Origin: Sporohalobacter salinus
GTDB taxonomy: Bacteria > Bacillota > Halanaerobiia > Halobacteroidales > Acetohalobiaceae
DNA: 64,000 nucleotides
Reading direction: 5' to 3'
Assembly (NCBI RefSeq): GCF_016908635.1
Contig: NZ_JAFBEG010000006.1
Span: forward strand, 62,001 to 126,000
A program made the position numbers and the translations under genes. Under the pieces are notes generated by a model that did not search any database, was not told the DNA's origin, and saw nothing but the letters and a program-made list of their open reading frames with translations. Below are positions 1-64,000 of this stretch, in pieces. Every line of letters begins with the position of its first letter. The first letter of the stretch is position 1.

Positions 1-166
1 ATATTCCCAGTCCATAATATTTTATAACTTTACTCCTAGTTTTTTTCTGTCCCCCCCATATAACTAAATCAGGTTTTATTAACCCCATAAGAAAAATTAA
101 ACAAAAAATTCCTATTAAAAAAATTCCTATTAATATATAAAATAGCATAAGACTTGATACATTCAT
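1..166 (-). CDS. Small membrane protein, 3' end outside window
   Basis: The start of a small membrane protein reading off the left edge. ATG at 166 follows an AAAGGAG ribosome site at about 176-181. The 55 visible residues contain one long hydrophobic segment (about residues 6-29), then a charged tail with a KKTRSKV motif and GLG. This layout resembles small Firmicutes proteins with one helix and a KTR-G cytoplasmic tail, but I cannot name a family with confidence. The opposite strand has no comparable frame. Confidence 0.55.
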   Translation of the reverse strand, partial: MNVSSLMLFYILIGIFLIGIFCLIFLMGLIKPDLVIWGGQKKTRSKVIKYYGLGI

Positions 167-180
167 AATAACTATCTCCT

Positions 181-290
181 TTACTTTTGTCTATTCTCCT
201 GAATTTCATAAGTTACTGTGTAACCTTGCCCTCCCTTTACAACTAGATATCGCTAAGATGCTGTCATCTAATTGATTGCTTGTCCCTTCC
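181..290 (-). repeat. attC-like site downstream of the hydrolase gene
   Basis: Read on the minus strand, this gap holds the core GACAGCATCTTAGCG (forward 251-267). The core recurs downstream of other genes in this array as ATAACAGCATCTTAG (10,443-10,460) and CTAACAGCAAGTTAGCG (36,611-36,627). About 40 bases further lies CTTATGAAATTCAG, shared with 10,380-10,400. The complementarity to the 5' end of the hydrolase unit (about 1,404-1,415) is weak, so this site may have recombined. It is assigned to the attC-like family by the shared core only. Confidence 0.5.
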
Positions 291-355
291 TATTTCATAT
301 ACTACTATCATCTAAATACTTAAATCATTTCTTTAGTTTATAGTATAAATGATTC

Positions 356-1330
356 TTAAATCCCATTCTCATGATACCAAGGAAGAATTATTTGTTCTAT
401 AATATAATTTATTTTATTATTTCCATCTTTATCAGTAAAACTATGATTAAGTCCAGGTAGAATTTCAAACCTAAAATTATCTTTATTTCCTAATTTTTTA
501 GCCAAATACTCTACTGGTTGATAAGGAACCATTTTATCTTCCTTACCTATTATAAATAATACAGGTATGTCTAAACTCGTTATATATTCTTCTGGGCTAT
601 AGTCAAGATAACTATTCCACCTCTTATAATTACCTCCGAACCAAAACTTATCAGGAGAAGGGTTATTTCTAATTTCATCAAATTTATTCTGTAAATCTTC
701 TTCGTTTCTAATTCCTACCTTTTCGAATAGTCCTTCTTCTTCACTACTAATTTCCTGTTCCAATAAAATCTCTAATTCTCTCGCTTGAGAATACCCACCT
801 GCTCCCATAACAACCATATGTGTTATTTCTTCTAAATCGCTTGCTATTTCAGGAACAATCACTCCTCCTTCACTTCCACCAAGCAACACAACATTTTCTA
901 AGTTATTATTGTAAATATTATCTAAAACATATTTAACAACAAATTCTATATCTTGAATTCTTTTTTGACGACAATTCGTTTTATTATACAGTTTCTTATT
1001 GTCAAAAGCATATTTTTCTTTGAAAGGACCACTTCCAACAAGTATTATTTTTTTAACAAGTGAAGGATAATTGGCAGCAAAGATAAAGCTTAACCATGTT
1101 CCCCATGAATAACCAATTAGCATTACAGGAATCTCTCCATGTTTTTCTAATACAGTCTTTAATTCTTCAACCTGCTCCTCAATAGACGTTTCTGTTTGTA
1201 ATGGCTCTAAAATACCAACTTCAAAAGATAATTTTTTTGCCACTGGAGCCATCTCACCAGGAGCACCCGGACCTCCGTGTATAACAGCTACCCTAAAAGG
1301 GCTTTCTCCATATTTTCTTAAATTTTTCAT
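356..1330 (-). CDS. Alpha/beta hydrolase, apparent fusion of two hydrolases
   Basis: A 324-residue protein with two nucleophile elbows. The first 108 or so residues look like a complete hydrolase N-terminus: oxyanion motif HGGPG near residue 18 and GYSWG with Ser75. After a junction near 108-118 (KEKYAFDN), a second, different hydrolase takes over at its own elbow, GGSEGG with Ser153, followed by a late Asp (GKEDKMVP) and His (GLNHSF) that would complete its triad. The second part recalls BAAT-like/dienelactone-type acyl hydrolases. A single hydrolase domain normally has one GxSxG. The simplest reading is an in-frame fusion that kept the triad of the second gene. Start at ATG 1330 has only a weak ribosome site. 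The substrate cannot be inferred. Confidence 0.75.
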   Translation of the reverse strand: MKNLRKYGESPFRVAVIHGGPGAPGEMAPVAKKLSFEVGILEPLQTETSIEEQVEELKTVLEKHGEIPVMLIGYSWGTWLSFIFAANYPSLVKKIILVGSGPFKEKYAFDNKKLYNKTNCRQKRIQDIEFVVKYVLDNIYNNNLENVVLLGGSEGGVIVPEIASDLEEITHMVVMGAGGYSQARELEILLEQEISSEEEGLFEKVGIRNEEDLQNKFDEIRNNPSPDKFWFGGNYKRWNSYLDYSPEEYITSLDIPVLFIIGKEDKMVPYQPVEYLAKKLGNKDNFRFEILPGLNHSFTDKDGNNKINYIIEQIILPWYHENGI

Positions 1331-1415
1331 GTTTAATACCTCTTTTTCTGCTTTCAGATTTTTTAATTATTTAAGTTCTAAAGAGTTTCAACGGTTTTAT
1401 AGTGGCATTTTACCT

Positions 1416-1610
1416 GTAGAATCGAAGTCTGGTGCCTTAACTTAGACTGATGTTTGTTTTCGCCGTTTACTCACCCTTTCGTCTGTGAGTACCACAATAT
1501 CTCATCCTTATCAGGTTCCCAGCCTTCGCCTCATCAAACCGTACATACGGTTCTCCCATACAGCTTTCCTATTAACTTCTTCTCAAACTCTATAAGCATA
1601 ATCCTTTACT
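1416..1610 (-). mobile_element. Group II intron 3' end fragment (domains V-VI)
   Basis: On the minus strand this holds a domain V-like hairpin (AAAGCTGTATGGGAGAACC, then TACGGTTTGATGAGG, at about 1,520-1,562), followed by a long domain VI-like tail ending TTCGATTCTAC at 1416. The same tail closes the copies at 3,220, 5,739 and 10,029. The left end abuts the 5' box of the hydrolase unit (AGGTAAAATGCC). The intron is cut off by about 1,610-1,680, where IS110 sequence begins, so it is not mobile. Confidence 0.7.
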
Positions 1611-1682
1611 AATTTATGTTGTAAAACATCTTTAAAGATTATTTCTGCTTTTCCTTTACTCCTTTCCATCCCAAGAGTTGGT

Positions 1683-2044
1683 AAACTGACAGCAGCTACT
1701 ATTATCGGTGAAATTGGTGACGTTAAGAGATTCCCAACAACTAAACAATTAACTGCTTATGCTGGTTTAGATCCTACTGTCTATCAGTCAGGTAGATTTA
1801 AAGCATCTAATAATAAAATCTCTAAACGAGGTTCTACATACTTGCGTAAGTCTTTATATCAGGCTACTACTGCTGCAATTAAAAAAGTAAAAGGTGAACT
1901 TAATAATCCAACTTTATACGACTATTATACCAAAAAATGTAATGAAGGGAAACCTTATAAAGTTCCGTCATAGCAACTGCTAATAAGCTTTTGCATATTA
2001 TCTATGAAGTTTGGAAAGACAACGAAAAATTTATTATTAAGTAA
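1683..2044 (+). pseudogene. IS110-family transposase, C-terminal relic
   Basis: The plus strand encodes the C-terminal transposase_20 domain of an IS110-family recombinase, starting LTAATIIGEIGDVKRF and passing through the conserved YAGLDPTVYQSG. A one-base frameshift near 1965 is needed to reach the end IATANKLLHIIYEVWKDN, which stops at 2042-2044. The N-terminal RuvC-like DEDD domain is missing. It is a different element from the IS110 relic at 33,253-34,508, whose C-terminal sequence is only distantly similar. It sits against the truncated intron fragment on its left. Confidence 0.8.
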
Positions 2045-2198
2045 GCAGCATAACAATTTATTTCTGTCAAAAGTTTACTTTTAAGTAAGCTTAGTTTCCC
2101 CTGCGTAATTTTAAGTAACTAAATTTTTTTAATTAATTCTTGACATCTATTAGCTGGTTTAGACGAAGTGCTGATTGCTTTTATGCAGTAGCTTACAA
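2045..2198 (-). repeat. attC-like intergenic repeat, family with GTAAGCTTAGT
   Basis: The gap downstream of the glycosylase gene matches 8,815-8,925 closely and 32,085-32,165 more loosely. On the minus strand it begins with the unit-specific end GCACTTCGTCTAAAC (2,157-2,172), continues CAGCTAATAGATGTCAAG and then a palindromic block around ACTTAAAAGTAAACT. The end GTTTAGACGAAGTGCTGATT is complementary to the 5' end of the same two-gene unit at 3,201-3,219. Confidence 0.65.
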
Positions 2199-2729
2199 TT
2201 AAACTGATACGAATGAATTTTCTTTTATATAAAACCTCCATTGTTTCTCCTTTTTTATGTAAAGTTCATCTCCAAAAATTAAATCATAATCATTTAATTC
2301 TTTATCTATCTCTAATGCTTGAGATAATTTGCCTGGTCCATTGGTCAAATTTTCTACTTTATTACTTTTAATATTTCTATTTTTCTTAATAACTTCAAGT
2401 CCTTTAAGCGGTTCTACTGCTCTAATAAAAACAGCTTCAGGCTTATTTTCTTTATTTGTAACTACATTAAAACAACTATACTTCCCATAAATCAAATAAA
2501 CATAAGCACATCCACCTTGATTAAACATAACTTTTGTTCGTTTAGTCTTTTTATTTTGATAAGCATGACATCCTTTATCCTCTGGTCCGACATAAGCTTC
2601 TGTTCCTACTATCCTACAGATTATTTCTTCACTTTTTAGTTTTCTAATTAATAATTTACCAATTAATTGCTTAGCAACAGTGACTGCATCTTGTTTATAA
2701 AAATCATATCCTAACTTCAATTTGCTCAC
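2199..2729 (-). CDS. DNA-3-methyladenine glycosylase (AAG/MPG family), internally shortened
   Basis: A base-excision repair glycosylase that removes alkylated purines. The family N-terminus is clear: LIGKLLIR, the catalytic-Glu region GTEAYVGPEDKGCHA, KRTKVMF, YLIYGKY-CFNVV, IRAVEP and NGPGKL. The C-terminus jumps from LYIKKEK straight to WRFYIKENSFVSV. Homologues carry about 20-25 more residues here, including a PRIGI-D motif that lines the active site. The length is 176 against the usual 195-205. Frame is kept, so the protein may be made, but activity is doubtful. ATG at 2729 lies 2 bases from the stop of the upstream zinc protein, suggesting coupled translation. Confidence 0.85.
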   Translation of the reverse strand: MSKLKLGYDFYKQDAVTVAKQLIGKLLIRKLKSEEIICRIVGTEAYVGPEDKGCHAYQNKKTKRTKVMFNQGGCAYVYLIYGKYSCFNVVTNKENKPEAVFIRAVEPLKGLEVIKKNRNIKSNKVENLTNGPGKLSQALEIDKELNDYDLIFGDELYIKKEKQWRFYIKENSFVSV

Positions 2730-2731
2730 TC

Positions 2732-3175
2732 CTACATTTCTTCAAGATATTTTTTTACTTCATCTTCATCAAGATATTTTATTTGTTCTTTTTCTACAGG
2801 TTTATATTCATCCGAAGTATATATAGGTTCCATCGACTTACATACTTTTTTAAAATTCTTAGACAAATATTCTTCTAATTCTTCTTTATTAGGATAAATC
2901 TTATAAGACTTTCTACCAGATTTTTCATCTGTTATCTCATATATTTCACAAGGTCCTTTAATAATAATTTCAGCACACTTTAAATACAAAATAGCGTCTT
3001 CAAGACTACTAAATGGCATAAAACATCTTGCTCTTCTTTTCCCTTTTAAACTAATACATACATGCCTTCCACAAGTAGAGCAAACATAGTGCCTATGATT
3101 TTCCAAACAATTTTTAGCTCCTCGTAACGGAGTAACTCTAGAATTTTTACTATAACATTCTGGACATTTCATCAT
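2732..3175 (-). CDS. Zinc-binding protein of unknown function
   Basis: A 147-residue protein beginning MMKCPECYSKN, with paired Cys motifs CPEC and CSTC near residues 3 and 32, so an N-terminal zinc ribbon is likely. The rest is a charged region with no motif I recognise, ending in repeated Glu/Lys helices. I chose ATG 3175 (or 3172) because GGAGGG lies five bases upstream of it; the longer frame from 3205 starts before that ribosome site. It shares a cassette-like unit with the glycosylase gene. Confidence 0.65.
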   Translation of the reverse strand: MMKCPECYSKNSRVTPLRGAKNCLENHRHYVCSTCGRHVCISLKGKRRARCFMPFSSLEDAILYLKCAEIIIKGPCEIYEITDEKSGRKSYKIYPNKEELEEYLSKNFKKVCKSMEPIYTSDEYKPVEKEQIKYLDEDEVKKYLEEM

Positions 3176-3219
3176 TAATTCCCTCCATATTAGAAAGTAG
3201 TTCAATCAGCATTTTGCAT

Positions 3220-3744
3220 GTAGAATCGAAGTCTAGTGCCTTAACTTAGGTTGATGTTTGTTTTCACCGTTTGCTCACCCTTTCGTCTGTGAGTACCACA
3301 ATATCTCATCCTTATCAGATTTCCAGTCCCCGCCTCATCAAACCGAACGTACTGTTCTCCCGTATACGGCTTTCCTATTAAGTTCTTCTTAAATCTTATA
3401 AGTTTAAGCTGGTTTAACTTTCACTATAACGAGCTAATTTATAACTATCAAATAAACCTATTTCATCATATAACCACTCTCTACTCCATCTCTTCCAGCC
3501 ATATTCTTTTTCCCTCGCTGCTTCATAAGATACTTTCTTTTCTCTGGTTCTGAGTCCAGAAGATGTGTCCTTTACTTACTGTTTCATCTGTTACTTCTCC
3601 TCTTTAGTTTATCTAGATATACTCTTTTACAAAGAAATCAGATATGTTATCGTAATCTCTTCAAGACTTGATACAGAATTGGTGATTAACTTTTACTTTG
3701 ATAGGATTCACACCCACTAGAACACATACCCTGACAGAACGCAC
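3220..3744 (-). mobile_element. Group II intron relic, 525 nt, reduced maturase
   Basis: On the minus strand this starts GTGCGTTCTGTCAGGG at 3744, matching the group II 5' consensus GUGYG. It then carries the last 40-50 codons of an intron maturase (the pattern YGWKRWSREW then YDEIGLFDSYK is readable, about 3,420-3,530), a domain V hairpin (AAAGCCGTATACGGGAGAAC at about 3,361-3,382) and a long 3' tail ending GATTCTAC at 3220. Nearly all of the maturase is missing. A second, nearly identical copy is at 5,739-6,264. The 5' end lies two bases beyond the stop codon of the next gene. Confidence 0.8.
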
Positions 3745-3746
3745 CG

Positions 3747-4562
3747 CTAAGGTGCTATTATGGGATGGAGTTGGCTCATTTCAATTAGAAAAAAAAGTAA
3801 AATCGAAACAACTATTATAGTCATACTCGTCCTTAATAAAGAATCAATTATGCTATAACCTAACTTATAATAAACTATAAATAATATTATAGGAATAAAA
3901 CTAACAAATATATTCATTATCATCCATGCAGAAATAATAAAAATAACATTAAAAGCCAAAAATAATAATCCAGCTATTATTTTATTAAAGTCAAATCTTC
4001 TTTTTTTATTATTAAAATCTATCTCTTCATATTCTTCTAAATTTATTTCATTCACAATCCTTCTTTCTCCGCAAATAAAACCTAATTTTTTTATTAAGAT
4101 TTCTGTTAAATTAAAACTGTTTTTTTGAGCTTTTCTTCTCATTAATTTTACAATATTTTTAGATTTTAAAAAATTATTTAGTTTAATTTTTCTTGAAAGA
4201 TACTCGCCGTTTTTTATATAAAATATTTTCATGGATATCACTTTTTTTCTATGTACTAAAATAATTACTTCATAAATATTATCAAATAATATATGGTTTT
4301 TTTTAAAATTGAAAAAATCATTTAATATTATAGCTTCTTTTTCCAATAAAATTTCCATAGAATTATTCTTGTTCTTATAATAAAGATACATTATAGTTGG
4401 TATGGTTAAAAAATACATGACAAAAATAAAATCCAACTGTTTTATATTTACAAAGCTAATATAAAAACACCAAGACAATAATATTGACAAAGTTATTATA
4501 CTAGGCATTATTTCTAACAAAAATATTTTAATTTTATTCTGAGTCTTAAAAACTTTATTCAT
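3747..4562 (-). CDS. Multi-pass membrane protein of unknown function
   Basis: A 271-residue protein with two hydrophobic hairpins: helices at roughly 13-35 and 40-55, a soluble basic middle (EGxx-like region with RRKAQKN), then helices near 195-235 and 240-265. This is the layout of small Firmicutes PH-domain-like membrane proteins, but I do not recognise the family. ATG 4562 is chosen because AAAGGAG lies nine bases upstream; the longer frame to 4589 has no ribosome site. The last codons, HPIIAP-stop, lie within the attC-like 3' end, so the C-terminus may have been altered by recombination. It shares a unit with the following upstream gene. Confidence 0.6.
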   Translation of the reverse strand: MNKVFKTQNKIKIFLLEIMPSIITLSILLSWCFYISFVNIKQLDFIFVMYFLTIPTIMYLYYKNKNNSMEILLEKEAIILNDFFNFKKNHILFDNIYEVIILVHRKKVISMKIFYIKNGEYLSRKIKLNNFLKSKNIVKLMRRKAQKNSFNLTEILIKKLGFICGERRIVNEINLEEYEEIDFNNKKRRFDFNKIIAGLLFLAFNVIFIISAWMIMNIFVSFIPIILFIVYYKLGYSIIDSLLRTSMTIIVVSILLFFLIEMSQLHPIIAP

Positions 4563-5738
4563 AACCTGTAACTCCTTTCGGTAAATCAAAAAAAGTTTAA
4601 TAATATTTTAATCTTCTATAAACTCCCCCAATTGGTTTGGCTGATATTATTCCCTTTAATCTGCCAAACGACATAATAACTTGCTTAGTAAAATTTCTAT
4701 TCTGGTCATATTCATATAATGCTGTTATTTTAATCTCTTCCCCTACATTCACTTTAGAATGAGCTAATTTTCCAATCATTTCTGGAGCGCCTTTAATTTC
4801 TGACCTATAAATTTCTTCTGTTACATTTTTATTACTATCATAAGCAAACTTTATTTTAGTTCTAACTTGATCATTTTCATCATAACTAATCTTTTCTATC
4901 ATATTTCCACAATCATTATATTTATATAAAATTCTATCTCTTCTCACCTCTTCTTCAACAAAACATTTTGTTTCAACTTTTTTTCCGGCTTTATTAAATT
5001 TTTGATTAAATTTAATAACTAAAAAATCATCATTATTGTATCCGCTTGCTTCAATTAATTTATTTTCTTTAGAAATCACATATTTTAATTTAGCAAAAAT
5101 TTCATCTTTATTATCATAAACTGTAACTTTAACTATTTTTTCTTGTAAATATCTATAAACATATTTATATTCTACTTCTCCTTCCCCTGTGTACCAAATT
5201 TCTTCAATTAAATCTCCACTTTGATTATATTCATAAATTATTTTTCTTTCTATATTTTCAATAAAATCATACCAAATTTGTTTAGTTAAATAAGAATCAT
5301 TATTATAATTATTAACCCACTTTCTTTGTAAAACATTTTCTTCATACCAACATAATTTAGTTAAATTTCCATCGGAATCATATTTTCGAACATACTTCGA
5401 ATCACTTTCTTTTTCTCTAAAAGGACCAAAAAAATTATACTTTTTTTCTAGTTTAATATCAATTAATTTAATTTCTTTTAAAATTTTATTGCTATTTTTT
5501 TGTGCTTCATCCTCTTGATATATAGAAGTAATACAATTAAGTAATGCCCAAAATATAACATGTTCTTCTGTTAATTTAGTATTAAAAAAGCCAATAGCTA
5601 AATCAATTATATTATTTTCTATACACCTATATCTATCTAAGTCCTCAACAAGATAAAGATTATTTCTTCCTAATTTAGAACTAAACATAATTTCTCCTTT
5701 CTTTAACTATAAATAATATCTAGCCAGTTCTTTCACAT
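3757..5738 (-). repeat. Cassette-like unit: membrane protein plus YD-like protein
   Basis: The 3' end read on the plus strand from 3757 is ATTATGGGATGGAGTTGGC; the 5' end on the minus strand from 5738 is ATGTGAAAGAACTGGC. Eleven of 16 aligned positions are identical, with most mismatches being transitions that still pair as G-U in a hairpin. An intron relic lies directly outside each end (3,220-3,744 and 5,739-6,264). Confidence 0.6.
4597..5688 (-). CDS. YD/RHS-like repeat protein, cytoplasmic
   Basis: A 363-residue protein whose middle consists of seven or eight repeats of about 25 residues built on Y-x-Y/D-x-x-G-N/D-L-I/T-E, for example YDSDGNLTKLCWYEEN, YNQSGDLIEEIWYT and YNDCGNMIEKISYDEN. 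These resemble YD (RHS) repeats that form beta-strand arrays. There is no signal peptide, no RHS core domain and no C-terminal toxin. ATG 5688 has AAAGGAGAAATT upstream. It is 34 bases from the membrane-protein start, probably co-transcribed. The function is unknown. Confidence 0.6.
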   Translation of the reverse strand: MFSSKLGRNNLYLVEDLDRYRCIENNIIDLAIGFFNTKLTEEHVIFWALLNCITSIYQEDEAQKNSNKILKEIKLIDIKLEKKYNFFGPFREKESDSKYVRKYDSDGNLTKLCWYEENVLQRKWVNNYNNDSYLTKQIWYDFIENIERKIIYEYNQSGDLIEEIWYTGEGEVEYKYVYRYLQEKIVKVTVYDNKDEIFAKLKYVISKENKLIEASGYNNDDFLVIKFNQKFNKAGKKVETKCFVEEEVRRDRILYKYNDCGNMIEKISYDENDQVRTKIKFAYDSNKNVTEEIYRSEIKGAPEMIGKLAHSKVNVGEEIKITALYEYDQNRNFTKQVIMSFGRLKGIISAKPIGGVYRRLKYY

Positions 5739-6264
5739 GTAGGGTCGAAGTCTGGTGCCTTAACTTAGGTTGATGTTTGTTTTCACCGTTTGCTCACCCT
5801 TTCGTCTGTGAGTACCACAATATCTCATCCTTATCAGATTTCCAGTCCCCGCCTCATCAAACCGAACGTACTGTTCTCCCGTATACGGCTTTCCTATTAA
5901 TTTTTTCTTAAATCTTATAAGTTTAAGCTGGTTTAACTTTCGCTATAGCAAGCTAATTTATAACTATCAAATAAACCTATTTCATCATATAACCACTCGC
6001 TGCTCCATTTCTTCCAGCCATATCCTTTTTTCCCTCGCTGATTCATAAGATACTTTCTCTTCTCTGGTTCTGAGTCCAGAAGGTGTATCCTTTACTTACT
6101 GTTTCAGCTGTTACTTCTCCTCTTTAGTTTAACTAGATATACTCTTTTACAAAGAAATCAGATATGTTATCGTAATCTCTTCAAGACTCGATACAGAATT
6201 GGTGATTAACTTTTACTCTGATAGGATTCACACCTATTAGAACATATGACCTGCCAGAACGCAC
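5739..6264 (-). mobile_element. Group II intron relic, 526 nt, second copy
   Basis: This copy is nearly identical to 3,220-3,744: it begins GTGCGTTCTGGCAGG at 6264, has the same maturase C-terminal relic and domain V (about 5,880-5,900), and ends GACCCTAC at 5739. Its 5' flank is CACATAACAGCAGATTAGTG, the 3' attC-like half of the next unit, and its 3' flank is ATGTGAAAG, the 5' half of the preceding unit. Being in two near-identical copies, it probably spread recently or was duplicated with flanking DNA. Confidence 0.8.
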
Positions 6265-6276
6265 CACTAATCTGCT

Positions 6277-7083
6277 GTTATGTGAAGTGCCAATTTTTAC
6301 AGCACCTATTTATATTTTTCTATTTTCAATTTCATCTTTAACATATGTATTTTTAATAAAATCTAAATTTAAACACATAACTGTCATAATTACTACAAAA
6401 TATATATCTACTATATCCATAAAAGTATCTGTAATTAAATCAATTAAAATATTACTTGAGAAAAATGATAATAAAAACCCTAATCCAATAGATATTCCTA
6501 TTCTAAAAATCCAAATTAAAAATATTCTCCACCAATCTCCCTTCACTAAATCTTTACTATAATCTAAAGCATTCTTCCCACTTTCATTTTTTAATATAAC
6601 TATTTGTATAGCAAATGAATAGTAAACAAACCAAATAACCCCCGGGATAATCAATACTAACGTTAATAATCCTACTATTATACCCCCTAAAAATTTTGTC
6701 CAAAATACTCTTCTCCAATTAGAAAATGCTTTTCCAGTAGCTACATTAAAACCTATATCCTTATCATTTATATACTCTTTCACAACATATGTTACTCCCA
6801 TTACTGCAATTACTCCAATTATAGCTTCTAATAATCTTATAATATCCATATAAGTTCTAAGTTCCATTTGTGGATAAGCTTGTCTTATAATAAAAAGTAA
6901 AATATTTATAGGAACATAAATACACAAAGTTATTAATAAAATAGTTCTAAATTTATTTTTGTAAATCCTCCAACTAGTTTTGATAACCTCTTTTAAACTA
7001 AACTTATTTTGTCTAATCTTATCATACATTAAAAATCTTCTCCTTTCTAAATTACAGTAGCCAAAATTGACATTTCACATAAC
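6277..7083 (-). repeat. Cassette-like unit around a membrane protein, best-preserved ends
   Basis: The plus strand from 6277 reads GTTATGTGAAGTGCCAATTT and the minus strand from 7083 reads GTTATGTGAAATGTCAATTT. Eighteen of 20 bases agree, so the unit has a clean inverted pair with GTT at both outer edges. It encloses a single gene. Integron cassettes show this: the R'' box at the 3' end is complementary to the R' box at the 5' end because both belong to one attC site in the circular form. Confidence 0.7.
6310..7029 (-). CDS. Six-helix membrane protein
   Basis: A 239-residue integral membrane protein with about six hydrophobic segments (near 30-50, 70-90, 115-140, 140-155, 175-200, 205-230) and a soluble N-terminus with KTSWRIYKNKF. 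The pattern resembles the glycerophosphodiester phosphodiesterase membrane domain and DUF975-type proteins of Firmicutes. ATG 7029 follows AAAGGAGAAGATTTTTA. No transporter or enzyme motif is visible. It is the only gene in its cassette-like unit. Confidence 0.6.
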   Translation of the reverse strand: MYDKIRQNKFSLKEVIKTSWRIYKNKFRTILLITLCIYVPINILLFIIRQAYPQMELRTYMDIIRLLEAIIGVIAVMGVTYVVKEYINDKDIGFNVATGKAFSNWRRVFWTKFLGGIIVGLLTLVLIIPGVIWFVYYSFAIQIVILKNESGKNALDYSKDLVKGDWWRIFLIWIFRIGISIGLGFLLSFFSSNILIDLITDTFMDIVDIYFVVIMTVMCLNLDFIKNTYVKDEIENRKI

Positions 7084-7084
7084 T

Positions 7085-7262
7085 TAATATTACCGACACT
7101 ATTTTTAATCAGTGTCGTAAATGTAAACTATATTTAAACTTTTACGGCTGTCGCAAATATCTATTATCTATAAAACAACTTTAAATTTCTCCTATTACAT
7201 TATTACGACAAAAGGAACTATTTTCCTCTAGAGGATATTCTATTATTGCAGTTCCCGTTAAA
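7085..7262 (-). repeat. Dispersed attC-like inner repeat, copy 1
   Basis: A repeat of about 150 bases that recurs at 12,360-12,500, 34,745-34,870 and 37,505-37,660. Shared landmarks on the plus strand are CAGTGTCG, ATCTATTATCTATAAA, ATTACATTATTACGACAAAA, GGAAC and CCTCTAGAGGATATTCTATT. Three of the four copies follow directly on the GTT of a 5' unit end, so the repeat forms the interior of an attC-like site. A short hairpin, GACACT to AGTGTC, lies next to the GTT end. Confidence 0.65.
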
Positions 7263-7269
7263 CAGAGTA

Positions 7270-8460
7270 AGACCAGCCTCACAGCTAGGACATCTTATCA
7301 AACTGCATGTACGGTGCTCCCATATACAGCTTTCCATTGTCGTTGCCCCTTTCCAAGAAGTAAGTCTTCGACTTCGTGTTTCCACGAGTGTGAATTTTAC
7401 TCTTGTTAGGACAATGTGATAGTGATTTGGGTCTCTTCTGCCTTAATACGGCATTAGGGATTCTTTTATTTTTTCAGTTCTAAATTCCATCAATAGATTA
7501 TGATTTATATTATCAAAGTTTCCTTTGCTGTTGGTATCCAATACCCATCTTCTTTATACTTTTCTACTTTATTTATTGCATCTATCCGAGACCTTCCTAA
7601 ACGAAATCCATAGGAACAGTCACAGAATATCTTTTCAAATATTGGTTCTATGACTCTTTTTACTGCTGCTTGTGCTATTCTATCCTTCACAGTGGGTATA
7701 CCTAATGGACACTACCATCACCTTTTGGAATTACTACTCTAAGGTGATGCTTCATATCTATTCTCCTGTAATGTAACTGTCTATATAACTCTCATATTCT
7801 ATTGATAATTTCCACAGAATTCTTCTATAGTTACTCCATCTATTCCAGCACTTTCTCCATTTGATATTACGGTCTGTACTGCTAAATATAGATTTGCTTT
7901 TGTTACTATCCTATCTTTAAGTGTATAATAGTAGATGCGTTTGATCACTAATTCACCTATCATTCCCTCACAACTTACCAATCCTCAGCTCCATAATCCA
8001 GTAACCTGTCCCTATTGTTCATGATATTACTGACCATATCTCTAGGTTTTCACCAATCGCCTCCTCCAGTATACCACTACTCAAGTTGTAGTATTTCTGA
8101 TTTGCTTCGTTTCCAGTTATTTATTCCTTTCTACGCCATCCATCAAATTTCATTGAAGATATCAATGTCTAAACTACCAAGACAGATTAACACTCTTATT
8201 TTACTTCCAATTTCGACAATGTAGGTATCCTTCGCTCCAATTGGTTTTATAACAGACCAACTATCTTCACTACTATGATACCATCTGACTCCTAGTTAAG
8301 CATCATTTCGGTTTTTCCTCTCTAGGTTATACCTCCACTTATATCCATTAGTTTTGATGAAGAACACACTAGAACCTCTTCCAGTCAACTACATCACTTT
8401 ACTATCATTCCAACCCTAATCACACCTAACTGTTTGACATGAATACATGGAATTCAAACC
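7270..8460 (-). pseudogene. Group II intron with broken reverse transcriptase
   Basis: The minus strand has a plausible 5' start GTGTGATTAGGG near 8460, about 480 bases of structured non-coding sequence, then pieces of a group II reverse transcriptase: AVQTVISNGESAGIDGVTIEEF (about 7,800-7,890) and IPTVKDRIAQAAVKRVIEP then YGFRLGRS (7,580-7,690), in different frames with stops between. The catalytic YADD block and maturase domain are missing. A domain V hairpin at about 7,290-7,335 (AAAGCTGTATATGGGAGC) and a short domain VI close the 3' end. This intron differs from the 525-nt relics and ends at the inner repeat. Confidence 0.7.
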
Positions 8461-8599
8461 AACTATGGATTTCTCCGATATATTGACGGATCATCACAAT
8501 TAAATACCACCCACCTCTGGTTCACTCTCGTTTCGAACTGATAGCACGTCTCAGACTCTTTGGATTCTACCTTACGATAAACACCCTATCACTGTTGAC

Positions 8600-8910
8600 T
8601 TCATGTACTGTTTTAATTTAGACTTAGGTTGATGTTTGATTTCTCGGTTTGCTCACTCTTTTCGTCTTTGAGTGCCACAATTATCTCAACCTTATCAACC
8701 ATGTTAAAAGCACAGATACGACTCTCACCTATTGATAATGTAATTTACAGAACACACAATATAAATAACTCCAGCTAAAAAGCTAGAGTTTTGGTTCATC
8801 ATACTATATATAAAATTGAGAGTTTACATTTAAGTAAGCTTAGTTTACCCTGCGTAATCTTAAGTACCTTATCTTTTTTTAATTAATTCTTGACATCTAT
8901 TAGCTGGTTC
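8600..8910 (-). other. Intron-tail fragment, hairpin and attC-like repeat
   Basis: At 8,615-8,705 the tail of the 525-nt intron family reappears (TTAGGTTGATGTTTG on the plus strand, then CTTTGAGTGCCACAA) without domain V. A hairpin ACTCCAGCTAAAAAGCTAGAGTT lies at 8,771-8,793, resembling the inner ACTCCAGTTAATAGCTGGAGT hairpin at 32,050-32,075. From 8,815 the repeat shared with 2,045-2,180 begins. No gene is visible. Confidence 0.55.
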
Positions 8911-10028
8911 AGGAGAAGTGCTTTTACTCTTTCAAAGCTAAAATTTTTCTTGCATTTTTAGAAAATATTGCTTTTCTATCTTCTTCATATTCTGTTGCTC
9001 TTAAAACTGCTAATATTGGAAATGATTGGTTAAAAACTGGATAATCAGAACCAAATAATAATCGATTACTTCCAACTTCTTTTATCATTCGCTTAATATT
9101 TTGTGAAGGTTGAGTACTTATTTCTGCATAGGTATTAGGAAATTTATTCATCAATTCAATTAATTTTTTATTTTGTTCTATTCCACCATGAGCAAAAACA
9201 AAAGTAGCATTTGGAATTTTATTTAAAACTTTTTCATACTTATTTAAATTCTGAGTTTCTAATTTATCTTTAATAAAATTAGGCAAATCAAAATAATCTG
9301 GAACTGCTAATCCACTACAAGAAATAATCGGTAAGTTTGTTTTAGCTAATTTTTTTATTAAACTAACTAATTTAGGATCATTAAATTCTATATCCCATAT
9401 ATGAGGATTTAGTTTAAAACCTTTAACTCCAAGTTCTATATATCTTTCAATTTTATCTTGTTGATTTGAATCATAGGGATGTATCGAACCAAAAGTAATA
9501 AAATTATTATATTTATCAGTTTTAGTTAACATTCTAGCAGTATCATCACAATCAAGTCCACTTATTGGCAAAACTACCGCTTGATTAACAGATCCCTTTT
9601 TCATATCTCTAATCAATCTATTTGTACTAGCTCTTCGTAATGAAGAAATAAATCCAGTCAAACCTAACATATCCATTATTACTTTTAAACCAAAAATACT
9701 AAATAGTGATTTAGGCCAGACTTGATAACTAGGTCTATCAAAATCTAAATATTTTCCCTTCCCATGATAAGGCGATTTATCAAAAAAAGACATATCAAAA
9801 TCAATAATAGAATTACGAAATAAAGAAGGCAACATAGTATTAGCAATACCTTCTGTAATATGAGTATGAAAATCAATAATTTCATATTTTTCTACTAACT
9901 TAGGATCTATAATAAAATCCCCATATTCTGTTAATTTCAATTCTGGAAACTCATTTAATATTTCTTTTTTAGAATTAAAATTATTAATAGTTATTCCCTC
10001 CAAAATAAACTATAAAAGTATTTCGCCT
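8907..10028 (-). repeat. Cassette-like unit around the amidohydrolase
   Basis: The plus strand from 8907 reads GTTCAGGAGAAGTGCTTTTA and the minus strand from 10028 reads AGGCGAAATACTTTTATAG. After the GTT/CTAC difference, AGG-GAA-T-CTTTTA is shared. The 3' end overlaps the stop codon of the amidohydrolase. The 5' end is again taken over by an intron relic ending at 10029. Confidence 0.6.
8924..9988 (-). CDS. Amidohydrolase, TIM-barrel (amidohydro_2 type), probable ATT start
   Basis: A metal-dependent hydrolase of about 354 residues. IDFHTHI near residue 39 provides the HxH metal ligands, FAHGG a later His, and LLFGSDYPV the catalytic Asp, in family order. Such enzymes include decarboxylases and lactonases; the substrate is not predictable. 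The ribosome site GGAGGG (9996-10001) precedes ATT at 9988 by eight bases. The only ordinary start in the frame, TTG 10003, overlaps that ribosome site and has none of its own. I therefore favour ATT, with TTG as the alternative. It is the single gene of its unit. Confidence 0.8.
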   Translation of the reverse strand: MNNFNSKKEILNEFPELKLTEYGDFIIDPKLVEKYEIIDFHTHITEGIANTMLPSLFRNSIIDFDMSFFDKSPYHGKGKYLDFDRPSYQVWPKSLFSIFGLKVIMDMLGLTGFISSLRRASTNRLIRDMKKGSVNQAVVLPISGLDCDDTARMLTKTDKYNNFITFGSIHPYDSNQQDKIERYIELGVKGFKLNPHIWDIEFNDPKLVSLIKKLAKTNLPIISCSGLAVPDYFDLPNFIKDKLETQNLNKYEKVLNKIPNATFVFAHGGIEQNKKLIELMNKFPNTYAEISTQPSQNIKRMIKEVGSNRLLFGSDYPVFNQSFPILAVLRATEYEEDRKAIFSKNARKILALKE

Positions 10029-10400
10029 GTAGAACCGAAGATTGGGGACTTAACTTAGGATGATGTTTGTGTTCTCAGTTCACTCATCCTTTCATCTGTA
10101 AGTGCCACAATATCTCATCCTTATCAGATTTTCAGCCTCCGCCTCATCAAACCGTACATACGATTTTCCCATATAAGCCTTTCCTATTACTTTCTTCTTA
10201 AATCTTATAAGTTTAAGCTGGTTTAACTTTCGCTATAACGAGCTAATCTATAATTATCAAATAAACCTATTTCATTATATAGCCAATCAATACTCTATCT
10301 CTTCCAGCCATATCCTTTTTCCCTCGCTGCTTCATAATATGCCTTCTTATTTTCTTCTCTACATAATCTCTTATATAAGAAAAACAATTTTCTGAATTTC
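10029..10400 (-). mobile_element. Group II intron relic, third copy, 5' end lost
   Basis: Related to 3,220-3,744: on the minus strand it keeps AGCAGCGAGGGAAAAAGG, the maturase C-terminal relic, a domain V hairpin near 10,150-10,180 and the 3' tail ending GGTTCTAC at 10029. The GTGCG 5' end is missing; instead, sequence including CTTATGAAATTCAG continues to the attC-like core ATAACAGCATCTTAG at 10,443-10,460. It is more diverged than the first two copies. Confidence 0.7.
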
Positions 10401-10454
10401 ATAAGTCAGCTCCAGCTTGTATTTATACGCTGCAACTGGATTCACTAAGATGCT

Positions 10455-11580
10455 GTTATGCGCCGTTGAAAATCATTCTCCACTATTCAATACCAAAGTC
10501 ATATTCTTTTGATAATTTTTCTATAGGAACATTATATTTTTTTAAAATATTTACAGAAGCTTCATGAAAATAATAAGTTCCATCTTCCCATACTTTTTCA
10601 AAATATTTTTTATAATCATTTATTATCATTATTAATCTAATTACTCCCAAAAAATTTGCATCAGATAATTCTTTTAATTCAGTTTTTATATTATCATGAA
10701 TTTTTTCTGATAAAATTGAATCTAACTCTACTAAATTATTAATCCCAAATTTCTTTAACTCTTCTATGATGTTACTTAAATCTGAATCTTTTCCAAAAGA
10801 AAACTGCAAAATATTATTTTTTATTTCGTCATCAAACTCCTCTAATAAATAATTTTTTAATGAGTCATTATTAATTTTAAGATCCCTTTTACCATTTTTA
10901 GTTAACTTTTTTACTTTTTCTTTATAATCATCTACTTCTTTAGCCAAAGAATTAAACTCTCTATCCGCCATTTCTAACATACCCGCTAATGAATAAAACC
11001 GTCTTTGTAAATGTTGAGGTAAATTTTCTTTAAACTTATAATTTTTATCATGTTCAATCTCTGCCCAAGCATGTTGAAGAATACTTTTAACCTGAATTTC
11101 AAAATAAAGTCCTTTAAATTTTTCAAATTCAGATAAATTAGTTCGTTCATTTGTCAATGTTGCTATATAATGTACAGATTTATATCCCATCTTATCTGCT
11201 TCAAGTAAATCTGATTTATCCTCACTATTACTGTAATCAATTTTAAATAACTCTTTTACAATATCACAAATTTTATAAACGTCTTTCTCAAAATAGGCTA
11301 TTATACGAATTCCTGTTAAATCAGTAATTTCATTTATTGGGTCATCATATTTATCTTTCTCAGCCTTTTCTTTAAAACTATCTATTTCCTTTGCTCTACT
11401 TTCCAAACTATGATAAAAAATATCTTTATTACTCAAAGCATCTTTAATTATTAATTCTGCTTTTACTGCTAAATCTTTATAGACACCTCTATTTTCTTTA
11501 TACCATTTAATTGCTTTTTCAACCTTTTTATCTTTCGGCATATAAATCCCCCATTTTGTTATTTTCAATGGTTCATAACG
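10455..11580 (-). repeat. Cassette-like unit around the RelA/SpoT-domain gene
   Basis: The plus strand from 10455 reads GTTATGCGCCGTTGAAAATC and the minus strand from 11580 reads GTTATGAACCATTGAAAATA. GTTATG, CC and TTGAAAAT agree; 16 of 20 bases match. This is the second-best inverted pair in the window and has GTT at both outer edges, with no intron on the 5' side. Confidence 0.7.
10483..11541 (-). CDS. RelA/SpoT-domain (p)ppGpp synthetase-like protein
   Basis: A 352-residue protein with an N-terminal RelA/SpoT nucleotidyltransferase domain: SLESRAKEIDSFKEKAEK near residue 45, DLTGIRIIAYF near 75, GYKSVHYIA near 120 and the acidic FEIQVKSILQHAWAEIEHD near 150. There is no HD hydrolase, TGS or ACT domain, so it is like a small alarmone synthetase with a long helical C-terminal extension (180-350). 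Known relatives make (p)ppGpp; some are toxins. The activity here is unproved, and no antitoxin gene is beside it. ATG 11541 follows GGGGG by six bases. Confidence 0.8.
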   Translation of the reverse strand: MPKDKKVEKAIKWYKENRGVYKDLAVKAELIIKDALSNKDIFYHSLESRAKEIDSFKEKAEKDKYDDPINEITDLTGIRIIAYFEKDVYKICDIVKELFKIDYSNSEDKSDLLEADKMGYKSVHYIATLTNERTNLSEFEKFKGLYFEIQVKSILQHAWAEIEHDKNYKFKENLPQHLQRRFYSLAGMLEMADREFNSLAKEVDDYKEKVKKLTKNGKRDLKINNDSLKNYLLEEFDDEIKNNILQFSFGKDSDLSNIIEELKKFGINNLVELDSILSEKIHDNIKTELKELSDANFLGVIRLIMIINDYKKYFEKVWEDGTYYFHEASVNILKKYNVPIEKLSKEYDFGIE

Positions 11581-11910
11581 TCCACGAGGTTCACGACGTC
11601 CCCTTTAATGCTCCTAACTTACTTCAAAATATCTGAAGCTGAAATAAGCCCCCCCTTATGCTTATACTCCTTAGCTGAAATGTATCTAACCTTCAACAAC
11701 TAAATCATTTATTACCCCTACCTTTATAAAACCTACTTTTTCATAAAAATCTTATGCTTTTTTATTTTCTACTAAACAAATCAAAAATAAATTTGAAAAA
11801 AAATTTCCTACTTTCTTTTTCTAAAAGATAAATTTTATCACTTTTGCCCCCTTTTAAAAATATTAATTATAAAATAATTCTAATAATATTTATATAAATA
11901 AAAGTATATA
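11581..11910 (-). other. Short attC-like junction and gap
   Basis: Directly upstream of the RelA/SpoT unit, the minus strand reads GGACGTCGTGAAC, then nine bases, then GTTATGAACC. The first part is a candidate 3' end (AAC) of the next unit and pairs partly with that unit's 5' end GTTATACGCCATTCC at 12,345-12,359. The site is far shorter than the others (about 30 bases). The rest is AT-rich and holds the GNAT relic. Confidence 0.45.
11686..11784 (-). pseudogene. GNAT acetyltransferase C-terminal relic
   Basis: The minus strand encodes LICLVENKKA-stop-DFYEKVGFIKVG, the C-terminal strand-helix (NxxAxxFYEKxGF) of a GNAT N-acetyltransferase. A TAA interrupts it and the acetyl-CoA-binding half is absent. 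It follows the ACT gene within what would be one cassette-like unit. Confidence 0.65.
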
Positions 11911-12297
11911 CTATTCTATCTTAAAATTCTTACTTAAAATATTTATTGCTTCATCAAAATTTTCTTGTTTTACTAAAACATAATCCGTATTATAAGTCGA
12001 TATAGCAAAAATACTGATTGAATTATTAGCAAGGGGTTTAGCAATAGAAAACAATATACCTGTAAGACTAAAATCTAATTCTCCTTTAACTTTTAATGCT
12101 CTCCATCCAAATTCTGCTTGTACCTCTTTAGGAATAACTCTTTCTGGACAAACTATTGAAAGTTCCTCATCCGTACGAGTTATCGAAACAAAATCATTAA
12201 TTCCATTTATCCAATCCGGAACTTTAGCCTCAGCTGATAACTTACAAATTCCCAAAGAAATATCTAAAGATAGTAATGTAAGTTTCTTATTCCTCAT
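11911..12297 (-). CDS. ACT-domain protein
   Basis: A 128-residue protein made of two ACT-like halves, matching the short Firmicutes family annotated as ACT-domain/CASTOR-like. Characteristic segments are LSIVCPE near residue 46, ALKVKGELDFSLTGIL and IFAISTYNTDYVLV near 98. These proteins are thought to bind amino acids or other small ligands; no ligand can be assigned. ATG 12297 follows GAGGAGGAGAAGAT. Confidence 0.8.
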   Translation of the reverse strand: MRNKKLTLLSLDISLGICKLSAEAKVPDWINGINDFVSITRTDEELSIVCPERVIPKEVQAEFGWRALKVKGELDFSLTGILFSIAKPLANNSISIFAISTYNTDYVLVKQENFDEAINILSKNFKIE

Positions 12298-12344
12298 ATC
12301 TTCTCCTCCTCTTTTATGTCAATAAAAATAGCACCTTACATAAG

Positions 12345-12510
12345 GGAATGGCGTATAACTTGATTCTTCATGACACTATATTCATATACAGTGTCGCAAA
12401 CACTCATTATCTATAAATCTACTTTAAGCTTGTCCTATTACACTATTACTACAAAAGGAACTATTTTCCTCTAAGAGATATTCTATTATCTGGTTTAGTC
12501 AAAACTATTG
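12345..12510 (-). repeat. attC-like site at the edge of the cassette array
   Basis: The minus strand has a 5' unit end GTTATACGCCATTCC from 12,359, preceded by the inner dispersed repeat (12,360-12,490: GTGTCGCAAACACTCATTAT and CTACAAAAGGAACTATTTTC on the plus strand) and, at 12,488-12,505, TAAACCAGATAATAG, the 3' attC-like core. Beyond it the gene style and orientation change, so this appears to be the outer boundary of the left array. Confidence 0.6.
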
Positions 12511-12534
12511 GGTTTTAATCTCAAAATTTGAAAT

Positions 12535-12563
12535 TTGAAGTAATCAAGTACACCTGATAAAAT
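12535..12563 (+). promoter_or_regulatory. Candidate promoter for wrbA
   Basis: TTGAAG at 12,535-12,540 and TAAAAT at 12,558-12,563 are separated by 17 bases, a reasonable sigma-A promoter about 40 bases upstream of the wrbA start. It is a pattern match only. Confidence 0.4.
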
Positions 12564-12600
12564 GAAAGTAGGTAGTATTTTAATTAGAGAGGAGAAAAAA

Positions 12601-13212
12601 ATGAAAATTCTAATTCCCTTCTACTCAATGTACGGACATACTTATCAGATGGCAGAGGCAGTAGCTCAAGGCGCAGAAGAAATCGACGAAGCAGAAGTTA
12701 ATTTACGACGTATCCCAGAAACTATTTCCGAAGATGTACTAGCTGAATCTGGAGCATTAGAAGCCCAAGAAGAATTCTCGAATATCCCCGAATGTACTTT
12801 AAATGATCTAGAAGAAGCAGATGCTATTATCTTTGGTACACCAACTAGATATGGCAATATGGCAGGACAAATGAGACAGTTTTTAGATACTACTGGTGGA
12901 CTATGGCAAAAAGGAGCATTTATCGGTAAAGTAGGAAGCGTCTTTGTTAGTACAGCTACACAACACGGCGGTCAAGAATCTACTATACTCAATTTCCATA
13001 CTACCCTCTTACATCTTGGCATGGTCATTGTAGGATTGCCTTACAGCTTCGAAGGGCAGATGAGATTAGATGAAGTAACTGGTGGTTCTCCTTATGGAGC
13101 TACTACTATTGCTGGTGGAGATGGTACAAGAGAACCAAGTAATAATGAATTAGAAGCAGCTAGATTTCAGGGAAAGCATGTAGCTGAAGTAACAGCACAA
13201 CTGGTAAAGTAA
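12601..13212 (+). CDS. wrbA: NAD(P)H:quinone oxidoreductase, WrbA flavodoxin family
   Basis: A 203-residue flavodoxin-like enzyme that reduces quinones by two electrons using FMN. FMN phosphate loop [14 protein letters not shown] lies at 8-21, then [17 protein letters not shown] and [13 protein letters not shown], the WrbA-specific isoalloxazine loop. The C-terminal [12 protein letters not shown]-like helix is complete. ATG 12601 is chosen because GAGAGGAG lies just upstream and the family starts at MKILI. Thirty bases on lies the peroxiredoxin gene, so the two form an oxidative-stress operon. Confidence 0.92.
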
Positions 13213-13242
13213 AGTATCCCCACTACAAAAGGAGGAGTTATA

Positions 13243-13710
13243 ATGAGTGAAGTTATTAAAACAGGAGAGCAAATTAAAGACTTTAAATTAAAAGATCAAA
13301 ATGAAAATCAGGTCAATCTAAGTGATTTTACAGGTCAGAAGGTCTTACTATCCTTTCATCCTCTAGCCTGGACTTCAGTCTGCGGTAATCAGATGAGTAC
13401 TTTAGAAGATAACAAGGAAAAATTTGACAAGCTCAATACTGTAGCTTTAGGCATTAGTGTTGATCCTGCGCCTAGTAAAAATGCATGGGCTGATAAGCTT
13501 AATGTTAAAGAAACAAGACTACTCTCTGACTTTTGGCCTCACGGCGGATTAGCTAAGAGTTTAGGCATCTTTAGAGAAGAAGATGGTTTCTCAGAACGAG
13601 CCAATATCTTGATCGATGAAGACGGTAAAGTAATCTGGTCTAAAGTCTACGATATTCTAAAACAACCTGACATTGAAGAAGTAATTAATGTTATCAAGGA
13701 TAATAGTTAA
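13243..13710 (+). CDS. Peroxiredoxin (AhpC/TSA, BCP/AhpE-like)
   Basis: A 155-residue thiol peroxidase. The peroxidatic Cys lies in the motif FHPLAWTSVCGNQM (about Cys47), a variant of the usual PxxxTxxC. No partner Cys is found further on, so it looks like a one-Cys type needing an external thiol. The remaining strands (LGISVDPAPSKNAWAD, LLSDFWPHG) fit the family. GGAGG sits upstream of ATG 13243. It is co-directional with wrbA and ends before a clear terminator. Confidence 0.88.
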   Translation: MSEVIKTGEQIKDFKLKDQNENQVNLSDFTGQKVLLSFHPLAWTSVCGNQMSTLEDNKEKFDKLNTVALGISVDPAPSKNAWADKLNVKETRLLSDFWPHGGLAKSLGIFREEDGFSERANILIDEDGKVIWSKVYDILKQPDIEEVINVIKDNS

Positions 13711-13724
13711 GCTTTAGTTTAAAA

Positions 13725-13755
13725 AGGCAGCCTTTTAGTCACAAGGCTGCCTCTT
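13725..13755 (+). terminator. Rho-independent terminator after peroxiredoxin
   Basis: AGGCAGCCTT to AAGGCTGCCT forms a ten-base stem at 13,725-13,752, followed by CTTT. It closes the wrbA-peroxiredoxin operon. Confidence 0.8.
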
Positions 13756-13813
13756 TACTGATCCAAATAGAATACAGTAGCTAATGAAAGTGCTGTAAAT
13801 TCTTTCATTATTT

Positions 13814-14637
13814 TTATTCTACTTTATATTTTTCTCTACTTTCTTTAAATTTTACTTCACCTGAAATTATACATCCTTCAACCGGGCAAATTTGCTTACA
13901 AAGATGACATCCTACACATTTTTCATCATCTAGTCTAGGTTTGCGATCTTTTGAGTCCCACTCTATAGCTTGATGTCCTCCATCATAGCAAGAAATATAA
14001 CAGCGACCACATCCTATACATTTCTCTTCATCAAAATCAGGAAGTACCATATGTGCTCTATCCAATTCCTCAGCAGACACTATATTCTCCAAAGCAAGAC
14101 CTACCATTTCATCTAAACTTTCGAATCCCTTTTTATCCATATAGTTAGATAAACCATTTATCATATCTTCTACTATACGATATCCATATTGCATAACAGA
14201 AGTAGTCACTTGTACATTTCTAGCTCCTAAAGCTAAAAACTCTGCTGCATCTTGCCAGGTTTCTATACCACCTATACCACTAATAGGAATATCCTTTAAA
14301 TCAGGATATTGCTTTAGCTCTGCTATAAATCTTAATGCTATAGGTTTAACTGCTTTACCAGAATAGCCAGAAATAGAAGATTTACCATTCACTTTAGGTA
14401 AGGGTACAAAGTCATCTAAATCTATGCCTGTAATAGATTTTATTGTATTAATTGCAGATAAAGCATCAGCTCCTCCATCTATTGCTGCCATAGCTGGTAT
14501 TTCCATATTACCGATATTAGGAGTCATTTTAGCAATCACTGGAATATCTGTTGCTTGACTAACAGCAGCACTATATTTTTTTACAAGATCAGGATTTTGT
14601 CCTACATCAGATCCCATATCTCCACTAGTCATTAGCT
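13814..14637 (-). pseudogene. preA: preA, N-terminal half deleted
   Basis: This is the C-terminal part of the FMN/iron-sulfur subunit of NAD-dependent dihydropyrimidine dehydrogenase, which reduces uracil and thymine. Starting inside the TIM barrel at [12 protein letters not shown], it retains [20 protein letters not shown] and two [4Fe-4S] motifs, [11 protein letters not shown] and [12 protein letters not shown]. Homologues have a further roughly 150 residues of barrel in front. At the junction (about 14,630-14,640) the end of preT runs into this fragment out of frame, so one deletion removed the end of preT and the start of preA. Probably inactive. Confidence 0.85.
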
Positions 14638-15830
14638 TCTTTACCATCTGCTATAGCATTTACCACTGTGTTATCTGTTTTTATAATATCTCCTGCTGCA
14701 AAAATATTCTTATGATCTGTCTTTAAATTCTCATCTATTAGAATAAATCCATCATCATCTACATTTAAATCCTTAATTTGTTTAACATCAGCACTTTTTT
14801 GTCCTACAGCAAAAATAATAACATCATAATCTAATTCTAAAACTGAACTATCATCAACACTTACACCTTTGAATTTTTCCACATTATTATCTCCACAAAT
14901 TTCTTGTGGTTTAAAACCAGCAAAAATATTTACATTTCTTTTTTGCGCTTTGATCATATCTTTTTGATCTGCAGGCATTTCAGCTAAACTTTCAATACAT
15001 ACCATACTAACATCTTTTGCTCCAAATTCTTTAGCTATTAGTGCACAATCTACAGCTACATTTCCTCCACCAATGATAATAACTTTTTTATTCTTTACTT
15101 TTATTTCGTTTCTATTATTTTTAGCTTTAGATAAGAAATCTACTGCATTAGTAACTTCATTTAGTTGACTACCTTCTAAATCTAAAGTTTTAGGAACTGG
15201 TTTTCCTAATGCTAATAAATATGCTGAATAATCTTGTTCTTCTAATTCATTAAATGATATATCTTTTCCAATTTCACAATTAGTTTTAAACTCTACACCT
15301 AAATCTTTTATGTATTTTATTTCGTGATTTACTATTTCTTGTGGTAATTTATCTGATGGTATACCATAACTAAGCCATCCTCCTATTAAAGAACGTCTTT
15401 CAAATACTGTTACTTGATAACCATTTAACGCTAATTCTCCTGCAGCTGCTAAACCAGCCGGGCCCGAGCCTATCACAGCTATTTTCTCTTTAATCAAGTC
15501 TACACTTTCAATAACTTCAAAATCTGCTTCTCTTTCATAATCACAAATAAATTCTTGTAACTTACCAATTTGAATACTTTCATCTAGCTTGTCTCTTACA
15601 CAATTTTCTTGACATAATCTATCATAAGGACAAACTCTTGCACATATGCCTCCTAAGATATTTCTGTTTCTTATAATTTCAGCGGCTCCCCTTAAGTTTT
15701 CAAATCGAATGGATCGTATAAATTTAGCTGGATTAGTATTAGCAGGACATCCTTGAGAACAAGGAGCATCATAGCATAGAAGACATCTTGAAGTTTCTTT
15801 CATCGCTTGGTCGTAATTAAAATAACTCAT
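14625..15830 (-). CDS. preT: PreT-like NAD(P)-linked flavoprotein, C-terminus clipped
   Basis: A 401-residue glutamate-synthase-small-subunit-like protein, the electron-input subunit of dihydropyrimidine dehydrogenase. N-terminal Cys clusters [14 protein letters not shown] and [15 protein letters not shown] bind [4Fe-4S]; [12 protein letters not shown] at about 117 binds [15 protein letters not shown] at about 252 binds NAD(P)H; FAAGDI is near the end. The last helix is cut short at DGKEAND, where the deletion into preA begins. ATG 15830 follows GGAGGGGATTAA. With preA broken, any remaining activity would need a different partner. Confidence 0.85.
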
Positions 15831-16175
15831 TTAATCCCCTCCTATGTAATATTAAATTCTTTAAAAAAATGTAATAATATAACAAGAATGATAAAAAAAT
15901 AATCCCTCTCATAAGTCAATTAGTTAAACTATTATATGATTATAATCCCAATTTATGGATATTATAGAATGAAAAGTATTATGTGTCAATATAATAAAAC
16001 CGGATTTACCATTTTCCTTAAATACTTACTCTCATATTATCGCTTCCATGCAAAAAGAAATACTTAAAAAACAAAAAAATTCCCTCTCGGGAATCATTTC
16101 TTTCAAAATATTCATAACGATGTAGAAAACTAATTCATACAATAATATTAAATTCTATTAAAAGAGGAGATAAAT
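15831..16175. other. Divergent intergenic region with hairpin
   Basis: The gap lies between the divergent preT and DUF3298 genes and must hold both promoters. The one clear structure is ATTCCCTCTCGGGAAT at 16,079-16,094; read on the minus strand it is followed by TTTTTTTG, so it could terminate leftward transcription, for example antisense read-through from CRISPR array A. I see no other gene. Confidence 0.5.
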
Positions 16176-16763
16176 ATGAATAATGACAAAATGGCAAGAC
16201 TGTTACAGAATAGTACAGCTTATCCCGAAATTATCAGGCCCCATAATCAAGCCCTAGAAAATAGAATTAATAAACTGATTAAACAAACCGTCGAAGAAAC
16301 ACTTCCCTCGGATAGATATAAAAAAATGAATATAATTACAGCAGCCGGTGAATATGAAGAAACAGTAAATATCAAAGAAATTTTAAGTATTCGCTTTGAA
16401 AATTATTATTATCCAGAAGGAATGGCCAACGGCATTACAGAAGTTAGAGGACTTACAGTAAACCTCATTACAGGAAAAAAATACAGACTAAAACACTTGT
16501 TTGCATCAGAAAATTATAAATCCTATCTGAACAGAATAATCGAAGAACAAATAGAAGAACGTGAGATCCCATTAATTGAAGAGTTTACTGGAATTACAGG
16601 CAATGAGGTATTCTATCTAACAGAAGAAGCTCTAGTAATTGTGTTTCAAGAATATGAACTAACTCCTGGTTATTTTGGAGTCCTAGAATTTAAGATTCCT
16701 TATCAAGATTTAAAACCAATCATTGATGAAAACAGCCCAATATACAAAAACTTAATCTCTTAA
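16176..16763 (+). CDS. DUF3298/DUF4163-type protein
   Basis: A 195-residue protein with the RsiV-like C-terminal fold: YPEI near the start, FENYYYPEGMANGITEV, NLITGKKYRLKHLF, YLTEEALVIVFQEYEL, PGYFGVLEFKIPY. In RsiV-type anti-sigma factors this domain is outside the membrane and senses lysozyme, but here there is no signal peptide or transmembrane helix, so the protein seems cytoplasmic. GAGGAG lies upstream of ATG 16176. It stands alone with its own terminator. Its role is unknown. Confidence 0.75.
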   Translation: MNNDKMARLLQNSTAYPEIIRPHNQALENRINKLIKQTVEETLPSDRYKKMNIITAAGEYEETVNIKEILSIRFENYYYPEGMANGITEVRGLTVNLITGKKYRLKHLFASENYKSYLNRIIEEQIEEREIPLIEEFTGITGNEVFYLTEEALVIVFQEYELTPGYFGVLEFKIPYQDLKPIIDENSPIYKNLIS

Positions 16764-16865
16764 ATAAAAAATCAAGTTGTTTTTACTTAGATTAACCTCT
16801 CTAAAAACTATTGTAATAGGAAACAACTTAATTCATATTAAAATAAATATACCACAAAAATAAGT

Positions 16866-16905
16866 TTGACGACATTATGGCAATATAATGTCGTCATTTT
16901 TTATT
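16866..16905 (+). terminator. Terminator after DUF3298 gene
   Basis: TTGACGACATTAT to ATAATGTCGTCA forms a twelve-base stem with a short loop, followed by TTTTTTATT. Confidence 0.85.
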
Positions 16906-16971
16906 ACAAGGAAAATGATATCAATAATTCATTTACACACTATTAACGTTGTATTAAAATTTTAATTGAAA

Positions 16972-17154
16972 CTACCTTCTCCTAGCTTACGGAGTAGGTA
17001 TTGCAACATACCATTTTGTTATCATTATCAATCTCTTCAACTTTCTTTCAGTCTCCTAGTTTACGGAGTAGGTATTGTAACTGACCCTCCTCGGGGCAAG
17101 CCACAGTGATTTATGAGCTTTCAGTCTCCTAGTTTACGGAGTAGGTATTGTAAC
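16972..17154 (-). CRISPR. CRISPR array A, 3 repeats, 2 spacers
   Basis: Three 36-base repeats at 16,972-17,007, 17,046-17,081 and 17,119-17,154 with spacers of 38 and 37. The plus-strand repeat is TTTCAGTCTCCTAGTTTACG then GAGTAGGTATTGTAAC. The leftmost copy is degenerate (CTACCTTCTCC), marking it as the old end. Read on the minus strand, each repeat ends GGAGACTGAAA, giving the usual crRNA tag, and the leader lies on the right. This array uses GTAGG where the others use GTAAG. Confidence 0.92.
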
Positions 17155-17400
17155 CGCGCCAAGTCAAAAATCTCAATCCTATGCTGGCAAGCTTTATAAG
17201 ACTTCACTTCTCCCAAAATACTAAAATTATTTCGAAAACTAAATCTTGCACGAAACCCCGGTAGGTTTTCGAAATCATCCTCAACCTCTGGCATAATAGG
17301 AATTACTCAGCTTTCAATGTTCAAAAAATTATCTTTACTTTAACATTAAGATCAGTATTTTTTGTAGTTTTCGAAACTACCTAATTTTTACTAGTAATCT
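17155..17400 (-). promoter_or_regulatory. CRISPR leader A with TTTCGAAA palindromes
   Basis: Directly right of the last repeat lies a conserved leader, shared with arrays B-E. It holds ATTTCGAAAAC to GTTTTCGAAAT as an inverted pair at 17,228-17,275 spanning TTGCACGAAACCCCGG, and a second perfect palindrome GTAGTTTTCGAAACTAC at 17,364-17,380. These are plausible binding sites for a dimeric regulator or for adaptation proteins. Confidence 0.75.
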
Positions 17401-17790
17401 ATTTCTAGATTCAACATTTAATTCCTGCTTGTCAGTGAAAAGAACTTATAGTTACGTAACTACAAACTTAACCAAAAATTAATATGGAGTTAATAAATTA
17501 TTAATATTCTATTGCTATAATATAAGTAACAATTGGAGCAGGGACAATTATTTATTGCCTTGACTCCATGAAAGTTCCCTTAAATAAGTTACTAATGATC
17601 AATTTACTCTTCACATCCCCTTCAAAAGCAGCCTAATATTAGGCTGCTTTTGAGTTTATATGATTTCATTTATGAAGTTCTAACTAAAATAAAAAAATTC
17701 CGCATTCTGGCAGGCTTTATAGCTCTCTACTTCTCACAAAACACCAATCACTCAGCCTTCATGATTTTCCATAGGTACTACTAATAATGA
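17401..17790. repeat. Intergenic region with direct repeat DR1 and hairpin
   Basis: About 130 bases at 17,575-17,705 (AATAAGTTACTAATGATC, then CTCTTCACATCCCCTTC, the hairpin AAAAGCAGCC to GGCTGCTTTT at 17,622-17,652, and GTTTATATGATTTCAT) recur at 19,145-19,260 on the far side of the Grx-TrxR gene. The hairpin loops differ while the arms agree. No gene is visible. Confidence 0.7.
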
Positions 17791-17795
17791 ATAAA

Positions 17796-17825
17796 AAAAC
17801 TCAGGCTAAAAGCCTGAGTTAATTA
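17796..17825 (-). terminator. Terminator of the Grx-TrxR gene
   Basis: On the minus strand AACTCAGGCTTTTAGCCTGAGTT is followed by TTTTTT, 17 bases beyond the stop at 17842. Confidence 0.85.
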
Positions 17826-17841
17826 AAATTATCAAATATAC

Positions 17842-19050
17842 TTATTCTAAATACTCATTAATTCGCAAGGCAGCTTTAGCACCTTCCGCAGCAGAAATAA
17901 TTATTTGCTTATCTTTAATATTTGTCACATCTCCAGCGGCCCAAATTCCTTCTACACTGGTTTCATTATTATCATTAATTACAATTTCCCCCACTTCATT
18001 TACTTCTACCGTTTCTCCGATAAAATCACTATTAGGAAGTAATCCAATCTCAATGAACACTCCATTAACATCTAGCTCATCTTCTGTCTCTGTTTCCATG
18101 TCTTTAATCACTAATTTATCTACCTTCTCTGCATCTTTATCACCAATTATCTTCTCCACACCAGTACCAGTATGGACTGTAATAGCTTCTCGGTCATAGA
18201 CTTTTTCTTGCAGAACTTCATCTCCAGTCAATTCAGGCTGTACTTCTATTAAATCAACTTCACAGCCCAACTTAGATAAATCAAGGGCAGCTTCTAAACC
18301 AGCATTACCTCCACCAACAATAGCTACTGCTTCACCTTCATATAAATAACCATCACAAGTAGCACAATAATGAACTCCTCTACCTTTTAATTGTTTTTCA
18401 CCATCAACACCTAATTCGCGATTAGTTGTTCCACTAGCAGCTACAACAGCCTTTGCTCGTCCTTGATGACCATCTTCAGTTTCTACTATTATTTCATCAT
18501 CATTTTTACTTACACTTTTAACTGTTGCCCCTAATTCTAAATTAACTCCATATTTATCTACATGCTCCCAGAACGACTGCAGTAATTTTGGACCTTGAGC
18601 CTCTTTAACTCCTAGATAATTATCAATTTCTCCTGTATCGATCATTTGACCGCCTAAAGCAGACGAAAGAATTAAAATATCCAATCCTTTTCTGGCTCCA
18701 TATAAAGCAGTATTTAATCCAGCAGGTCCAGCCCCAATGACTATCACATCCCATAATTTATCAAAATTTTCTCTTAGTTCAATTCCCAACAAATCATATA
18801 ACTCTCCACTTTCCTTCATTTCCATCATAGAATCAAAACCGCCAACTAATTGATCATCAATAAAAATTTGGGGAACAGTTTTAGCCCCATCAGCTCTCTT
18901 TATCATTTCTTTTTTCACAGCAGAATCTTCATTAATGTTATATTCTTGGTAGGAAAATCCTTTACTCTTTAAGAAAGATTTAGCTTTATTACAGTATGGG
19001 CACCCGTTCAAAGTATAAATTTCAATCTGTGGTTGCTTCTTTTCAGTCAT
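17842..19050 (-). CDS. Glutaredoxin-thioredoxin reductase fusion
   Basis: A 402-residue fusion. Residues 8-85 are a glutaredoxin with active site CPYC and the TVPQIFID cis-Pro loop. Residues 100-402 are a low-molecular-weight thioredoxin reductase: FAD motif VIGAGPAGLNTA, redox pair CATC in GVHYCATCDGYLYEG, NAD(P)H motif IVGGGNAGLEAA, and GIWAAGDV near the end. The flavoprotein could pass electrons directly to its own glutaredoxin, and possibly on to the one-Cys peroxiredoxin. Such fusions are known in anaerobes. AAGGAGG precedes ATG 19050. The gene lies between CRISPR arrays A and B within a direct repeat. Confidence 0.92.
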   Translation of the reverse strand: MTEKKQPQIEIYTLNGCPYCNKAKSFLKSKGFSYQEYNINEDSAVKKEMIKRADGAKTVPQIFIDDQLVGGFDSMMEMKESGELYDLLGIELRENFDKLWDVIVIGAGPAGLNTALYGARKGLDILILSSALGGQMIDTGEIDNYLGVKEAQGPKLLQSFWEHVDKYGVNLELGATVKSVSKNDDEIIVETEDGHQGRAKAVVAASGTTNRELGVDGEKQLKGRGVHYCATCDGYLYEGEAVAIVGGGNAGLEAALDLSKLGCEVDLIEVQPELTGDEVLQEKVYDREAITVHTGTGVEKIIGDKDAEKVDKLVIKDMETETEDELDVNGVFIEIGLLPNSDFIGETVEVNEVGEIVINDNNETSVEGIWAAGDVTNIKDKQIIISAAEGAKAALRINEYLE

Positions 19051-19139
19051 TTTTTTCGGCCTCCTTGTAAATTTTAATTTTCTAGCTATGTCTATTATAA
19101 TATTTAAATATTATAATATATTCCTGCTTAAAATGCTTA

Positions 19140-19265
19140 TTTTTTCTAATAAATTACTAATAATCAGTATACTCTTCACATCCCCTTCAAAAGCAGCCAA
19201 TCATTGGCTGCTTTTAAGTTTATATGATTTCATAAATGAAATCATAACTAAAATAAAAATCTCCG
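19140..19265. repeat. Direct repeat DR2 flanking Grx-TrxR
   Basis: Second copy of the 17,575-17,705 sequence: TACTCTTCACATCCCCTTC, hairpin AAAAGCAGCC-AATCATT-GGCTGCTTTT, then GTTTATATGATTTCAT. The hairpin followed by TTTAAGTTTAT could terminate rightward transcripts. Together with DR1 it brackets the gene and abuts the two arrays. Confidence 0.7.
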
Positions 19266-19350
19266 CCACTATCCCTGGAGATTTCCCATTTCAACTGCTT
19301 TACTCATATCGACAGCAATCTTTTAACACATCAGCAAATAAACCCTTGTC

Positions 19351-19751
19351 AATCAGTCTCCTACCTTACGGAGTAAGTATTGTAACAACATTAGGATAAG
19401 CTAATTTATCTATAGTAATCTCTCTTTCAGTCTCCTACCTTACGGAGTAAGTATTGTAACAGGGAGATAGTTACTTCCTCAGAGATTCAAATAACTTTCA
19501 GTCTCCTACCTTACGGAGTAAGTATTGTAACATTTCAAGAAATCAAAAAATCGCTCTAGTTTCTTCTTTCAGTCTCCTACCTTACGGAGTAAGTATTGTA
19601 ACTGATACTTATGCTATGAGGTATGAACCACATTATCGTCTTTCAGTCTCCTACCTTACGGAGTAAGTATTGTAACCTCTACTTCTATTACTCTTTCTTT
19701 CAGATCATAATGTTCTTTCAGTCTCCTACCTTACGGAGTAAGTATTGTAAC
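19351..19751 (-). CRISPR. CRISPR array B, 6 repeats, 5 spacers
   Basis: Repeats at 19,351, 19,425, 19,496, 19,567, 19,641 and 19,716, each 36 bases (TTTCAGTCTCCTACCTTACG then GAGTAAGTATTGTAAC). Spacers are 35-39 bases. The leftmost copy begins AATCAG, a decayed old end. The array lies immediately downstream of cas6 on the same strand, with its leader between. Confidence 0.95.
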
Positions 19752-19990
19752 CGCGCCAGATCAAAAATCTCAACCCTATGATGGCAGGCTTTATGACACT
19801 TCACTTCTCCCAAAATCCCAAAGTTATTTCGAAAACTAAATCTTGCACGAAACCCCGGTAGGTTTTCGAAATCATCCTCAACCTTGACATAATAGTAATT
19901 ATTAAGCTTTCAATGTTCAAAAAATCATCTTTACCTTAGCATTAAGACCAGTATTTTTTGTAGTTTTCGAAAAACTAATTTATCCTTCAA
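19752..19990 (-). promoter_or_regulatory. CRISPR leader B
   Basis: The conserved leader, starting CGCGCCAGATCAAAAATCTC next to the newest repeat. The inverted pair ATTTCGAAAAC to GTTTTCGAAAT lies at 19,825-19,871 and the third half-site TAGTTTTCGAAAAACTA at about 19,960. About 50 bases of AT-rich DNA then separate it from the cas6 stop. Confidence 0.75.
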
Positions 19991-20036
19991 TGATTTATTT
20001 CCATACTATCCTATTATCTCCTGCATTGGAAACATG

Positions 20037-20990
20037 CTACTTCAGTATTTTATAATTTCCTAATCCAAAGACAGTATTCTTCCCTATATGACTATATTGC
20101 CCTAAAATCAAATAAGGTAGAAACTTTTCCAAACTTCCTTGATAAGCAACCTCTCCTACCAAACCTTTCATTTTTATTCTCTTGTTTTGGCGATTTGAAT
20201 ACCGATACCAACTTTTCCAGCTAGTTGTATCTTTTATTAGTTCAATTTCTTTCGCCTGTTCTAAATATTGATGGAATTCAATATCTAATTCTTCTTCCCC
20301 ATAAAAAACGCTTAAACTAGATAGTCTTCTAAATAAGTTCTTCATTAATTTATAAAAATCAATCTTCTCTACAAAATCCCCCTTGTTTTTTAATAGAGTA
20401 GATGTGGAAAACCTCAACCTCAGTTTTTCTTTATCTAAACATTTTTTTAATTCTTTTATATCTCGCTTATCAATATTAAATTCTGGATTATGAACAATAT
20501 TAGCATACTCAGAATATACTCTTTCTGATTTCCCTTTTAACTGGTTTACATTCCAAATTTCTGAGACTATAAATTTACCTCTCCCGCTGCCTATTCCTTG
20601 TTCCGCTAAATAATTCCACGCCTCAATGATATAAGGTAAATATTTACTTGCTACTCCAAATAAATTTAAATTAAATCTGATCTTTTGTCCAGGATAGAAT
20701 AATTCTTGTTGATTAGTTTCAGGTTCAAATACAAAGGGCCGGGGTTTATTATTAAAACGATTAGAAGTTCTCTCTTGTTCTTTATCAGTTAAATATGGAT
20801 TAAATAATTGAGCATAAGCACACATATTATTAAGATTACAATTTTTACATTCTTGATTGTTCATATTACATGTTAAATGTTTTAAAGCATGACCAAAAGC
20901 CCCCCTTAAAGTAGATCCAGGATGTTTTGGTAGTTTTATCTTTTGAACTGGAATAATAGTAAAGGCTAATTGAATAATATTTAACTTAAT
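20037..20990 (-). CDS. cas6: Cas6 crRNA endoribonuclease, probable ATT start
   Basis: Cas6 cuts the pre-crRNA in each repeat. The C-terminus has the glycine-rich signature GKNTVFGLGNYKI, and the N-terminal RAMP fold continues upstream of the first ATG (20864): KLPKHPGSTLRGAFGHALK is in frame and is the conserved Cas6 start region. That frame closes at TGA 20,997-20,999 and contains no ATG, GTG or TTG upstream of that motif. AAGGAAGGTGA at 20,997-21,007 places the start at ATT 20990 or 20993. Predicted length 317 residues. CNNQECKNCN then CAY suggests a zinc site near residue 45. It is last in the effector operon. Confidence 0.85.
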   Translation of the reverse strand: MKLNIIQLAFTIIPVQKIKLPKHPGSTLRGAFGHALKHLTCNMNNQECKNCNLNNMCAYAQLFNPYLTDKEQERTSNRFNNKPRPFVFEPETNQQELFYPGQKIRFNLNLFGVASKYLPYIIEAWNYLAEQGIGSGRGKFIVSEIWNVNQLKGKSERVYSEYANIVHNPEFNIDKRDIKELKKCLDKEKLRLRFSTSTLLKNKGDFVEKIDFYKLMKNLFRRLSSLSVFYGEEELDIEFHQYLEQAKEIELIKDTTSWKSWYRYSNRQNKRIKMKGLVGEVAYQGSLEKFLPYLILGQYSHIGKNTVFGLGNYKILK

Positions 20991-21076
20991 AATTATTCAC
21001 CTTCCTTATAAAATTATAAAACTAGATATTAGGCCAACTACTAAGTTGCATTATTCAATAGTTGGCCCGATATTAG

Positions 21077-21799
21077 TTACTTTTTTACATAATCAATTAG
21101 GGATTTAGGAATTATTATATCATCTACTTGATAACAATCGTCTCTAATTTCTTCATGAAAACTACAAGGAATTACTCCCCAATTAATAGTTTCATCTTCT
21201 GAAGAGCTATAACAAAATAAAGGTACTTCATACATTTTATTCAAATCGTATTTTTTAGCTATTTCAACTGGAAATAAAGTAGACACTTCACCTTCATATT
21301 CTTCTTCCTTTTTTAATTTTTTTACTTTAGTATTTCTAATTTTCACAACACCTATCTTACCTATATTATTACATTTATATTTGATTTTATCTTCTATTCT
21401 TTTTAATACTTCTTTATTTTCTGAAATTAAATAAGCTAATATCTTTGAAGAATAGAAATACTCTACTTGAGCTAACTTTTTATTTCCTTCCCATACTAAA
21501 CTTTCATAATTATAAGTCCCCTTAGCACGATAATGTTGCCGAAAATGTTTATTTTTTTCATAAATTTCAGGAATTCCTCCTAATGAATAAACCCCTTCAG
21601 GTAAAGTACGAAATCTTCCATCATTAATTTCCACATATTTTTTACTTATTAAACTTTCTCCACCCACCAATTCTCCAATAAATCCAGACATAGTAGTAGG
21701 AGGAATAAACGGATACGTAAACCATTCTACATTAGATTTTGCCATCTGTCTAAATAATAATTCTGAAAGTGGCTTTAATTTAATTTCCATTACATACAT
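21077..21799 (-). CDS. csc1: Cas5-type Cascade subunit, Csc1-like
   Basis: A 240-residue RAMP protein in the position of Csc1 in type I-D operons. The N-terminal strand MEIKLKPLSELLFRQMAKS is followed by FTYPFIPPTTMSGFIGELVGG, the Cas5-like turn that caps the crRNA 5' handle. The C-terminus ends IIPKSLIDYVKK. ATG 21799 is chosen; GTG 21811 and ATG 21790 are alternatives, and the ribosome site is weak, suggesting coupling to the csc2 stop at 21804. Assignment rests on both sequence pattern and gene order. Confidence 0.8.
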   Translation of the reverse strand: MYVMEIKLKPLSELLFRQMAKSNVEWFTYPFIPPTTMSGFIGELVGGESLISKKYVEINDGRFRTLPEGVYSLGGIPEIYEKNKHFRQHYRAKGTYNYESLVWEGNKKLAQVEYFYSSKILAYLISENKEVLKRIEDKIKYKCNNIGKIGVVKIRNTKVKKLKKEEEYEGEVSTLFPVEIAKKYDLNKMYEVPLFCYSSSEDETINWGVIPCSFHEEIRDDCYQVDDIIIPKSLIDYVKK

Positions 21800-21803
21800 T
21801 CTA

Positions 21804-22889
21804 TCACACACCCAAATATTCTTCTAAATCATTTCTTTTCGTGCTCCAATCCCCCCAATTAAAACTAGTTAAAAATTGTTGATAATCATTAGTTCTTTTT
21901 TGCAAATATCCTAATGCCTTAGAACCAATATATCTTTTCATAATCACCTTATCATTATTAGAAGTTACTTTAATTACATTATCTTCTTTTTCAATTTTCA
22001 TTACTTTATTATCGTCATCTTTTATTTGAAAACCTTTCTCTTCTTCTTCTATTTCAAACCCTTTATTTTCAAAATCAGTCTTTAACTCTGTTAACTGAAT
22101 TTTTTCTTTATACTCTTTAAACGCTTCATTAAAGCTTTCTATATCAGCTGAAATATTAAAAGTAGGCAAAGGAAATGTCCCAGTTTCAGAAACATCTACA
22201 ATTAAAATAGGGGCTTTATCATTCCTATCAGTAGATATTTTAACTCCACCTTGTCTCGATGCTCCAGCAGTATAATTACTTTGATTAATATTATCTAAAA
22301 ACGTTTGAGAATAGACCCCTATCTCCCAATCACTCATTTTTTTCATAATTGTACTAATAGGGAAATGAACTCCTCCTTTAATAAATTCTTCTTCATGAAT
22401 TCCAGCTTGTCCTGTTTCATTACTCCTTTCATCAACTCTATTCCTAGAATGAGTAGCTACTGCTAATTCACTCCGTTCAATTGAATAAGCTGTTGGGTAA
22501 TGTACTCTAGATTTTATATTATAATCTATCTCAGTATCACTAGTACTACCTGTTCCCCCATAAATCCAACAAGTTGGACATTTTAAACATAATTCAGGAA
22601 TATAGCAGTCATTTTCTGGACTATTATCTTCAGTACTATTCTCAAAATCAATGTATTCATTTCTAAATTCATGAGCAGCCCTTCGATCAACGCCTCTTCG
22701 CTTAGAACCAGCAAAAACGACCTTTTCTACTGCTTCTCCATCTCTAGTTGGAACCAAATCCTTCTCGGTAATAGTTAAATTTATTTCTGTACCATCACCA
22801 AACCTAACTTGTCCTGTCGTTTCTATAATCCCATTTAAAATTACCGTTTTGGCTTCAGAATTATTAATCCCAATTTTATAATTTTCCAT
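21804..22889 (-). CDS. csc2: Cas7-type backbone subunit, Csc2-like (type I-D)
   Basis: A 361-residue Cas7 that would line the crRNA. The Csc2 signature CLKCPTCWIYGG followed by KSRVHYPTAYSIE matches the CxxCPxCxxYG and SRVYxDTAYS pattern of Csc2, and NYTAGASRQGGVK matches its later arginine loop. RRGVDRRAAHEFRNEY is the crRNA-binding region. Residues 270-320 hold a Lys/Glu-rich insert not typical of the family. The start ATG overlaps the upstream stop as TAATG. This gene is the strongest reason to call the effector type I-D. Confidence 0.88.
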   Translation of the reverse strand: MENYKIGINNSEAKTVILNGIIETTGQVRFGDGTEINLTITEKDLVPTRDGEAVEKVVFAGSKRRGVDRRAAHEFRNEYIDFENSTEDNSPENDCYIPELCLKCPTCWIYGGTGSTSDTEIDYNIKSRVHYPTAYSIERSELAVATHSRNRVDERSNETGQAGIHEEEFIKGGVHFPISTIMKKMSDWEIGVYSQTFLDNINQSNYTAGASRQGGVKISTDRNDKAPILIVDVSETGTFPLPTFNISADIESFNEAFKEYKEKIQLTELKTDFENKGFEIEEEEKGFQIKDDDNKVMKIEKEDNVIKVTSNNDKVIMKRYIGSKALGYLQKRTNDYQQFLTSFNWGDWSTKRNDLEEYLGV

Positions 22890-25162
22890 TAATTTTTGCC
22901 TCCTTGAATACTAATGTTTAATAATAACTTACTTAACAATCTAGAATTAACTTCTTTTATAAATTCTGTCCATAAATAATTACTTTGTCCTCCATATTTG
23001 TTGTAATAACCATCATTTAATATCTTATCTTCTAGCTCTTTAATTTTTTTCTTAGCTTTCTTTTTTCCTATTACAAAACTTTGCCTCCCATTATTTCTAC
23101 CTTTTTCCACTCTGTCAATCCGCTGAGCAAACATATACTGTAAATTACTTAATTTTAATTTCGGAAAATCTCTTAAAATAACATCGGTATACTTTCTAAT
23201 TATCCCTGATACATTAGAATTATTATTTTTAACTTCTTCCTCTATTACTCCTTCTAACATTTCAAATAAAAAATCTGATAAATCTTGTACATCTTGATAA
23301 AACTCTTTTGGGCTTTGTTTTTGCAATTTGGATTTACCTCCTTTTATTTTACTTAATAAATAATTAGCATTTTCTTTTATTTTTCGGTCAAAGTCCTTTA
23401 ACTTGTAAGGGGATTTAAATACATCAGTAAAATAAACTATATTATTATCATCATACAAAGGATATAACCCTCTATATAATGCTTTATAAACTTTTCCTCT
23501 TTCTAATAAAGAAACTACTTCTTTGGTTTTAATTTTCAAATTGGAATTCTGACTTTCATAATACTTACTTATTATTTTATTTCTTCCTTTAGGTAACATA
23601 GATAGAATATCAAGAACGCTTACATGTAATTTTAAATTCTTTGTAACTTTAGCTACTTTTATTTCTGCCTCTAAATACTCTTCTTTTTTTAAATTTTCAG
23701 TTAGGTAATTAGAAAGTAATAAATAAAGTTGAGTTTTTTTAGGTAAACTCCCATTACTATTATTAACTGAAACTAGTAAATATTTAGTAGCTAAAATAGA
23801 TAGTAAAGCTGAATCAGTTATTCTTAAAACCCCTAATTGAGCAGACAAATCACTCATTTCTTCAGCCAATAATAAATTATCGTAAAAATTATTAATTGGT
23901 AATTTTACAACTTGATATTGTTCAGTCTTATAAATTGGTGATAATAAAGCGGTGAAAACACAAGTAGAGCAAATTGAAGAATTACCCGAGTTAAAATAAT
24001 CATATGAAGTTATTTCAGCTTCATTAAGGATAAGAGATTTTCCTGCATTTTCAATAACTGCTTGATTAGATCCACATACAAGACAACATCTTTTTTTATA
24101 ACTTTTCTTATTTGTTATCATATTAGTTTGATAATTAAATGGGGTATTACTTTTTTCAATCAATAAATTCTCTAATTTAAAATATGATAAAGCCATAATA
24201 CCATTTTTATCAAAAGAAGACAAGTGCTCATATAACTTCTCATATGCCTCATTTACTTGTTTTTTCTTATTATATTTTTCTATTAAATCTTTTCTTTTCA
24301 CTTCTTTAAAAAAATTTTCTACTATATCTTCATTTTTATTCCAATTATTTTCTTTCGCTGAAAGCAACATTCTAACCATAACTAATGTACTAACCGCATT
24401 CCATAAATTTCCACTAGTATTGCTATGACCTTCTTTTCCCAAATAATTCTCTAACCCATCTTTCAAATCCCTTCTGATGTTGCCTATCTCTTTCCAGTTT
24501 TCTGGCTTTTTTAAATAGTCAAATATTTTACCCATCAATACTTCTCGCGAATTTCTATCTTTTATAAAACGTTCATTGGAAAAAGTATCTGCTTTTTTAA
24601 ATGCTTTCTGTAAGGCTTCTCCAAAATATTTCAAAAATTCTAAAGGGAACAATAAACCTCCGGCTCTACCTGATAAATTAAGTAAAGTGGTTAAATTATT
24701 AACTACTTTCTCTTGATAATTTTCGCTCATCCACTGCAAAAACTCTTCCCACAACTCTTCTTCATTTTTTTCAATTTTTCCATTTATCAAAGCAACCCCT
24801 AAATTATATCCTAGTGGTATCTTTTTATATTCCCGATAAAGAAATTTTAATAACCAACCTGCTAGTACTTCATAAGCTATTCTCATTCTTGTTTCATTTG
24901 GTAATCTAAAAAATAATTTAGTTACAGAAATGTTATTAACAGATTTAATTTCCCTTTTTATTTCTTCTTTTTTCTCTTTATTAATTGAGGTGTTTTGATA
25001 TCTTATAAAATAACTATCATTATCTTTAGCAAACACTCCCAGAGATCTCAATAGTTTTTTATCAATCCTAATTGAATATATTTCTTCACAAGCTCGTATA
25101 CATTCACCAGGAAAATTAATATAATTTAATAACCCATAAATAAGCTTCTTCTCTTTATTCAG
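22889..25162 (-). CDS. cas10d: Cascade large subunit, Cas10d/Csc3-like, no HD domain, probable CTG start
   Basis: A 757-residue protein between the HD nuclease and csc2, where Csc3/Cas10d lies in type I-D loci. It has a zinc site CCLVCGSN then CSTC (about 360-400), a long helical N-terminal half and a helical C-terminus. I see no HD motif and no GGDD, so the nuclease function is carried by the separate HD gene. The frame extends above TTG 25051 to CTG 25,160-25,162, directly after an in-frame TAA; GAGGGGG lies eight bases upstream of that CTG, and the HD gene's stop overlaps it. I therefore place the start at CTG. A Cas8-like (CXXC) identity is the alternative. Confidence 0.7.
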   Translation of the reverse strand: MNKEKKLIYGLLNYINFPGECIRACEEIYSIRIDKKLLRSLGVFAKDNDSYFIRYQNTSINKEKKEEIKREIKSVNNISVTKLFFRLPNETRMRIAYEVLAGWLLKFLYREYKKIPLGYNLGVALINGKIEKNEEELWEEFLQWMSENYQEKVVNNLTTLLNLSGRAGGLLFPLEFLKYFGEALQKAFKKADTFSNERFIKDRNSREVLMGKIFDYLKKPENWKEIGNIRRDLKDGLENYLGKEGHSNTSGNLWNAVSTLVMVRMLLSAKENNWNKNEDIVENFFKEVKRKDLIEKYNKKKQVNEAYEKLYEHLSSFDKNGIMALSYFKLENLLIEKSNTPFNYQTNMITNKKSYKKRCCLVCGSNQAVIENAGKSLILNEAEITSYDYFNSGNSSICSTCVFTALLSPIYKTEQYQVVKLPINNFYDNLLLAEEMSDLSAQLGVLRITDSALLSILATKYLLVSVNNSNGSLPKKTQLYLLLSNYLTENLKKEEYLEAEIKVAKVTKNLKLHVSVLDILSMLPKGRNKIISKYYESQNSNLKIKTKEVVSLLERGKVYKALYRGLYPLYDDNNIVYFTDVFKSPYKLKDFDRKIKENANYLLSKIKGGKSKLQKQSPKEFYQDVQDLSDFLFEMLEGVIEEEVKNNNSNVSGIIRKYTDVILRDFPKLKLSNLQYMFAQRIDRVEKGRNNGRQSFVIGKKKAKKKIKELEDKILNDGYYNKYGGQSNYLWTEFIKEVNSRLLSKLLLNISIQGGKN

Positions 25163-25964
25163 TTAAATCACCCCCTCTAAAGACATCATACTTAAGTTTT
25201 ATATTAATTGGAGCTTGTTTGCTATTTCTCTGATTTAATTTCACTTCATAATTCGACTTTTCTTTTTTTACTTTGCAATCAATTATATTATCGTGTATAC
25301 GAAAACCTCCTTCTCCTAATGTAAAACTTTCTTTTATTAGTGCTTTGCTATAAATTGCAGAAGAAACATGATCGGCAGAAATCAAACAATGCAAATCACT
25401 AATAAATTGTTCACCAAATTTATCCGCCAAAGGAATTACATCTTGAACTCCAAAACTATGATGATATCTTATTAATTGATATATATATTCTCTATCTTTT
25501 TCCCTCTCTGAAGAAAATTTCTCCTGTAAATCAGTTTCTAATTTTCTAGCATGAGAACTAAATGGAGCAATATTAATTTTAAGAATATCTTCTTTATATT
25601 TTTTATTTATTTGTTCTTTCAATTTCAATTTTTTATCTAAACCTCTTATGTTACATAAAGTTGTCACTATCTCTAAAACAGTTTTTTTATCAAAATTAAT
25701 ATCTGTTTTTCTTTTTATTCGTTCTTTCATTAAATCAATGTATTTATTTCCGAATTCAAGGAAATCACTACTGTCCCGTAAGGAACTAGCCAATTTCATT
25801 TTTTTCCCAATATCATGATCTCTAGCAGCTAACTGAAGTAATCTACTCTCATTCCCAAACCAACTCACCAACTTTTTTACATGCTTACAGTGTTCATCAA
25901 CATCAACAAAATATAATTTCTTTTTATCAGCAATTACTTTAGCTACAGAATAATTATCATTCAT
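25155..25964 (-). CDS. cas3'': Cas3'' HD nuclease, free-standing
   Basis: A 269-residue HD-family metal-dependent nuclease. Motifs are in canonical Cas3 order: VDEHCKHV at about 22, ARDHDIGKK at about 47, HARKLE near 148, YHHSFG near 175 and SADHVSSA near 200. This protein would cut the displaced strand while the helicase unwinds DNA. In type I-D the HD domain is usually fused to Cas10d; a separate HD is typical of type I-A. The start overlaps the cas3' stop and the stop overlaps the large-subunit start, so the three are translationally coupled. Confidence 0.85.
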   Translation of the reverse strand: MNDNYSVAKVIADKKKLYFVDVDEHCKHVKKLVSWFGNESRLLQLAARDHDIGKKMKLASSLRDSSDFLEFGNKYIDLMKERIKRKTDINFDKKTVLEIVTTLCNIRGLDKKLKLKEQINKKYKEDILKINIAPFSSHARKLETDLQEKFSSEREKDREYIYQLIRYHHSFGVQDVIPLADKFGEQFISDLHCLISADHVSSAIYSKALIKESFTLGEGGFRIHDNIIDCKVKKEKSNYEVKLNQRNSKQAPINIKLKYDVFRGGDLTE

Positions 25965-27714
25965 TTTCTATCACACCTTCTGGTTCCCACCAAAATAACT
26001 TTACTCCTTTTATTGGTTCATAAATAAGTTGCACTAAATTATATTTCCTATTTTTTTGAATTCTATCTGAATTAATACTTTTTCTATATATCAAACCAAA
26101 TTCCTCATCTTTTAATTCCGTTTTTAATATTAAATCAACTTCTCTAGCATCAATCAATTTTTCACCCTTTTTCCAATAAATATTTAAATCCTCAGACCCA
26201 AAAGAATCTAATTCGTTAGCTCTTATTTTCTTTTCTTCTCCATATTCACCACGCACTTCTAACCACCAGTCTTGAATATGTTTTTCTTTTAGAGTATATC
26301 TCATAGGAATTCGCAATCTTTCACCTGCACATTCAATATAAATACTTGGCATCCAATCTCTAGTAATTAACATTCCATCTTGCCAAATATCTTGACAAGC
26401 AATATTATAATCATAAATATATTTATACAATTTTTCATCTATTTGATAGGGTAATTTTGATTTCAAATCTTCAACAATTATATCTAAAGTATTTAATGTA
26501 TTTATTTTTTCTTTTATTTCATTAGTTAATATTTCTGTTTTATAATTGAAAATGTTTTCTTTTAACTGCTTGTGTTTATCGCCTACTTTTTCATCTATCA
26601 TATAATTTGGGTTCCCAAATGTATAAACCTTCCCCACACCACTTTCTCTAGCACATCGCCCAATCCTCTGTACAAAAGCATCAGGAGTACATATTTCAGT
26701 AAACATAACTTCAGTAGAAATATCAACCCCTACTTCAAGTGCACTAGTTCCTATCAAAATATATTTTTTCTTACTATTTACTAATTGTTCTAAGTTATTT
26801 TCCCGTTGAGTTGGAAATTGATAACCATGATATAAAATCAAATTCTTTTCCTCACTTTGATTTAATTCATCCTTTATTTTTTTCCAAATTTCCTGTACTG
26901 AAATTCTTTCTTCAGTACTATATACCCAATTTGCTATAATTCCTACCTTTTTCCCTTTTTTATATTCTTCAATAGCTTTATTGATAACTTCTTCTATATC
27001 ATTTAAATGATCAATATACTTTTGTTGTCCCCGATTAATTTCTTCATTCTTTTCAGAAACCACCTCAAAAAAACTATTTCCATTTATTCTAGGATAATTT
27101 TTTTGATCGCTATCCTTTAAATATTTTTTTAAATATTCAGGTAAAGTCGCAGAAAGAATACTAGTTTGTATGTTATTTTCATAAGTAAGACGATTAATTA
27201 AAAAGATTAAGTGACTCATGGGAATTTCACTATAAATATGAGCCTCATCAAAAATTAATACGGCATCCTTCATTAAAGCTTTATCTCCATTTAACAAACG
27301 CCAAGGATAAATATAATTCCAGCGACTACTTCCATAACCAAATACTCTATACAATAATTTATCAATGGTTGTTAAAATAATATCTGCTCTATAAAATGTA
27401 TTATCAGTACTTTCTCCGGTATCAACACTTATTTCAACTGTCCTATCTAATTCTTTAAAATTAAATTTCTTTGTTAACCTATCTTTTTGGTCTTCAATTA
27501 AAGCTTTAGTTGGGTACACTAAAATTACTCTTTTATTTTCGCTAAGAGCAGGAAATAAAGCAGATTCCGTTTTCCCTCCTCCAGTCCCAACATCAAAAAT
27601 TACATTCTTCCCTTCTTTGATTTTTTTCCAACCTTGTTTTTGATGAAAATAAGGCTCAATATCATCATCATTAAGTATACTTTTATAATAAAATTTACAA
27701 TCCTTTATTATAAT
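25957..27714 (-). CDS. cas3': Cas3' helicase, probable ATT or ATA start
   Basis: A DExH helicase of about 585 residues: Walker A DVGTGGGKTES near residue 40, VYPTKALIEDQ, DEAH in LIFDEAHIYSE, SAT in ILSATLPEYL, and QRIGRCARESG (motif VI). The first ordinary start, GTG 27519, lies after Walker A and cannot be right. The frame is open to 27753 without ATG, GTG or TTG. GAGGAGGG at 27,719-27,726 places the start at ATT 27714 or ATA 27711, giving IIKDCKFYYK. No HD domain is attached. It begins the effector operon, 240 bases downstream of the WYL gene. Confidence 0.88.
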   Translation of the reverse strand: MIIKDCKFYYKSILNDDDIEPYFHQKQGWKKIKEGKNVIFDVGTGGGKTESALFPALSENKRVILVYPTKALIEDQKDRLTKKFNFKELDRTVEISVDTGESTDNTFYRADIILTTIDKLLYRVFGYGSSRWNYIYPWRLLNGDKALMKDAVLIFDEAHIYSEIPMSHLIFLINRLTYENNIQTSILSATLPEYLKKYLKDSDQKNYPRINGNSFFEVVSEKNEEINRGQQKYIDHLNDIEEVINKAIEEYKKGKKVGIIANWVYSTEERISVQEIWKKIKDELNQSEEKNLILYHGYQFPTQRENNLEQLVNSKKKYILIGTSALEVGVDISTEVMFTEICTPDAFVQRIGRCARESGVGKVYTFGNPNYMIDEKVGDKHKQLKENIFNYKTEILTNEIKEKINTLNTLDIIVEDLKSKLPYQIDEKLYKYIYDYNIACQDIWQDGMLITRDWMPSIYIECAGERLRIPMRYTLKEKHIQDWWLEVRGEYGEEKKIRANELDSFGSEDLNIYWKKGEKLIDAREVDLILKTELKDEEFGLIYRKSINSDRIQKNRKYNLVQLIYEPIKGVKLFWWEPEGVIENE

Positions 27715-27952
27715 AAATCCCTCCTCTTCTTTTTTACCATTTAGAATGTGGTTTTATAATAATTTTGTTTTGTAATTCTAGTATTTGATTTCAGCTAACA
27801 ATTATACAAACAATTTAAAAATTATATATTTATCTGTTTAGGGTATAATAAATATCAAGTTAAGAAATACTTTTCACAACCTAGAAAACTGAAACTTTAG
27901 GATGTGCTTTTATTCTTTACTAGCTACAATACTCCATTAACTAGGAGACTAA

Positions 27953-28933
27953 TCAACTTCCTCCCCCATAAACCTCCTGCAATTTCTTAACCTCTCCCTT
28001 AACTTCTTTTCTTAATTTCCCAGGCTTCAAAACTTCAGCATCAGCCCCAAAACCAAGTATCCATTTCTTAATTTCATTAATACTACAGGTCTCTACTGTC
28101 ATAAGTAAACTACCATCTTCTAACTCCTCTAACTTTTGAGTTGGATGATATCTATTCTCCTTAATCCAGCCTGCTTTTTCCTCACTAAATTTAATTTTAA
28201 CCTCTATTTCTTCTTCTCTGCGCTCTACACCCCAGGCTTTACCTAAATAATCATCAACCGAAAAGTCATCTGGATATTTAAATTTATTTTCTGTCTCTTT
28301 AAATTCTTGAATCCGATCCACCCTAAACATCTTAATTGTATCCCGCCAGTGACAATAAGCTATTAAATATAAATATCCATCCTGAAACTGCAAAACATAA
28401 GGTGATACTTCCCGAGTAGTTATCTCATCACGAGACTTTGTATAATATTTAATCCAAACATTTATTTCCTGTTGAATAGCATCATTTAATCCAGTAAAAA
28501 CTTCATTATACTGACTGTAATCAACTAAAGAATCAAGGGTAAAGTGAATCCTGTCTCCTAAAGTAGAAAGCAAGTCGCTCGTATTATCGGGCAAAACAGC
28601 CATCAGTTTAACTACTGCCATATTTATCTCCTTAAAATACGGCAGCTCATTATTATTAAGAATAATATTACCACCAACTATTAAAGCTAATGCTTCTGAT
28701 AATGTAAGTTCAGGCGGTTTCATATAATAATCTTCACGCAATTTATAATTATTCGTTCTCTCATCTCGAACTATCGGTATATTTGCTTTTTCTAGCTCTT
28801 TAATATAACGATAAAAGCTTGTCTTCTCAACGCCTATAATATTCATTATCTCTTGTCTGCTATAGCGAGGATACTTTCCTTCTACTAAACTAATAAGCTT
28901 AATCAAACGCCACACTTTACCGGTAACGCTCAT
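27953..28933 (-). CDS. HTH-WYL domain transcription regulator (YafY/DeoR-like)
   Basis: A 326-residue regulator: N-terminal winged helix (GVEKTSFYRYIKELEKANIPI near 35-55), and a WYL domain (about 140-240) with WIKYYTKSRDEITTREVSPY and GYLYLIAYCHWRDTIKMFRVDRI. WYL regulators in CRISPR loci control cas gene expression and may sense nucleotides or nucleic acid. ATG 28933 has GGGAG eight bases upstream; TTG 28936 precedes it. The palindromes in the array leaders are candidate targets, but this link is inference. Confidence 0.88.
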   Translation of the reverse strand: MSVTGKVWRLIKLISLVEGKYPRYSRQEIMNIIGVEKTSFYRYIKELEKANIPIVRDERTNNYKLREDYYMKPPELTLSEALALIVGGNIILNNNELPYFKEINMAVVKLMAVLPDNTSDLLSTLGDRIHFTLDSLVDYSQYNEVFTGLNDAIQQEINVWIKYYTKSRDEITTREVSPYVLQFQDGYLYLIAYCHWRDTIKMFRVDRIQEFKETENKFKYPDDFSVDDYLGKAWGVERREEEIEVKIKFSEEKAGWIKENRYHPTQKLEELEDGSLLMTVETCSINEIKKWILGFGADAEVLKPGKLRKEVKGEVKKLQEVYGGGS

Positions 28934-28989
28934 CAAATCAACTCCCTAATTTCATTATTCTAGATATTTAGCTAATTTTCCTTTATTGT

Positions 28990-29184
28990 CTATTCTTTAC
29001 AATTAATTTCCCTATTTAATTCTACTGCTCTAATAACTGCCTTATCCGGAACTCTTAAATTATCCGCCATATTATTTTTAGTACTATAATTCAAACCACA
29101 AAAAGGACAACATCCAATCTCTTTTTCACCTTTAGGAGTCCAGAATTTCAAACCACATTTATGACAATAAACTTCTTTCGTCAT
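28990..29184 (-). CDS. Small zinc-ribbon protein
   Basis: A 64-residue protein with YCHKCGLKFWTP and GCCPFCGLNY, two CxxC knuckles forming a zinc ribbon, then a charged tail. ATG overlaps the stop of the csa1 relic (ATGA) and GGGAGGAG lies just upstream, so it is translated with the adaptation genes. No function is known to me; position suggests a role in adaptation or regulation. Confidence 0.65.
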   Translation of the reverse strand: MTKEVYCHKCGLKFWTPKGEKEIGCCPFCGLNYSTKNNMADNLRVPDKAVIRAVELNREINCKE

Positions 29185-29813
29185 TTACACTCCTCCCAGT
29201 AGGGACAATTTTGATAACATTTATCAGAAAGTCCTGGATCAATCTCTTCGGCAATTAATCTCATTTTCTCATCCCGCTCTTCGATAAACCACTGTCTTAA
29301 TTCATCATCAATAATCTGAAAATCTTTTTTGAGTAACATCTTTCCTTTCTCAAATCTTCGGATAAACTATACAACCTACATGATCTCTATCTTATCCTTT
29401 AATTGTAAATAAAAGTCCTCCTCTATCATCTCTTTTCGTTTCTCTAAATGTTTGAAAACCGGCTCACGCAGTTTAGTTATTATTTGAGTTTGTCCTTCTA
29501 CTCCATGTAAATAAATCAATCTTTTAGCAGCTACTAAAAGTTCAGCCAAAGTATCATGCAAGACACTTCCTTCTATCATAGCTTGATTCCATTTTGTTTT
29601 TACGCCTTTCACTTTCCGCAAATAAAGATCTCTAGCACTAGAACAATATTTACTGGCAATCTCATAAAGAGCTAAGCGCTTTTCATAGATTGGCTCCAAT
29701 GGAGGCTGATTCCAGTTCCAACCTCTAAGTTCATTGGCAATTTCAATTTCCCTCGATTTAGGCAGAAGTCCTCTAACTAGTTTCTGTTTTTCCTCTTCAG
29801 TTAGGAAACACAT
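29181..29813 (-). pseudogene. csa1: csa1 (Cas4-like adaptation nuclease), broken and internally deleted
   Basis: The first 145 codons match the Csa1 N-terminus: FLTEEEKQKL, ELRGWNWNQPPLEP, YLRKVKGVK, GSVLHDTLAELLV. After KIEIM a TAG ends the frame. In the same frame, past a second TAG, the Csa1 C-terminus resumes: KDFQIIDDELRQWFIEERDE, ending with the Cys cluster CYQNCPYWEEC. About 100 residues of the RecB-like nuclease core are missing. The terminal piece could be made alone from ATG 29339. Csa1 is typical of type I-A adaptation modules. Intact cas4 lies next to it. Confidence 0.82.
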
Positions 29814-30391
29814 TATATATCACCACAAAAATTTCGATATTCACAATCTTTACATTTGCCTCGTTCCCTAACTACATCAGGCATCCTTTCTGTCACAGCT
29901 ATCTTTCGAATATTCTCCATAACCTCTCTAACCTTCTTTCTTAAATTAGAAGTCATTTTGATTTCAAAAGTATCTTTACTAGGAATCAAATGAATTAATC
30001 CTTTTCTAATCGAAGTCTTATACTTATACTCTAGCAATCGAACATAAGCTGTCAGCTGATATTTATGATGCAAGCCCGGCTTACGAGTAGAATATTTCAA
30101 TTCAATAGGTACATACTCATTTCCTTTTATAACCAGCAAATCTAGCTTACCTTTCAACCCCAACTTCTTTGATTCTAACCAAACTGAGCACCTCTTTTCT
30201 CCACTTTCAAGCCCATAACGCTGTAGAGTCCTCCGTTTTTCTAACTCTTCAGTTCGGTCATGCTTCTCTTTACCATATTTCATTTTATATGTTTTGGCCA
30301 CTTCCAAAGGCATACAATAAGTAAAATAGATAATTCTTCGACAGTAAATATACTGTTTTATATCTGTTACTTTAATCTCTAACATTTGCAT
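29813..30391 (-). CDS. cas4: Cas4 adaptation exonuclease
   Basis: A 192-residue RecB-like nuclease that trims and orients new spacers. Cys17 of YIYCRRIIYF and the C-terminal cluster CKDCEYRNFC hold the [4Fe-4S] cluster. The nuclease core is visible as GKLDLLV, PIELKYSTRK and the QLTAYVRLLEY motif. It overlaps the end of cas2 by 20 bases; MLEI at the third codon is an alternative start. Confidence 0.92.
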   Translation of the reverse strand: MQMLEIKVTDIKQYIYCRRIIYFTYCMPLEVAKTYKMKYGKEKHDRTEELEKRRTLQRYGLESGEKRCSVWLESKKLGLKGKLDLLVIKGNEYVPIELKYSTRKPGLHHKYQLTAYVRLLEYKYKTSIRKGLIHLIPSKDTFEIKMTSNLRKKVREVMENIRKIAVTERMPDVVRERGKCKDCEYRNFCGDI

Positions 30392-30632
30392 ACCGACCTA
30401 ACTCTCGATGAAGCTTCATATCTTTACTACAAATAGGATATAATTGAATATTGCCTTCTTTCTCCCCCAATAACTTACCTAGTTTCAAGATCAACTCTTC
30501 CCGTTTATTATGATTTATTTTACCTAAAAATGCACTCCATTGAATTCTTCGCAAAGCATAATCTTTGCAAGTTTCAGCGACTTTATTCCTAATCCGATCA
30601 TCAGAGATATCATAAATTAATAACGTATGCAT
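30372..30632 (-). CDS. cas2: Cas2 adaptation protein
   Basis: An 86-residue ferredoxin-like protein with the Cas2 N-terminus LLIYDISDDRIRNKVAETC (Asp at position 8), and LRRIQWSAFLGKI. It is the structural core of the Cas1-Cas2 integrase. It starts one base after the cas1 stop (TAGGATG) and overlaps cas4. Confidence 0.93.
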   Translation of the reverse strand: MHTLLIYDISDDRIRNKVAETCKDYALRRIQWSAFLGKINHNKREELILKLGKLLGEKEGNIQLYPICSKDMKLHRELGRYANVRD

Positions 30633-30633
30633 C

Positions 30634-31650
30634 CTACCACCCGCTTACAAAAGGAATATATTCTTTACCCTCGCGCAAATAAGTAGCAATTCTCCGTGCC
30701 TGCCGCTGTAAAATTACTTCCAAACGATATTTTTTTCCATCATGATACTCCTTACTCTGCAGTCTTTCCAAAACTTTATCAGCAAACTTTCGTCTACTCT
30801 TATCTTCTATATAACCCTGACTTAACTTAAACTTCATACCTTGATTTAAAGTTCCAATCACAGTTCTATCGACTACCGTCTGCCTAAACTCTTCAATTAA
30901 ATCTAGTACTAATGAAGGCTTCCCTGGCCTATCAGCATGTAAAAATCCACCGTACTGATCCAAACCAGCCCGCAAAACTGAAGTAGATACTCTAGAATAG
31001 AGAATACCATAACCATAATTTAGAAGAGAATTAACTACATCATCTGCTCCTTGCGTCTTACGTCCGGGAAATTCCACTTCCTCTGGTAAAACTCTTTTTA
31101 TTACCCGCCAATACTTCTTAGCAGCCCTTCCTTCAATTGAAAGCAACTTTTGTCTGATATCATCTATATTGCTTCCTTTAATCTCATTCATTCCTCGTTT
31201 AATCTTATTTATTTCATCTAGTTGGTTATAAATAAATTCATATAATTTCTTATTATTCCGTTTACGATATTTAGCTAAATACTTCAATAAGACTAGTTGA
31301 TTTTCTATTTTTCCTTTAACAAAGGCAATAGCAAGTTTCACTCCACGTTCATCTTCATAGGCAAATAACTGTTCTCTTCTTGTTTTTACCGTTCCGGACA
31401 TTCCAGCAGCAGAAAGCTTAGCCAAATGTTTCCCTGCGTAAGATACAAAATCAATCTGTACTCCGGCTTTAGCACATTCTCTAATTACATCAGATGAAAT
31501 TGATACTCCGGAAGTGGTAATCAAAATCTCCTTCAATTTAAAAAAGGGTACTTCCTTAATCACCTCTTTCTTTTTCTTTAATACTACCCGCTCACTCTTC
31601 TTACCTATAAAGATTCCATAATCAGATATTACTAAAGACTCTGACTCCAT
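30634..31650 (-). CDS. cas1: Cas1 spacer integrase
   Basis: A 338-residue Cas1. Catalytic residues are in place: Glu in LLSIEGRAAKKYW, His in GGFLHADRPGKPS and the acidic LVLDLIEEFRQTVVDRTV. ATG 31650 is preceded by AGGAGGTGAGGTA, an almost perfect ribosome site; the longer frame from 31713 is not used. Cas1 with Cas2 inserts spacers at the leader side of the arrays. Confidence 0.95.
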   Translation of the reverse strand: MESESLVISDYGIFIGKKSERVVLKKKKEVIKEVPFFKLKEILITTSGVSISSDVIRECAKAGVQIDFVSYAGKHLAKLSAAGMSGTVKTRREQLFAYEDERGVKLAIAFVKGKIENQLVLLKYLAKYRKRNNKKLYEFIYNQLDEINKIKRGMNEIKGSNIDDIRQKLLSIEGRAAKKYWRVIKRVLPEEVEFPGRKTQGADDVVNSLLNYGYGILYSRVSTSVLRAGLDQYGGFLHADRPGKPSLVLDLIEEFRQTVVDRTVIGTLNQGMKFKLSQGYIEDKSRRKFADKVLERLQSKEYHDGKKYRLEVILQRQARRIATYLREGKEYIPFVSGW

Positions 31651-31732
31651 TACCTCACCTCCTATTAATTTAAAATGAGTATAACATATCCGATTCCCAA
31701 CACCCTGGAACAAATAAGAAAAAAATTAAATT

Positions 31733-31785
31733 TTCCATAAAAAAATGGCTAATCCCTCTCAACGAGAGATTAGCCATTACCACAA
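31733..31785 (-). terminator. Trailer terminator of CRISPR array C
   Basis: ATGGCTAATCCCTCTC to GAGAGATTAGCCAT forms a 13-base stem at 31,745-31,777; on the minus strand it is followed by TTTTTTTAT. The same hairpin closes array E at 41,403-41,440. It lies between the array and cas1 and would separate crRNA from cas1 transcription. Confidence 0.85.
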
Positions 31786-31789
31786 TTTT

Positions 31790-31897
31790 TTTCAGTCTCC
31801 TAGGTTACGGAGTAAGTATTGTAACTCAATTACTCAGCAATTTGATACTCCTACTCCAATCTTTCAGTCTCCTACCTTACGGAGTAAGTATTGTAAC
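31790..31897 (-). CRISPR. CRISPR array C, 2 repeats, 1 spacer
   Basis: Repeats at 31,790-31,825 (CTAGGTTACGG variant) and 31,862-31,897, with one 36-base spacer. After the second repeat ATTGTAAC is present a second time before the leader begins at CCGCGCC, as if a repeat end had been duplicated by slippage or by imperfect integration. Confidence 0.88.
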
Positions 31898-32050
31898 ATT
31901 GTAACCCGCGCCAAGTCAAAAATCTCAATCCTATAGTGGCAGGCTTTATAAGACTTCACTTCTCCTTAAACACCAAAATTATTTCGAAAACTAAATCTTG
32001 CACGAAACCCCGGTAGGTTTTCGAAATCATCCTTAACCTCTGGTATCCAG
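31898..32050 (-). promoter_or_regulatory. CRISPR leader C, truncated
   Basis: The common leader from CGCGCCAAGTC through the palindromic pair ATTTCGAAAAC to GTTTTCGAAAT at about 31,980-32,026. The distal part with the second palindrome is missing: after CCTCTGG the sequence switches to the attC-like hairpin CCAGCTATTAACTGG of the neighbouring cassette array. Confidence 0.75.
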
Positions 32051-32157
32051 CTATTAACTGGAGTTTCAACTAGTCACACTATATAAGTTATATTTAAGTA
32101 AGTTTAGTTTAATCTATGTAATTTTAATTTTTAATTAGTTCTTAACATCTATTAGCT

Positions 32158-32953
32158 AGTTTATATAACGTAACTTATACAAATTATTATTCAGATGAAA
32201 AATGAATCTCAAGTTTTTTGATTGTTTCCCAAAGCAATTCTATAATTCCATCCATATTTTCTTTAAATTCTTTACTAGTTATATAATCACCAACTTTTAA
32301 TACAGTATAACCTCTATCTGATCTCTCAACTCCTGGGCCAACATCATTAGATGGGAAATTATGTGTTAAATCATTGCGGATTTTATTTGCTTTTTTATAA
32401 ACTGGATTTTCTCTTAAACCTTGAAAATATTTATACAATTCAATATTATGTTTTTTTAATTTTCTCATTAATTTTCCTTTGAATTCTACTTCAAATCCTT
32501 TAATATTAATGCAATAAAACACATTTATTAAATGATAAATGGAATCCCAAACTCCAAATATTTTATAGTAAAATATATCTGCATAATAATCAAAAAAATA
32601 TTTAATACAAAAATGCTTTTCCTCAAAATCCGGAAAATATTCAACTGATTGACCAATATGACCAGGAGAAATATGCCAGTTTTCATCTGGAATCCTCATC
32701 TTATAATAATATATTGCCATTATATATGATAATTTCACTTCTCCAATTCTATTATTAAATTGTCTTAGCCAACTTTTAAATTCACGAACCGAAAAAATAT
32801 CATGTTCATTAGTAGAATTATAATCTACTTCCAATCGAAGTTCTTTAAAATAAGGAATTGACTGAGATATTTCTTTTCTTTCTTCTTTTGTGGGGAACCC
32901 TCCAAAGTCAAAAAGGTTTATCGACATAATAATTCCTCCTCGTATAATATAAC
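32158..32953 (-). repeat. Cassette-like unit around the HEPN gene
   Basis: The plus strand from 32158 reads GTTTATATAACGTAAC and the minus strand from 32953 reads GTTATATTATACG. Both have outer GTT and share the AT-rich run ending ACG, a weaker match than other units. The attC-like block AACTAGCTAATAGATGTTAAG (32,138-32,158) follows the 3' end. The 5' side runs into the IS110 left end. Confidence 0.5.
32187..32927 (-). CDS. HEPN-domain protein (Cthe_2314-like)
   Basis: A 246-residue helical protein. RNDLTH at about 187-192 fits the RxxxxH ribonuclease motif of HEPN domains, and the pattern of the upstream helices (KYFFDYYADIFYYKIFGVWD) fits the Cthe_2314-type HEPN family. HEPN proteins are often RNases in toxin-antitoxin or anti-phage systems; no partner gene (MNT or other antitoxin) is next to it here. 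GAGGAGG precedes ATG 32927. Only the motif is seen; the activity is inference. Confidence 0.7.
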   Translation of the reverse strand: MSINLFDFGGFPTKEERKEISQSIPYFKELRLEVDYNSTNEHDIFSVREFKSWLRQFNNRIGEVKLSYIMAIYYYKMRIPDENWHISPGHIGQSVEYFPDFEEKHFCIKYFFDYYADIFYYKIFGVWDSIYHLINVFYCINIKGFEVEFKGKLMRKLKKHNIELYKYFQGLRENPVYKKANKIRNDLTHNFPSNDVGPGVERSDRGYTVLKVGDYITSKEFKENMDGIIELLWETIKKLEIHFSSE

Positions 32954-32984
32954 TAAAATATTTAGTTTTAACTCTTGCTTTTTA

Positions 32985-33246
32985 GGCTAAAACTTCCTAG
33001 ACTTATAATTAAGTTGGGTAAATAACTACCCCTCCGTGTAGCTTAACTGCTATTTATAGTCTGTTACTTCCAGTTTCATACTTTGACTTCTTCCCCTTAC
33101 CGTGAGAGTACTTAAGTGTGAAACTAAAGGCAGCAGACTAGTCTCACACTTAAGCTTTATCTCTAATAGAAGCGAGGCTGAAGTTGGTATGAAAACTAGG
33201 AAGTCTAGCCAACTTATTTATATCAATTCAATTTCTCTGGAAGATT
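32985..33246 (+). ncRNA. IS110 left-end structured region, candidate bridge RNA
   Basis: Between the cassette and the IS110 transposase lie 260 bases without a gene. CTTCCTAG at 32,990 pairs with CTAGGAAG at about 33,204, and an 11-base perfect stem CTTAAGTGTGA / TCACACTTAAG encloses a 22-base loop at 33,110-33,155. In IS110 elements the region upstream of the transposase encodes a bridge RNA whose internal loops choose donor and target DNA. The position, length and loops fit; the assignment is inference. Confidence 0.5.
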
Positions 33247-33252
33247 TTGATC

Positions 33253-34508
33253 ATGAAAAATAATACTTTATATGTCGGTTGCGATGTCAGCTCTGATGAT
33301 AACTATTTCTGTTTCTTACTCAGCGATGGTACCAAATTATCTACTAAGCATTTTGCTAATAATAAATCAGGGGCTACTAAATTAGTTGAACTTATGCTTC
33401 ATTATCTGGAAGATAATAATCTAGATGCATTAGTTTTTGATATTGAAGCCACTTCTAATTATCATTTCCATCTGCTCAATTTCATTGCTTATAATAAATT
33501 ACTTGCAGATTATGAAGTTAAAGTCTATCAACTAAATGCTAAGTTAATTAAAAACTTCAAAGAAGCTTACCCTGATAAAAGTAAAACTGATAAATATGAT
33601 GCCTTCATCATTGCTGACAAATTGCGTTTTGACCGACTCCCAGAGGAGTATATGCCTTTTAATAAGTATGAACATCTTAAAAGTTAATTAGAACAAAATT
33701 TCACCTTGCTGAAAATCTTAAAAGAGAGATGAATTACTTTATCTCTAATCTCTTTTTAAAATTCAGTGAGTATAAAAAATTGCCTTTTTCTAGTACCTTC
33801 GGAGATACTTCCGTAGCCTTATTTACTGAATTTGATGTCGAAGAGATAGCTAATCTTTCAGTACAAAAGCTAATTAATTTCTTAGTTGAAAAAGGTAAAA
33901 ATCGCTTTTCTGCTCCCGAAGGTTATGCTAAAGAAATCAAAAGACTTGCCCGCAATTGCTACAATCTTGATCAAGAAATTCAAGATGCTGTTAATCTAAC
34001 TTTAGAAACCTCTTTAGAAACAATTAAGAGTCTAAAGAGTAGCTCAAAACGCGTCAATAAAGCTATCAAACGTGAAATTGCTAAATTTCAACAGACTCTT
34101 AACTCTATACCTGGTATTGGTGATATCTTTACTGCAGGTATCATTGCTGAACTTAGTGATATCTCTAACTTTGCTCATGAAGGTAAAGTAGCTAAATATG
34201 CTGGGCTAGTTTGAAATCATAAACAGTCCAATGATTTTGAAAGTGATGAAACCTCAATGAGCAAATATGGTAATAAATATCTAAGATATTATCTAATCCA
34301 AACTGCTAACTCAGTCAAAAATTAATGCCAAGAGTATAAAGACTACTACTGGAAAAAGTATAAAGAATCAACTAAACACAAACATAGACGAGCATTAGTT
34401 TTGAGTGCTAGAAAATTAGCAAGGCTTATCTTCGTTCTGCTGCACGACAATACGCTTTATGATTCTTCTAGATACCTCAAAACTAAAGGTGGTGGTTCTC
34501 AGAAATAA
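33253..34508 (+). pseudogene. IS110-family transposase, frameshifted with two stops
   Basis: Nearly full-length IS110 recombinase. N-terminal DEDD domain: YVGCDVSSDDNYFCF (first Asp), VFDIEATSNYH (Glu) and TDKYDAFIIADKLRF (last Asp). A one-base shift near 33,680 is needed to continue as TKFHLAENLKREMNYF. The C-terminal domain has SIPGIGDIFTAGIIAEL with the catalytic-serine region, then a TGA at 34,212-34,214 where relatives have Trp (YAGLVx), and a TAA at 34,323-34,325. It ends at 34508. Inactive unless supplied in trans. Confidence 0.88.
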
Positions 34509-34930
34509 TCTATAGACTTTTTAGAAATAAGTCTATAAAGAATCTATCTAGAAACAATTTAATTAAACTTACACCCAGGTTTAATTACTTACTTCTAGTA
34601 ATTTGATAGCTATCTATCAGTCTGTTAAAAGTAACCATTTAACAGACTATAGGTGAAGCATGCCCAAATTTGGGCAACTAGTAAGGTAACTATATTTCAA
34701 AATTTCTCTTGACATATTACCCTACCACTATTGGTATTTCAAATATTAAATAATACTGTAAATCTACATTATCTATAATCAAAATTATTTTAAATCTCTG
34801 CTATTACATTATTACGACAAAAGGAACAAGTTTCCTCCAGTGTATATTTTATTATTACAATTTCTCTTAAAATATAATAACTCCAACTATTAACTGAAGC
34901 TTCAATTGGTTATTGATATCTATTAATTGG
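34509..34930. repeat. IS110 right flank and attC-like repeat
   Basis: The first 170 bases contain the element's right end: CTGTTAAAAG and TTAACAGACTATAG form an inverted pair (34,622-34,655) and GCCCAAATTTGGGC is a palindrome at 34,661-34,674. From 34,745 to 34,870 the dispersed inner repeat is present, then the hairpin ACTCCAACTATTAACTGAAG and the 3' end of the next unit at 34,929. No gene is visible. Confidence 0.55.
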
Positions 34931-35764
34931 TTTATGTGAAGTAAGGCTGCCTTACCAATTACTATTTTCAGAATATATAAAATATCCTTCATCTTCTTCG
35001 CATGACTCAATAATAAAAATCGAATAAAAATAATTAATAATTTCTTTAATCTCTTCTCTATTTACTAATTGCTGGTATATACGTTTATTTCCTAATGGAT
35101 ATGAATTATATATAAGTAATATTTTAGGTTCATTAATACATTGTTTTTTAAGTTTTTTCTTTTTTGTTAACAACACGTTTTTAAGCATACTAGTTATTTC
35201 ATTCAGATGTTTTGGAGAGTTCAACCATTTACAAGGATATATAAAACCTGGCTCTATTTTGTTAGACTTATTATGAGCTTTTGCAATTTTACATATTTTA
35301 AAATTATTTTCTTTCAATATCAACGAATTAGATTTGCTTTCATTTTTTGTATTTTCTATATATTTTAAAAATTGTTCTTTAATATCATTACTCTTTTTTG
35401 AAAAATTTGAAATAGGGTTGAAAAAAGTAACCACATAGGTTCCATTTAAAATATTCAAATCTTTTGCTTCTATACAAACTTTTCTTACAAATTTCTTCAT
35501 TGAATATATATATGTAAGATCATTTATTTCTTCCCCAGAAGCACTCTCATATTTTACTTCAAATTGTGTAACTTCTACAGCATATGTTTTGTTATTAACA
35601 ATAACAGTATAATCAGGAGGATCTAAATTTTCTTTACTTAAGTCTCTCCATTGTTTAACAGATATTTGTTTTTCATCCAAATAGTTATTAAATATCTTTT
35701 TACAAAGTAATTCGATCTCGTCTGCCATTATATCCCCTCCAAAAAAAGCTTTAAAGTCTTATTT
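34929..35764 (-). repeat. Cassette-like unit around the PD-(D/E)XK-like gene
   Basis: The plus strand from 34929 reads GTTTATGTGAAGTAAGGCTG and the minus strand from 35764 reads AAATAAGACTTTAAAGCTT; with a one-base gap, AT-xG-A-TAA-GCT agree. The outer GTT at the 5' end is replaced by the intron end CTCTAC, as in four other units. Confidence 0.5.
34952..35728 (-). CDS. PD-(D/E)XK-like nuclease candidate
   Basis: A 258-residue protein. Near the N-terminus DPPDYTVIVNNKTYAVEVTQF places an Asp and a Glu-x-Thr on adjacent strands, the arrangement of PD-(D/E)XK endonuclease cores (with EVT in place of EXK). The remainder is a lysine-rich helical region and a C-terminal strand ILLIYNSYPLG. I do not recognise a specific family. 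GGAGGGG precedes ATG 35728. Nuclease function is inferred from one motif and would fit the many defence-like genes in cassette arrays. Confidence 0.55.
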   Translation of the reverse strand: MADEIELLCKKIFNNYLDEKQISVKQWRDLSKENLDPPDYTVIVNNKTYAVEVTQFEVKYESASGEEINDLTYIYSMKKFVRKVCIEAKDLNILNGTYVVTFFNPISNFSKKSNDIKEQFLKYIENTKNESKSNSLILKENNFKICKIAKAHNKSNKIEPGFIYPCKWLNSPKHLNEITSMLKNVLLTKKKKLKKQCINEPKILLIYNSYPLGNKRIYQQLVNREEIKEIINYFYSIFIIESCEEDEGYFIYSENSNW

Positions 35765-36560
35765 GTAGAGTAGAAGGTAAATTTGATATTATCTCCCCAG
35801 TCTCCCCTCACCAATTCCGTAAGTAAAATACGGCTTTCCATTATACTTCTTCCTGTAGCCTTCAGTTAATATAAATACTAACTTTTACTCCCAGGTATAG
35901 TTTCCCCCGAAGTTGTCAAGCTTTTACAAAGGTTTAGTTAGCCTATTTAGGCATCCACTCACTTGTACCATCTTCGAAAACTTGTACTAAGTAGAGTTCC
36001 TTCCCTCCAATATGGTTCTGTTTCCCATATTATCTTCAGTACTATGAACTCATCCAACTTCCTTTCTGCAGTTTGTACTTTCACTACATATCGTTCCCCT
36101 TACACCGAAAGATTCTTCAATGCTGCTCTCTCAGTTCTTCGCACCTTCTATAGCCTTCACCCTTATACGTCAGACTGACTCCTCTTTGTTCCCTCTTCGT
36201 TGAAGGGAAACTGACGATGCAGCAAAATTCGCTTTATGCTACGATATAAACAGCATAAAAAATCATACTGGCTATGGACTAAGCTACAAAGAACTTAAAT
36301 TGATTTCAGGTTCTTAATTTGAAGCTAGAAGCAAAGATTTATAATCCTGCGAACCTGCAGTTTTGTTCGCTACACTTTGGTGACTTTGTCACAGTTACAA
36401 AATAGAAATTTCTCCCTGCCAAGTCTGTCAACTACCGAACTACTGAGTTATTATTCGAATTGGATTTTCACCAACTAGCAACGATATGATTACCTGGTCT
36501 CGCCATACAACATCCCGCAGGTTCGCAACATCCTCGATAATGCTCCTATCCTTAAATCAA
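35765..36560 (-). mobile_element. ORF-less group II intron candidate
   Basis: About 790 bases without any long frame. On the minus strand the 3' part has a domain V-like hairpin, AAAGCCGTATTTTACTTACG at 35,817-35,836, a domain VI region and the end CTTCTACTCTAC at 35765. The 5' boundary is uncertain; a start near 36,530 (GTTGCGAACCTGCGG) is possible. Unlike the 525-nt relics it carries no maturase remnant, so it resembles an intron that would depend on a maturase made elsewhere. Plus-strand frames here are fortuitous. Confidence 0.6.
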
Positions 36561-36600
36561 ACCACTAAATTTAACATAAGTCACCCCTGCTTTCATTTAT

Positions 36601-36645
36601 GCTAAGATGCCGCTAACTTGCTGTTAGGTGATGTGCTCATTTTAA
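36601..36645 (-). repeat. attC-like 3' half
   Basis: On the minus strand GCACATCACCTAAC then AGCAAGTTAGCGGC and ATCTTAGC. ACCTAAC exactly fits the classical R'' consensus RYYYAAC of integron attC sites, and the core CAGCA-NN-TTAGCG is shared with 251-267 and 6,263-6,279. Confidence 0.6.
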
Positions 36646-37504
36646 ATTAATAATTTCAAATAATTAATTTATTTTTATTTTATTTTTTATCTCTACTTCT
36701 TCTTTCTTTCCCCAAGATATTATTTCTTTACTTAAGAATTCAATATATTGAATTCTTTTTATTGGTATTATAATAGTTTGCTTAATTTCCCATGGTTGTG
36801 TTGAGTTTCCTAAAACAATTTTATTCCCATATGTTGGATGTAGAAAATAAGCATCTTTAATTAATTCTCCATTATCCATTTTAACATTACATTTAATAAT
36901 TTCACGATGACTTAATTCACTTACTGATATATGCAAATTATAAATTATTAATATGTATATATATGAACATACGATTAAACCTGGTAAAGAACTAAGATAG
37001 TCATTATATTTTCTTAAAGTTTCATTAAATAATATCCCATAACCAATCCAAAAATAAATCATTATTAGAATTATTAATAACAAAAAAATTGATTTACCTT
37101 TTTCATTTTCTAATATTATTTTGCATTTATTGATAATATTAGCTTTAAATATCAAAATAAATACTACTGACATTAAAATAGCAAATATTACAAATTCAAC
37201 ATTATAAAATTTAATAATAAATTCATAAGTTATTTTATCTTCATACCAACCATAAGTAATACCTATGGGAAATAGAATACCAAAAAATAAACATAATATT
37301 ATTTTATAAAAAACTCTTAATTCTTTGCTTACTAATAACCTTTCAGTCTTTCTTGTTGTAAGAAGTGTAATTAAACTAGGCTTGATTAATAAAGAAGTAA
37401 TTAAAAAAGTTAATATTGAAAAAATTATCTTAATATCAAAATTTAAAATATTCATTATATAATTTCTCCCTCTCTAATTAGTTCCAATTCACATATCACT
37501 TAAC
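36623..37504 (-). repeat. Cassette-like unit around a membrane protein
   Basis: The plus strand from 36623 reads GTTAGGTGATGTGCTC and the minus strand from 37504 reads GTTAAGTGATATGTGAATTG. GTTA-GTGAT-TG agree. GTTAAGT fits the classical R' consensus GTTRRRY, and the 3' end fits RYYYAAC. Confidence 0.65.
36664..37455 (-). CDS. Membrane protein with six helices
   Basis: A 263-residue protein with hydrophobic segments near 8-30, 48-68, 78-105, 122-145, 155-178, followed by a soluble C-terminus of about 80 residues (HREIIKCNVKMDNGELIKDAYFLHPT, basic end KKEEVEIKNKIKIN). I do not recognise the family. ATG 37455 follows GAGAGGGAG. It is alone in its cassette-like unit. Confidence 0.55.
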   Translation of the reverse strand: MNILNFDIKIIFSILTFLITSLLIKPSLITLLTTRKTERLLVSKELRVFYKIILCLFFGILFPIGITYGWYEDKITYEFIIKFYNVEFVIFAILMSVVFILIFKANIINKCKIILENEKGKSIFLLLIILIMIYFWIGYGILFNETLRKYNDYLSSLPGLIVCSYIYILIIYNLHISVSELSHREIIKCNVKMDNGELIKDAYFLHPTYGNKIVLGNSTQPWEIKQTIIIPIKRIQYIEFLSKEIISWGKKEEVEIKNKIKIN

Positions 37505-37670
37505 TTGATTCTTTCTGACACCATATTCTCATACAGTGTCGCAAATATCTATTATCTATAAAATTACTTTAAACCTGTCCTATTACATTATTACGACAAA
37601 AGGAATAAGTTTCCTCTAAAGGATATTCTATTAATGTAATTCTCTTAAAATATAAGTTCCTTTCAGAATT
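37505..37670 (-). repeat. Dispersed attC-like inner repeat, copy 4
   Basis: Adjoining the GTT of the membrane-protein unit: the hairpin GACACCATATTCTCATACAGTGTC (37,528-37,552, slightly imperfect), then GCAAATATCTATTATCTATA, CATTATTACGACAAAAGG and TTTCCTCTAAAGGATATTC. It closes the right cassette array. Confidence 0.6.
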
Positions 37671-38013
37671 GAATGGTGGTAATAACCAGTGAAAAAATAC
37701 AACAATATTATACATACGAACTAATACAAATTTACCCTTTATCTCTTCTGCTGATGGTTTACTTTTAAAAGAATGCTGGTCAAGTATCCTTATTAAGCCG
37801 TGCTGTTATAATTGGGAAAGTATCCAGCTCAATTGAAAATAAAGAAATTATGCGGCTTCCCTATTCAGATATTTTATATAAAATATCTATAGGAAGAGTA
37901 ACATTCAAAAAGTCAACATAAATAATTTTAAAACTTAAAGAAAATGATGAATATGAAGATATAAATGACTTTGAGATCTAATTTGAGGATGGAATAAGAT
38001 AAGCTAATGTAGG

Positions 38014-38210
38014 TTTAGAAGAATTTCGATTACATGATCTTAGGCACCACTCATATTACTTTGATGCTGAAAGCTAATGTCCATTCTAAAATTGTTCAAG
38101 AACACCTGGAACATAACTCAATCAGTCAAACTCTGGATACCTATTCTCATGTGATTCCTAGTATGCAAAAAGAAGCACTTAAAAAGATGAAAGAAGGAGC
38201 GAATAAGTAA
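38014..38210 (+). pseudogene. Tyrosine recombinase (phage-type integrase) C-terminal relic
   Basis: The plus strand encodes FRLHDLRHH (box II HxxR), then after a frameshift KANVHSKIVQEHLEHNSIS and the catalytic-Tyr region TLDTYSHVIPSMQKEALKKM. The N-terminal part is not recognisable; the 300 bases to its left contain only short broken frames. The sequence is of the Tn916/phage Int type and lacks the features of an integron integrase. It ends about 90 bases from the tRNA fragment, the usual place for an integrase of an element inserted at a tRNA end. Confidence 0.75.
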
Positions 38211-38302
38211 AAAATTGGGAGCATGACGGCAAAATTACAAAAAATAAAAAATCACCGAAGCAATTAAACCTCGGTAACTACTGGAATATCATTATTTAAA
38301 GA

Positions 38303-38333
38303 TGGTCGAGCTGACCGGATTTGAACCAGCGCC
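38303..38333 (-). tRNA. tRNA 3' end fragment, likely att site
   Basis: The minus strand reads GCTGGTTCAAATCCGGT (T-arm, five-base stem and TTCAAAT loop), then CAGCTCGACCA, a seven-base acceptor 3' strand, discriminator A and CCA. The D-arm, anticodon arm and 5' acceptor strand are absent to the right (CCCCCCAG then T-run). It is therefore a 3' tRNA fragment, as left at one junction of an element that integrated into a tRNA gene. The isotype cannot be told. Confidence 0.65.
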
Positions 38334-38527
38334 CCCCAGTTTTTTAATCCTAATTTTACTAACATTAATAAGATTTATTAACCCCTCTAAACCCTATAAC
38401 AAAAGAATAATAAAATCATAGTCAAAAATAAAAATTTTATAATTAAATAATCGTAACGACAAGTGAAAGCCAATTCTACATATCACAAAATTTTAATAAT
38501 AACTAAAGAAAGAACCCCTTAAGTATA

Positions 38528-38755
38528 CTAAAGTTCTCGAAATAGCAGAAATAATTGAATAAAAATTAACCAAAACCAATCATATTCGATTTTTTCAAAT
38601 AATCTAACAGTTTTACTTCTAGTTACCTTAAAAATTACTGGAATGCTTTCTTCCTCTTTTAAATATCTATCTTTAGAACCACATTTAAAACATAAGTTAG
38701 AAGCTTTCTGTTTATCAATTTTTTCACCACATTCTTTTTAAAAAATTCCCACCAT
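38528..38755 (-). pseudogene. Zinc-ribbon membrane protein relic
   Basis: On the minus strand ATGGTGGGAATT is followed in frame by TAA and then KECGEKIDKQKASNLCFKCG, a zinc ribbon of the CxxCG type, a basic stretch and the hydrophobic end YDWFWLIFIQLFLLF. The early stop and lost first Cys pair make it a probable pseudogene of a small zinc-ribbon membrane protein. Confidence 0.5.
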
Positions 38756-38914
38756 AATAATACCCTCTATTTACTCTGATATAATAAGTTATTTCTTGAT
38801 TATTAACGTAGGTATCCCATCATTATATAAAAATAAAAATCCTATAACTAAAATTGCAAGGCTAACAAATAGTAAAACCTCCTTTGAGAGGTCATTTTTA
38901 GATCTAAAATAAAT

Positions 38915-39140
38915 TTACAATATACTTTTAACTTTTAATAGTTCTTTAGTATGCAAAACAATTAAATCAGGTTCTATTTGTTCTAAATCAGATTGTTCAT
39001 TCATTCTCCAAGTAACAGCTACACTCTTAAATCCTGCATTTTTTGCTGCTTGAATATCTTTTGTAGTATCTCCAATATAACATGTACTGTTTTTATTACC
39101 TTTTAATTTTTCAAATGTAATTCCAATATTTTAGATTTCA
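38915..39140 (-). pseudogene. HAD-family phosphatase C-terminal relic
   Basis: The minus strand encodes CYIGDTTKDIQAAKNAGFKS then VAVTW, motif IV of phosphoglycolate-phosphatase-like HAD hydrolases, and a terminal helix ending at TAA 38915. A TAA upstream and absence of the DxDxT nucleophile motif show it is a fragment. It lies between the integrase relic and CRISPR array D. Confidence 0.75.
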
Positions 39141-39225
39141 GCTAAAATACCCCCCCCGCAGCCATGACGGCAGCGAGGATCGTTAGAATCTAATGCTAAC
39201 TTTCTCAATCTACACTTCTATGCGT

Positions 39226-39409
39226 TTTCAGTCTCCTAGGTTACGGAATAAGTATTGTAACAGCTCAGTTTGCAGCTACCAAAAGAGATGTTCCGTTTTT
39301 TCAGTCTCCTACCTTACGGAGTAAGTATTGTAACTTTGAAATTTTTTCTACAGATATTTGAGTACAGTACTATTTTCAGTCTCCTACCTTACGGAGTAAG
39401 TATTGTAAC
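39226..39409 (-). CRISPR. CRISPR array D, 3 repeats, 2 spacers
   Basis: Repeats at 39,226-39,261 (GGAATAAG variant), 39,299-39,334 and 39,374-39,409, with spacers of 37 and 39. The leftmost repeat carries two changes, as expected of the old end. Confidence 0.92.
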
Positions 39410-39660
39410 CGCGCCAGATCAAAAACCTCACCCCTATGATGGCAGGTTTTATGACACTTCACTTCTCCCTAAACACCAAAATTATTTCGAAAACTAAATC
39501 TTACACGAAACCCCGGTAGATTTTCGAAATCATCTTCAACCTCTGATATAATAGGAATTATTCAGCTTTCAATGTTCAAAAGATTATCTTTCCCTTAGCA
39601 TTAAAACCAGTATTTTTTGTGGTTTTCGAAAAACTAACTTACTATTCAATAACTTATTTC
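39410..39660 (-). promoter_or_regulatory. CRISPR leader D
   Basis: The common leader, most like leader B: CGCGCCAGATCAAAAACCTC, the pair ATTTCGAAAAC to ATTTTCGAAAT near 39,481-39,528 and GTGGTTTTCGAAAAACTA near 39,620. The similarity to leader B continues beyond the leader into the cas6 relic. Confidence 0.75.
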
Positions 39661-39695
39661 CATACTCTCCTATTATCTCCTGCATTGGAAACATG

Positions 39696-39810
39696 CTACT
39701 TCAGTATTTTATAATTTCCTTGATATTCAACTTCTCCAGTTAAGCCTTTCATTCGTATCTTTTTATCTTGGCAACTAGAATATCGATCCTAACTTCGCCA
39801 CTTAGTGTGA
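39696..39810 (-). pseudogene. cas6: cas6 C-terminal relic beside array D
   Basis: DNA after leader D matches the region after leader B, including CTCCTGCATTGGAAACATGC and the last codons of cas6 (NYKILK). The minus strand then reads KIRMKGLTGEVEYQG joined directly to NYKILK, where intact cas6 has KIKMKGLVGEVAYQG and 20 more residues including the glycine-rich loop. It shows that array D, leader and cas6 end were duplicated together and then decayed. Confidence 0.8.
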
Positions 39811-39947
39811 TATTTAATTAAATATCATTCAAATACAAGAGAGCACCTGTCCAAGATGCTCTCTGAGAAAAAAATAATTTTAATGAAAAGATTTATGTGA
39901 ATATGCGTTAATTATTTCTTTGAATTTAGTTTCTGAATTATCCAAAC
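39811..39947. other. Intergenic region with hairpin
   Basis: AGAGAGCA to TGCTCTCT at 39,839-39,866 forms an eight-base stem with an 11-base loop. Neither strand has a proper T-run after it, so a terminator role is uncertain. Confidence 0.35.
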
Positions 39948-41270
39948 TTATTTCAACTTAATTAAAAATATGTCACTTCCTCCATGACCATAAGAATCTG
40001 TTGTGGTAAGGAACAAGTAACCATGATCAGGAGTTTCTATAACACATTCCCCTAAATCTCTAGCTGTTCCTCCATAATATTCAGCCCATTCTATTTGGCC
40101 AGCATAGTTCAATTTAATTGTACATATATCATAACTACTACTTTTATTATCTGGCCCTATAGAACCTGTAGTGATATATCCTCCATCGCTTGTTTCTTTT
40201 ACGCAATTAAGTGAATCAATTGTATTGGGTACTGGGAAAATTTGTTGCCAGTCTACTTTACCATGATTATCGATTTTTGCTACCCAAGGATCGTTACCAG
40301 AAGAATATACAGAAAATCCACTCATAACATAACCGCCATCACTTGTTTGATAAATATTCGAAGGATAGTTATCGTGATCAGTACTACTATAAGTGTCGTA
40401 AGATAATACATTTCCATATTTATTAGCTGTTACTAATGGAACCTTTGATACTTCTTCTCCTTTATCAAGACCCGTAAAAACATAATCTCCATCATTATTT
40501 TGAATGATATTAGAAACTGCATAAATATCATTTTCTAATTGTTTGTAAGTATTCTTTTCCCATATTTTATTGCCAGATGCATCAAGTTTAAGTAAATGAA
40601 AAGAAGTTGCCCAATGTGTATATTCATTATCTACTATTTCCTTAGTATCACCAGCCCCTAATATCATATATCCGCCATCTTTTGTTTGTATACAAGATAT
40701 TCCTCTTTCCATATCTCCGGCTTCTTCTGTTATAAAGTGCCTAATCCATTCATAATTTCCATTTGCATCTATTTTTATTACAAAAGGTCCTCTATCGTAA
40801 TCTTTATCTGTTACAGTTCCAGTTAATATATATCCACCATCTTGAGTTGGTTGAACGTAACTAGTTGTGGCTTTAATTATTGAAGAATTTAAAACATTAT
40901 ATTCTCTAGACCATTCTACATTGCATGAAGAATCTAGTTTAACCAATACACTTCCCTCTGAATTCTCTCCAACAATAATATATCCTCCATCTGTTGTTTT
41001 TTCAAACCAAACAGCTTCTTCAGATCCTTTTGTTCCGATAGCACGAGCCCATTCAACAGTTGGGTTTTCATTAGCTTCTAAAGCATTACTTGAAGCCCTT
41101 AAACTAGATTTTAACTTCCTATTTAAATCCTTATCAATTTTACTTTTAGCCTTAATATCACTTATAATTTTACTTTTCATAGTTTTATCATTTGCCAAAA
41201 CAGCACTACTCCATATAACCAAAACTACCATTAATAAAATCATACACCTAGGCTTAAAATTTGAAAACAC
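39948..41270 (-). CDS. Secreted beta-propeller-like repeat protein
   Basis: A protein of 440 residues with a signal peptide (MILLMVVLVIWSSAVLA, about 9-27). The rest has about seven repeats of 45-60 residues containing T/K-x-DGGYI/V-x-x-G, for example KTTDGGYIIVG, PTQDGGYILTG, QTSDGGYVMSG and ETSDGGYITTG, alternating with VxWxxxF/Y strands. This is the pattern of secreted DGGY-repeat proteins, probably a beta-propeller. GTG 41270 is chosen, with AAGGGG eight bases upstream; GTG 41279 overlaps the ribosome site. No enzymatic motif is seen. It is likely exported to the cell surface or medium. Confidence 0.75.
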   Translation of the reverse strand: MFSNFKPRCMILLMVVLVIWSSAVLANDKTMKSKIISDIKAKSKIDKDLNRKLKSSLRASSNALEANENPTVEWARAIGTKGSEEAVWFEKTTDGGYIIVGENSEGSVLVKLDSSCNVEWSREYNVLNSSIIKATTSYVQPTQDGGYILTGTVTDKDYDRGPFVIKIDANGNYEWIRHFITEEAGDMERGISCIQTKDGGYMILGAGDTKEIVDNEYTHWATSFHLLKLDASGNKIWEKNTYKQLENDIYAVSNIIQNNDGDYVFTGLDKGEEVSKVPLVTANKYGNVLSYDTYSSTDHDNYPSNIYQTSDGGYVMSGFSVYSSGNDPWVAKIDNHGKVDWQQIFPVPNTIDSLNCVKETSDGGYITTGSIGPDNKSSSYDICTIKLNYAGQIEWAEYYGGTARDLGECVIETPDHGYLFLTTTDSYGHGGSDIFLIKLK

Positions 41271-41402
41271 TAAAATCACCCCTTTTTAAATTATTTTTAA
41301 AGCATCTTTATTACATACTTCTTTTCCAAAATATGTAATTCCTTCTTTTTTTCAATTTTTGATTATTACCTTTTTTATTTGGGTGAAAAAAGTTAAAACA
41401 AA

Positions 41403-41440
41403 AAATGGCTAATCCCTCTCAATGAGAGATTAGCCATTAA
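41403..41440 (-). terminator. Trailer terminator of CRISPR array E
   Basis: ATGGCTAATCCCTCTC to GAGAGATTAGCCAT, the same stem as at 31,745-31,777 with one loop change, followed on the minus strand by TTTTTTGTTTT. Confidence 0.85.
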
Positions 41441-41448
41441 CATAATTT

Positions 41449-41773
41449 TTTCAGTCTCCTAGCTTACGGAGTAAGTATTGTAACAAAGCCACCCGCTAAG
41501 GTGGCAAGATTATCATACAACTTTCAGTCTCCTAGCTTACGGAGTAAGTATTGTAACACAGCAGAGATAACGTCGTCCACTTCTGCTAATACCTTTCAGT
41601 CTCCTAGCTTACGGAGTAAGTATTGTAACGCTGATCGAGCAGTTCTAATCCATTCGGCAAAACTCTTTCAGTCTCCTACTTTACGGAGTAAGTATTGTAA
41701 CTGCCGGATGTTGATCATCCCAAAAGTAGTATTGGGCTTTCAGTCTCCTACTTTACGGAGTAAGTATTGTAAC
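41449..41773 (-). CRISPR. CRISPR array E, 5 repeats, 4 spacers
   Basis: Repeats at 41,449, 41,522, 41,594, 41,666 and 41,738, each 36 bases; the first three read CTAGCTTACGG and the last two CTACTTTACGG. Spacers are 36-37 bases. It uses the common repeat and leader. Confidence 0.95.
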
Positions 41774-42040
41774 CGCGCCAAGTCAAAAATCTCAATCCTA
41801 TGCTGGCAGGCTTTATAAGACTTCACTTCTCCCTAAACACTAAAATTATTTCGAAAACTAAATCTTGCACGAAACCCCGGTAGGTTTTCGAAATCATCCT
41901 CAACCTCTGGCATAATAGGAATTATTGAGCTTTCAATGTTCAAAAGGTCATCTTTCCCTTGGCATTAAAATCAATATTTTTTGCAGTTTTCGAAACTATC
42001 TATTTTTTGCTAATAATTTATTTCTAGATTCAACATTTAA
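41774..42040 (-). promoter_or_regulatory. CRISPR leader E
   Basis: The common leader with palindromes ATTTCGAAAAC to GTTTTCGAAAT near 41,848-41,894 and GCAGTTTTCGAAACTATC near 41,982. Beyond it ATTTCTAGATTCAACATTTA matches the sequence after leader A (17,400-17,425), so arrays A and E are the closest pair. Confidence 0.75.
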
Positions 42041-42065
42041 TTCCTGCTTATCAATAAAAATAAAA

Positions 42066-42093
42066 ACCCCGCCACCAAATGGCAGCGGGGAAA
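42066..42093 (-). terminator. Terminator of the prophage late operon
   Basis: CCCCGC to GCGGGG encloses CACCAAATGGCA at 42,067-42,090; on the minus strand it is followed by TTTTTATTTTTAT. It lies at the end of the leftward phage genes. Confidence 0.85.
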
Positions 42094-42095
42094 AA

Positions 42096-42185
42096 TTAGA
42101 ATCTGTAATTGTATTCAGCGTATACTTCTTTCTCTCCGAAGTCCATATCGATATGCAAACCAGCCTCGGGCAATTCTCCTACTCT
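42096..42185 (-). other. Possible small phage ORF or gene tail
   Basis: A minus-strand frame ends YRVGELPEAGLHIDMDF then GEKEVYAEYNYRF at TAA 42,096-42,098. It overlaps the end of the neighbouring gene in another frame and has no clear start (ATG exists only inside). It could be the tail of a gene whose beginning was lost. Confidence 0.3.
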
Positions 42186-42523
42186 GTATCTTGAAAAATC
42201 TTTTCGTTTCCCGACAATCTACTCTTAGCTCTAACCTCTATCTTTTTCTTATCTTCTTCATCTAGTTTGTAACCTGCTTGTCTCATTTCTTCTACTAGCT
42301 TATCTGTAAACTCACTAGCGCATTGTAAGTTAGCAACATCTTCATATTCAACAGCTAATGAATCGATGAAATCATCCACTTCAATAAGAGTAGGCATAGC
42401 CTTATCAAAATATGGATCTAGATTTGGGTTATGCTTGACTAAGAAAGTAATCATAGCCGACAACCCTCCCAGTACCCAAATAATAGTGTCTAGATTAATT
42501 TGACTTAAGATTAATTCTTTCAT
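42179..42523 (-). CDS. Phage protein with N-terminal helix, holin-associated
   Basis: A 114-residue protein with one transmembrane segment (about 13-30, IIWVLGGLSAMITFLV) and a charged helical tail. It lies directly after the endolysin gene, the place for a second holin or a lysis accessory protein. AGGAGTG precedes ATG 42523. I recognise no specific family. Confidence 0.55.
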   Translation of the reverse strand: MKELILSQINLDTIIWVLGGLSAMITFLVKHNPNLDPYFDKAMPTLIEVDDFIDSLAVEYEDVANLQCASEFTDKLVEEMRQAGYKLDEEDKKKIEVRAKSRLSGNEKIFQDTE

Positions 42524-42542
42524 GAATAATCACTCCTAATTA

Positions 42543-42998
42543 TTATTGATAATCCTCTCCGGTCCGCATCATCTTAACTAGCCGTTTTCCCCTTATCTTT
42601 ACTTGATGATACCATTGTGAATCCTTCATCTCCTCTGCAGCTTTCTTGAAATCTTCTTCCTTTAAAGCAGTGATCATATTCTCAAACAAAATTAAACCGT
42701 CAAGCCCCAAGTTAAAGGTCATATCAATAATTACTTTCTTGCGTATGTCATCAAGACTACAGTACCAATCATATTGCTCTAATTGATCTGTGATCTCGTC
42801 TATTTTTTTATCTAACCACTTTATAGCAATTTCTTTGGTTACGCCCTGTTCTTTAAGTAGCTCCAAAACCTCTTCTTGAGATAATGGATCAGCCTCTAAA
42901 TTTCTACCAACACCGATGGTCCAGTGGCCGGCAGGACATTTATATAACTCAATTTCTAAGCCTTCATGTAAAATTAATTGATCTTTTATGCTCGGCAT
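42543..42998 (-). CDS. Endolysin, T4-type lysozyme (GH24)
   Basis: A muramidase of about 151 residues that cuts the host wall at lysis. LILHEGLEIELYKCPAGHW then TIGVGRNLE carries the catalytic Glu (HEG) and the Thr of the ExxxxxxxxDxxxxxT triad, though the usual Asp position is occupied by Pro-Ala (Y-K-C-P-A-G-H). FNLGLDGLILFENMITAL and the GLxxR-like KRLVKMMRTGEDY end complete the fold. AAGGAGGTGATG lies upstream; ATG 42998 is chosen, 43007 is possible. No signal peptide, so a holin is needed. Confidence 0.88.
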   Translation of the reverse strand: MPSIKDQLILHEGLEIELYKCPAGHWTIGVGRNLEADPLSQEEVLELLKEQGVTKEIAIKWLDKKIDEITDQLEQYDWYCSLDDIRKKVIIDMTFNLGLDGLILFENMITALKEEDFKKAAEEMKDSQWYHQVKIRGKRLVKMMRTGEDYQ

Positions 42999-43051
42999 AA
43001 ATAACATCACCTCCTTATTATCATATTAAAAAAAGACACCCTATCGGGAGT

Positions 43052-43240
43052 CTAATTGTTATCATTAAGTTGTTCAGATAACTCAGTACCATCTACTTGA
43101 GATAAGTTAGAAATCACTACTGCTAATTTATTGATAGCTTCTGTATTGCTTTGTATGAGAGGTTCTAATCTCACAAGTACATACAATGCTACAAAAGCCG
43201 GGAAACCTATCTGTTGTATGAAACTAACTATATCTTTCAT
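43052..43240 (-). CDS. YvrJ-family small membrane protein, holin candidate
   Basis: A 62-residue protein with one helix IGFPAFVALYVLVRLEPLI (11-29) and a polar helical tail. This is the YvrJ pattern common in Firmicutes prophages beside endolysins, where it probably acts as a holin. AGGGTGTGGTGA precedes ATG 43240. Confidence 0.75.
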   Translation of the reverse strand: MKDIVSFIQQIGFPAFVALYVLVRLEPLIQSNTEAINKLAVVISNLSQVDGTELSEQLNDNN

Positions 43241-43260
43241 TCACCACACCCTTTCTTGTT

Positions 43261-43605
43261 TTACTTTCTAATTATTGCATTTCCATTTTTTTCTTTAGAT
43301 ACAATATTAATTAAGTCCGGCCACTCTCTACCCAAAACTAATTTAAGTGTTGTATCAGCCCCTTCCTTTTCTTCTTTAACTTCTATCAATCTCATTTTTG
43401 CTTCAACCAATCCAGCTTCTACAATATAGACTACATCTCCAACTTTGAAATCCTGAAGATATTTGGCAGGACCATTAGGCAGATATTCTAATTCAACAGT
43501 AATATTCTTTTCATTGGTTTCTAATTTTTCTTCTCCTTTTTGAATTAATTGATCTTCAGTCTTTAAATTTCTTGCATCAATAAATATTTCTTTTCTAATG
43601 ATCAC
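43261..43605 (-). CDS. Gp37-like tail protein, C-terminal module alone
   Basis: About 115 residues starting IIRKEIFIDARNLKTED and continuing LIQKGEEKL, AKYLQDFKVGDVV and TLKLVLGREWPDLI. This is the C-terminal third of the Siphovirus ReqiPepy6 Gp37-like family, whose N-terminal part is at 46,325-47,455. It thus looks like the detached end of one ancestral gene. GTG 43605 is the likely start, overlapping the end of the upstream reading frame. A diverged copy of the same module ends the upstream broken gene. Confidence 0.7.
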   Translation of the reverse strand: MIIRKEIFIDARNLKTEDQLIQKGEEKLETNEKNITVELEYLPNGPAKYLQDFKVGDVVYIVEAGLVEAKMRLIEVKEEKEGADTTLKLVLGREWPDLINIVSKEKNGNAIIRK

Positions 43606-43611
43606 TATCAC

Positions 43612-46323
43612 CTACTTTCTAATCTCTGGGTCTAGATTATTATTTCTACTAACTATCTTTTCTATCATATCTGGCCATCTTTTACCTAGAGTGATTTTAA
43701 GTTGGTTACATCCTTGAGTAGTTTCCTCTTGTACTTCTATAATTCTAGATTTAATTTTTAAAATATCGGGTATATATAAAGCAATTTGATCTCCGACTTT
43801 GAAATCCTGAAGATATTTGGCAGTGTTGTTAATAGTGAGTTCTATGTTATTTTCATTAGAGTTTTTGGTAGGAATATATTCTAAATCAAAACTTAATTTT
43901 TGATTTTTCTTAATCAAAAATCTTCGGCCTCGCTGTTCTAATTGTAAATCACTTTCTAAATCAGGAGCTGATATAAAAGTTTCATTTCTAAAATTATCTG
44001 TAGCTGACCCGGGTACTTTGTGTATATCACTATAGATTTTCTTTTGATTATAAGAGTCTGGATTAATTATTGCTACTGCTCTGATATAATAGTCTACATA
44101 CTCACTTAGAGCAACTCCTTTGATAAAATCATCGCCATAATATTCTTCAGGGATTTTTGTATTAAATTTTCCAGGATCACTCAATATTGTTGCGCTTGTC
44201 TCTTCTGGAATCCATTCAAAATTAGTTTCAGAAAACTCTACATATTCAAAATAACACTCAGTTTTTTCATCTATATTTTTTATTCTTGCTTTTGCTTCTA
44301 TTCCATATTGTTTATCTTTTTCACTTAATTTTCTTATGTTCAATATTTTTATCTGTGGTTCAGCAGCGATTAAAATTATATTCAAGTTTGAACTTGCTTT
44401 GAAAGAAGTAAAACAGCTTAAGATTGGATAACCTTCATTTTGATTTTCAATAATAGACCAAACAGATTTAAAGTCTCAATTTTCATAAGCTGTCTTTAAA
44501 GTCATCTCTTCAGTTGTTAGTCCCATACCATAACCATTATCAGTTACATCTTTGTCTTTGTTAAAATATGTATTTTTATCTTCAAATTCAACTTCAAATT
44601 TATGTTCAAGCCACTCGTTATATCCAGAAGTAATAGAATAGACTGCATTAGATACAGAATAACAATTAATGAAGCCTCCCATTCCAACATAACCTGCTAA
44701 TCCTGCAACTTCCCCCCCCTGAACTCAAATCAATTTCAGCATTAGCAAAACTGTTCTTTATATATCCAAATAAAGTTGCTACTAACCCTCCGCCAATATC
44801 TAAACGAGCCGTTCCTCCAAATCCATTCTTAAAACTCCTCTTCAGTGATTCAGGTAATTCAATAGCAATAAGTTTTCCCTTAAAACTACATCTATCCATT
44901 AAACCTAATACAACCGAATCATTTTCCCCATCTATTAAAGAACCTGCTATTCCTGCCGGAGCATAAGTTTCAATTTTTCCTTCCGAATGAATATTTTCAA
45001 TTTCTCCTATCCATTTATGAGCTAATGGTCCTGTTGAAGCCCCAAAAGTAAAATCAAGATCTATATAATTAACTGCATAATCTATTTTTTTCTAGTTATA
45101 TCCGCATTAAGATTAAGGTTTTTAATTTTTCCTTTTCCAGCACCAAACATAGGCAAATCCAATTTAATTTCATTATTTTGACCGTCAAAATCAGCATAAA
45201 ACTCTTTTAAATAAATCCATAAATTAACATCATTCCATAAATTATATGGCCCACCTGCGAGATTTTCAATAGCCTTTTGTGTTATGTCTATATCATTCAT
45301 TAATTTAAATCCTTCATTGCTTACAAAACAATTATCATAATTAGGACATTTAGTATAATTGCAAAAACGGAGTCCCCATAAATCTTTAACATCTTCAATC
45401 TTTGGCTGTATTTTTCTTAGATTGTAATTTCTATAACATGTACTTCCAGCTTCTATAGTAAATATTTCTTCTCCTTTTCTTTCGTCTAATAAATATTGAT
45501 CAATAATATGATTTAAACAGCCGTCTTTATGCTTTATTTTAACTTTTCCCTCGGGGACTGCAGTTCGGTAATTACCTTTTTTATCAGTTTTGAAATTTAG
45601 TATTGGACGATGATTACCATTTGGTTTATAACGACTTAATGAAATTTTAACCGGCTTTTCTGGAGGTTTTCCTGATTTATCTTTGAAACTACCTTGAACA
45701 TATCCGATTGGACGCTGAGGATACATACAATCAATTCCTACACCCGAATAAATAAGAGAACTATCTCCTATTTCTTTGTTTTTAATTTCTAATTTAGAAA
45801 CAGCAGAAGTTGGTTGAGAAGCTTCATTATCATGATAAATAAACGATATTGAAAAACCTTCCATATCAGATGAAAAGTACTCTTTTGAAGTCCAATCTTC
45901 ATGACTAGTATTTCCATCAATCAAATATCCCGTCGAAGAATTAAAGCCCCCTATATTTACTTTTAATTTCCAGTTGTCATGATTCATATAAGGGGTTTTT
46001 GTTTCTTGAGAAGTAGGGCCTTCATATTGATATTCAATTTTAGCTCCTAAATTTAAATATCGTCCATTATAATATTTGAAATAAACTTCTGCAATTTCTA
46101 TATAATAATGATCTAGAACAAATCTTATTTCACTTTCCTCTTCTTCATCTGAAACATCTTCTTGATGTGGATTAGCATAAGCTACTATTTCAGAAAAAGT
46201 TAAGTCAATATCTAGATAAAATTTTATATTTATATGGTCATCTTCATTCTCAACAGATTTTGTCCAATCTGTTATCATGCCTATTGTATCATAATAATAA
46301 TGTTTTTGGTAAGTATCAACCAT
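43612..46323 (-). pseudogene. Tail adhesin with GLUG repeats, two frameshifts and one stop
   Basis: One gene of about 900 codons when joined. Residues 1-410 (46,323-45,082) hold beta-rich tail segments, an FKTDKKGNYRT fold like CarboxypepD_reg and a Cys-rich stretch. A run of seven A at about 45,085-45,092 breaks the frame; the next 120 codons (SEGKIETYAPAGIAGSLIDG) lie one frame over. A run of eight G at about 44,713-44,721 restores the first frame, which reads AGLAGYVGMGGFINCYSVSN (GLUG motif). TGA at 44,476-44,478 replaces an expected Trp before DFKSVWSI. The C-terminus is a Gp37-like module (YLQDFKVGDQIALYI). Probably a host-binding tail protein, silent or phase-variable. Confidence 0.8.
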
Positions 46324-46324
46324 C

Positions 46325-47455
46325 TTATTTTCTCACCTCGATTACTTGTCGCTCAGCTCCTTCTCCTTGCCCGCCGACATAAACTACATTTTCTGATTCA
46401 AACTCACTTTCCCTAAAACCTAATAATTTAACGTTATCAAATTTAGGTGATAAGATAACATTACTTTTATCTTCACCTTTTCTAATTTTAAAAATAAACT
46501 TCTTATTTATAAGGTCTAATGCTATATCCCAACCTAGACCAGAAGTCAAACTAAGACTTTCCATAATTTCGCTTATTTTTTGAAATCTACCCCGGAAAGT
46601 GACTTCCGGACCTCTAGCTTTATCTTTGGCTATTTCTAATTTACTAAATTTTCTATCTGAATCTTCAGGATTAACTACATTAACATCTACATAATGTTTC
46701 ATAACACTTTCAGCTGGCCCTGTTTGATCATCATAGCCATTATCTTTTTGAGTTCCATCAACTGCAATTCTTTTATCAAAAATTCCATCTCCGCTTTTCC
46801 CGGCAAATACCCAAATTTCTTTATCTTTGCCTTCACTGCTTACTTCCAATTCTCTATGCTGAATTTTACCTCCTCTTGTTATATCTCCACGCTTGACTGC
46901 TATATATTTCCCGATAGTTATTTTCTTAGCATTATCTTTATGTCTATTGATCTTCAGCTCAAAGCTATCATGTTTTCTCCATCTCCTAGTCCAGTTGAAA
47001 TATTCTAGATTATCTAATTCAGCTATAATTTCTAAATTATTATCCAACAAATAAATTTTTTGATTAGACTTATCAATAGTGTAATTCGGAATAATCTTAC
47101 TACTAATATCTAATGTTGTAACTATTGAACCTTTTAATTTAGTTACTATCTCATTTTTGTCTTTCTTTATCTTGCTTAATTGAAAATCAACATTGTTACT
47201 AGAAGGTGAAACATAATCAGTTAAAATTAAGTTAGCAAATGGTTTTAAATCCCTTTTAACTTTATCCAAATTAAAATTAACTTTATCAGCAGAAGGGGAA
47301 TTATAAATATTAAGCTGAAAATCTATATCAGAACCTATGAATTGAATATAATTTTTGATTTTTATCAATTCAAAATTAGATAAATCGGCATCAGAAATAG
47401 TATAAGATTGCAACTGAAATTCTATATTATTGGCTGTATCTTCATTATAACTCAT
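46325..47455 (-). CDS. Gp37-like tail protein, N-terminal and central part
   Basis: A 376-residue tail protein. Residues 140-376 match the Siphovirus ReqiPepy6 Gp37-like family: LEYFNWTRRWRKHDSFEL, KYIAVKRGD, FAGKSGDGIFDKRIA, GPAESVMKHYVDVNVVNPE, GLGWDIALDL, and VYVGGQGEGAERQVIEV. The family continues with the module found separately at 43,261-43,605. The first 130 residues contain four repeats of N-V/I-D/E-FQL with about 28-residue spacing, also present in the neighbouring gene. It is probably a tail-tip protein. Confidence 0.8.
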   Translation of the reverse strand: MSYNEDTANNIEFQLQSYTISDADLSNFELIKIKNYIQFIGSDIDFQLNIYNSPSADKVNFNLDKVKRDLKPFANLILTDYVSPSSNNVDFQLSKIKKDKNEIVTKLKGSIVTTLDISSKIIPNYTIDKSNQKIYLLDNNLEIIAELDNLEYFNWTRRWRKHDSFELKINRHKDNAKKITIGKYIAVKRGDITRGGKIQHRELEVSSEGKDKEIWVFAGKSGDGIFDKRIAVDGTQKDNGYDDQTGPAESVMKHYVDVNVVNPEDSDRKFSKLEIAKDKARGPEVTFRGRFQKISEIMESLSLTSGLGWDIALDLINKKFIFKIRKGEDKSNVILSPKFDNVKLLGFRESEFESENVVYVGGQGEGAERQVIEVRK

Positions 47456-47469
47456 ACTATCTCCCCTTC

Positions 47470-48015
47470 CTACACTACAGGCTTCACAAAAGGTAAACTT
47501 TCCGCATTGTATTTATCTCCATTTTTTGCGTACTGTACTACTACATGATACTCTTTATTGATATTTAGATTATCAAATTGATATTCTCCACTTTCGTTTG
47601 TTGTAGTAATATCTTCTAAATTATCATCTGTAGTATTAATTAGATATAATTTAGCATTATTAATAACTTTATTATCTTTAGTTACTATTCCAGAAATAAC
47701 ACCATAACTAGAATTTACAAATGAATTAATGCTACTATTTGTTATAGTTGATCCAAGTAGAGATAATTTTTCTGAGCTAAAATTAATATTAGCATTCGTA
47801 ATAGCCGAACTAACAATATTTTTTCTTAATTTGTACTCTACTTCTATTGTATTGTTTGGTGGAGTGTCAATTTTTACCTTCCCACTAGTATTAACCGAGC
47901 TAATAATAGGTTTCTTCAATCTATACTTTATTTCTATTGTATTGTCTGGTGGAGTGTCAATTTCTATTTTTCCATTGGCATAACTAAAACCTTGAAGCGA
48001 AAATGTAAGAGCCAT
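47470..48015 (-). CDS. Tail-associated protein with repeats and CarboxypepD_reg-like domain
   Basis: A 181-residue protein. The first half has two repeats, KIEIDTPPDNTIEIKYRLKK and KVKIDTPPNNTIEVEYKLRK, about 31 residues apart. The second half, GVISGIVTKDNKVINNAKLY then ESGEYQFDNLNINKEYHVVV, is a carboxypeptidase-regulatory-like beta-sandwich, common in surface-binding proteins. AGGGAGGGATAG precedes ATG 48015. It is likely displayed on the tail. Confidence 0.7.
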   Translation of the reverse strand: MALTFSLQGFSYANGKIEIDTPPDNTIEIKYRLKKPIISSVNTSGKVKIDTPPNNTIEVEYKLRKNIVSSAITNANINFSSEKLSLLGSTITNSSINSFVNSSYGVISGIVTKDNKVINNAKLYLINTTDDNLEDITTTNESGEYQFDNLNINKEYHVVVQYAKNGDKYNAESLPFVKPVV

Positions 48016-48034
48016 CTATCCCTCCCTCCTTTTT

Positions 48035-49309
48035 TTATGCATATTCAGCAGTGATATTCAGACTAAAACTATCTTTGCCTTGTGACGCTGTATTATTTGA
48101 AGTAAATCTTAAATAGAAAACATCAGTCTGGTCTGAACTATATGTACTATTAAAAGTAAGTTCACTTTTATTATCAAAAGGTTCTTTTGTTTTAGATAAA
48201 CCTGCTGTAATTCCTGTAGCTTCATTAATAGCGTCAATAGTTACATTTTTAATATCAAAATTAGTTTTATTAATAAATTCTAACTTTACAATATCTGAAT
48301 TAGAATTCCATTTTTGTTTATTAAAATCAAGTGGAACATCTAAATCTGAACTACCATCTGTTAAAATAAAGCCAGTTTTAGGATTTTTTATAAATATATT
48401 ATTTTGATAGTTAATTAGTTCTATTACTTTAACTCCTTCAGTAAAAGTACCAAAAACTGCTTTCGTCTGATTTGGAGTTATTGAAGCTGAAATAGGTGAT
48501 CCATTAAATTCTGTAAAGTTTAATATTAAATCACCAGTCTTAAGATCCCAAATTTTGCTCGTATCATCACTACTAACAGAAATAACTTTACTATCATCTG
48601 GTGTTACTAATACATCTTTGATAGTTTTTAAATGCTTAGTAAAATTTAGTAATACTTCTCCAGTTTCTATATCCCATACTTTAATCGAATTATCACCACT
48701 TCCAGAGATCACCTTACTACCATCTGAAGTTACTGTTAAACAACTGACATAATTACTATGTTCCGCAAAATCAAACATTACTTCTCCAGTTTCTATATCC
48801 CATATCTTAACTATGTCATCATTATCAGCTGAAATTACTTTATTGTTATCTGGTGTTACTGTAATAGATCTAATAATGCTATTATGCTTAGTAAAATTTA
48901 GTATCACTTCTCCAGTTTCTATATCCCATACTTTAATCGAACCATTATATTCGCCACTAATAACTTTATTGCTATCTGAAGTTATTGCTAGTCCTTTGAT
49001 ATTATCTTCATGTTTCGTAAAATTAGTTAAAACAGTACCGTCTGACATATTCCAAACTTTAATTTCATCATCATAACCACAACTAATAACTTTATTATCT
49101 GGAGCTACTGCTATATCACTAACAGACCCACCAGTAGAGCCATTATGTTCTGTGAAATTTAGTAATACTTCTCCAGTTTCTATGTTCCATACTTTGATAT
49201 CTCCGTTATTTTCTCCCGAAACGACTTTTTTGCCGTCAGAAGATATTGCTGATGACATTACGTAATTATCATGTCCTTTAAATTCTAATAAAATATCACC
49301 TAAAGCCAA
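48035..49309 (-). CDS. WD40 seven-blade propeller protein in the tail cluster
   Basis: A 424-residue protein. Residues 1-295 contain seven WD40 repeats of about 40 residues, each with SDG/PDN-x-KVIS-G and I-KVWDIETGEVLLNFTKH, with GH/EH at blade starts. Residues 300-424 form a beta-sandwich-like tail-type domain (GFILTDGSSDLDVPLDFNKQ, FYLRFTSNN). It lies between Dit and the Gp37-like gene in one operon, where tail-tip and receptor-binding proteins are coded. WD40 proteins are common in eukaryotes and some bacteria but unusual as phage structural genes. Likely a binding propeller on the tail tip. Confidence 0.85.
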   Translation of the reverse strand: MALGDILLEFKGHDNYVMSSAISSDGKKVVSGENNGDIKVWNIETGEVLLNFTEHNGSTGGSVSDIAVAPDNKVISCGYDDEIKVWNMSDGTVLTNFTKHEDNIKGLAITSDSNKVISGEYNGSIKVWDIETGEVILNFTKHNSIIRSITVTPDNNKVISADNDDIVKIWDIETGEVMFDFAEHSNYVSCLTVTSDGSKVISGSGDNSIKVWDIETGEVLLNFTKHLKTIKDVLVTPDDSKVISVSSDDTSKIWDLKTGDLILNFTEFNGSPISASITPNQTKAVFGTFTEGVKVIELINYQNNIFIKNPKTGFILTDGSSDLDVPLDFNKQKWNSNSDIVKLEFINKTNFDIKNVTIDAINEATGITAGLSKTKEPFDNKSELTFNSTYSSDQTDVFYLRFTSNNTASQGKDSFSLNITAEYA

Positions 49310-49325
49310 TTAACTTCCCCTCCTT

Positions 49326-50102
49326 TTATACTCCTAAATATCTATCATAGAAAAATAATTTAGCTTGACAGTTAGAATAAATCTCATTATCTCCTGGAGC
49401 TAATCTAGGTAAATATGAACTAGGATCTATAGTGTTGAAATAATTAATTTTAGACCCGTCGCTATTTATTAAGATAACTTCTTTTTCACCAAACTCAGAA
49501 TTAACTTTTATTGTTTGATCACTATCTATGCTAGCATTAATAGTTAGTTTCTCTCCTGTAGTTTTGTTTTGTATAACAGGATTATCTACTGGACCATCAA
49601 TCTTAATTACTAATGGAGTAAACACATCACCATTATTAGTTACTATTGTAGTTTCATTATCTAAGATTACACTATTTCTATCCGGATCAAACCATCTAGG
49701 ATCTGGAGCAAACAGATTTATAACTGCTATTTGATGTTGCTTCCCTCCTGCATTAGGAAAGTCTATCTCTCCATTACAAACCGACTTAATATCATATATT
49801 TTATCTTCTTGTATCCATCTCAGCTTGCCTAGTCCCTTTTTCGAATTGAACATTCTAATTAATTTCCTACGTCGATCTAAAGTTTCTTGTCTAGTTTCTC
49901 CGCAAATAACTAAGGTAATAGAAAGATCTCTGGGTTCTAAATTTTGAGCTATTAAAGTTTCTCCTTCTTGCCCTATAGCTTTGACAGTTTGTAAGTTAGT
50001 AGGAAATTCTGAGAATCCATCTTTAGATTTTAGCAAGAACTCAGGCAGCGTAAAATCAACTACCTGAGTTCCTGCTGTAATCCAGCTAATTTTTTCCTCC
50101 AT
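49326..50102 (-). CDS. Distal tail protein (Dit)
   Basis: A 258-residue siphovirus tail protein forming the hexameric hub at the tail tip. Typical Dit features are TNLQTVKAIGQEGETLIAQ-NLEPRDLSITL, the TLDRRRKLIRMFNSKKGLG helix, and INLFAPDPRWFDP. The C-terminal half is a second beta-sandwich. Its position after the tape measure and a small protein is standard. Confidence 0.88.
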   Translation of the reverse strand: MEEKISWITAGTQVVDFTLPEFLLKSKDGFSEFPTNLQTVKAIGQEGETLIAQNLEPRDLSITLVICGETRQETLDRRRKLIRMFNSKKGLGKLRWIQEDKIYDIKSVCNGEIDFPNAGGKQHQIAVINLFAPDPRWFDPDRNSVILDNETTIVTNNGDVFTPLVIKIDGPVDNPVIQNKTTGEKLTINASIDSDQTIKVNSEFGEKEVILINSDGSKINYFNTIDPSSYLPRLAPGDNEIYSNCQAKLFFYDRYLGV

Positions 50103-50118
50103 TAAATCACTTCCTTAT

Positions 50119-50526
50119 TTAGTCAATATCAAAAATTAATTCATTTAACGGAACTTCCATTGGTTCTCCAGAAGTTGGAGCTTTAGGTTGTGGGAGTTTG
50201 AACCAGGTTAACAATCTATCCTGATCATCAACAAAAAATGCATATGTAATATCATTATCAGCATCTGCATCCCACGGTCCAAACTTAATTGCTTCATTGT
50301 TAATAATCTCTGTTGCACCTTCTCCATTATTTCCAGGAGCAGTAAATGTTACTTTCTGTCTAGAATACGCTTGGTCATCTTCTTCTGTAATAGTAGAAAG
50401 ATCGTCACTATCTTCAATTTTTCCTGTAGCTAATCCCAAATAAATATCTGTTGGGGGAGTTCCAGTGTTTCTGAATAACAAATTCAAAGCTAACTTTTCT
50501 CCAATATTAGTTAAGTTTCCAGCCAT
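50119..50526 (-). CDS. Phage tail-fiber-like beta protein
   Basis: A 135-residue protein with YLGLATGKIEDSDDL, YSRQKVTFTAPGNN, IKFGPWDADADNDITYAFFV. The pattern matches small phage structural proteins annotated as tail fiber-like. The family's exact role is not known to me. GGAGAGTG precedes ATG 50526. Confidence 0.65.
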   Translation of the reverse strand: MAGNLTNIGEKLALNLLFRNTGTPPTDIYLGLATGKIEDSDDLSTITEEDDQAYSRQKVTFTAPGNNGEGATEIINNEAIKFGPWDADADNDITYAFFVDDQDRLLTWFKLPQPKAPTSGEPMEVPLNELIFDID

Positions 50527-50556
50527 TTTTTAACACTCTCCTTTAATAAAATTAAT

Positions 50557-52491
50557 TTATCTTAATCCAAACTCTAAACCTAACTTTTTCATCATTCTCT
50601 CATTCTGTCTTCTAGTTTCTTTCTCATCTAAAGGCTTAGGGGATTTAAAAGTATTATGTTGTTTAATAATTATTTTCTTTTCACTATCTAAGTTACCACT
50701 AGATTTATGATTAACAGAACCAATATCATTTTTAGTTGAATTAACAGTAGAATTAGCTGCATTAGCCCCGGCTAATTCTACTTGTCTTTGATTCTTATTA
50801 ATGCCTTCTGCTAGGCCTGCTGCTACATTAGCTCCTATCTCCATCATAACTTTAGAAGGAGAATTAATATCTAGTATGCTTTCTACAGTATCCACTACTG
50901 CATTAGCTCCATCTTTAACAGCATCTATAGCAGCACTAAATTTATCTTGAATTCCTTGAACAAACCCACTAATCAAATTAGCTCCTAAATCATATAACTT
51001 ATCATCTAAACTAGTAATAAACTTGATTATCTTATTGAAATAGTTGTTAATTTTGGTTACAATTTTATTAAGACCTTTTTTTACAGTTTGCAACATATTC
51101 ATAAAAGCTTGTTTTAATTTATCATCTAGGCCCAAAATAAACCTAATAATATTCTGCAAATACTGTTTGGTAGAAGATTTAATCTGCTGCCATTTATTTT
51201 TTGTAGTTTTTAATAAGCTCCTGAGTGTCTTTTTAGCTTTTTGGGTTGCTTTTCTAAATCCATCACTAATTGCTTTGCCAATCGTATTAGCTATTGAAGC
51301 TAACTTATTGGCCCAGCTTTTTAATAATGAAACCATTCTTTTTATTAGAGAAAACAAACCTTCTTTTATCACTTTTGCTAAAGTAGCGATTTCATCTTTG
51401 AAAGTTATTATAACAGCAACGACAGCTAATATTGCAGCAGTCCAGGGGTTTAGCATACCAATTACAGTTCCAATTCCACTAACTAAAGTGCCAATCCAAC
51501 CAGCTACAGTGCTAATTGCAGCAGCTAAACCACTACTTCCAGATAGAAAAGTGGTTACCGTGCCAAACGCTTCAATTAAACTACCAATTATCATTAATAC
51601 TGGTCCAATAGAAGTTAATAATCCTGCTAAAGCTATCGCAACATTTTGAATTGGGGCAGGAATTGCATTAAAAACCGCAACTAATTTAGTAGCAAAGATA
51701 GTTAGTTTGGTTAGAATTGGTTGTAATGTACTTCCTAGTTTTGCTAACTGCTTTTTTAACTTATGAGTAGCTTCTGCACTTTTGACAAGACCTTTATTGT
51801 TCTTTCGATATTGCTTATAAGACTGGGCCAACCCGGTCTTAGCTAAAGTTTGTAAAACATAATTTTGAGCTTGCCCAGCTTTTTTGGCCCTTTTTAAACC
51901 TTTCTCAAACTTCTTGACACTTACTCCTGATCTCTCTAAAAGTTCCATAAACTGACCTACTGCCTTGCCAGAGCCTATTGTTTCTTGCAAAGAATTTGAA
52001 ACTTCTTCAAACTTAATAGTCTCCTTAAATTTAGTAGCTGCCCCCATAAGATGGTTTAGGGTTTTTTGCATCTTTTGGCCCTTAAACCCAGCAGCTAAAA
52101 GGTTACTCATACCTTCAACACCAGCTCGAGTATCTTGGACAACAGCTTTAGTTTTAACCATAGCCCGATCTATGTTCTTCATGCTAGCTCCGGCAGATTT
52201 TACGTTATTCTCAAGAACTGACATTTCTTTTCTGAAATTTTTAGTTCCCATTGTAACTGCTGCGAATCCGGCGGCCAACGGCGCTGTTACACCTGCTGTC
52301 ATTCTTTTTCCTAAACCTGTCATTTTGCCGCCTAGAGTTTGCATTTTATTCCCTATTTGCCCTAACTTATCCGACGCTTGCTCCGCCTTATCTTCTATTC
52401 CTTCAAGCCCTCTTTCTACTTTCTCAAAAGATTGTGTCGCTTTATCTATTGCATTGATTAATATCTCTACCTTGTGATTGCTTGATGCCAT
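50557..52491 (-). CDS. Tape measure protein
   Basis: A 644-residue protein that sets tail length and helps DNA entry. The N-terminus is coiled-coil (KATQSFEKVERGLEGIEDKA), followed by the TP901-like core with KQYRKNNKGLVKSAEAT, hydrophobic Gly/Ala-rich helices (about 270-365), and the C-terminal NLISGFVQGIQDK and VESILDINSPSKVM motif of phage tape measures. At 644 codons it predicts a tail of about 95-100 nm using the usual 0.15 nm per residue rule. It overlaps the chaperone stop as TAATG. Confidence 0.92.
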   Translation of the reverse strand: MASSNHKVEILINAIDKATQSFEKVERGLEGIEDKAEQASDKLGQIGNKMQTLGGKMTGLGKRMTAGVTAPLAAGFAAVTMGTKNFRKEMSVLENNVKSAGASMKNIDRAMVKTKAVVQDTRAGVEGMSNLLAAGFKGQKMQKTLNHLMGAATKFKETIKFEEVSNSLQETIGSGKAVGQFMELLERSGVSVKKFEKGLKRAKKAGQAQNYVLQTLAKTGLAQSYKQYRKNNKGLVKSAEATHKLKKQLAKLGSTLQPILTKLTIFATKLVAVFNAIPAPIQNVAIALAGLLTSIGPVLMIIGSLIEAFGTVTTFLSGSSGLAAAISTVAGWIGTLVSGIGTVIGMLNPWTAAILAVVAVIITFKDEIATLAKVIKEGLFSLIKRMVSLLKSWANKLASIANTIGKAISDGFRKATQKAKKTLRSLLKTTKNKWQQIKSSTKQYLQNIIRFILGLDDKLKQAFMNMLQTVKKGLNKIVTKINNYFNKIIKFITSLDDKLYDLGANLISGFVQGIQDKFSAAIDAVKDGANAVVDTVESILDINSPSKVMMEIGANVAAGLAEGINKNQRQVELAGANAANSTVNSTKNDIGSVNHKSSGNLDSEKKIIIKQHNTFKSPKPLDEKETRRQNERMMKKLGLEFGLR

Positions 52492-52754
52492 TATCCCTCC
52501 CTCCTTTGCTTAACTTTCTGTTTTAGTTGTTTTTTCAAGTTATTCGGACTATCATTACTTTTTGGTTGCTCACGGTTTTGTTTTTGTTGCATTAAAATTA
52601 AAAATCTCCGCTGTAGCGGAGTTAGATCTTGTTGATTAGTTGCTAGTTTATAGCCTTGCTGATCTAAAATAAATATCTCATTAGCCCTTCTCGTCTCCAC
52701 GAAAGGATTTAAGCGTTTCTTCAACCCCTGCCCCTTCCATGCCGGAGATTTCAT
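52491..52754 (-). CDS. Tail assembly chaperone, frameshift extension (T part)
   Basis: An open frame of 87 codons overlapping the end of the upstream chaperone by 74 bases in the +1 (or -2) frame. The text LKKRLNPFVETRRANEIFI then QDLTPLQRRFLILMQQKQN is in the position of the GT extension of lambda-type chaperones. Its own ATG lacks a ribosome site. Translation probably reaches it by programmed frameshift within 52,690-52,750, where runs GGGGCAGGGG and TCCTTTCG are candidates. Confidence 0.75.
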   Translation of the reverse strand: MKSPAWKGQGLKKRLNPFVETRRANEIFILDQQGYKLATNQQDLTPLQRRFLILMQQKQNREQPKSNDSPNNLKKQLKQKVKQRREG

Positions 52755-53136
52755 ATATCCTATTAGCTATATCTCCTACAATCCCCGGCGGGCCAAGAGC
52801 CTTAACCTCCTTAATTGTCATCTCTTCTTCAAAGGCAATCCCTAACTTACAAGCTAGACAGTTAGCCTCATAGTCATCACCTAAAAACTCATTTAAGTCA
52901 ACGTTAGCAGTCACTTTGCTCATTATTTCTTCTTTAGTAGCACCTTCTAATGTCTTCGGATTAATATCAATATCTAAATTCTCGAACTGCTTATTTTCTA
53001 CCTTTTGAGCTTCCCCATCCGATAGCGGTCTGAGTGGTATTTCACCGTCTAGCTTTTCAAAATATTCATATGTTACATCATCAGTTGATCTTAATATATC
53101 AGCTTTAGTTAATCTTTTATTACTCAAAATAATCAC
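52681..53136 (-). CDS. Tail assembly chaperone (G part)
   Basis: A 151-residue acidic protein just before the tape measure gene, the usual place of the tail chaperone that coats the tape measure during assembly. It contains LTKADILRSTDDVTYEYFEK, a low-complexity middle and DDYEANCLACKLGIAFEE. It ends RGDEKG while the next frame continues past it. Confidence 0.8.
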   Translation of the reverse strand: MIILSNKRLTKADILRSTDDVTYEYFEKLDGEIPLRPLSDGEAQKVENKQFENLDIDINPKTLEGATKEEIMSKVTANVDLNEFLGDDYEANCLACKLGIAFEEEMTIKEVKALGPPGIVGDIANRIYEISGMEGAGVEETLKSFRGDEKG

Positions 53137-53140
53137 TCCT

Positions 53141-54193
53141 TTAACCTAGGCTAATGTTAGTCATATCAAAATTAGTTTTAGCAGATCCATATAAATCATG
53201 AACTGCATTAGTAAAGTAATTTAATTTATTCTTTAGAATAGCTTTAATTACCGCATCAATTTTATTGCTAAAGTAAGCTTTCCCACTAATAGATTGTGTT
53301 AGTCTATCTCGGCCTTCAGGTTGTACTGCCACTTCTTGATAGACAGTTCTAGGCATTTTTAACTCTAAACTTCCATATTTGCCAGAATCCATACTAATTA
53401 TGATTTCTTGTTCTTTACTCCCGGATTTAGCCGGACCATCTTTTCCTCCCCAGAAACTTTCTTTTTCTTTCATAGTATTAAAAGCTAAATCTAAATCAAA
53501 GGAAACTTCGATATCTCCCGCATAAATCATTTGTGGAAACCTAGAACCAGCACCACCAATTCCAGCTTCAGCATCAGTATTATTGTTAATAGTTAGGGTT
53601 AAATTCTCTAAATCTGCTCCTCGACTTTCACCATCTAATTTTAAGTTCATATCATAGAATACTAATGGGTATGCTTCCGGAAGAATTAAATCTTTTTCTT
53701 TCCTTAAACTTCCCTTTTTATCTTTGGAAGTCTTAAAACTTATAGTCGCTTCAGCATATTCATCTTCTATACTTAACTCTAACTGATCAACACAGGCTCC
53801 AGTAAATTGGTGTTCAAATAAATCCTTACCTAAATAAACTGTAGCACTAGGTAAAACCAGTCCATTTTTCTTATTAGTCATTTCATAAATATAATAATTG
53901 TCTTTATCAGGTCCCGATTGTGTCCAATTCCCTAAAGTAAGCATTAAAAGATAACCAATTGAATGAATATCTACTGCATAAGTAATATCACCTTCGGGAA
54001 TATAAGCTCCCGGCCTATGTACTCTAGCCCCGCGTGATAATCCTCCTGTATAATCAATTTCTGTTTCAGTAGGACTGTCTAGGCTAGAGCTTGCTATATC
54101 CATAAATTGCACTGGACTAGATTTCTTACCATAGTCTTTTTCTAGCCCTATTCCAAAGTATCTCAAAATTTGTGGGTCTTCTCTATCAATCAA
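53141..54193 (-). CDS. Phage tail tube protein
   Basis: A 350-residue protein with VQFMDIASSSLDSPTETE, YIPEGDITYAVDIHSIGYLL, FEHQFTGACVDQLELSIEDE and FSTMKEK-like helices. This is the large tail-tube family of Gram-positive siphophages, longer than the 150-residue lambda type because of a C-terminal domain. Position between the tail terminator and chaperone genes agrees. Confidence 0.8.
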   Translation of the reverse strand: MIDREDPQILRYFGIGLEKDYGKKSSPVQFMDIASSSLDSPTETEIDYTGGLSRGARVHRPGAYIPEGDITYAVDIHSIGYLLMLTLGNWTQSGPDKDNYYIYEMTNKKNGLVLPSATVYLGKDLFEHQFTGACVDQLELSIEDEYAEATISFKTSKDKKGSLRKEKDLILPEAYPLVFYDMNLKLDGESRGADLENLTLTINNNTDAEAGIGGAGSRFPQMIYAGDIEVSFDLDLAFNTMKEKESFWGGKDGPAKSGSKEQEIIISMDSGKYGSLELKMPRTVYQEVAVQPEGRDRLTQSISGKAYFSNKIDAVIKAILKNKLNYFTNAVHDLYGSAKTNFDMTNISLG

Positions 54194-54208
54194 TTATTCC
54201 CCCTCCTT

Positions 54209-54679
54209 TTATTTGGTAATTCTTCTAACTGTAAATAATAATTGTACTCCAGCCCAGAATACATTATTTTTATCTACCTGCTGATAAGCAGGATCAATAG
54301 AACCTGGAATTATATCATTACAGTTTCCATTTAACTTACGATTTTCTAAAAACAGATCATAAACTCTAGAAGCTAATCTTTCTGCTTCTCTTTTCCCTTC
54401 TACCGGATCATTATTCTTTACTAAAGCAGCAAACCAATAAGGTATTCTATGCTCTTCACTTCTGGCTCCTGCTATTTCCGGAGTGTACCGATCTGGAATA
54501 ACCCAGATAGCAGGCAGTTTTAATTTACCTGAAGTAATTCGCTCTGAATAAGTTATAGTTTCAATATCACCTAAACTATCTTCACCATTAAAAGTTACTA
54601 CTCCATCTTTGCTTTGATTAAGCAGATCTAAAATACCATCTGTAATATCCCTTTTAAGATCAAACAATGACTTTTTCAT
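54209..54679 (-). CDS. Tail completion/terminator protein
   Basis: A 156-residue protein with LPAIWVIPDRYTPEIAG, RIPYWFAALVKNNDPVEGKR and VFWAGVQLLFTVRRI, a pattern of tail terminator proteins that stop tail growth. It overlaps the previous gene's stop (ATGA). Assignment rests on order and general pattern. Confidence 0.65.
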   Translation of the reverse strand: MKKSLFDLKRDITDGILDLLNQSKDGVVTFNGEDSLGDIETITYSERITSGKLKLPAIWVIPDRYTPEIAGARSEEHRIPYWFAALVKNNDPVEGKREAERLASRVYDLFLENRKLNGNCNDIIPGSIDPAYQQVDKNNVFWAGVQLLFTVRRITK

Positions 54680-55104
54680 ACTATATCAACTTCCTCTAAA
54701 GCCTTATCTACGAATTCATCTATTCGATCTTCAGTTTGTTTAATAGATTCAGGAATATAACCTGTTCCTTCTATCCCTGGATGTTCTACTTTTTTTACCG
54801 TTACCATGCTTCCTTTATATTCAAAATATAATGCCTTAGATTCATCTGGATATATCTCATAAGGATCTGAACCTTCACTTGCAACTAAAGCATAATCAGC
54901 ACTAGAATAAATCAGCTGTCCATACTGACCTACTGTTTCTCTATGCCAAGAGCCTTGTAAATGACCTTGATCTACCGGACTATTTTCCTGTAAGTTGCCT
55001 TCGAGATCTGCTCCTGCATAGTTCTGAGCTATACCCAAAGCCTCCGGCACTCTTCTAGCTAATTCCTCTAACTCAGATGTATCAACTTTTATTTCATCAG
55101 ACAT
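54676..55104 (-). CDS. HK97 gp10-like head-tail protein
   Basis: A 142-residue protein with VDTSELEELARRVPEALG, NSPVDQGHLQGSWH and DYALVASEGSDPYEIYP, the signature of gp10-like neck proteins. It overlaps the connector upstream by eight bases. Confidence 0.82.
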   Translation of the reverse strand: MSDEIKVDTSELEELARRVPEALGIAQNYAGADLEGNLQENSPVDQGHLQGSWHRETVGQYGQLIYSSADYALVASEGSDPYEIYPDESKALYFEYKGSMVTVKKVEHPGIEGTGYIPESIKQTEDRIDEFVDKALEEVDIV

Positions 55105-55537
55105 CTACATCAACTCCAGCTATAAATATCTCCGGCGCTGTATCTTCTCCATCCTCTTTACTATCGATAACTTTTTTATATGGTCTTAACTCTTTATCTA
55201 GATTTTTAAAAATTGTACTACTGTCTACTATATCAACAGCAAAATCATCTATCTGAACTACAGGACTATTCTGTTTTTGTAAAGCTAAAGAGATAAGATC
55301 TCCACACTTTCTTTTAACTAAACCTTTTATACCAGCATAAGCTTCGTGATCTGTAGGAACTTCAGCACCTAACCGGATATTAATTTCTGAAGTTACTTCT
55401 TTAATCCAATCTTCGATTAAATTATTTAACTTCTCTTCAGCAGAAAGACCATTTTCTAAGTCCTGATCATCTTCTAATCCTAAATCCATTGGTTCGATAC
55501 TAACAGCCTGTAAAACCTCATCTACAGTACAATACAT
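55097..55537 (-). CDS. Head-tail connector protein (YqbG/gp6-like)
   Basis: A 146-residue helical protein: YCTVDEVLQAV, LIEDWIKEVTSEINIRLG, GLVKRKCGDLISLALQKQ. This is the pattern of SPP1 gp15/YqbG-type adaptor proteins that attach below the portal. Confidence 0.75.
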   Translation of the reverse strand: MYCTVDEVLQAVSIEPMDLGLEDDQDLENGLSAEEKLNNLIEDWIKEVTSEINIRLGAEVPTDHEAYAGIKGLVKRKCGDLISLALQKQNSPVVQIDDFAVDIVDSSTIFKNLDKELRPYKKVIDSKEDGEDTAPEIFIAGVDVDV

Positions 55538-55548
55538 TTAAATCACTC

Positions 55549-56004
55549 CTACTCTTTAGGAAAAACTTCAGGAGCTATTTCTCTAATTTTATTTGCCTCA
55601 TTGTCTTCTATAATTTCATCGATTAATGGGCCTTTATTAAGCTGGCTATATCCTGACATTTCTAATTCCTTAGCTAGTTGTTGTAATTGATTAACACTAA
55701 GATTATCAAGCATTACTTCTAGTTCCGGCTTAGAATTTTCTTCATCTAACTTTTTAAGATTAAGTCCATCTATTTCACTATCAACCGAATCACTTTCTAC
55801 CTTCTGATCTGTTTGGTCATTATTTCCTGAATCTTCTTCTTTATTTTCTTCAATTACAGTAACATCTAAATATCTAACAACACTAATCTTAAATAAGTTA
55901 TAATCACTAACTTCTATTGGACCTGTAATTTCTTTAGGTTGAAAAGTATAACCAACTCTACTAACAGAGCTATCATGATTATTTCTTACTTTAATCTTAG
56001 GCAT
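55549..56004 (-). CDS. Phage head protein with Rho-N/SAP-like C-terminus
   Basis: A 151-residue protein. The N-terminal 50 residues are a short beta domain (VRNNHDSSVSRVGYTFQPKE), the middle an acidic linker, and the end LSVNQLQQLAKELEMSGYSQ then KGPLIDEIIE resembles the Rho N-terminal/SAP helix-extended-helix motif. Its position after the capsid suggests decoration or a connector role. Confidence 0.65.
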   Translation of the reverse strand: MPKIKVRNNHDSSVSRVGYTFQPKEITGPIEVSDYNLFKISVVRYLDVTVIEENKEEDSGNNDQTDQKVESDSVDSEIDGLNLKKLDEENSKPELEVMLDNLSVNQLQQLAKELEMSGYSQLNKGPLIDEIIEDNEANKIREIAPEVFPKE

Positions 56005-56058
56005 TTAGTTATCACTCCTTTGTTTATCAGGGGGATTATCCCCCCTGAGTAATTTTAA

Positions 56059-56973
56059 CTATCCAGTATATCCTTCGGCAACTGCTACCGGGTCTCTATC
56101 CTCAAAATCATCATCAATTCTAGCAGTAATAACAAAATCTGTCTTTTCTTCTTTTGGAACTCTATCCGGTTCAATAGTAATTTTTCTTCTAATTCCATAT
56201 GCATTGTTATCTGGATTAGTTAGTTGACAAGTTCCTTGAGGCATATTTGGGCAAGCAACAACTGGAATCCCTTTGTATTTCAGCCGTTCATTAGAAGTTT
56301 GGGCACGATCTCCAAGTCCTGTCCCACGACCTTTCAGTACATCTCTATAATCATCTTCTGTTTTCCAGCTACAATAATATCTCCAATCAGATCTTCTTCT
56401 AATGTACTTTTGGGGAATAGCATGAAGTAAAGCCTTGAACATACTTTCTGGATCTTTAGCATCAAAATCTCCATTCCCGGCCTTTAACTGATTAGCAGCT
56501 AACTTATTCCAGCCGTCTGTCAATTGTAAGAAAGGATCTGAAGAATCTGTATCTCCTTGAATGAATAAGTACTCCATATCAATTCCCGCTCGATCTCCTA
56601 CCATATCTAAAAGAGTATCTTCAAACTGTTCTCCTTCAATGTTATCTTCTAATGTATCATCTTTAATCCCAACAATAGCTTTAACCTTAACAGCACTAAG
56701 AGTATTAGTATCTGTGTTAGGTTTAGATTCTAATTCCTCTTTATCAGGATTTTTAAGTAGTCTATTCCCAAATCCTATCTTATCAATATCCTTCTCAGCT
56801 GCCTGCATATCAATATATCTAGCTTCATTCATCATTGGAGTAGCTTGTTGAGCTGCTCTCACAAATCTAGCTGCCTTTTCTGGTTTTAAAACAGATTTTC
56901 CCATGTCAGATACAGTAATTGCTTTTACTGCAGTATCAATTTTTTGTACCAATTGTCTAGTGGATAATCCCAT
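56059..56973 (-). CDS. Major capsid protein
   Basis: A 304-residue protein with a long N-terminal helix, KIGFGNRLLK, GIKDDTLEDNIEGEQFEDTL (E-loop region), AGIDMEYLFIQGDTDSSDPF, GIPVVACPNM and GIRRKITIEPDR. It matches HK97-fold capsid proteins of the P2/PBSX-like group. It follows the protease/scaffold gene. Confidence 0.88.
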   Translation of the reverse strand: MGLSTRQLVQKIDTAVKAITVSDMGKSVLKPEKAARFVRAAQQATPMMNEARYIDMQAAEKDIDKIGFGNRLLKNPDKEELESKPNTDTNTLSAVKVKAIVGIKDDTLEDNIEGEQFEDTLLDMVGDRAGIDMEYLFIQGDTDSSDPFLQLTDGWNKLAANQLKAGNGDFDAKDPESMFKALLHAIPQKYIRRRSDWRYYCSWKTEDDYRDVLKGRGTGLGDRAQTSNERLKYKGIPVVACPNMPQGTCQLTNPDNNAYGIRRKITIEPDRVPKEEKTDFVITARIDDDFEDRDPVAVAEGYTG

Positions 56974-57007
56974 TTTAATATCACTCCTTGATTAAAATTT
57001 TAGGTTC

Positions 57008-58474
57008 TTATTTATTAACTTTCCGGCCCATAGCATCCCGGCCTAGATATTCATTAAAAGACTTCTCTTCACCATCATTATTTTTAAAAACAGCATCTTG
57101 TCCATCTATGCTCTTAGATTTAGGACTTACCTTTTCTTCTAACTCTTCAACTTTTGCTTCTAATTCTTCTAACTCCTGATTAGAATCCTCTTCTTTTTCT
57201 TCAACATCTCCGTCTTTTTTAGTAGTTCCTTCCTCAGCAGCTTCATCTGTTGAATTATCATCTGTAGATTGTTCTTCTAAAAATTTACTAACTTCTTCTT
57301 TAACTGTAGTTTCAATATCAACTTCCTCTAAAGTAGATTTAACAACTTGCTGAATCTCTTCTTTATCCATTTCTTCCCCCTCCTTTGTTTTAGTCGAAAT
57401 TTGAAGCAGTTCATCAATACTAGCTAAAGCTTCAGCCAATTCTTCTTTAGCTTTCTCTAACTTAGATTTATTTTCCTCAGAAATAACTCGCCCTTCTTTT
57501 GCAGCTACTTCTTGATACTTATTAACTACTTCTAAAGCTCGTTTAATCTGTTGACCCTTGGCCACTACTACCTTCTGAATTTCTACTTCTTCAGCTCCAC
57601 CAGTAATTTCAGCAGATTCATTCTCACTGTCATACTCATAAGGAATACGATAATAACCACTGCCTTCTTGTGTTTCTACATTAGCTACTGCTTCAGTTTC
57701 AAATATTCCACTAATCCACACATGCTCTACATCCATGAATGTAGTTCTTATAGCTTCTTCCACTGCATCTTTACGCTCTCTTAATTGCTGGTCTAATGTC
57801 CCAGACAATTCTGCATACTTCTGTACTACATCCGAATCTTTTCCGATAGTTTTTTGATCCTTACTTTTAATTGATGCAAATTTAGCTTTTGGAACATCCG
57901 GAGCATCAACAAGACTTACATAATTAACTTCATAGTCATTATTAAGTTCAGATAAATTAACTATATTAAAACCTTTTTTAGCAGTATCTAAACTAGATTT
58001 TTCACTAGATTGATCTTTATTTACTGCCATGATAGAAAAACCGTTTAATTCTTCATCTTCTACCTGTTTCCAGGTCTCATCATCTGTGACCTTAACAGAT
58101 AACCACCATGAACCTTCAGGGATAACTACTTCTTCTCCATCTAGTTTATAAGTCAATTTAGTTGGAGTAATATAGCTTTCCACCACTTCAGCTTTATTAG
58201 CCAACTGATGTTGTTTATCTACATTTCCATACTTCCTAAGATAAGTATGAGCCTTTTCTTCAATTTCCTCTTTGCTAACAATATCTCCCGAATGATCTGC
58301 TTCATCTGGAACTAATACTGGCCCCGAAACTATTCTTTTAGATTCATTCTTTTTTACTATCCTGGTAACCATACTGTTCTCGCTTTTAACACTAATTCCA
58401 TTATCAGTTACCTCTATTTCTTCATCATTTTTTATAACACTAACTACTTTTTCTACTATCTTCTCTAAACCCAA
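57008..58474 (-). CDS. XkdF-like prohead protease fused to scaffold
   Basis: A 488-residue protein. The first 200 residues match XkdF-type putative serine proteases: SGPVLVPDEADHSGDIVSKE, KHQLANKAEVVESY-like DKQHQLANKAEVVESYITP and GSWWLSVKVTDDETW, LNGFSIMAV and VSLVDAPDVPKAKF. The middle (240-330) holds an added domain with DVEHVWISGIFETEAV. The last 140 residues are an acidic coiled coil with many Glu runs, as in internal scaffolds, ending GRDAMGRKVNK. GGAGG lies upstream of ATG 58474. Confidence 0.85.
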   Translation of the reverse strand: MGLEKIVEKVVSVIKNDEEIEVTDNGISVKSENSMVTRIVKKNESKRIVSGPVLVPDEADHSGDIVSKEEIEEKAHTYLRKYGNVDKQHQLANKAEVVESYITPTKLTYKLDGEEVVIPEGSWWLSVKVTDDETWKQVEDEELNGFSIMAVNKDQSSEKSSLDTAKKGFNIVNLSELNNDYEVNYVSLVDAPDVPKAKFASIKSKDQKTIGKDSDVVQKYAELSGTLDQQLRERKDAVEEAIRTTFMDVEHVWISGIFETEAVANVETQEGSGYYRIPYEYDSENESAEITGGAEEVEIQKVVVAKGQQIKRALEVVNKYQEVAAKEGRVISEENKSKLEKAKEELAEALASIDELLQISTKTKEGEEMDKEEIQQVVKSTLEEVDIETTVKEEVSKFLEEQSTDDNSTDEAAEEGTTKKDGDVEEKEEDSNQELEELEAKVEELEEKVSPKSKSIDGQDAVFKNNDGEEKSFNEYLGRDAMGRKVNK

Positions 58475-58526
58475 TTACTTTTCACCTCCTTAGTATTAAT
58501 AACCACTTAATCTATGTAAATTGAAA

Positions 58527-59408
58527 TTAAGCTGCATAACTATTTGGATAATAAGGGGTAGTAGTAATGACTTCATTCTTACCTGGAATATATGGTCTGT
58601 GAGTACATCTACAATGAATCCAAGTTTCAATTCTTCCCGATCTATCACCTGGATATTTTAACTGCCAACCTTCCTGTAGATGCTCAAAATATTCATTTCG
58701 TTTAACTACTTGTCCATGCATCATGGTATGGTCTGCTTCATCATCTGCACTATTGCCTCTTACCCTGCTATCTCCAGCTGTAATCCATTGTTTATACTCT
58801 ACCTTATTATCTCTTAGGCTTTGCTGTTTACCTAAATTTTGAGCTGAATTAATTTCTGTCCTAGCAATCCTTTCAAGTTTATAATCTTCAATCTGTTTAA
58901 ACTCCTTGCTTAGATTATCAACTACCTTATCTATACCTTTTCCTTCTTTATACCCTTTGGTTAGTATATCTCTAACTGTCGCTTGCATCCTAGCCAACGT
59001 TTCATTAGCATATTCAGCATATTTATTCTTAATATTTTCTACTACTTCTTCACTAAAAGTATTAGTTAAGATAGCTTGATCAGCTTGATTTAGTTGAGTA
59101 ATAATAGTGTTTTTTCCCTCTTCAGCAGAACTAACAGCGTTTTCAGCAGTAACTTCAGGCACTTGGGCCAACTCTTTTCCAAACTTATCTACTATCTTTT
59201 CTCTGCTTACTTCATTAGAAATATTATTCTGCTCTTTTAGTTTATCGATAACTTTCTGATCTACCCCGGCAAATAAATCCTGTAATCGATCATGAAACTG
59301 CTCTTCAGCTTCAGTTAAATCAGTTTTAACTACAAAAGGTGGTAATGAGCCTGTAGTTGCCAGAAACTCAGTTACCACCCTATCTATATCAGTTATTAAC
59401 TTACTCAT
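58527..59408 (-). CDS. Minor head protein, Mu F/SPP1 gp7-like
   Basis: A 293-residue head morphogenesis protein. The C-terminal domain is clear: RIARTEINSAQNLGKQQSLR, KQWITAGDSRVRGNSADDEA, DHTMMHGQVV, GWQLKYPGDRSG and HCRCTHRPYI (the conserved C-x-C-T-H). It overlaps the portal gene by eight bases. Confidence 0.9.
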   Translation of the reverse strand: MSKLITDIDRVVTEFLATTGSLPPFVVKTDLTEAEEQFHDRLQDLFAGVDQKVIDKLKEQNNISNEVSREKIVDKFGKELAQVPEVTAENAVSSAEEGKNTIITQLNQADQAILTNTFSEEVVENIKNKYAEYANETLARMQATVRDILTKGYKEGKGIDKVVDNLSKEFKQIEDYKLERIARTEINSAQNLGKQQSLRDNKVEYKQWITAGDSRVRGNSADDEADHTMMHGQVVKRNEYFEHLQEGWQLKYPGDRSGRIETWIHCRCTHRPYIPGKNEVITTTPYYPNSYAA

Positions 59409-60876
59409 GCTTTTTCACCACATTTGCTAGCTTCTCTTTCATCTTATGTACTGCTTTAACTACTTCCGATTCCTTAGCTTTTCGAACTGGATCATTGGCC
59501 GATAATTGAGCTAAAGGCCCGGTGATTGCCTTTCCATTTACATAATGACTATTTAAAGCTTCTTTATCATCTTTAGTTTCATAGCCTAAGTGCTGTCTTA
59601 ACTCATTAGGAGTAATAGCTCCCTTGTCAAATCCCTTAAAATGTCTTTCATCTTCCTTTTCTTGGTCTGAGGTGTCTAACTCTACAAACTCAAATCTCCA
59701 GTCGGTAATCTCTAACTTCTGTTGAAAGATCATATTAATTCGCTGCTCTAAAATCGTCTGCCTAGGATCTATAGTGGAATTTTTATAGATTTCATTAGTT
59801 TCCTCAGCTACATTTTGACCTAAAGAGCCACTAATAGCTACGGCTGCCCGATAAGGTGGAACACCATGTGCTGCCAGAATTTCATCTCGGTTATCCTGTC
59901 GATATAACCTAAATGAACTGTTTTTAACATCTGCTGCTAACTTCTCAAACTTTATTTCTACTTCCTGATCACTACCTATATCAATTTCGCTATCAGTATC
60001 ATCTTTATCTGCTGTAATAACTAAAGTAGTTCTTCTATTCTCTTTTAAACTCTCATTAAAATATTTCTTGATTCTCTTCTTAGTATTTTTATCAAGACTA
60101 GTTCCAGTAACTGTAACAGCATAATCAGGAACTGCATGATTTTCAAAAAACTCTAGATTATATTCTTGACTTTCCCGATCACCAAGTATCGACATTAAAG
60201 CTGGAAGATTATCTGGAGTGCCATAATAATCAGATCTAGAAGAGTAATTCATCAAGTGTAAAATCTCATTAGCATCTTTCTCATCTGATAGTTGTCCTTC
60301 CGGATACTCCTCGCCACTTTTATAGTGTAAATCAAAGTTAACTCCAAACCTCTTAAAATATCTTTTCTTAGTTCCTCGTTTTTGAACATAAACTTGCCTA
60401 TCTTTTGTTCTTCGGACTGTATGAGCTGGAATATGCTTAAACTTTAAATTATCTCCTTCACCTATAATCTCTAAAGCATTGTTCCCTGTGCTTTCATAAT
60501 CCAATTGAAACTTCTCTAAAATTTCAGTTATAGATTTATTACCTTCTGGGTCTATATCTCCAATTACATCTTCTAAAAGCTGTTTTTGATCTTCACTAGA
60601 ATCATCAACTAATGGAGTTAATTTATAGTCCCCGGCAGTATCTCTAGCTTTAGCTTTACATGCCCGATAATGCCAGGTGTTCATATCCAACAATTTAGCT
60701 AAATTCCCTAAATCATAAAGTGGTTTTACTATATTCCCCTTCTCATATTCTTCCCTAAAAGGATCTTCTAACTGCTTACTTTGACTTTCTTTTGTGCTAG
60801 CCTTAATTGCATATTCCTGCATTTCCGATTTTTCAATTACTTCTCCATCATTAAGTATAAAAGCTTCAGTAGCCAC
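59401..60876 (-). CDS. Portal protein (H/PBSX-type)
   Basis: A 491-residue dodecameric portal through which DNA enters the head. Recognisable parts are KPLYDLGNLAKLLDMNTWHY, STGNNALEIIGEGDN, IPAHTVRRTKDRQVYVQ, MNYSSRSDYYGTPDNLPALM, FFENHAVPDYAVTVTG, RDEILAAHGVPPYRAAVA and LGQNVAEETNEIYKNS. These fit the XkdE/PBSX portal family. Confidence 0.92.
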   Translation of the reverse strand: MATEAFILNDGEVIEKSEMQEYAIKASTKESQSKQLEDPFREEYEKGNIVKPLYDLGNLAKLLDMNTWHYRACKAKARDTAGDYKLTPLVDDSSEDQKQLLEDVIGDIDPEGNKSITEILEKFQLDYESTGNNALEIIGEGDNLKFKHIPAHTVRRTKDRQVYVQKRGTKKRYFKRFGVNFDLHYKSGEEYPEGQLSDEKDANEILHLMNYSSRSDYYGTPDNLPALMSILGDRESQEYNLEFFENHAVPDYAVTVTGTSLDKNTKKRIKKYFNESLKENRRTTLVITADKDDTDSEIDIGSDQEVEIKFEKLAADVKNSSFRLYRQDNRDEILAAHGVPPYRAAVAISGSLGQNVAEETNEIYKNSTIDPRQTILEQRINMIFQQKLEITDWRFEFVELDTSDQEKEDERHFKGFDKGAITPNELRQHLGYETKDDKEALNSHYVNGKAITGPLAQLSANDPVRKAKESEVVKAVHKMKEKLANVVKKHE

Positions 60877-60888
60877 AACTTCACCTCC

Positions 60889-62541
60889 TTACAATATATC
60901 AGCACTTACTCCATCACTTTCATTCTTACTGCTAATACTTTTTAAGACCCGTAAAGCCAGTTCATCATAATTATTAGCATGGCCTAAGTGATCAGGACCA
61001 GTATTCTTATATCTAGAAACTTTCTCTCCAGTTCGCCCCTTCTCTTCTAAAACTCTCACTAAATTAGATAAATGAGTAATATATTCTTCCATTGTATCTT
61101 GAGGCAATCTAATTGTTCCTTGATAGAAACGACCTAGACTTCGATCGAAACTTTCGGTTCGATCAACCTTAACAATCCGATTATTACGATTTATTTTAAT
61201 TGATTGATCATAATCATCTTTATAATCACACATAAGTCCAAAAGCGAGCTTTCTCATTCTCTTTACTAACTTTTTAGCCTCTCTCTTTTCCGGCTTCATA
61301 TCAATAATAAAAACCTTAACGTTATAATTTTTAATTAGCTGATCCAGGTCAGTAAAGTCTACAACTTTTCCGACTTTAACTGTCTTTTTATATCCATTTT
61401 GACCAGGTTCCGAAATTACATAATGAAGATAATTACCGACATCAACGCCCATAGATCTATATCTGTCAGTATCAGATGTAGTTTTATAGTCAGTAATAAA
61501 GTCTTTAATTTGGTCCTTACTTAACTTATCCCCCTCACTTACATACGATAAACCTAACTTGGAATTATAAAAATCTTTAATAGCTTCCGGACCATCTTTT
61601 AGGGCATCTCTATATTCTTCAACTAGCTCCTTGTCTGTTACTGTTGGGCTCATTAACTGATTAATATGATAGCCTACTTTTTCAGCTTCAGGATCAGTTG
61701 GTTTCCACTTCCCGTTAGTTGGATTTAATTCTGCTTCACAGTTTATGCATCTAATTGCTGCTTTCTCTGCTGGATCTTCTGGTTTTAGGTACTCCATGAT
61801 ATTATCAAAAAAATCTAAAACCTGCTCTTCACTACAATGAGAGCAGGTTACAAACCACTTCCGCTTATCTGTCTTTTTATATTCTTTATCAATCCCGAAG
61901 TCTGGAATTGTCGGTGTGCTGATCTTTAATTTCCATTTATACTTTGAAGCATCTAACCGTTTATAAGCCAAAGGAATATTATTTTGATTGCATTCATCAA
62001 ACTCATCTATTATCACTAAATCAATAGGTACTGACTTTAGGCCACTTTTAGAATTGGAGCCTCTAAGATAAAAATTTCTAATTCCTGCTCGTTTATGACC
62101 TACATTACTTACATCAGTAAACATGCTATCTAAATAATCACTTTCTTCTAGGGCAGGATCAAACCGACCATTAGAAAAGTCCGAAGCATCACGACTAACA
62201 GGTAAAACATAGAGTACATCTCCGCATTCATCAATAAACCATAAAGATACATTAATTGCCAACTCTGATAATCCAGTCTGTGCAGCCTTTCTAATGGTAA
62301 TATCTTTCTTCACCTGATCCTTAATGAAGTGATCGTAAATATCGTATAGATAAGAGTAATCAGGAAATATTTCATAAGACTCTTCATTTAATACTCTATA
62401 TTCTCTAGCCCAAAATAAAGAGCAGATTTTAGTCGCTTCCGTCAGATAAGCCTTTAGTTCGTCGCTGGAGAAGTTCAAGTGCTTTTCTGGTTTCTTCATC
62501 TTTGGTGAGTTGGTTTTTGATTGTAACGTCGTATTCTTCAC
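60889..62541 (-). CDS. Terminase large subunit, lambda GpA type
   Basis: The packaging motor, up to 550 residues. ATPase: Walker A variant RKAAQTGLSELA near 87, Walker B LVIIDEFDE near 176, motif III KISTPT. Nuclease: SMGVDVGNYLHYV (first Asp) near 360 and DHLGHANNYDELALRVLK at the end. A zinc ribbon CSHC/CINC at 230-265 is typical of the GpA family. Its frame overlaps the small subunit by over 100 bases; ATG 62,499 (MKKPEKHLNF) is an alternative start that reduces the overlap. GpA-type terminases usually go with cos packaging. Confidence 0.9.
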   Translation of the reverse strand: MKNTTLQSKTNSPKMKKPEKHLNFSSDELKAYLTEATKICSLFWAREYRVLNEESYEIFPDYSYLYDIYDHFIKDQVKKDITIRKAAQTGLSELAINVSLWFIDECGDVLYVLPVSRDASDFSNGRFDPALEESDYLDSMFTDVSNVGHKRAGIRNFYLRGSNSKSGLKSVPIDLVIIDEFDECNQNNIPLAYKRLDASKYKWKLKISTPTIPDFGIDKEYKKTDKRKWFVTCSHCSEEQVLDFFDNIMEYLKPEDPAEKAAIRCINCEAELNPTNGKWKPTDPEAEKVGYHINQLMSPTVTDKELVEEYRDALKDGPEAIKDFYNSKLGLSYVSEGDKLSKDQIKDFITDYKTTSDTDRYRSMGVDVGNYLHYVISEPGQNGYKKTVKVGKVVDFTDLDQLIKNYNVKVFIIDMKPEKREAKKLVKRMRKLAFGLMCDYKDDYDQSIKINRNNRIVKVDRTESFDRSLGRFYQGTIRLPQDTMEEYITHLSNLVRVLEEKGRTGEKVSRYKNTGPDHLGHANNYDELALRVLKSISSKNESDGVSADIL

Positions 62542-63166
62542 GCTTAGTCACCTGCCCATTAATCTCTTCTCTACTTGTTGGTTCTCCCTGAACTAACTCA
62601 TGCTTATCAAATAAAGTTCCAATATAAGTAGATAAATCTCTTAACGAATAATCTGCTAAAGAAGATAAAGTCTTAACTAACGGCTTGACTTTCTTAAATT
62701 TAACTTCACCACTTTTACATAAATCTAATAACTTATTTATTATTTCTTGTAGATCATCCCCATGCTCTAAAGCTAGCTTTAATTTTTTATCTCCAATCCT
62801 TAAAGCATCTCTTATACTTTCCCAGGCTCTATCTGCAAATTCTTTCTTTTTTTGTTCTCGATAATTCTCGATATCATCAGCATAATCTTCTTTTATCCGT
62901 TTAACAGTTTCCCAGGAAACATTATTTCGTTCAGCTATATAATTAATACTAGAATAAACTTGTAAGTCAACTTTTATTTGTTCTATTTTATCTTGTGCCA
63001 ATCTATGTGCTGCACCTTGACTATTACTTTCTTCTTTCTTTAGGTGCTGCCAGCATCTCCATTCTTTAGGAGCTTCATTAATTAAAAACTCTTTTTCTCT
63101 CGTGCATCTATCCCCATTACTCTTTTTTCCTGTACATTGTAAAATTACAGTCTCTTTCCTACTCAC
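62429..63166 (-). CDS. Terminase small subunit
   Basis: A protein of about 245 residues. The N-terminus has a zinc motif, LQCTGKKSNGDRCTREKEF and WRCWQHL (Cys and His ligands), followed by a helix-turn-helix, YIAERNNVSWETVKRIKEDY, and a helical oligomerisation region. This would bind the packaging site. GTG 63166 is favoured because GGGAGG lies eight bases upstream; GTG/ATG at 63175/63172 overlap that site. Confidence 0.75.
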   Translation of the reverse strand: MSRKETVILQCTGKKSNGDRCTREKEFLINEAPKEWRCWQHLKKEESNSQGAAHRLAQDKIEQIKVDLQVYSSINYIAERNNVSWETVKRIKEDYADDIENYREQKKKEFADRAWESIRDALRIGDKKLKLALEHGDDLQEIINKLLDLCKSGEVKFKKVKPLVKTLSSLADYSLRDLSTYIGTLFDKHELVQGEPTSREEINGQVTKREEYDVTIKNQLTKDEETRKALELLQRRTKGLSDGSD

Positions 63167-63175
63167 TGGCATCAC

Positions 63176-63388
63176 CTCCCTAATGTTTTATACACTAATA
63201 ATTTTTAATAGTTTTTACTAATATTGATAAATTATATAAAACTACTAAAGCTCTACCGACCCTGGATCCGATAGAGCAGTCAGATATTGAAATATTAAAT
63301 TGATTTCACTTCCAGATATTTCTCTACATTTTAATAATATCATATATCTACCGTAACTAAAACGAAAGAAAACCACATAAAAACCACA
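63176..63388. other. Gap between ArpU-like and terminase genes, hairpin
   Basis: An imperfect inverted repeat, CTCTACCGA to TCGGATCC / CGATAGAG, lies at 63,249-63,282, followed on the minus strand by an AT-rich run. It may be a terminator or the cos-proximal signal. No gene is visible. Confidence 0.35.
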
Positions 63389-63847
63389 TTACACCTCCAA
63401 TATATCTAATTCTTTAAAGTTAAGTAATACTGCTATTTTATCTAATGCTTTCTTCTTTTTATCTTCTACACTTCTTTTTGAATACCCCATCTTATTAGCT
63501 ATTTGTCCAATTGTATAATCATCTCTGTAGTATAAAACAATTATTCTTTCCCAATTACTTGAATTACTTATAATATCCATTGCTTTTTTAAGCATCTTTT
63601 GAAGTGTAATCAATTGATTCTTACGATATACTGCTTGATTCTTTTTATTTCTAATCTGTACTACTGGACTCCTTTTAGGACCAACTCCTCCTATCCCGTT
63701 CCCTCCAACCGAATAATCCATAGCTGATAATGGATTCCCTTCATTAGACTTAACCTCTTCCATCTCAATTATATCTCTTAACTCTCCGGTTAAATATAAT
63801 TTTAATAATCCACCTATCATCTTCCTAATTTCAGTTTCATCTACCAT
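63389..63847 (-). CDS. ArpU/sigma-70-region-4-like phage transcription regulator
   Basis: A 152-residue protein. The C-terminal 60 residues, ERIIVLYYRDDYTIGQIANK then MGYSKRSVEDKKKKALDKIA, are a sigma region 4 helix-turn-helix, as in ArpU-family late-gene activators and small phage sigma factors. The N-terminal part is acidic and helical. It lies just before the terminase genes and is the obvious candidate activator of the late operon. Confidence 0.8.
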   Translation of the reverse strand: MVDETEIRKMIGGLLKLYLTGELRDIIEMEEVKSNEGNPLSAMDYSVGGNGIGGVGPKRSPVVQIRNKKNQAVYRKNQLITLQKMLKKAMDIISNSSNWERIIVLYYRDDYTIGQIANKMGYSKRSVEDKKKKALDKIAVLLNFKELDILEV

Positions 63848-63999
63848 TACAGCGGCACCCCTTTCTTTTCAGTCATGATATAAGATATTTCTCGCTTTTT
63901 ATAATCAAACTCCCCTTCCATAATGATCTCCAATTCTCTCATCTTCCACTCTAGCCCGCATTCTTTACACCTAGCTTTCGAATCATTACTTTTCAACAC
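63846..63999 (-). CDS. Phage protein fragment with Cys motif, 5' end outside window
   Basis: The last 50 codons of a gene entering from the right edge: SKARCKECGLEWKMRELEII with one CxxC, then a basic tail KKREISYIMTEKKGVPL. Its stop overlaps the ArpU-like start as TAATG, so the two are co-translated. Confidence 0.6.
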
Positions 64000-64000
64000 T

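Follow-up and report, generated by a model that had tools for sequence, protein, structure and literature searches.

The window analysed here, a stretch of 64,000 nucleotides from Sporohalobacter salinus, contains a prophage with a tail operon on one strand in the order tape measure protein (TMP), gp80-like protein, Dit, WD40 protein, 181-aa protein, and Gp37. The same strand also carries portal, capsid, and tail genes, together with terminase, MuF-like, and protease genes named by eye. The gaps between the tail-tip genes measure 14 to 30 nt, and those flanking the WD40 gene 16 to 19 nt. Reading 48035-49309 on the plus strand gives 35 stops. The features discussed below are as follows.

50557-52491, minus strand: tape measure protein, 644 aa
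50119-50526, minus strand: gp80-like protein, 135 aa (PF23140), conserved next to Dit
49326-50102, minus strand: Dit (distal tail protein), 258 aa (phrog_33, E 7.2e-34; PF05709, PF22768)
49317-49323, minus strand: ribosome-binding site GGAGGGG, 7 nt 5' of the TTG start, read from sequence
48035-49309, minus strand: gene of the WD40 tail-tip protein, 424 aa, TTG start
48410-49309, minus strand: seven-bladed WD40 propeller, aa 1-300 (Pfam PF00400/PF25173, repeat register, AF2, Foldseek)
48038-48409, minus strand: C-terminal Ig-like module, aa 301-424, common to phage tail proteins (independent HMM, AF2)
47470-48015, minus strand: 181-aa protein with a carboxypeptidase-regulatory-like domain (PF13620, E 1.1e-8), next downstream of the WD40 gene
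46325-47455, minus strand: N-terminal part of a Gp37-like tail protein, 376 aa (PF14594 positions 2-257, E 4.6e-48; phrog_538, E 4e-57 for Gp37)
43612-46323, minus strand: broken frame of a tail protein after the Gp37 N-terminal part, ending in the Gp37 C-terminal part (413- and 257-aa pieces)
43261-43611, minus strand: second copy of the Gp37 C-terminal part, 116 aa (PF14594 positions 268-369)

An earlier, sequence-only reading had placed here a tail-tip gene with seven WD40 repeats and a beta-sandwich end, lying between Dit and a Gp37-like gene in a structural operon. The WD40 propeller, its exact span, and the sandwich were borne out, as were the neighbours (phrog_33, phrog_538, TMP, portal, and capsid, with the small 181-aa gene before Gp37) and the tail-tip assignment, which follows from the operon position and a module common to phage tail proteins; the gene, however, lies on the minus strand, and its seventh blade is degenerate.

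Two frame changes and a stop codon in frame separate the two pieces of the tail gene at 43612-46323, whose intact relatives in L082 and L083 are GLUG-bearing and end in the Gp37 C-terminal part. This break may reflect prophage decay or wrong assembly, and because of it the prophage may be defective. The tandem Gp37 C-terminal parts (PF14594) at 43261-43611 and 43612-44385 have a 35-nt stretch in common at 97% identity. No relative of the window Dit gene was found among 60 related genomes, so the prophage appears to be sporadic. CRISPR arrays of two repeat types flank it (17044-19751, 31788-31897, 39224-39409, and 41447-41773; also L027 15115-15689), with several short clusters on its left and, on its right, an array adjoining cas2- and cas1-looking genes; the flanking spacers gave no match to the prophage longer than about 16 nt. 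Just beyond the prophage and adjoining a CRISPR array, 39948-41279 (minus strand) encodes an apparently secreted protein of 443 aa in which TTDGGYI-type motifs recur; by eye it resembles a propeller, and it has no solid match in Pfam.

The WD40 propeller and its C-terminal module

WD40 domains are most familiar from animals and plants. In the window protein, PF00400 matched five stretches with an E-value of 7.1e-40 and 134 bits, against a Pfam cut-off of 27, which rules out chance or low complexity as the source of the repeats; whole-propeller models in Pfam scored better still, with E-values as low as 5.5e-73. Six blades are canonical, with tryptophans at residues 41, 86, 128, 170, 212, and 254 (spacing 45, 42, 42, 42, and 42), and the seventh is degenerate (FGTFTEGVKVIELI); the N-terminal strand of the protein would close it. 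AF2 modeling from the single sequence returned blades 1 to 6 as four-strand sheets with block pLDDT values mostly between 75 and 92, and blade 7 poorly and at low confidence. The top PDB matches of the model in Foldseek were WD40 propellers (WDR5, LIS1, and WRAP designs). The propeller begins inside the first 20 residues, and there is no stem. The repeats had been described as highly alike, which holds for a single 54-nt stretch at 96% identity, whereas the 42-aa blade units as a whole are just 40-64% identical in protein and 58-74% in DNA.

Residues 296-424 alone matched no Pfam or PHROG family. They matched the C-termini of prophage proteins in a genome of the same order (G012) and in G154, which themselves match PHROGs 16766, 10667, and 37157. 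AF2 modeling of this module with 27 sequences gave an Ig-like sandwich (pLDDT 81, pTM 0.76). A PDB sequence search with the module returned no relative, and VIA-align gave a best Z of 7.8 (rmsd 2.7, 92 aligned residues) to many Ig-like domains; since these structural matches lie below Z 8, only the common sandwich is claimed, and no closer fold.

Searches with tblastn found the module in phages SP-15, Jenst, LIS04, G, Perkons, LC76P1, and Sundance. An HMM built without the window protein picked out the WD40 protein among 868 ORFs (i-E 1.3e-11), with a match ending at residue 422 of 424. As the profile for the wider scans, the 12-row A1 was too diverse and a 5-row subset was used instead. These scans, which covered viral contigs as well as bacterial genomes, added about 43 module proteins, tail proteins of Firmicutes phages or prophages, and in 43 of 44 proteins the module ends no more than 3 aa from the C-terminus. 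The heads at the N-terminus vary, comprising the RCC1 propeller, SPRY, LamG, discoidin, and, in L048, a YVTN/WD40-like propeller. In SP-15 and LIS04, the module genes adjoin baseplate J or pectate-lyase/tail-fibre genes, and bacterial genomes rarely contain the module (3 of 398 in the phylum sample).

Two side observations concern the same family. In Psychrobacillus phage Perkons (L032 4215-6603), the module protein ORF174 lies directly 3' of a reverse transcriptase gene, a pair that suggests a diversity-generating retroelement acting on the module family. In addition, small proteins of about 155-170 aa encoded upstream of adhesins have the first part of the module motif (WDIGTVDAGS; weak matches, that in L017 by eye) and could possibly be docking partners of the same fold.

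L028 948-1412, L029 3132-3605, L040 311-826, L041 361-828, and L017 1221-1706: small WDIGTVDAGS-motif proteins

The Dit-Gp37 slot in other phages and the origin of the gene

First scans of the viral contigs with the WD40 protein or Dit as query found nothing. A pattern scan for KVWDxxTGE then revealed one true relative, in IMG/VR phage L078 (extended as L088), and in this phage, too, a WD40 gene lies between Dit and Gp37. The tail-tip order in L088 is gp80-like, Dit, a second gp80-like, a 414-aa protein with WD40 propeller and module, the Gp37 N-terminal part, and a protein with the Gp37 C-terminal part at its end. The orthologue matched the window protein with an E-value of 8e-62 at approximately 31-32% identity, and its C-terminus matched phrog_37157 independently. 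The presence of propeller and module together in the same slot rules out an unrelated insertion in a single strain. Both proteins are seven-bladed (the blade count of L078 being read off the alignment), and at about 31% identity this speaks against the easy change in blade number that the sequence-only reading had expected from the repeats.

Of the tail-tip genes shared by the two phages, the one for the WD40 protein has diverged furthest (32% identity, compared with 37-44% for the others). Examined by part, the propellers are 32% and the modules 30% identical, so the two have diverged about equally, and nothing suggests that the head changes faster. L088 contains no relative of the window portal, capsid, tail tube, or TMP; as portal, capsid, and TMP are unrelated, the tail-tip genes move as a set between phages with unrelated heads. 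Within L088, Dit and Gp37 are present, but neither a tail tube nor a tape measure gene can be recognised between capsid and Dit (7012-8759), and this phage is possibly a short-tailed one bearing the tip of a long-tailed phage.

The content of the slot differs in other contigs. In three of them (L083-L085), the slot holds a 490-aa module protein that starts with MALGD, as the window protein does, and in L082 it is empty. A WD40 protein, another module protein, or nothing at the same place indicates that the Dit-Gp37 position is a site for an optional, exchangeable protein. The first blade of the L083 slot protein is propeller-like by eye, but the protein had no match in Pfam or PHROGs, and a propeller type is not claimed for it.

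The slot bears on two alternative functions. WD40 domains serve for the most part as protein-protein platforms, the WD40 gene adjoins Dit, and the slot is conserved, so that the propeller might instead be an internal scaffold or collar of the tail tip that binds Dit, the gp80-like protein, and Gp37 and stabilises the baseplate with no contact to a receptor. That reading is unlikely, given that the slot can be empty, as in L082, and that very different head folds sit on the same module, a misfit for a fixed structural partner. The second alternative is a cargo gene expressed from the prophage, a lysogenic conversion or anti-defence factor with no part in the virion; intracellular WD40 proteins are indeed common in bacterial signalling and conflict systems. 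The gene, however, lies on the same strand as the late structural operon and within it, separated by gaps of 16-19 nt, the protein has the module of tail proteins, and a second virus keeps it in the same slot, which together make cargo highly improbable.

The sequence-only reading had also proposed an adaptor acquired from a host. PF00400 found no match in the whole host genome other than this gene, and the full protein has no relative in the same-genus or same-family genomes sampled. WD40 proteins are present elsewhere in the class, the best relative being 36% identical and having no module. The GC3 of the gene (0.14) lies below that of Dit, gp80, and TMP (0.20-0.25) and close to that of the one host gene checked (0.12), as a recent capture of a host WD40 gene by this prophage would predict; however, several downstream phage genes are similarly low in GC alongside this AT-rich gene, and another phage has an orthologue that ends in the same module. 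Recent capture from this host is thus not supported and is largely refuted. It is possible that the phage lineage took up a bacterial WD40 propeller at some earlier time.

Proposed role at the tail tip

The domain make-up of the protein, the C-terminal module that it shares, its place in the operon, and the conservation of the slot point to an adhesin that is a structural part of the tail tip in a long-tailed prophage, and this is probably what the gene encodes. Docking at the tail tip, in the Dit/Gp37 region, would most likely fall to the conserved Ig-like module. The propeller at the N-terminus would then face outward as the receptor-facing head, with its rim or top face binding a cell-surface ligand, either protein or glycan. 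A receptor-binding propeller, one of the options in the sequence-only reading, is the reading we prefer. Phage adhesins usually combine a conserved end with a variable head, and it is on this pattern that the putative role of the module as virion anchor is based: phages would retain the module and swap the head among RCC1, YVTN-like, and WD40 propellers, SPRY, LamG, and discoidin. Dozens of phage tail proteins have the module to which the propeller is joined, which makes the protein most likely an exchangeable part with which the virus grips its host, and not a stray host gene.

Some points count against the adhesin reading: WD40 domains usually bind proteins, often as internal scaffolds, a neighbouring tail gene is broken in a prophage that may be defective, and the propeller has diverged no faster than the module between the two orthologues. 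An Ig-like module carrying varied carbohydrate- or protein-binding heads would also suit a surface decoration that, as proposed for other Ig-bearing decorations, sticks the virion to particles, mucus-like polymers, or extracellular material and not to a true receptor, and a similar option was raised by the authors of the tentaclin study (PMC10743442). This is improbable for the window protein, because the Dit-Gp37 position indicates the tail tip and not the head surface.

The adhesin reading can be extended further, although we hold the extension to be somewhat less probable than its opposite: the module may act as a general plug into the virion, with phages of different tail types swapping whole heads on it, eukaryote-like propellers included, and the WD40 head may recognise a protein of the host surface. 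If true, this would be the first case of a canonical WD40 domain in a receptor-binding protein of a virus of bacteria, and the tail-tip gene cassette that carries it would travel between phages whose heads are unrelated.

At this locus a canonical WD40 domain sits in a phage tail tip, joined to a C-terminal module. Searches with that module could bring together, under one name, a whole group of phage adhesins with swapped heads that are currently labelled 'regulator of chromosome condensation' or 'hypothetical', and the comparison of slots holding a WD40 protein, another module protein, or nothing offers a direct handle on the exchange of host-recognition parts in long-tailed phages. An RCC1 annotation led to a suggested DNA-ordering role in a jumbo coliphage (PMC7247149), and the annotations behind that suggestion could be re-examined.

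Comparison with known phage propellers and adhesins

Propellers in phage tails are known, and WD40- or YVTN-like propellers near tail genes have precedents such as Salicola phage CGphi29. The earlier statement that no standard tail gene is of this type therefore stands for a canonical WD40 domain, which was found in no phage tail tip in the literature searched, and fails for propellers in general, since RCC1 and YVTN-like propellers occur on the same module in other phages and RCC1 and Kelch propellers occur in virions (PMC5259590). The CGphi29 protein SLPG_00037, from a saltern phage, is a WD40/YVTN-like propeller encoded two genes past the tape measure gene; it differs in its length of 562 aa and its divergent repeats, and the searches run here did not find the shared C-terminal module in it. 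Another WD40 protein, gp247 of Salicola phage SCTP-2, is encoded among hypothetical genes and is uninformative on tails.

Eukaryote-like propellers were detected by mass spectrometry in the virions of Rak2-like jumbo phages (GAP32 RCC1-like GAP_001 and CBB Kelch CBB_552; PMC5259590), and these propellers are of other types than that of the window protein. The receptor-binding protein Gp45 of S. aureus phage phi11 (PMC4901313) likewise has a propeller at a siphophage tail tip, but this is a five-bladed, non-WD40 propeller with an N-terminal coiled-coil stem and a C-terminal tower, in contrast to seven WD40 blades and no stem. Propellers are possibly also present in the receptor-binding proteins of PRD1 and phiKZ (PMC4901313).

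Methanoculleus virus Blf4 offers two further observations made by eye: a C-type-lectin-like protein between TMP and Dit that resembles the targets of diversity-generating retroelements (L020 9390-10877), and a Gp37 with a LamG-like head (L020 13103-15280). No mass spectrometry of virions appears in the Blf4 paper, and no discussion of gp366 was found in the phage G tail paper.

Tentaclins (PMC10743442) also combine an N-terminal head with a C-terminal Ig-like domain proposed as virion anchor, and one tentaclin-like bacterial protein adds a beta-propeller; their head is a C-type lectin, whereas the window protein has a WD40 propeller in that place. The module of the window protein has an Ig-like fold, but the FP_Mushu tentaclin, the only one compared, gave no sequence match to the module profile by HMM or hhalign. 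With the C-lectin head missing and no such profile match, the WD40 protein is not assigned to the tentaclins.

The RCC1-propeller tail proteins SP15_063 of Bacillus phage SP-15, JENST_51 of Brevibacillus phage Jenst, and that of Listeria phage LIS04 (PHROG 16766) share with the window protein an N-terminal propeller, the same module at the extreme C-terminus, and a location in the baseplate/tail-fibre region. They differ in having RCC1 instead of WD40 repeats, a length of 740-775 aa, additional domains that separate the head from the module, and far larger phages. Modular tail adhesins with exchangeable heads are thus a known kind, and the canonical WD40 head is the new part.
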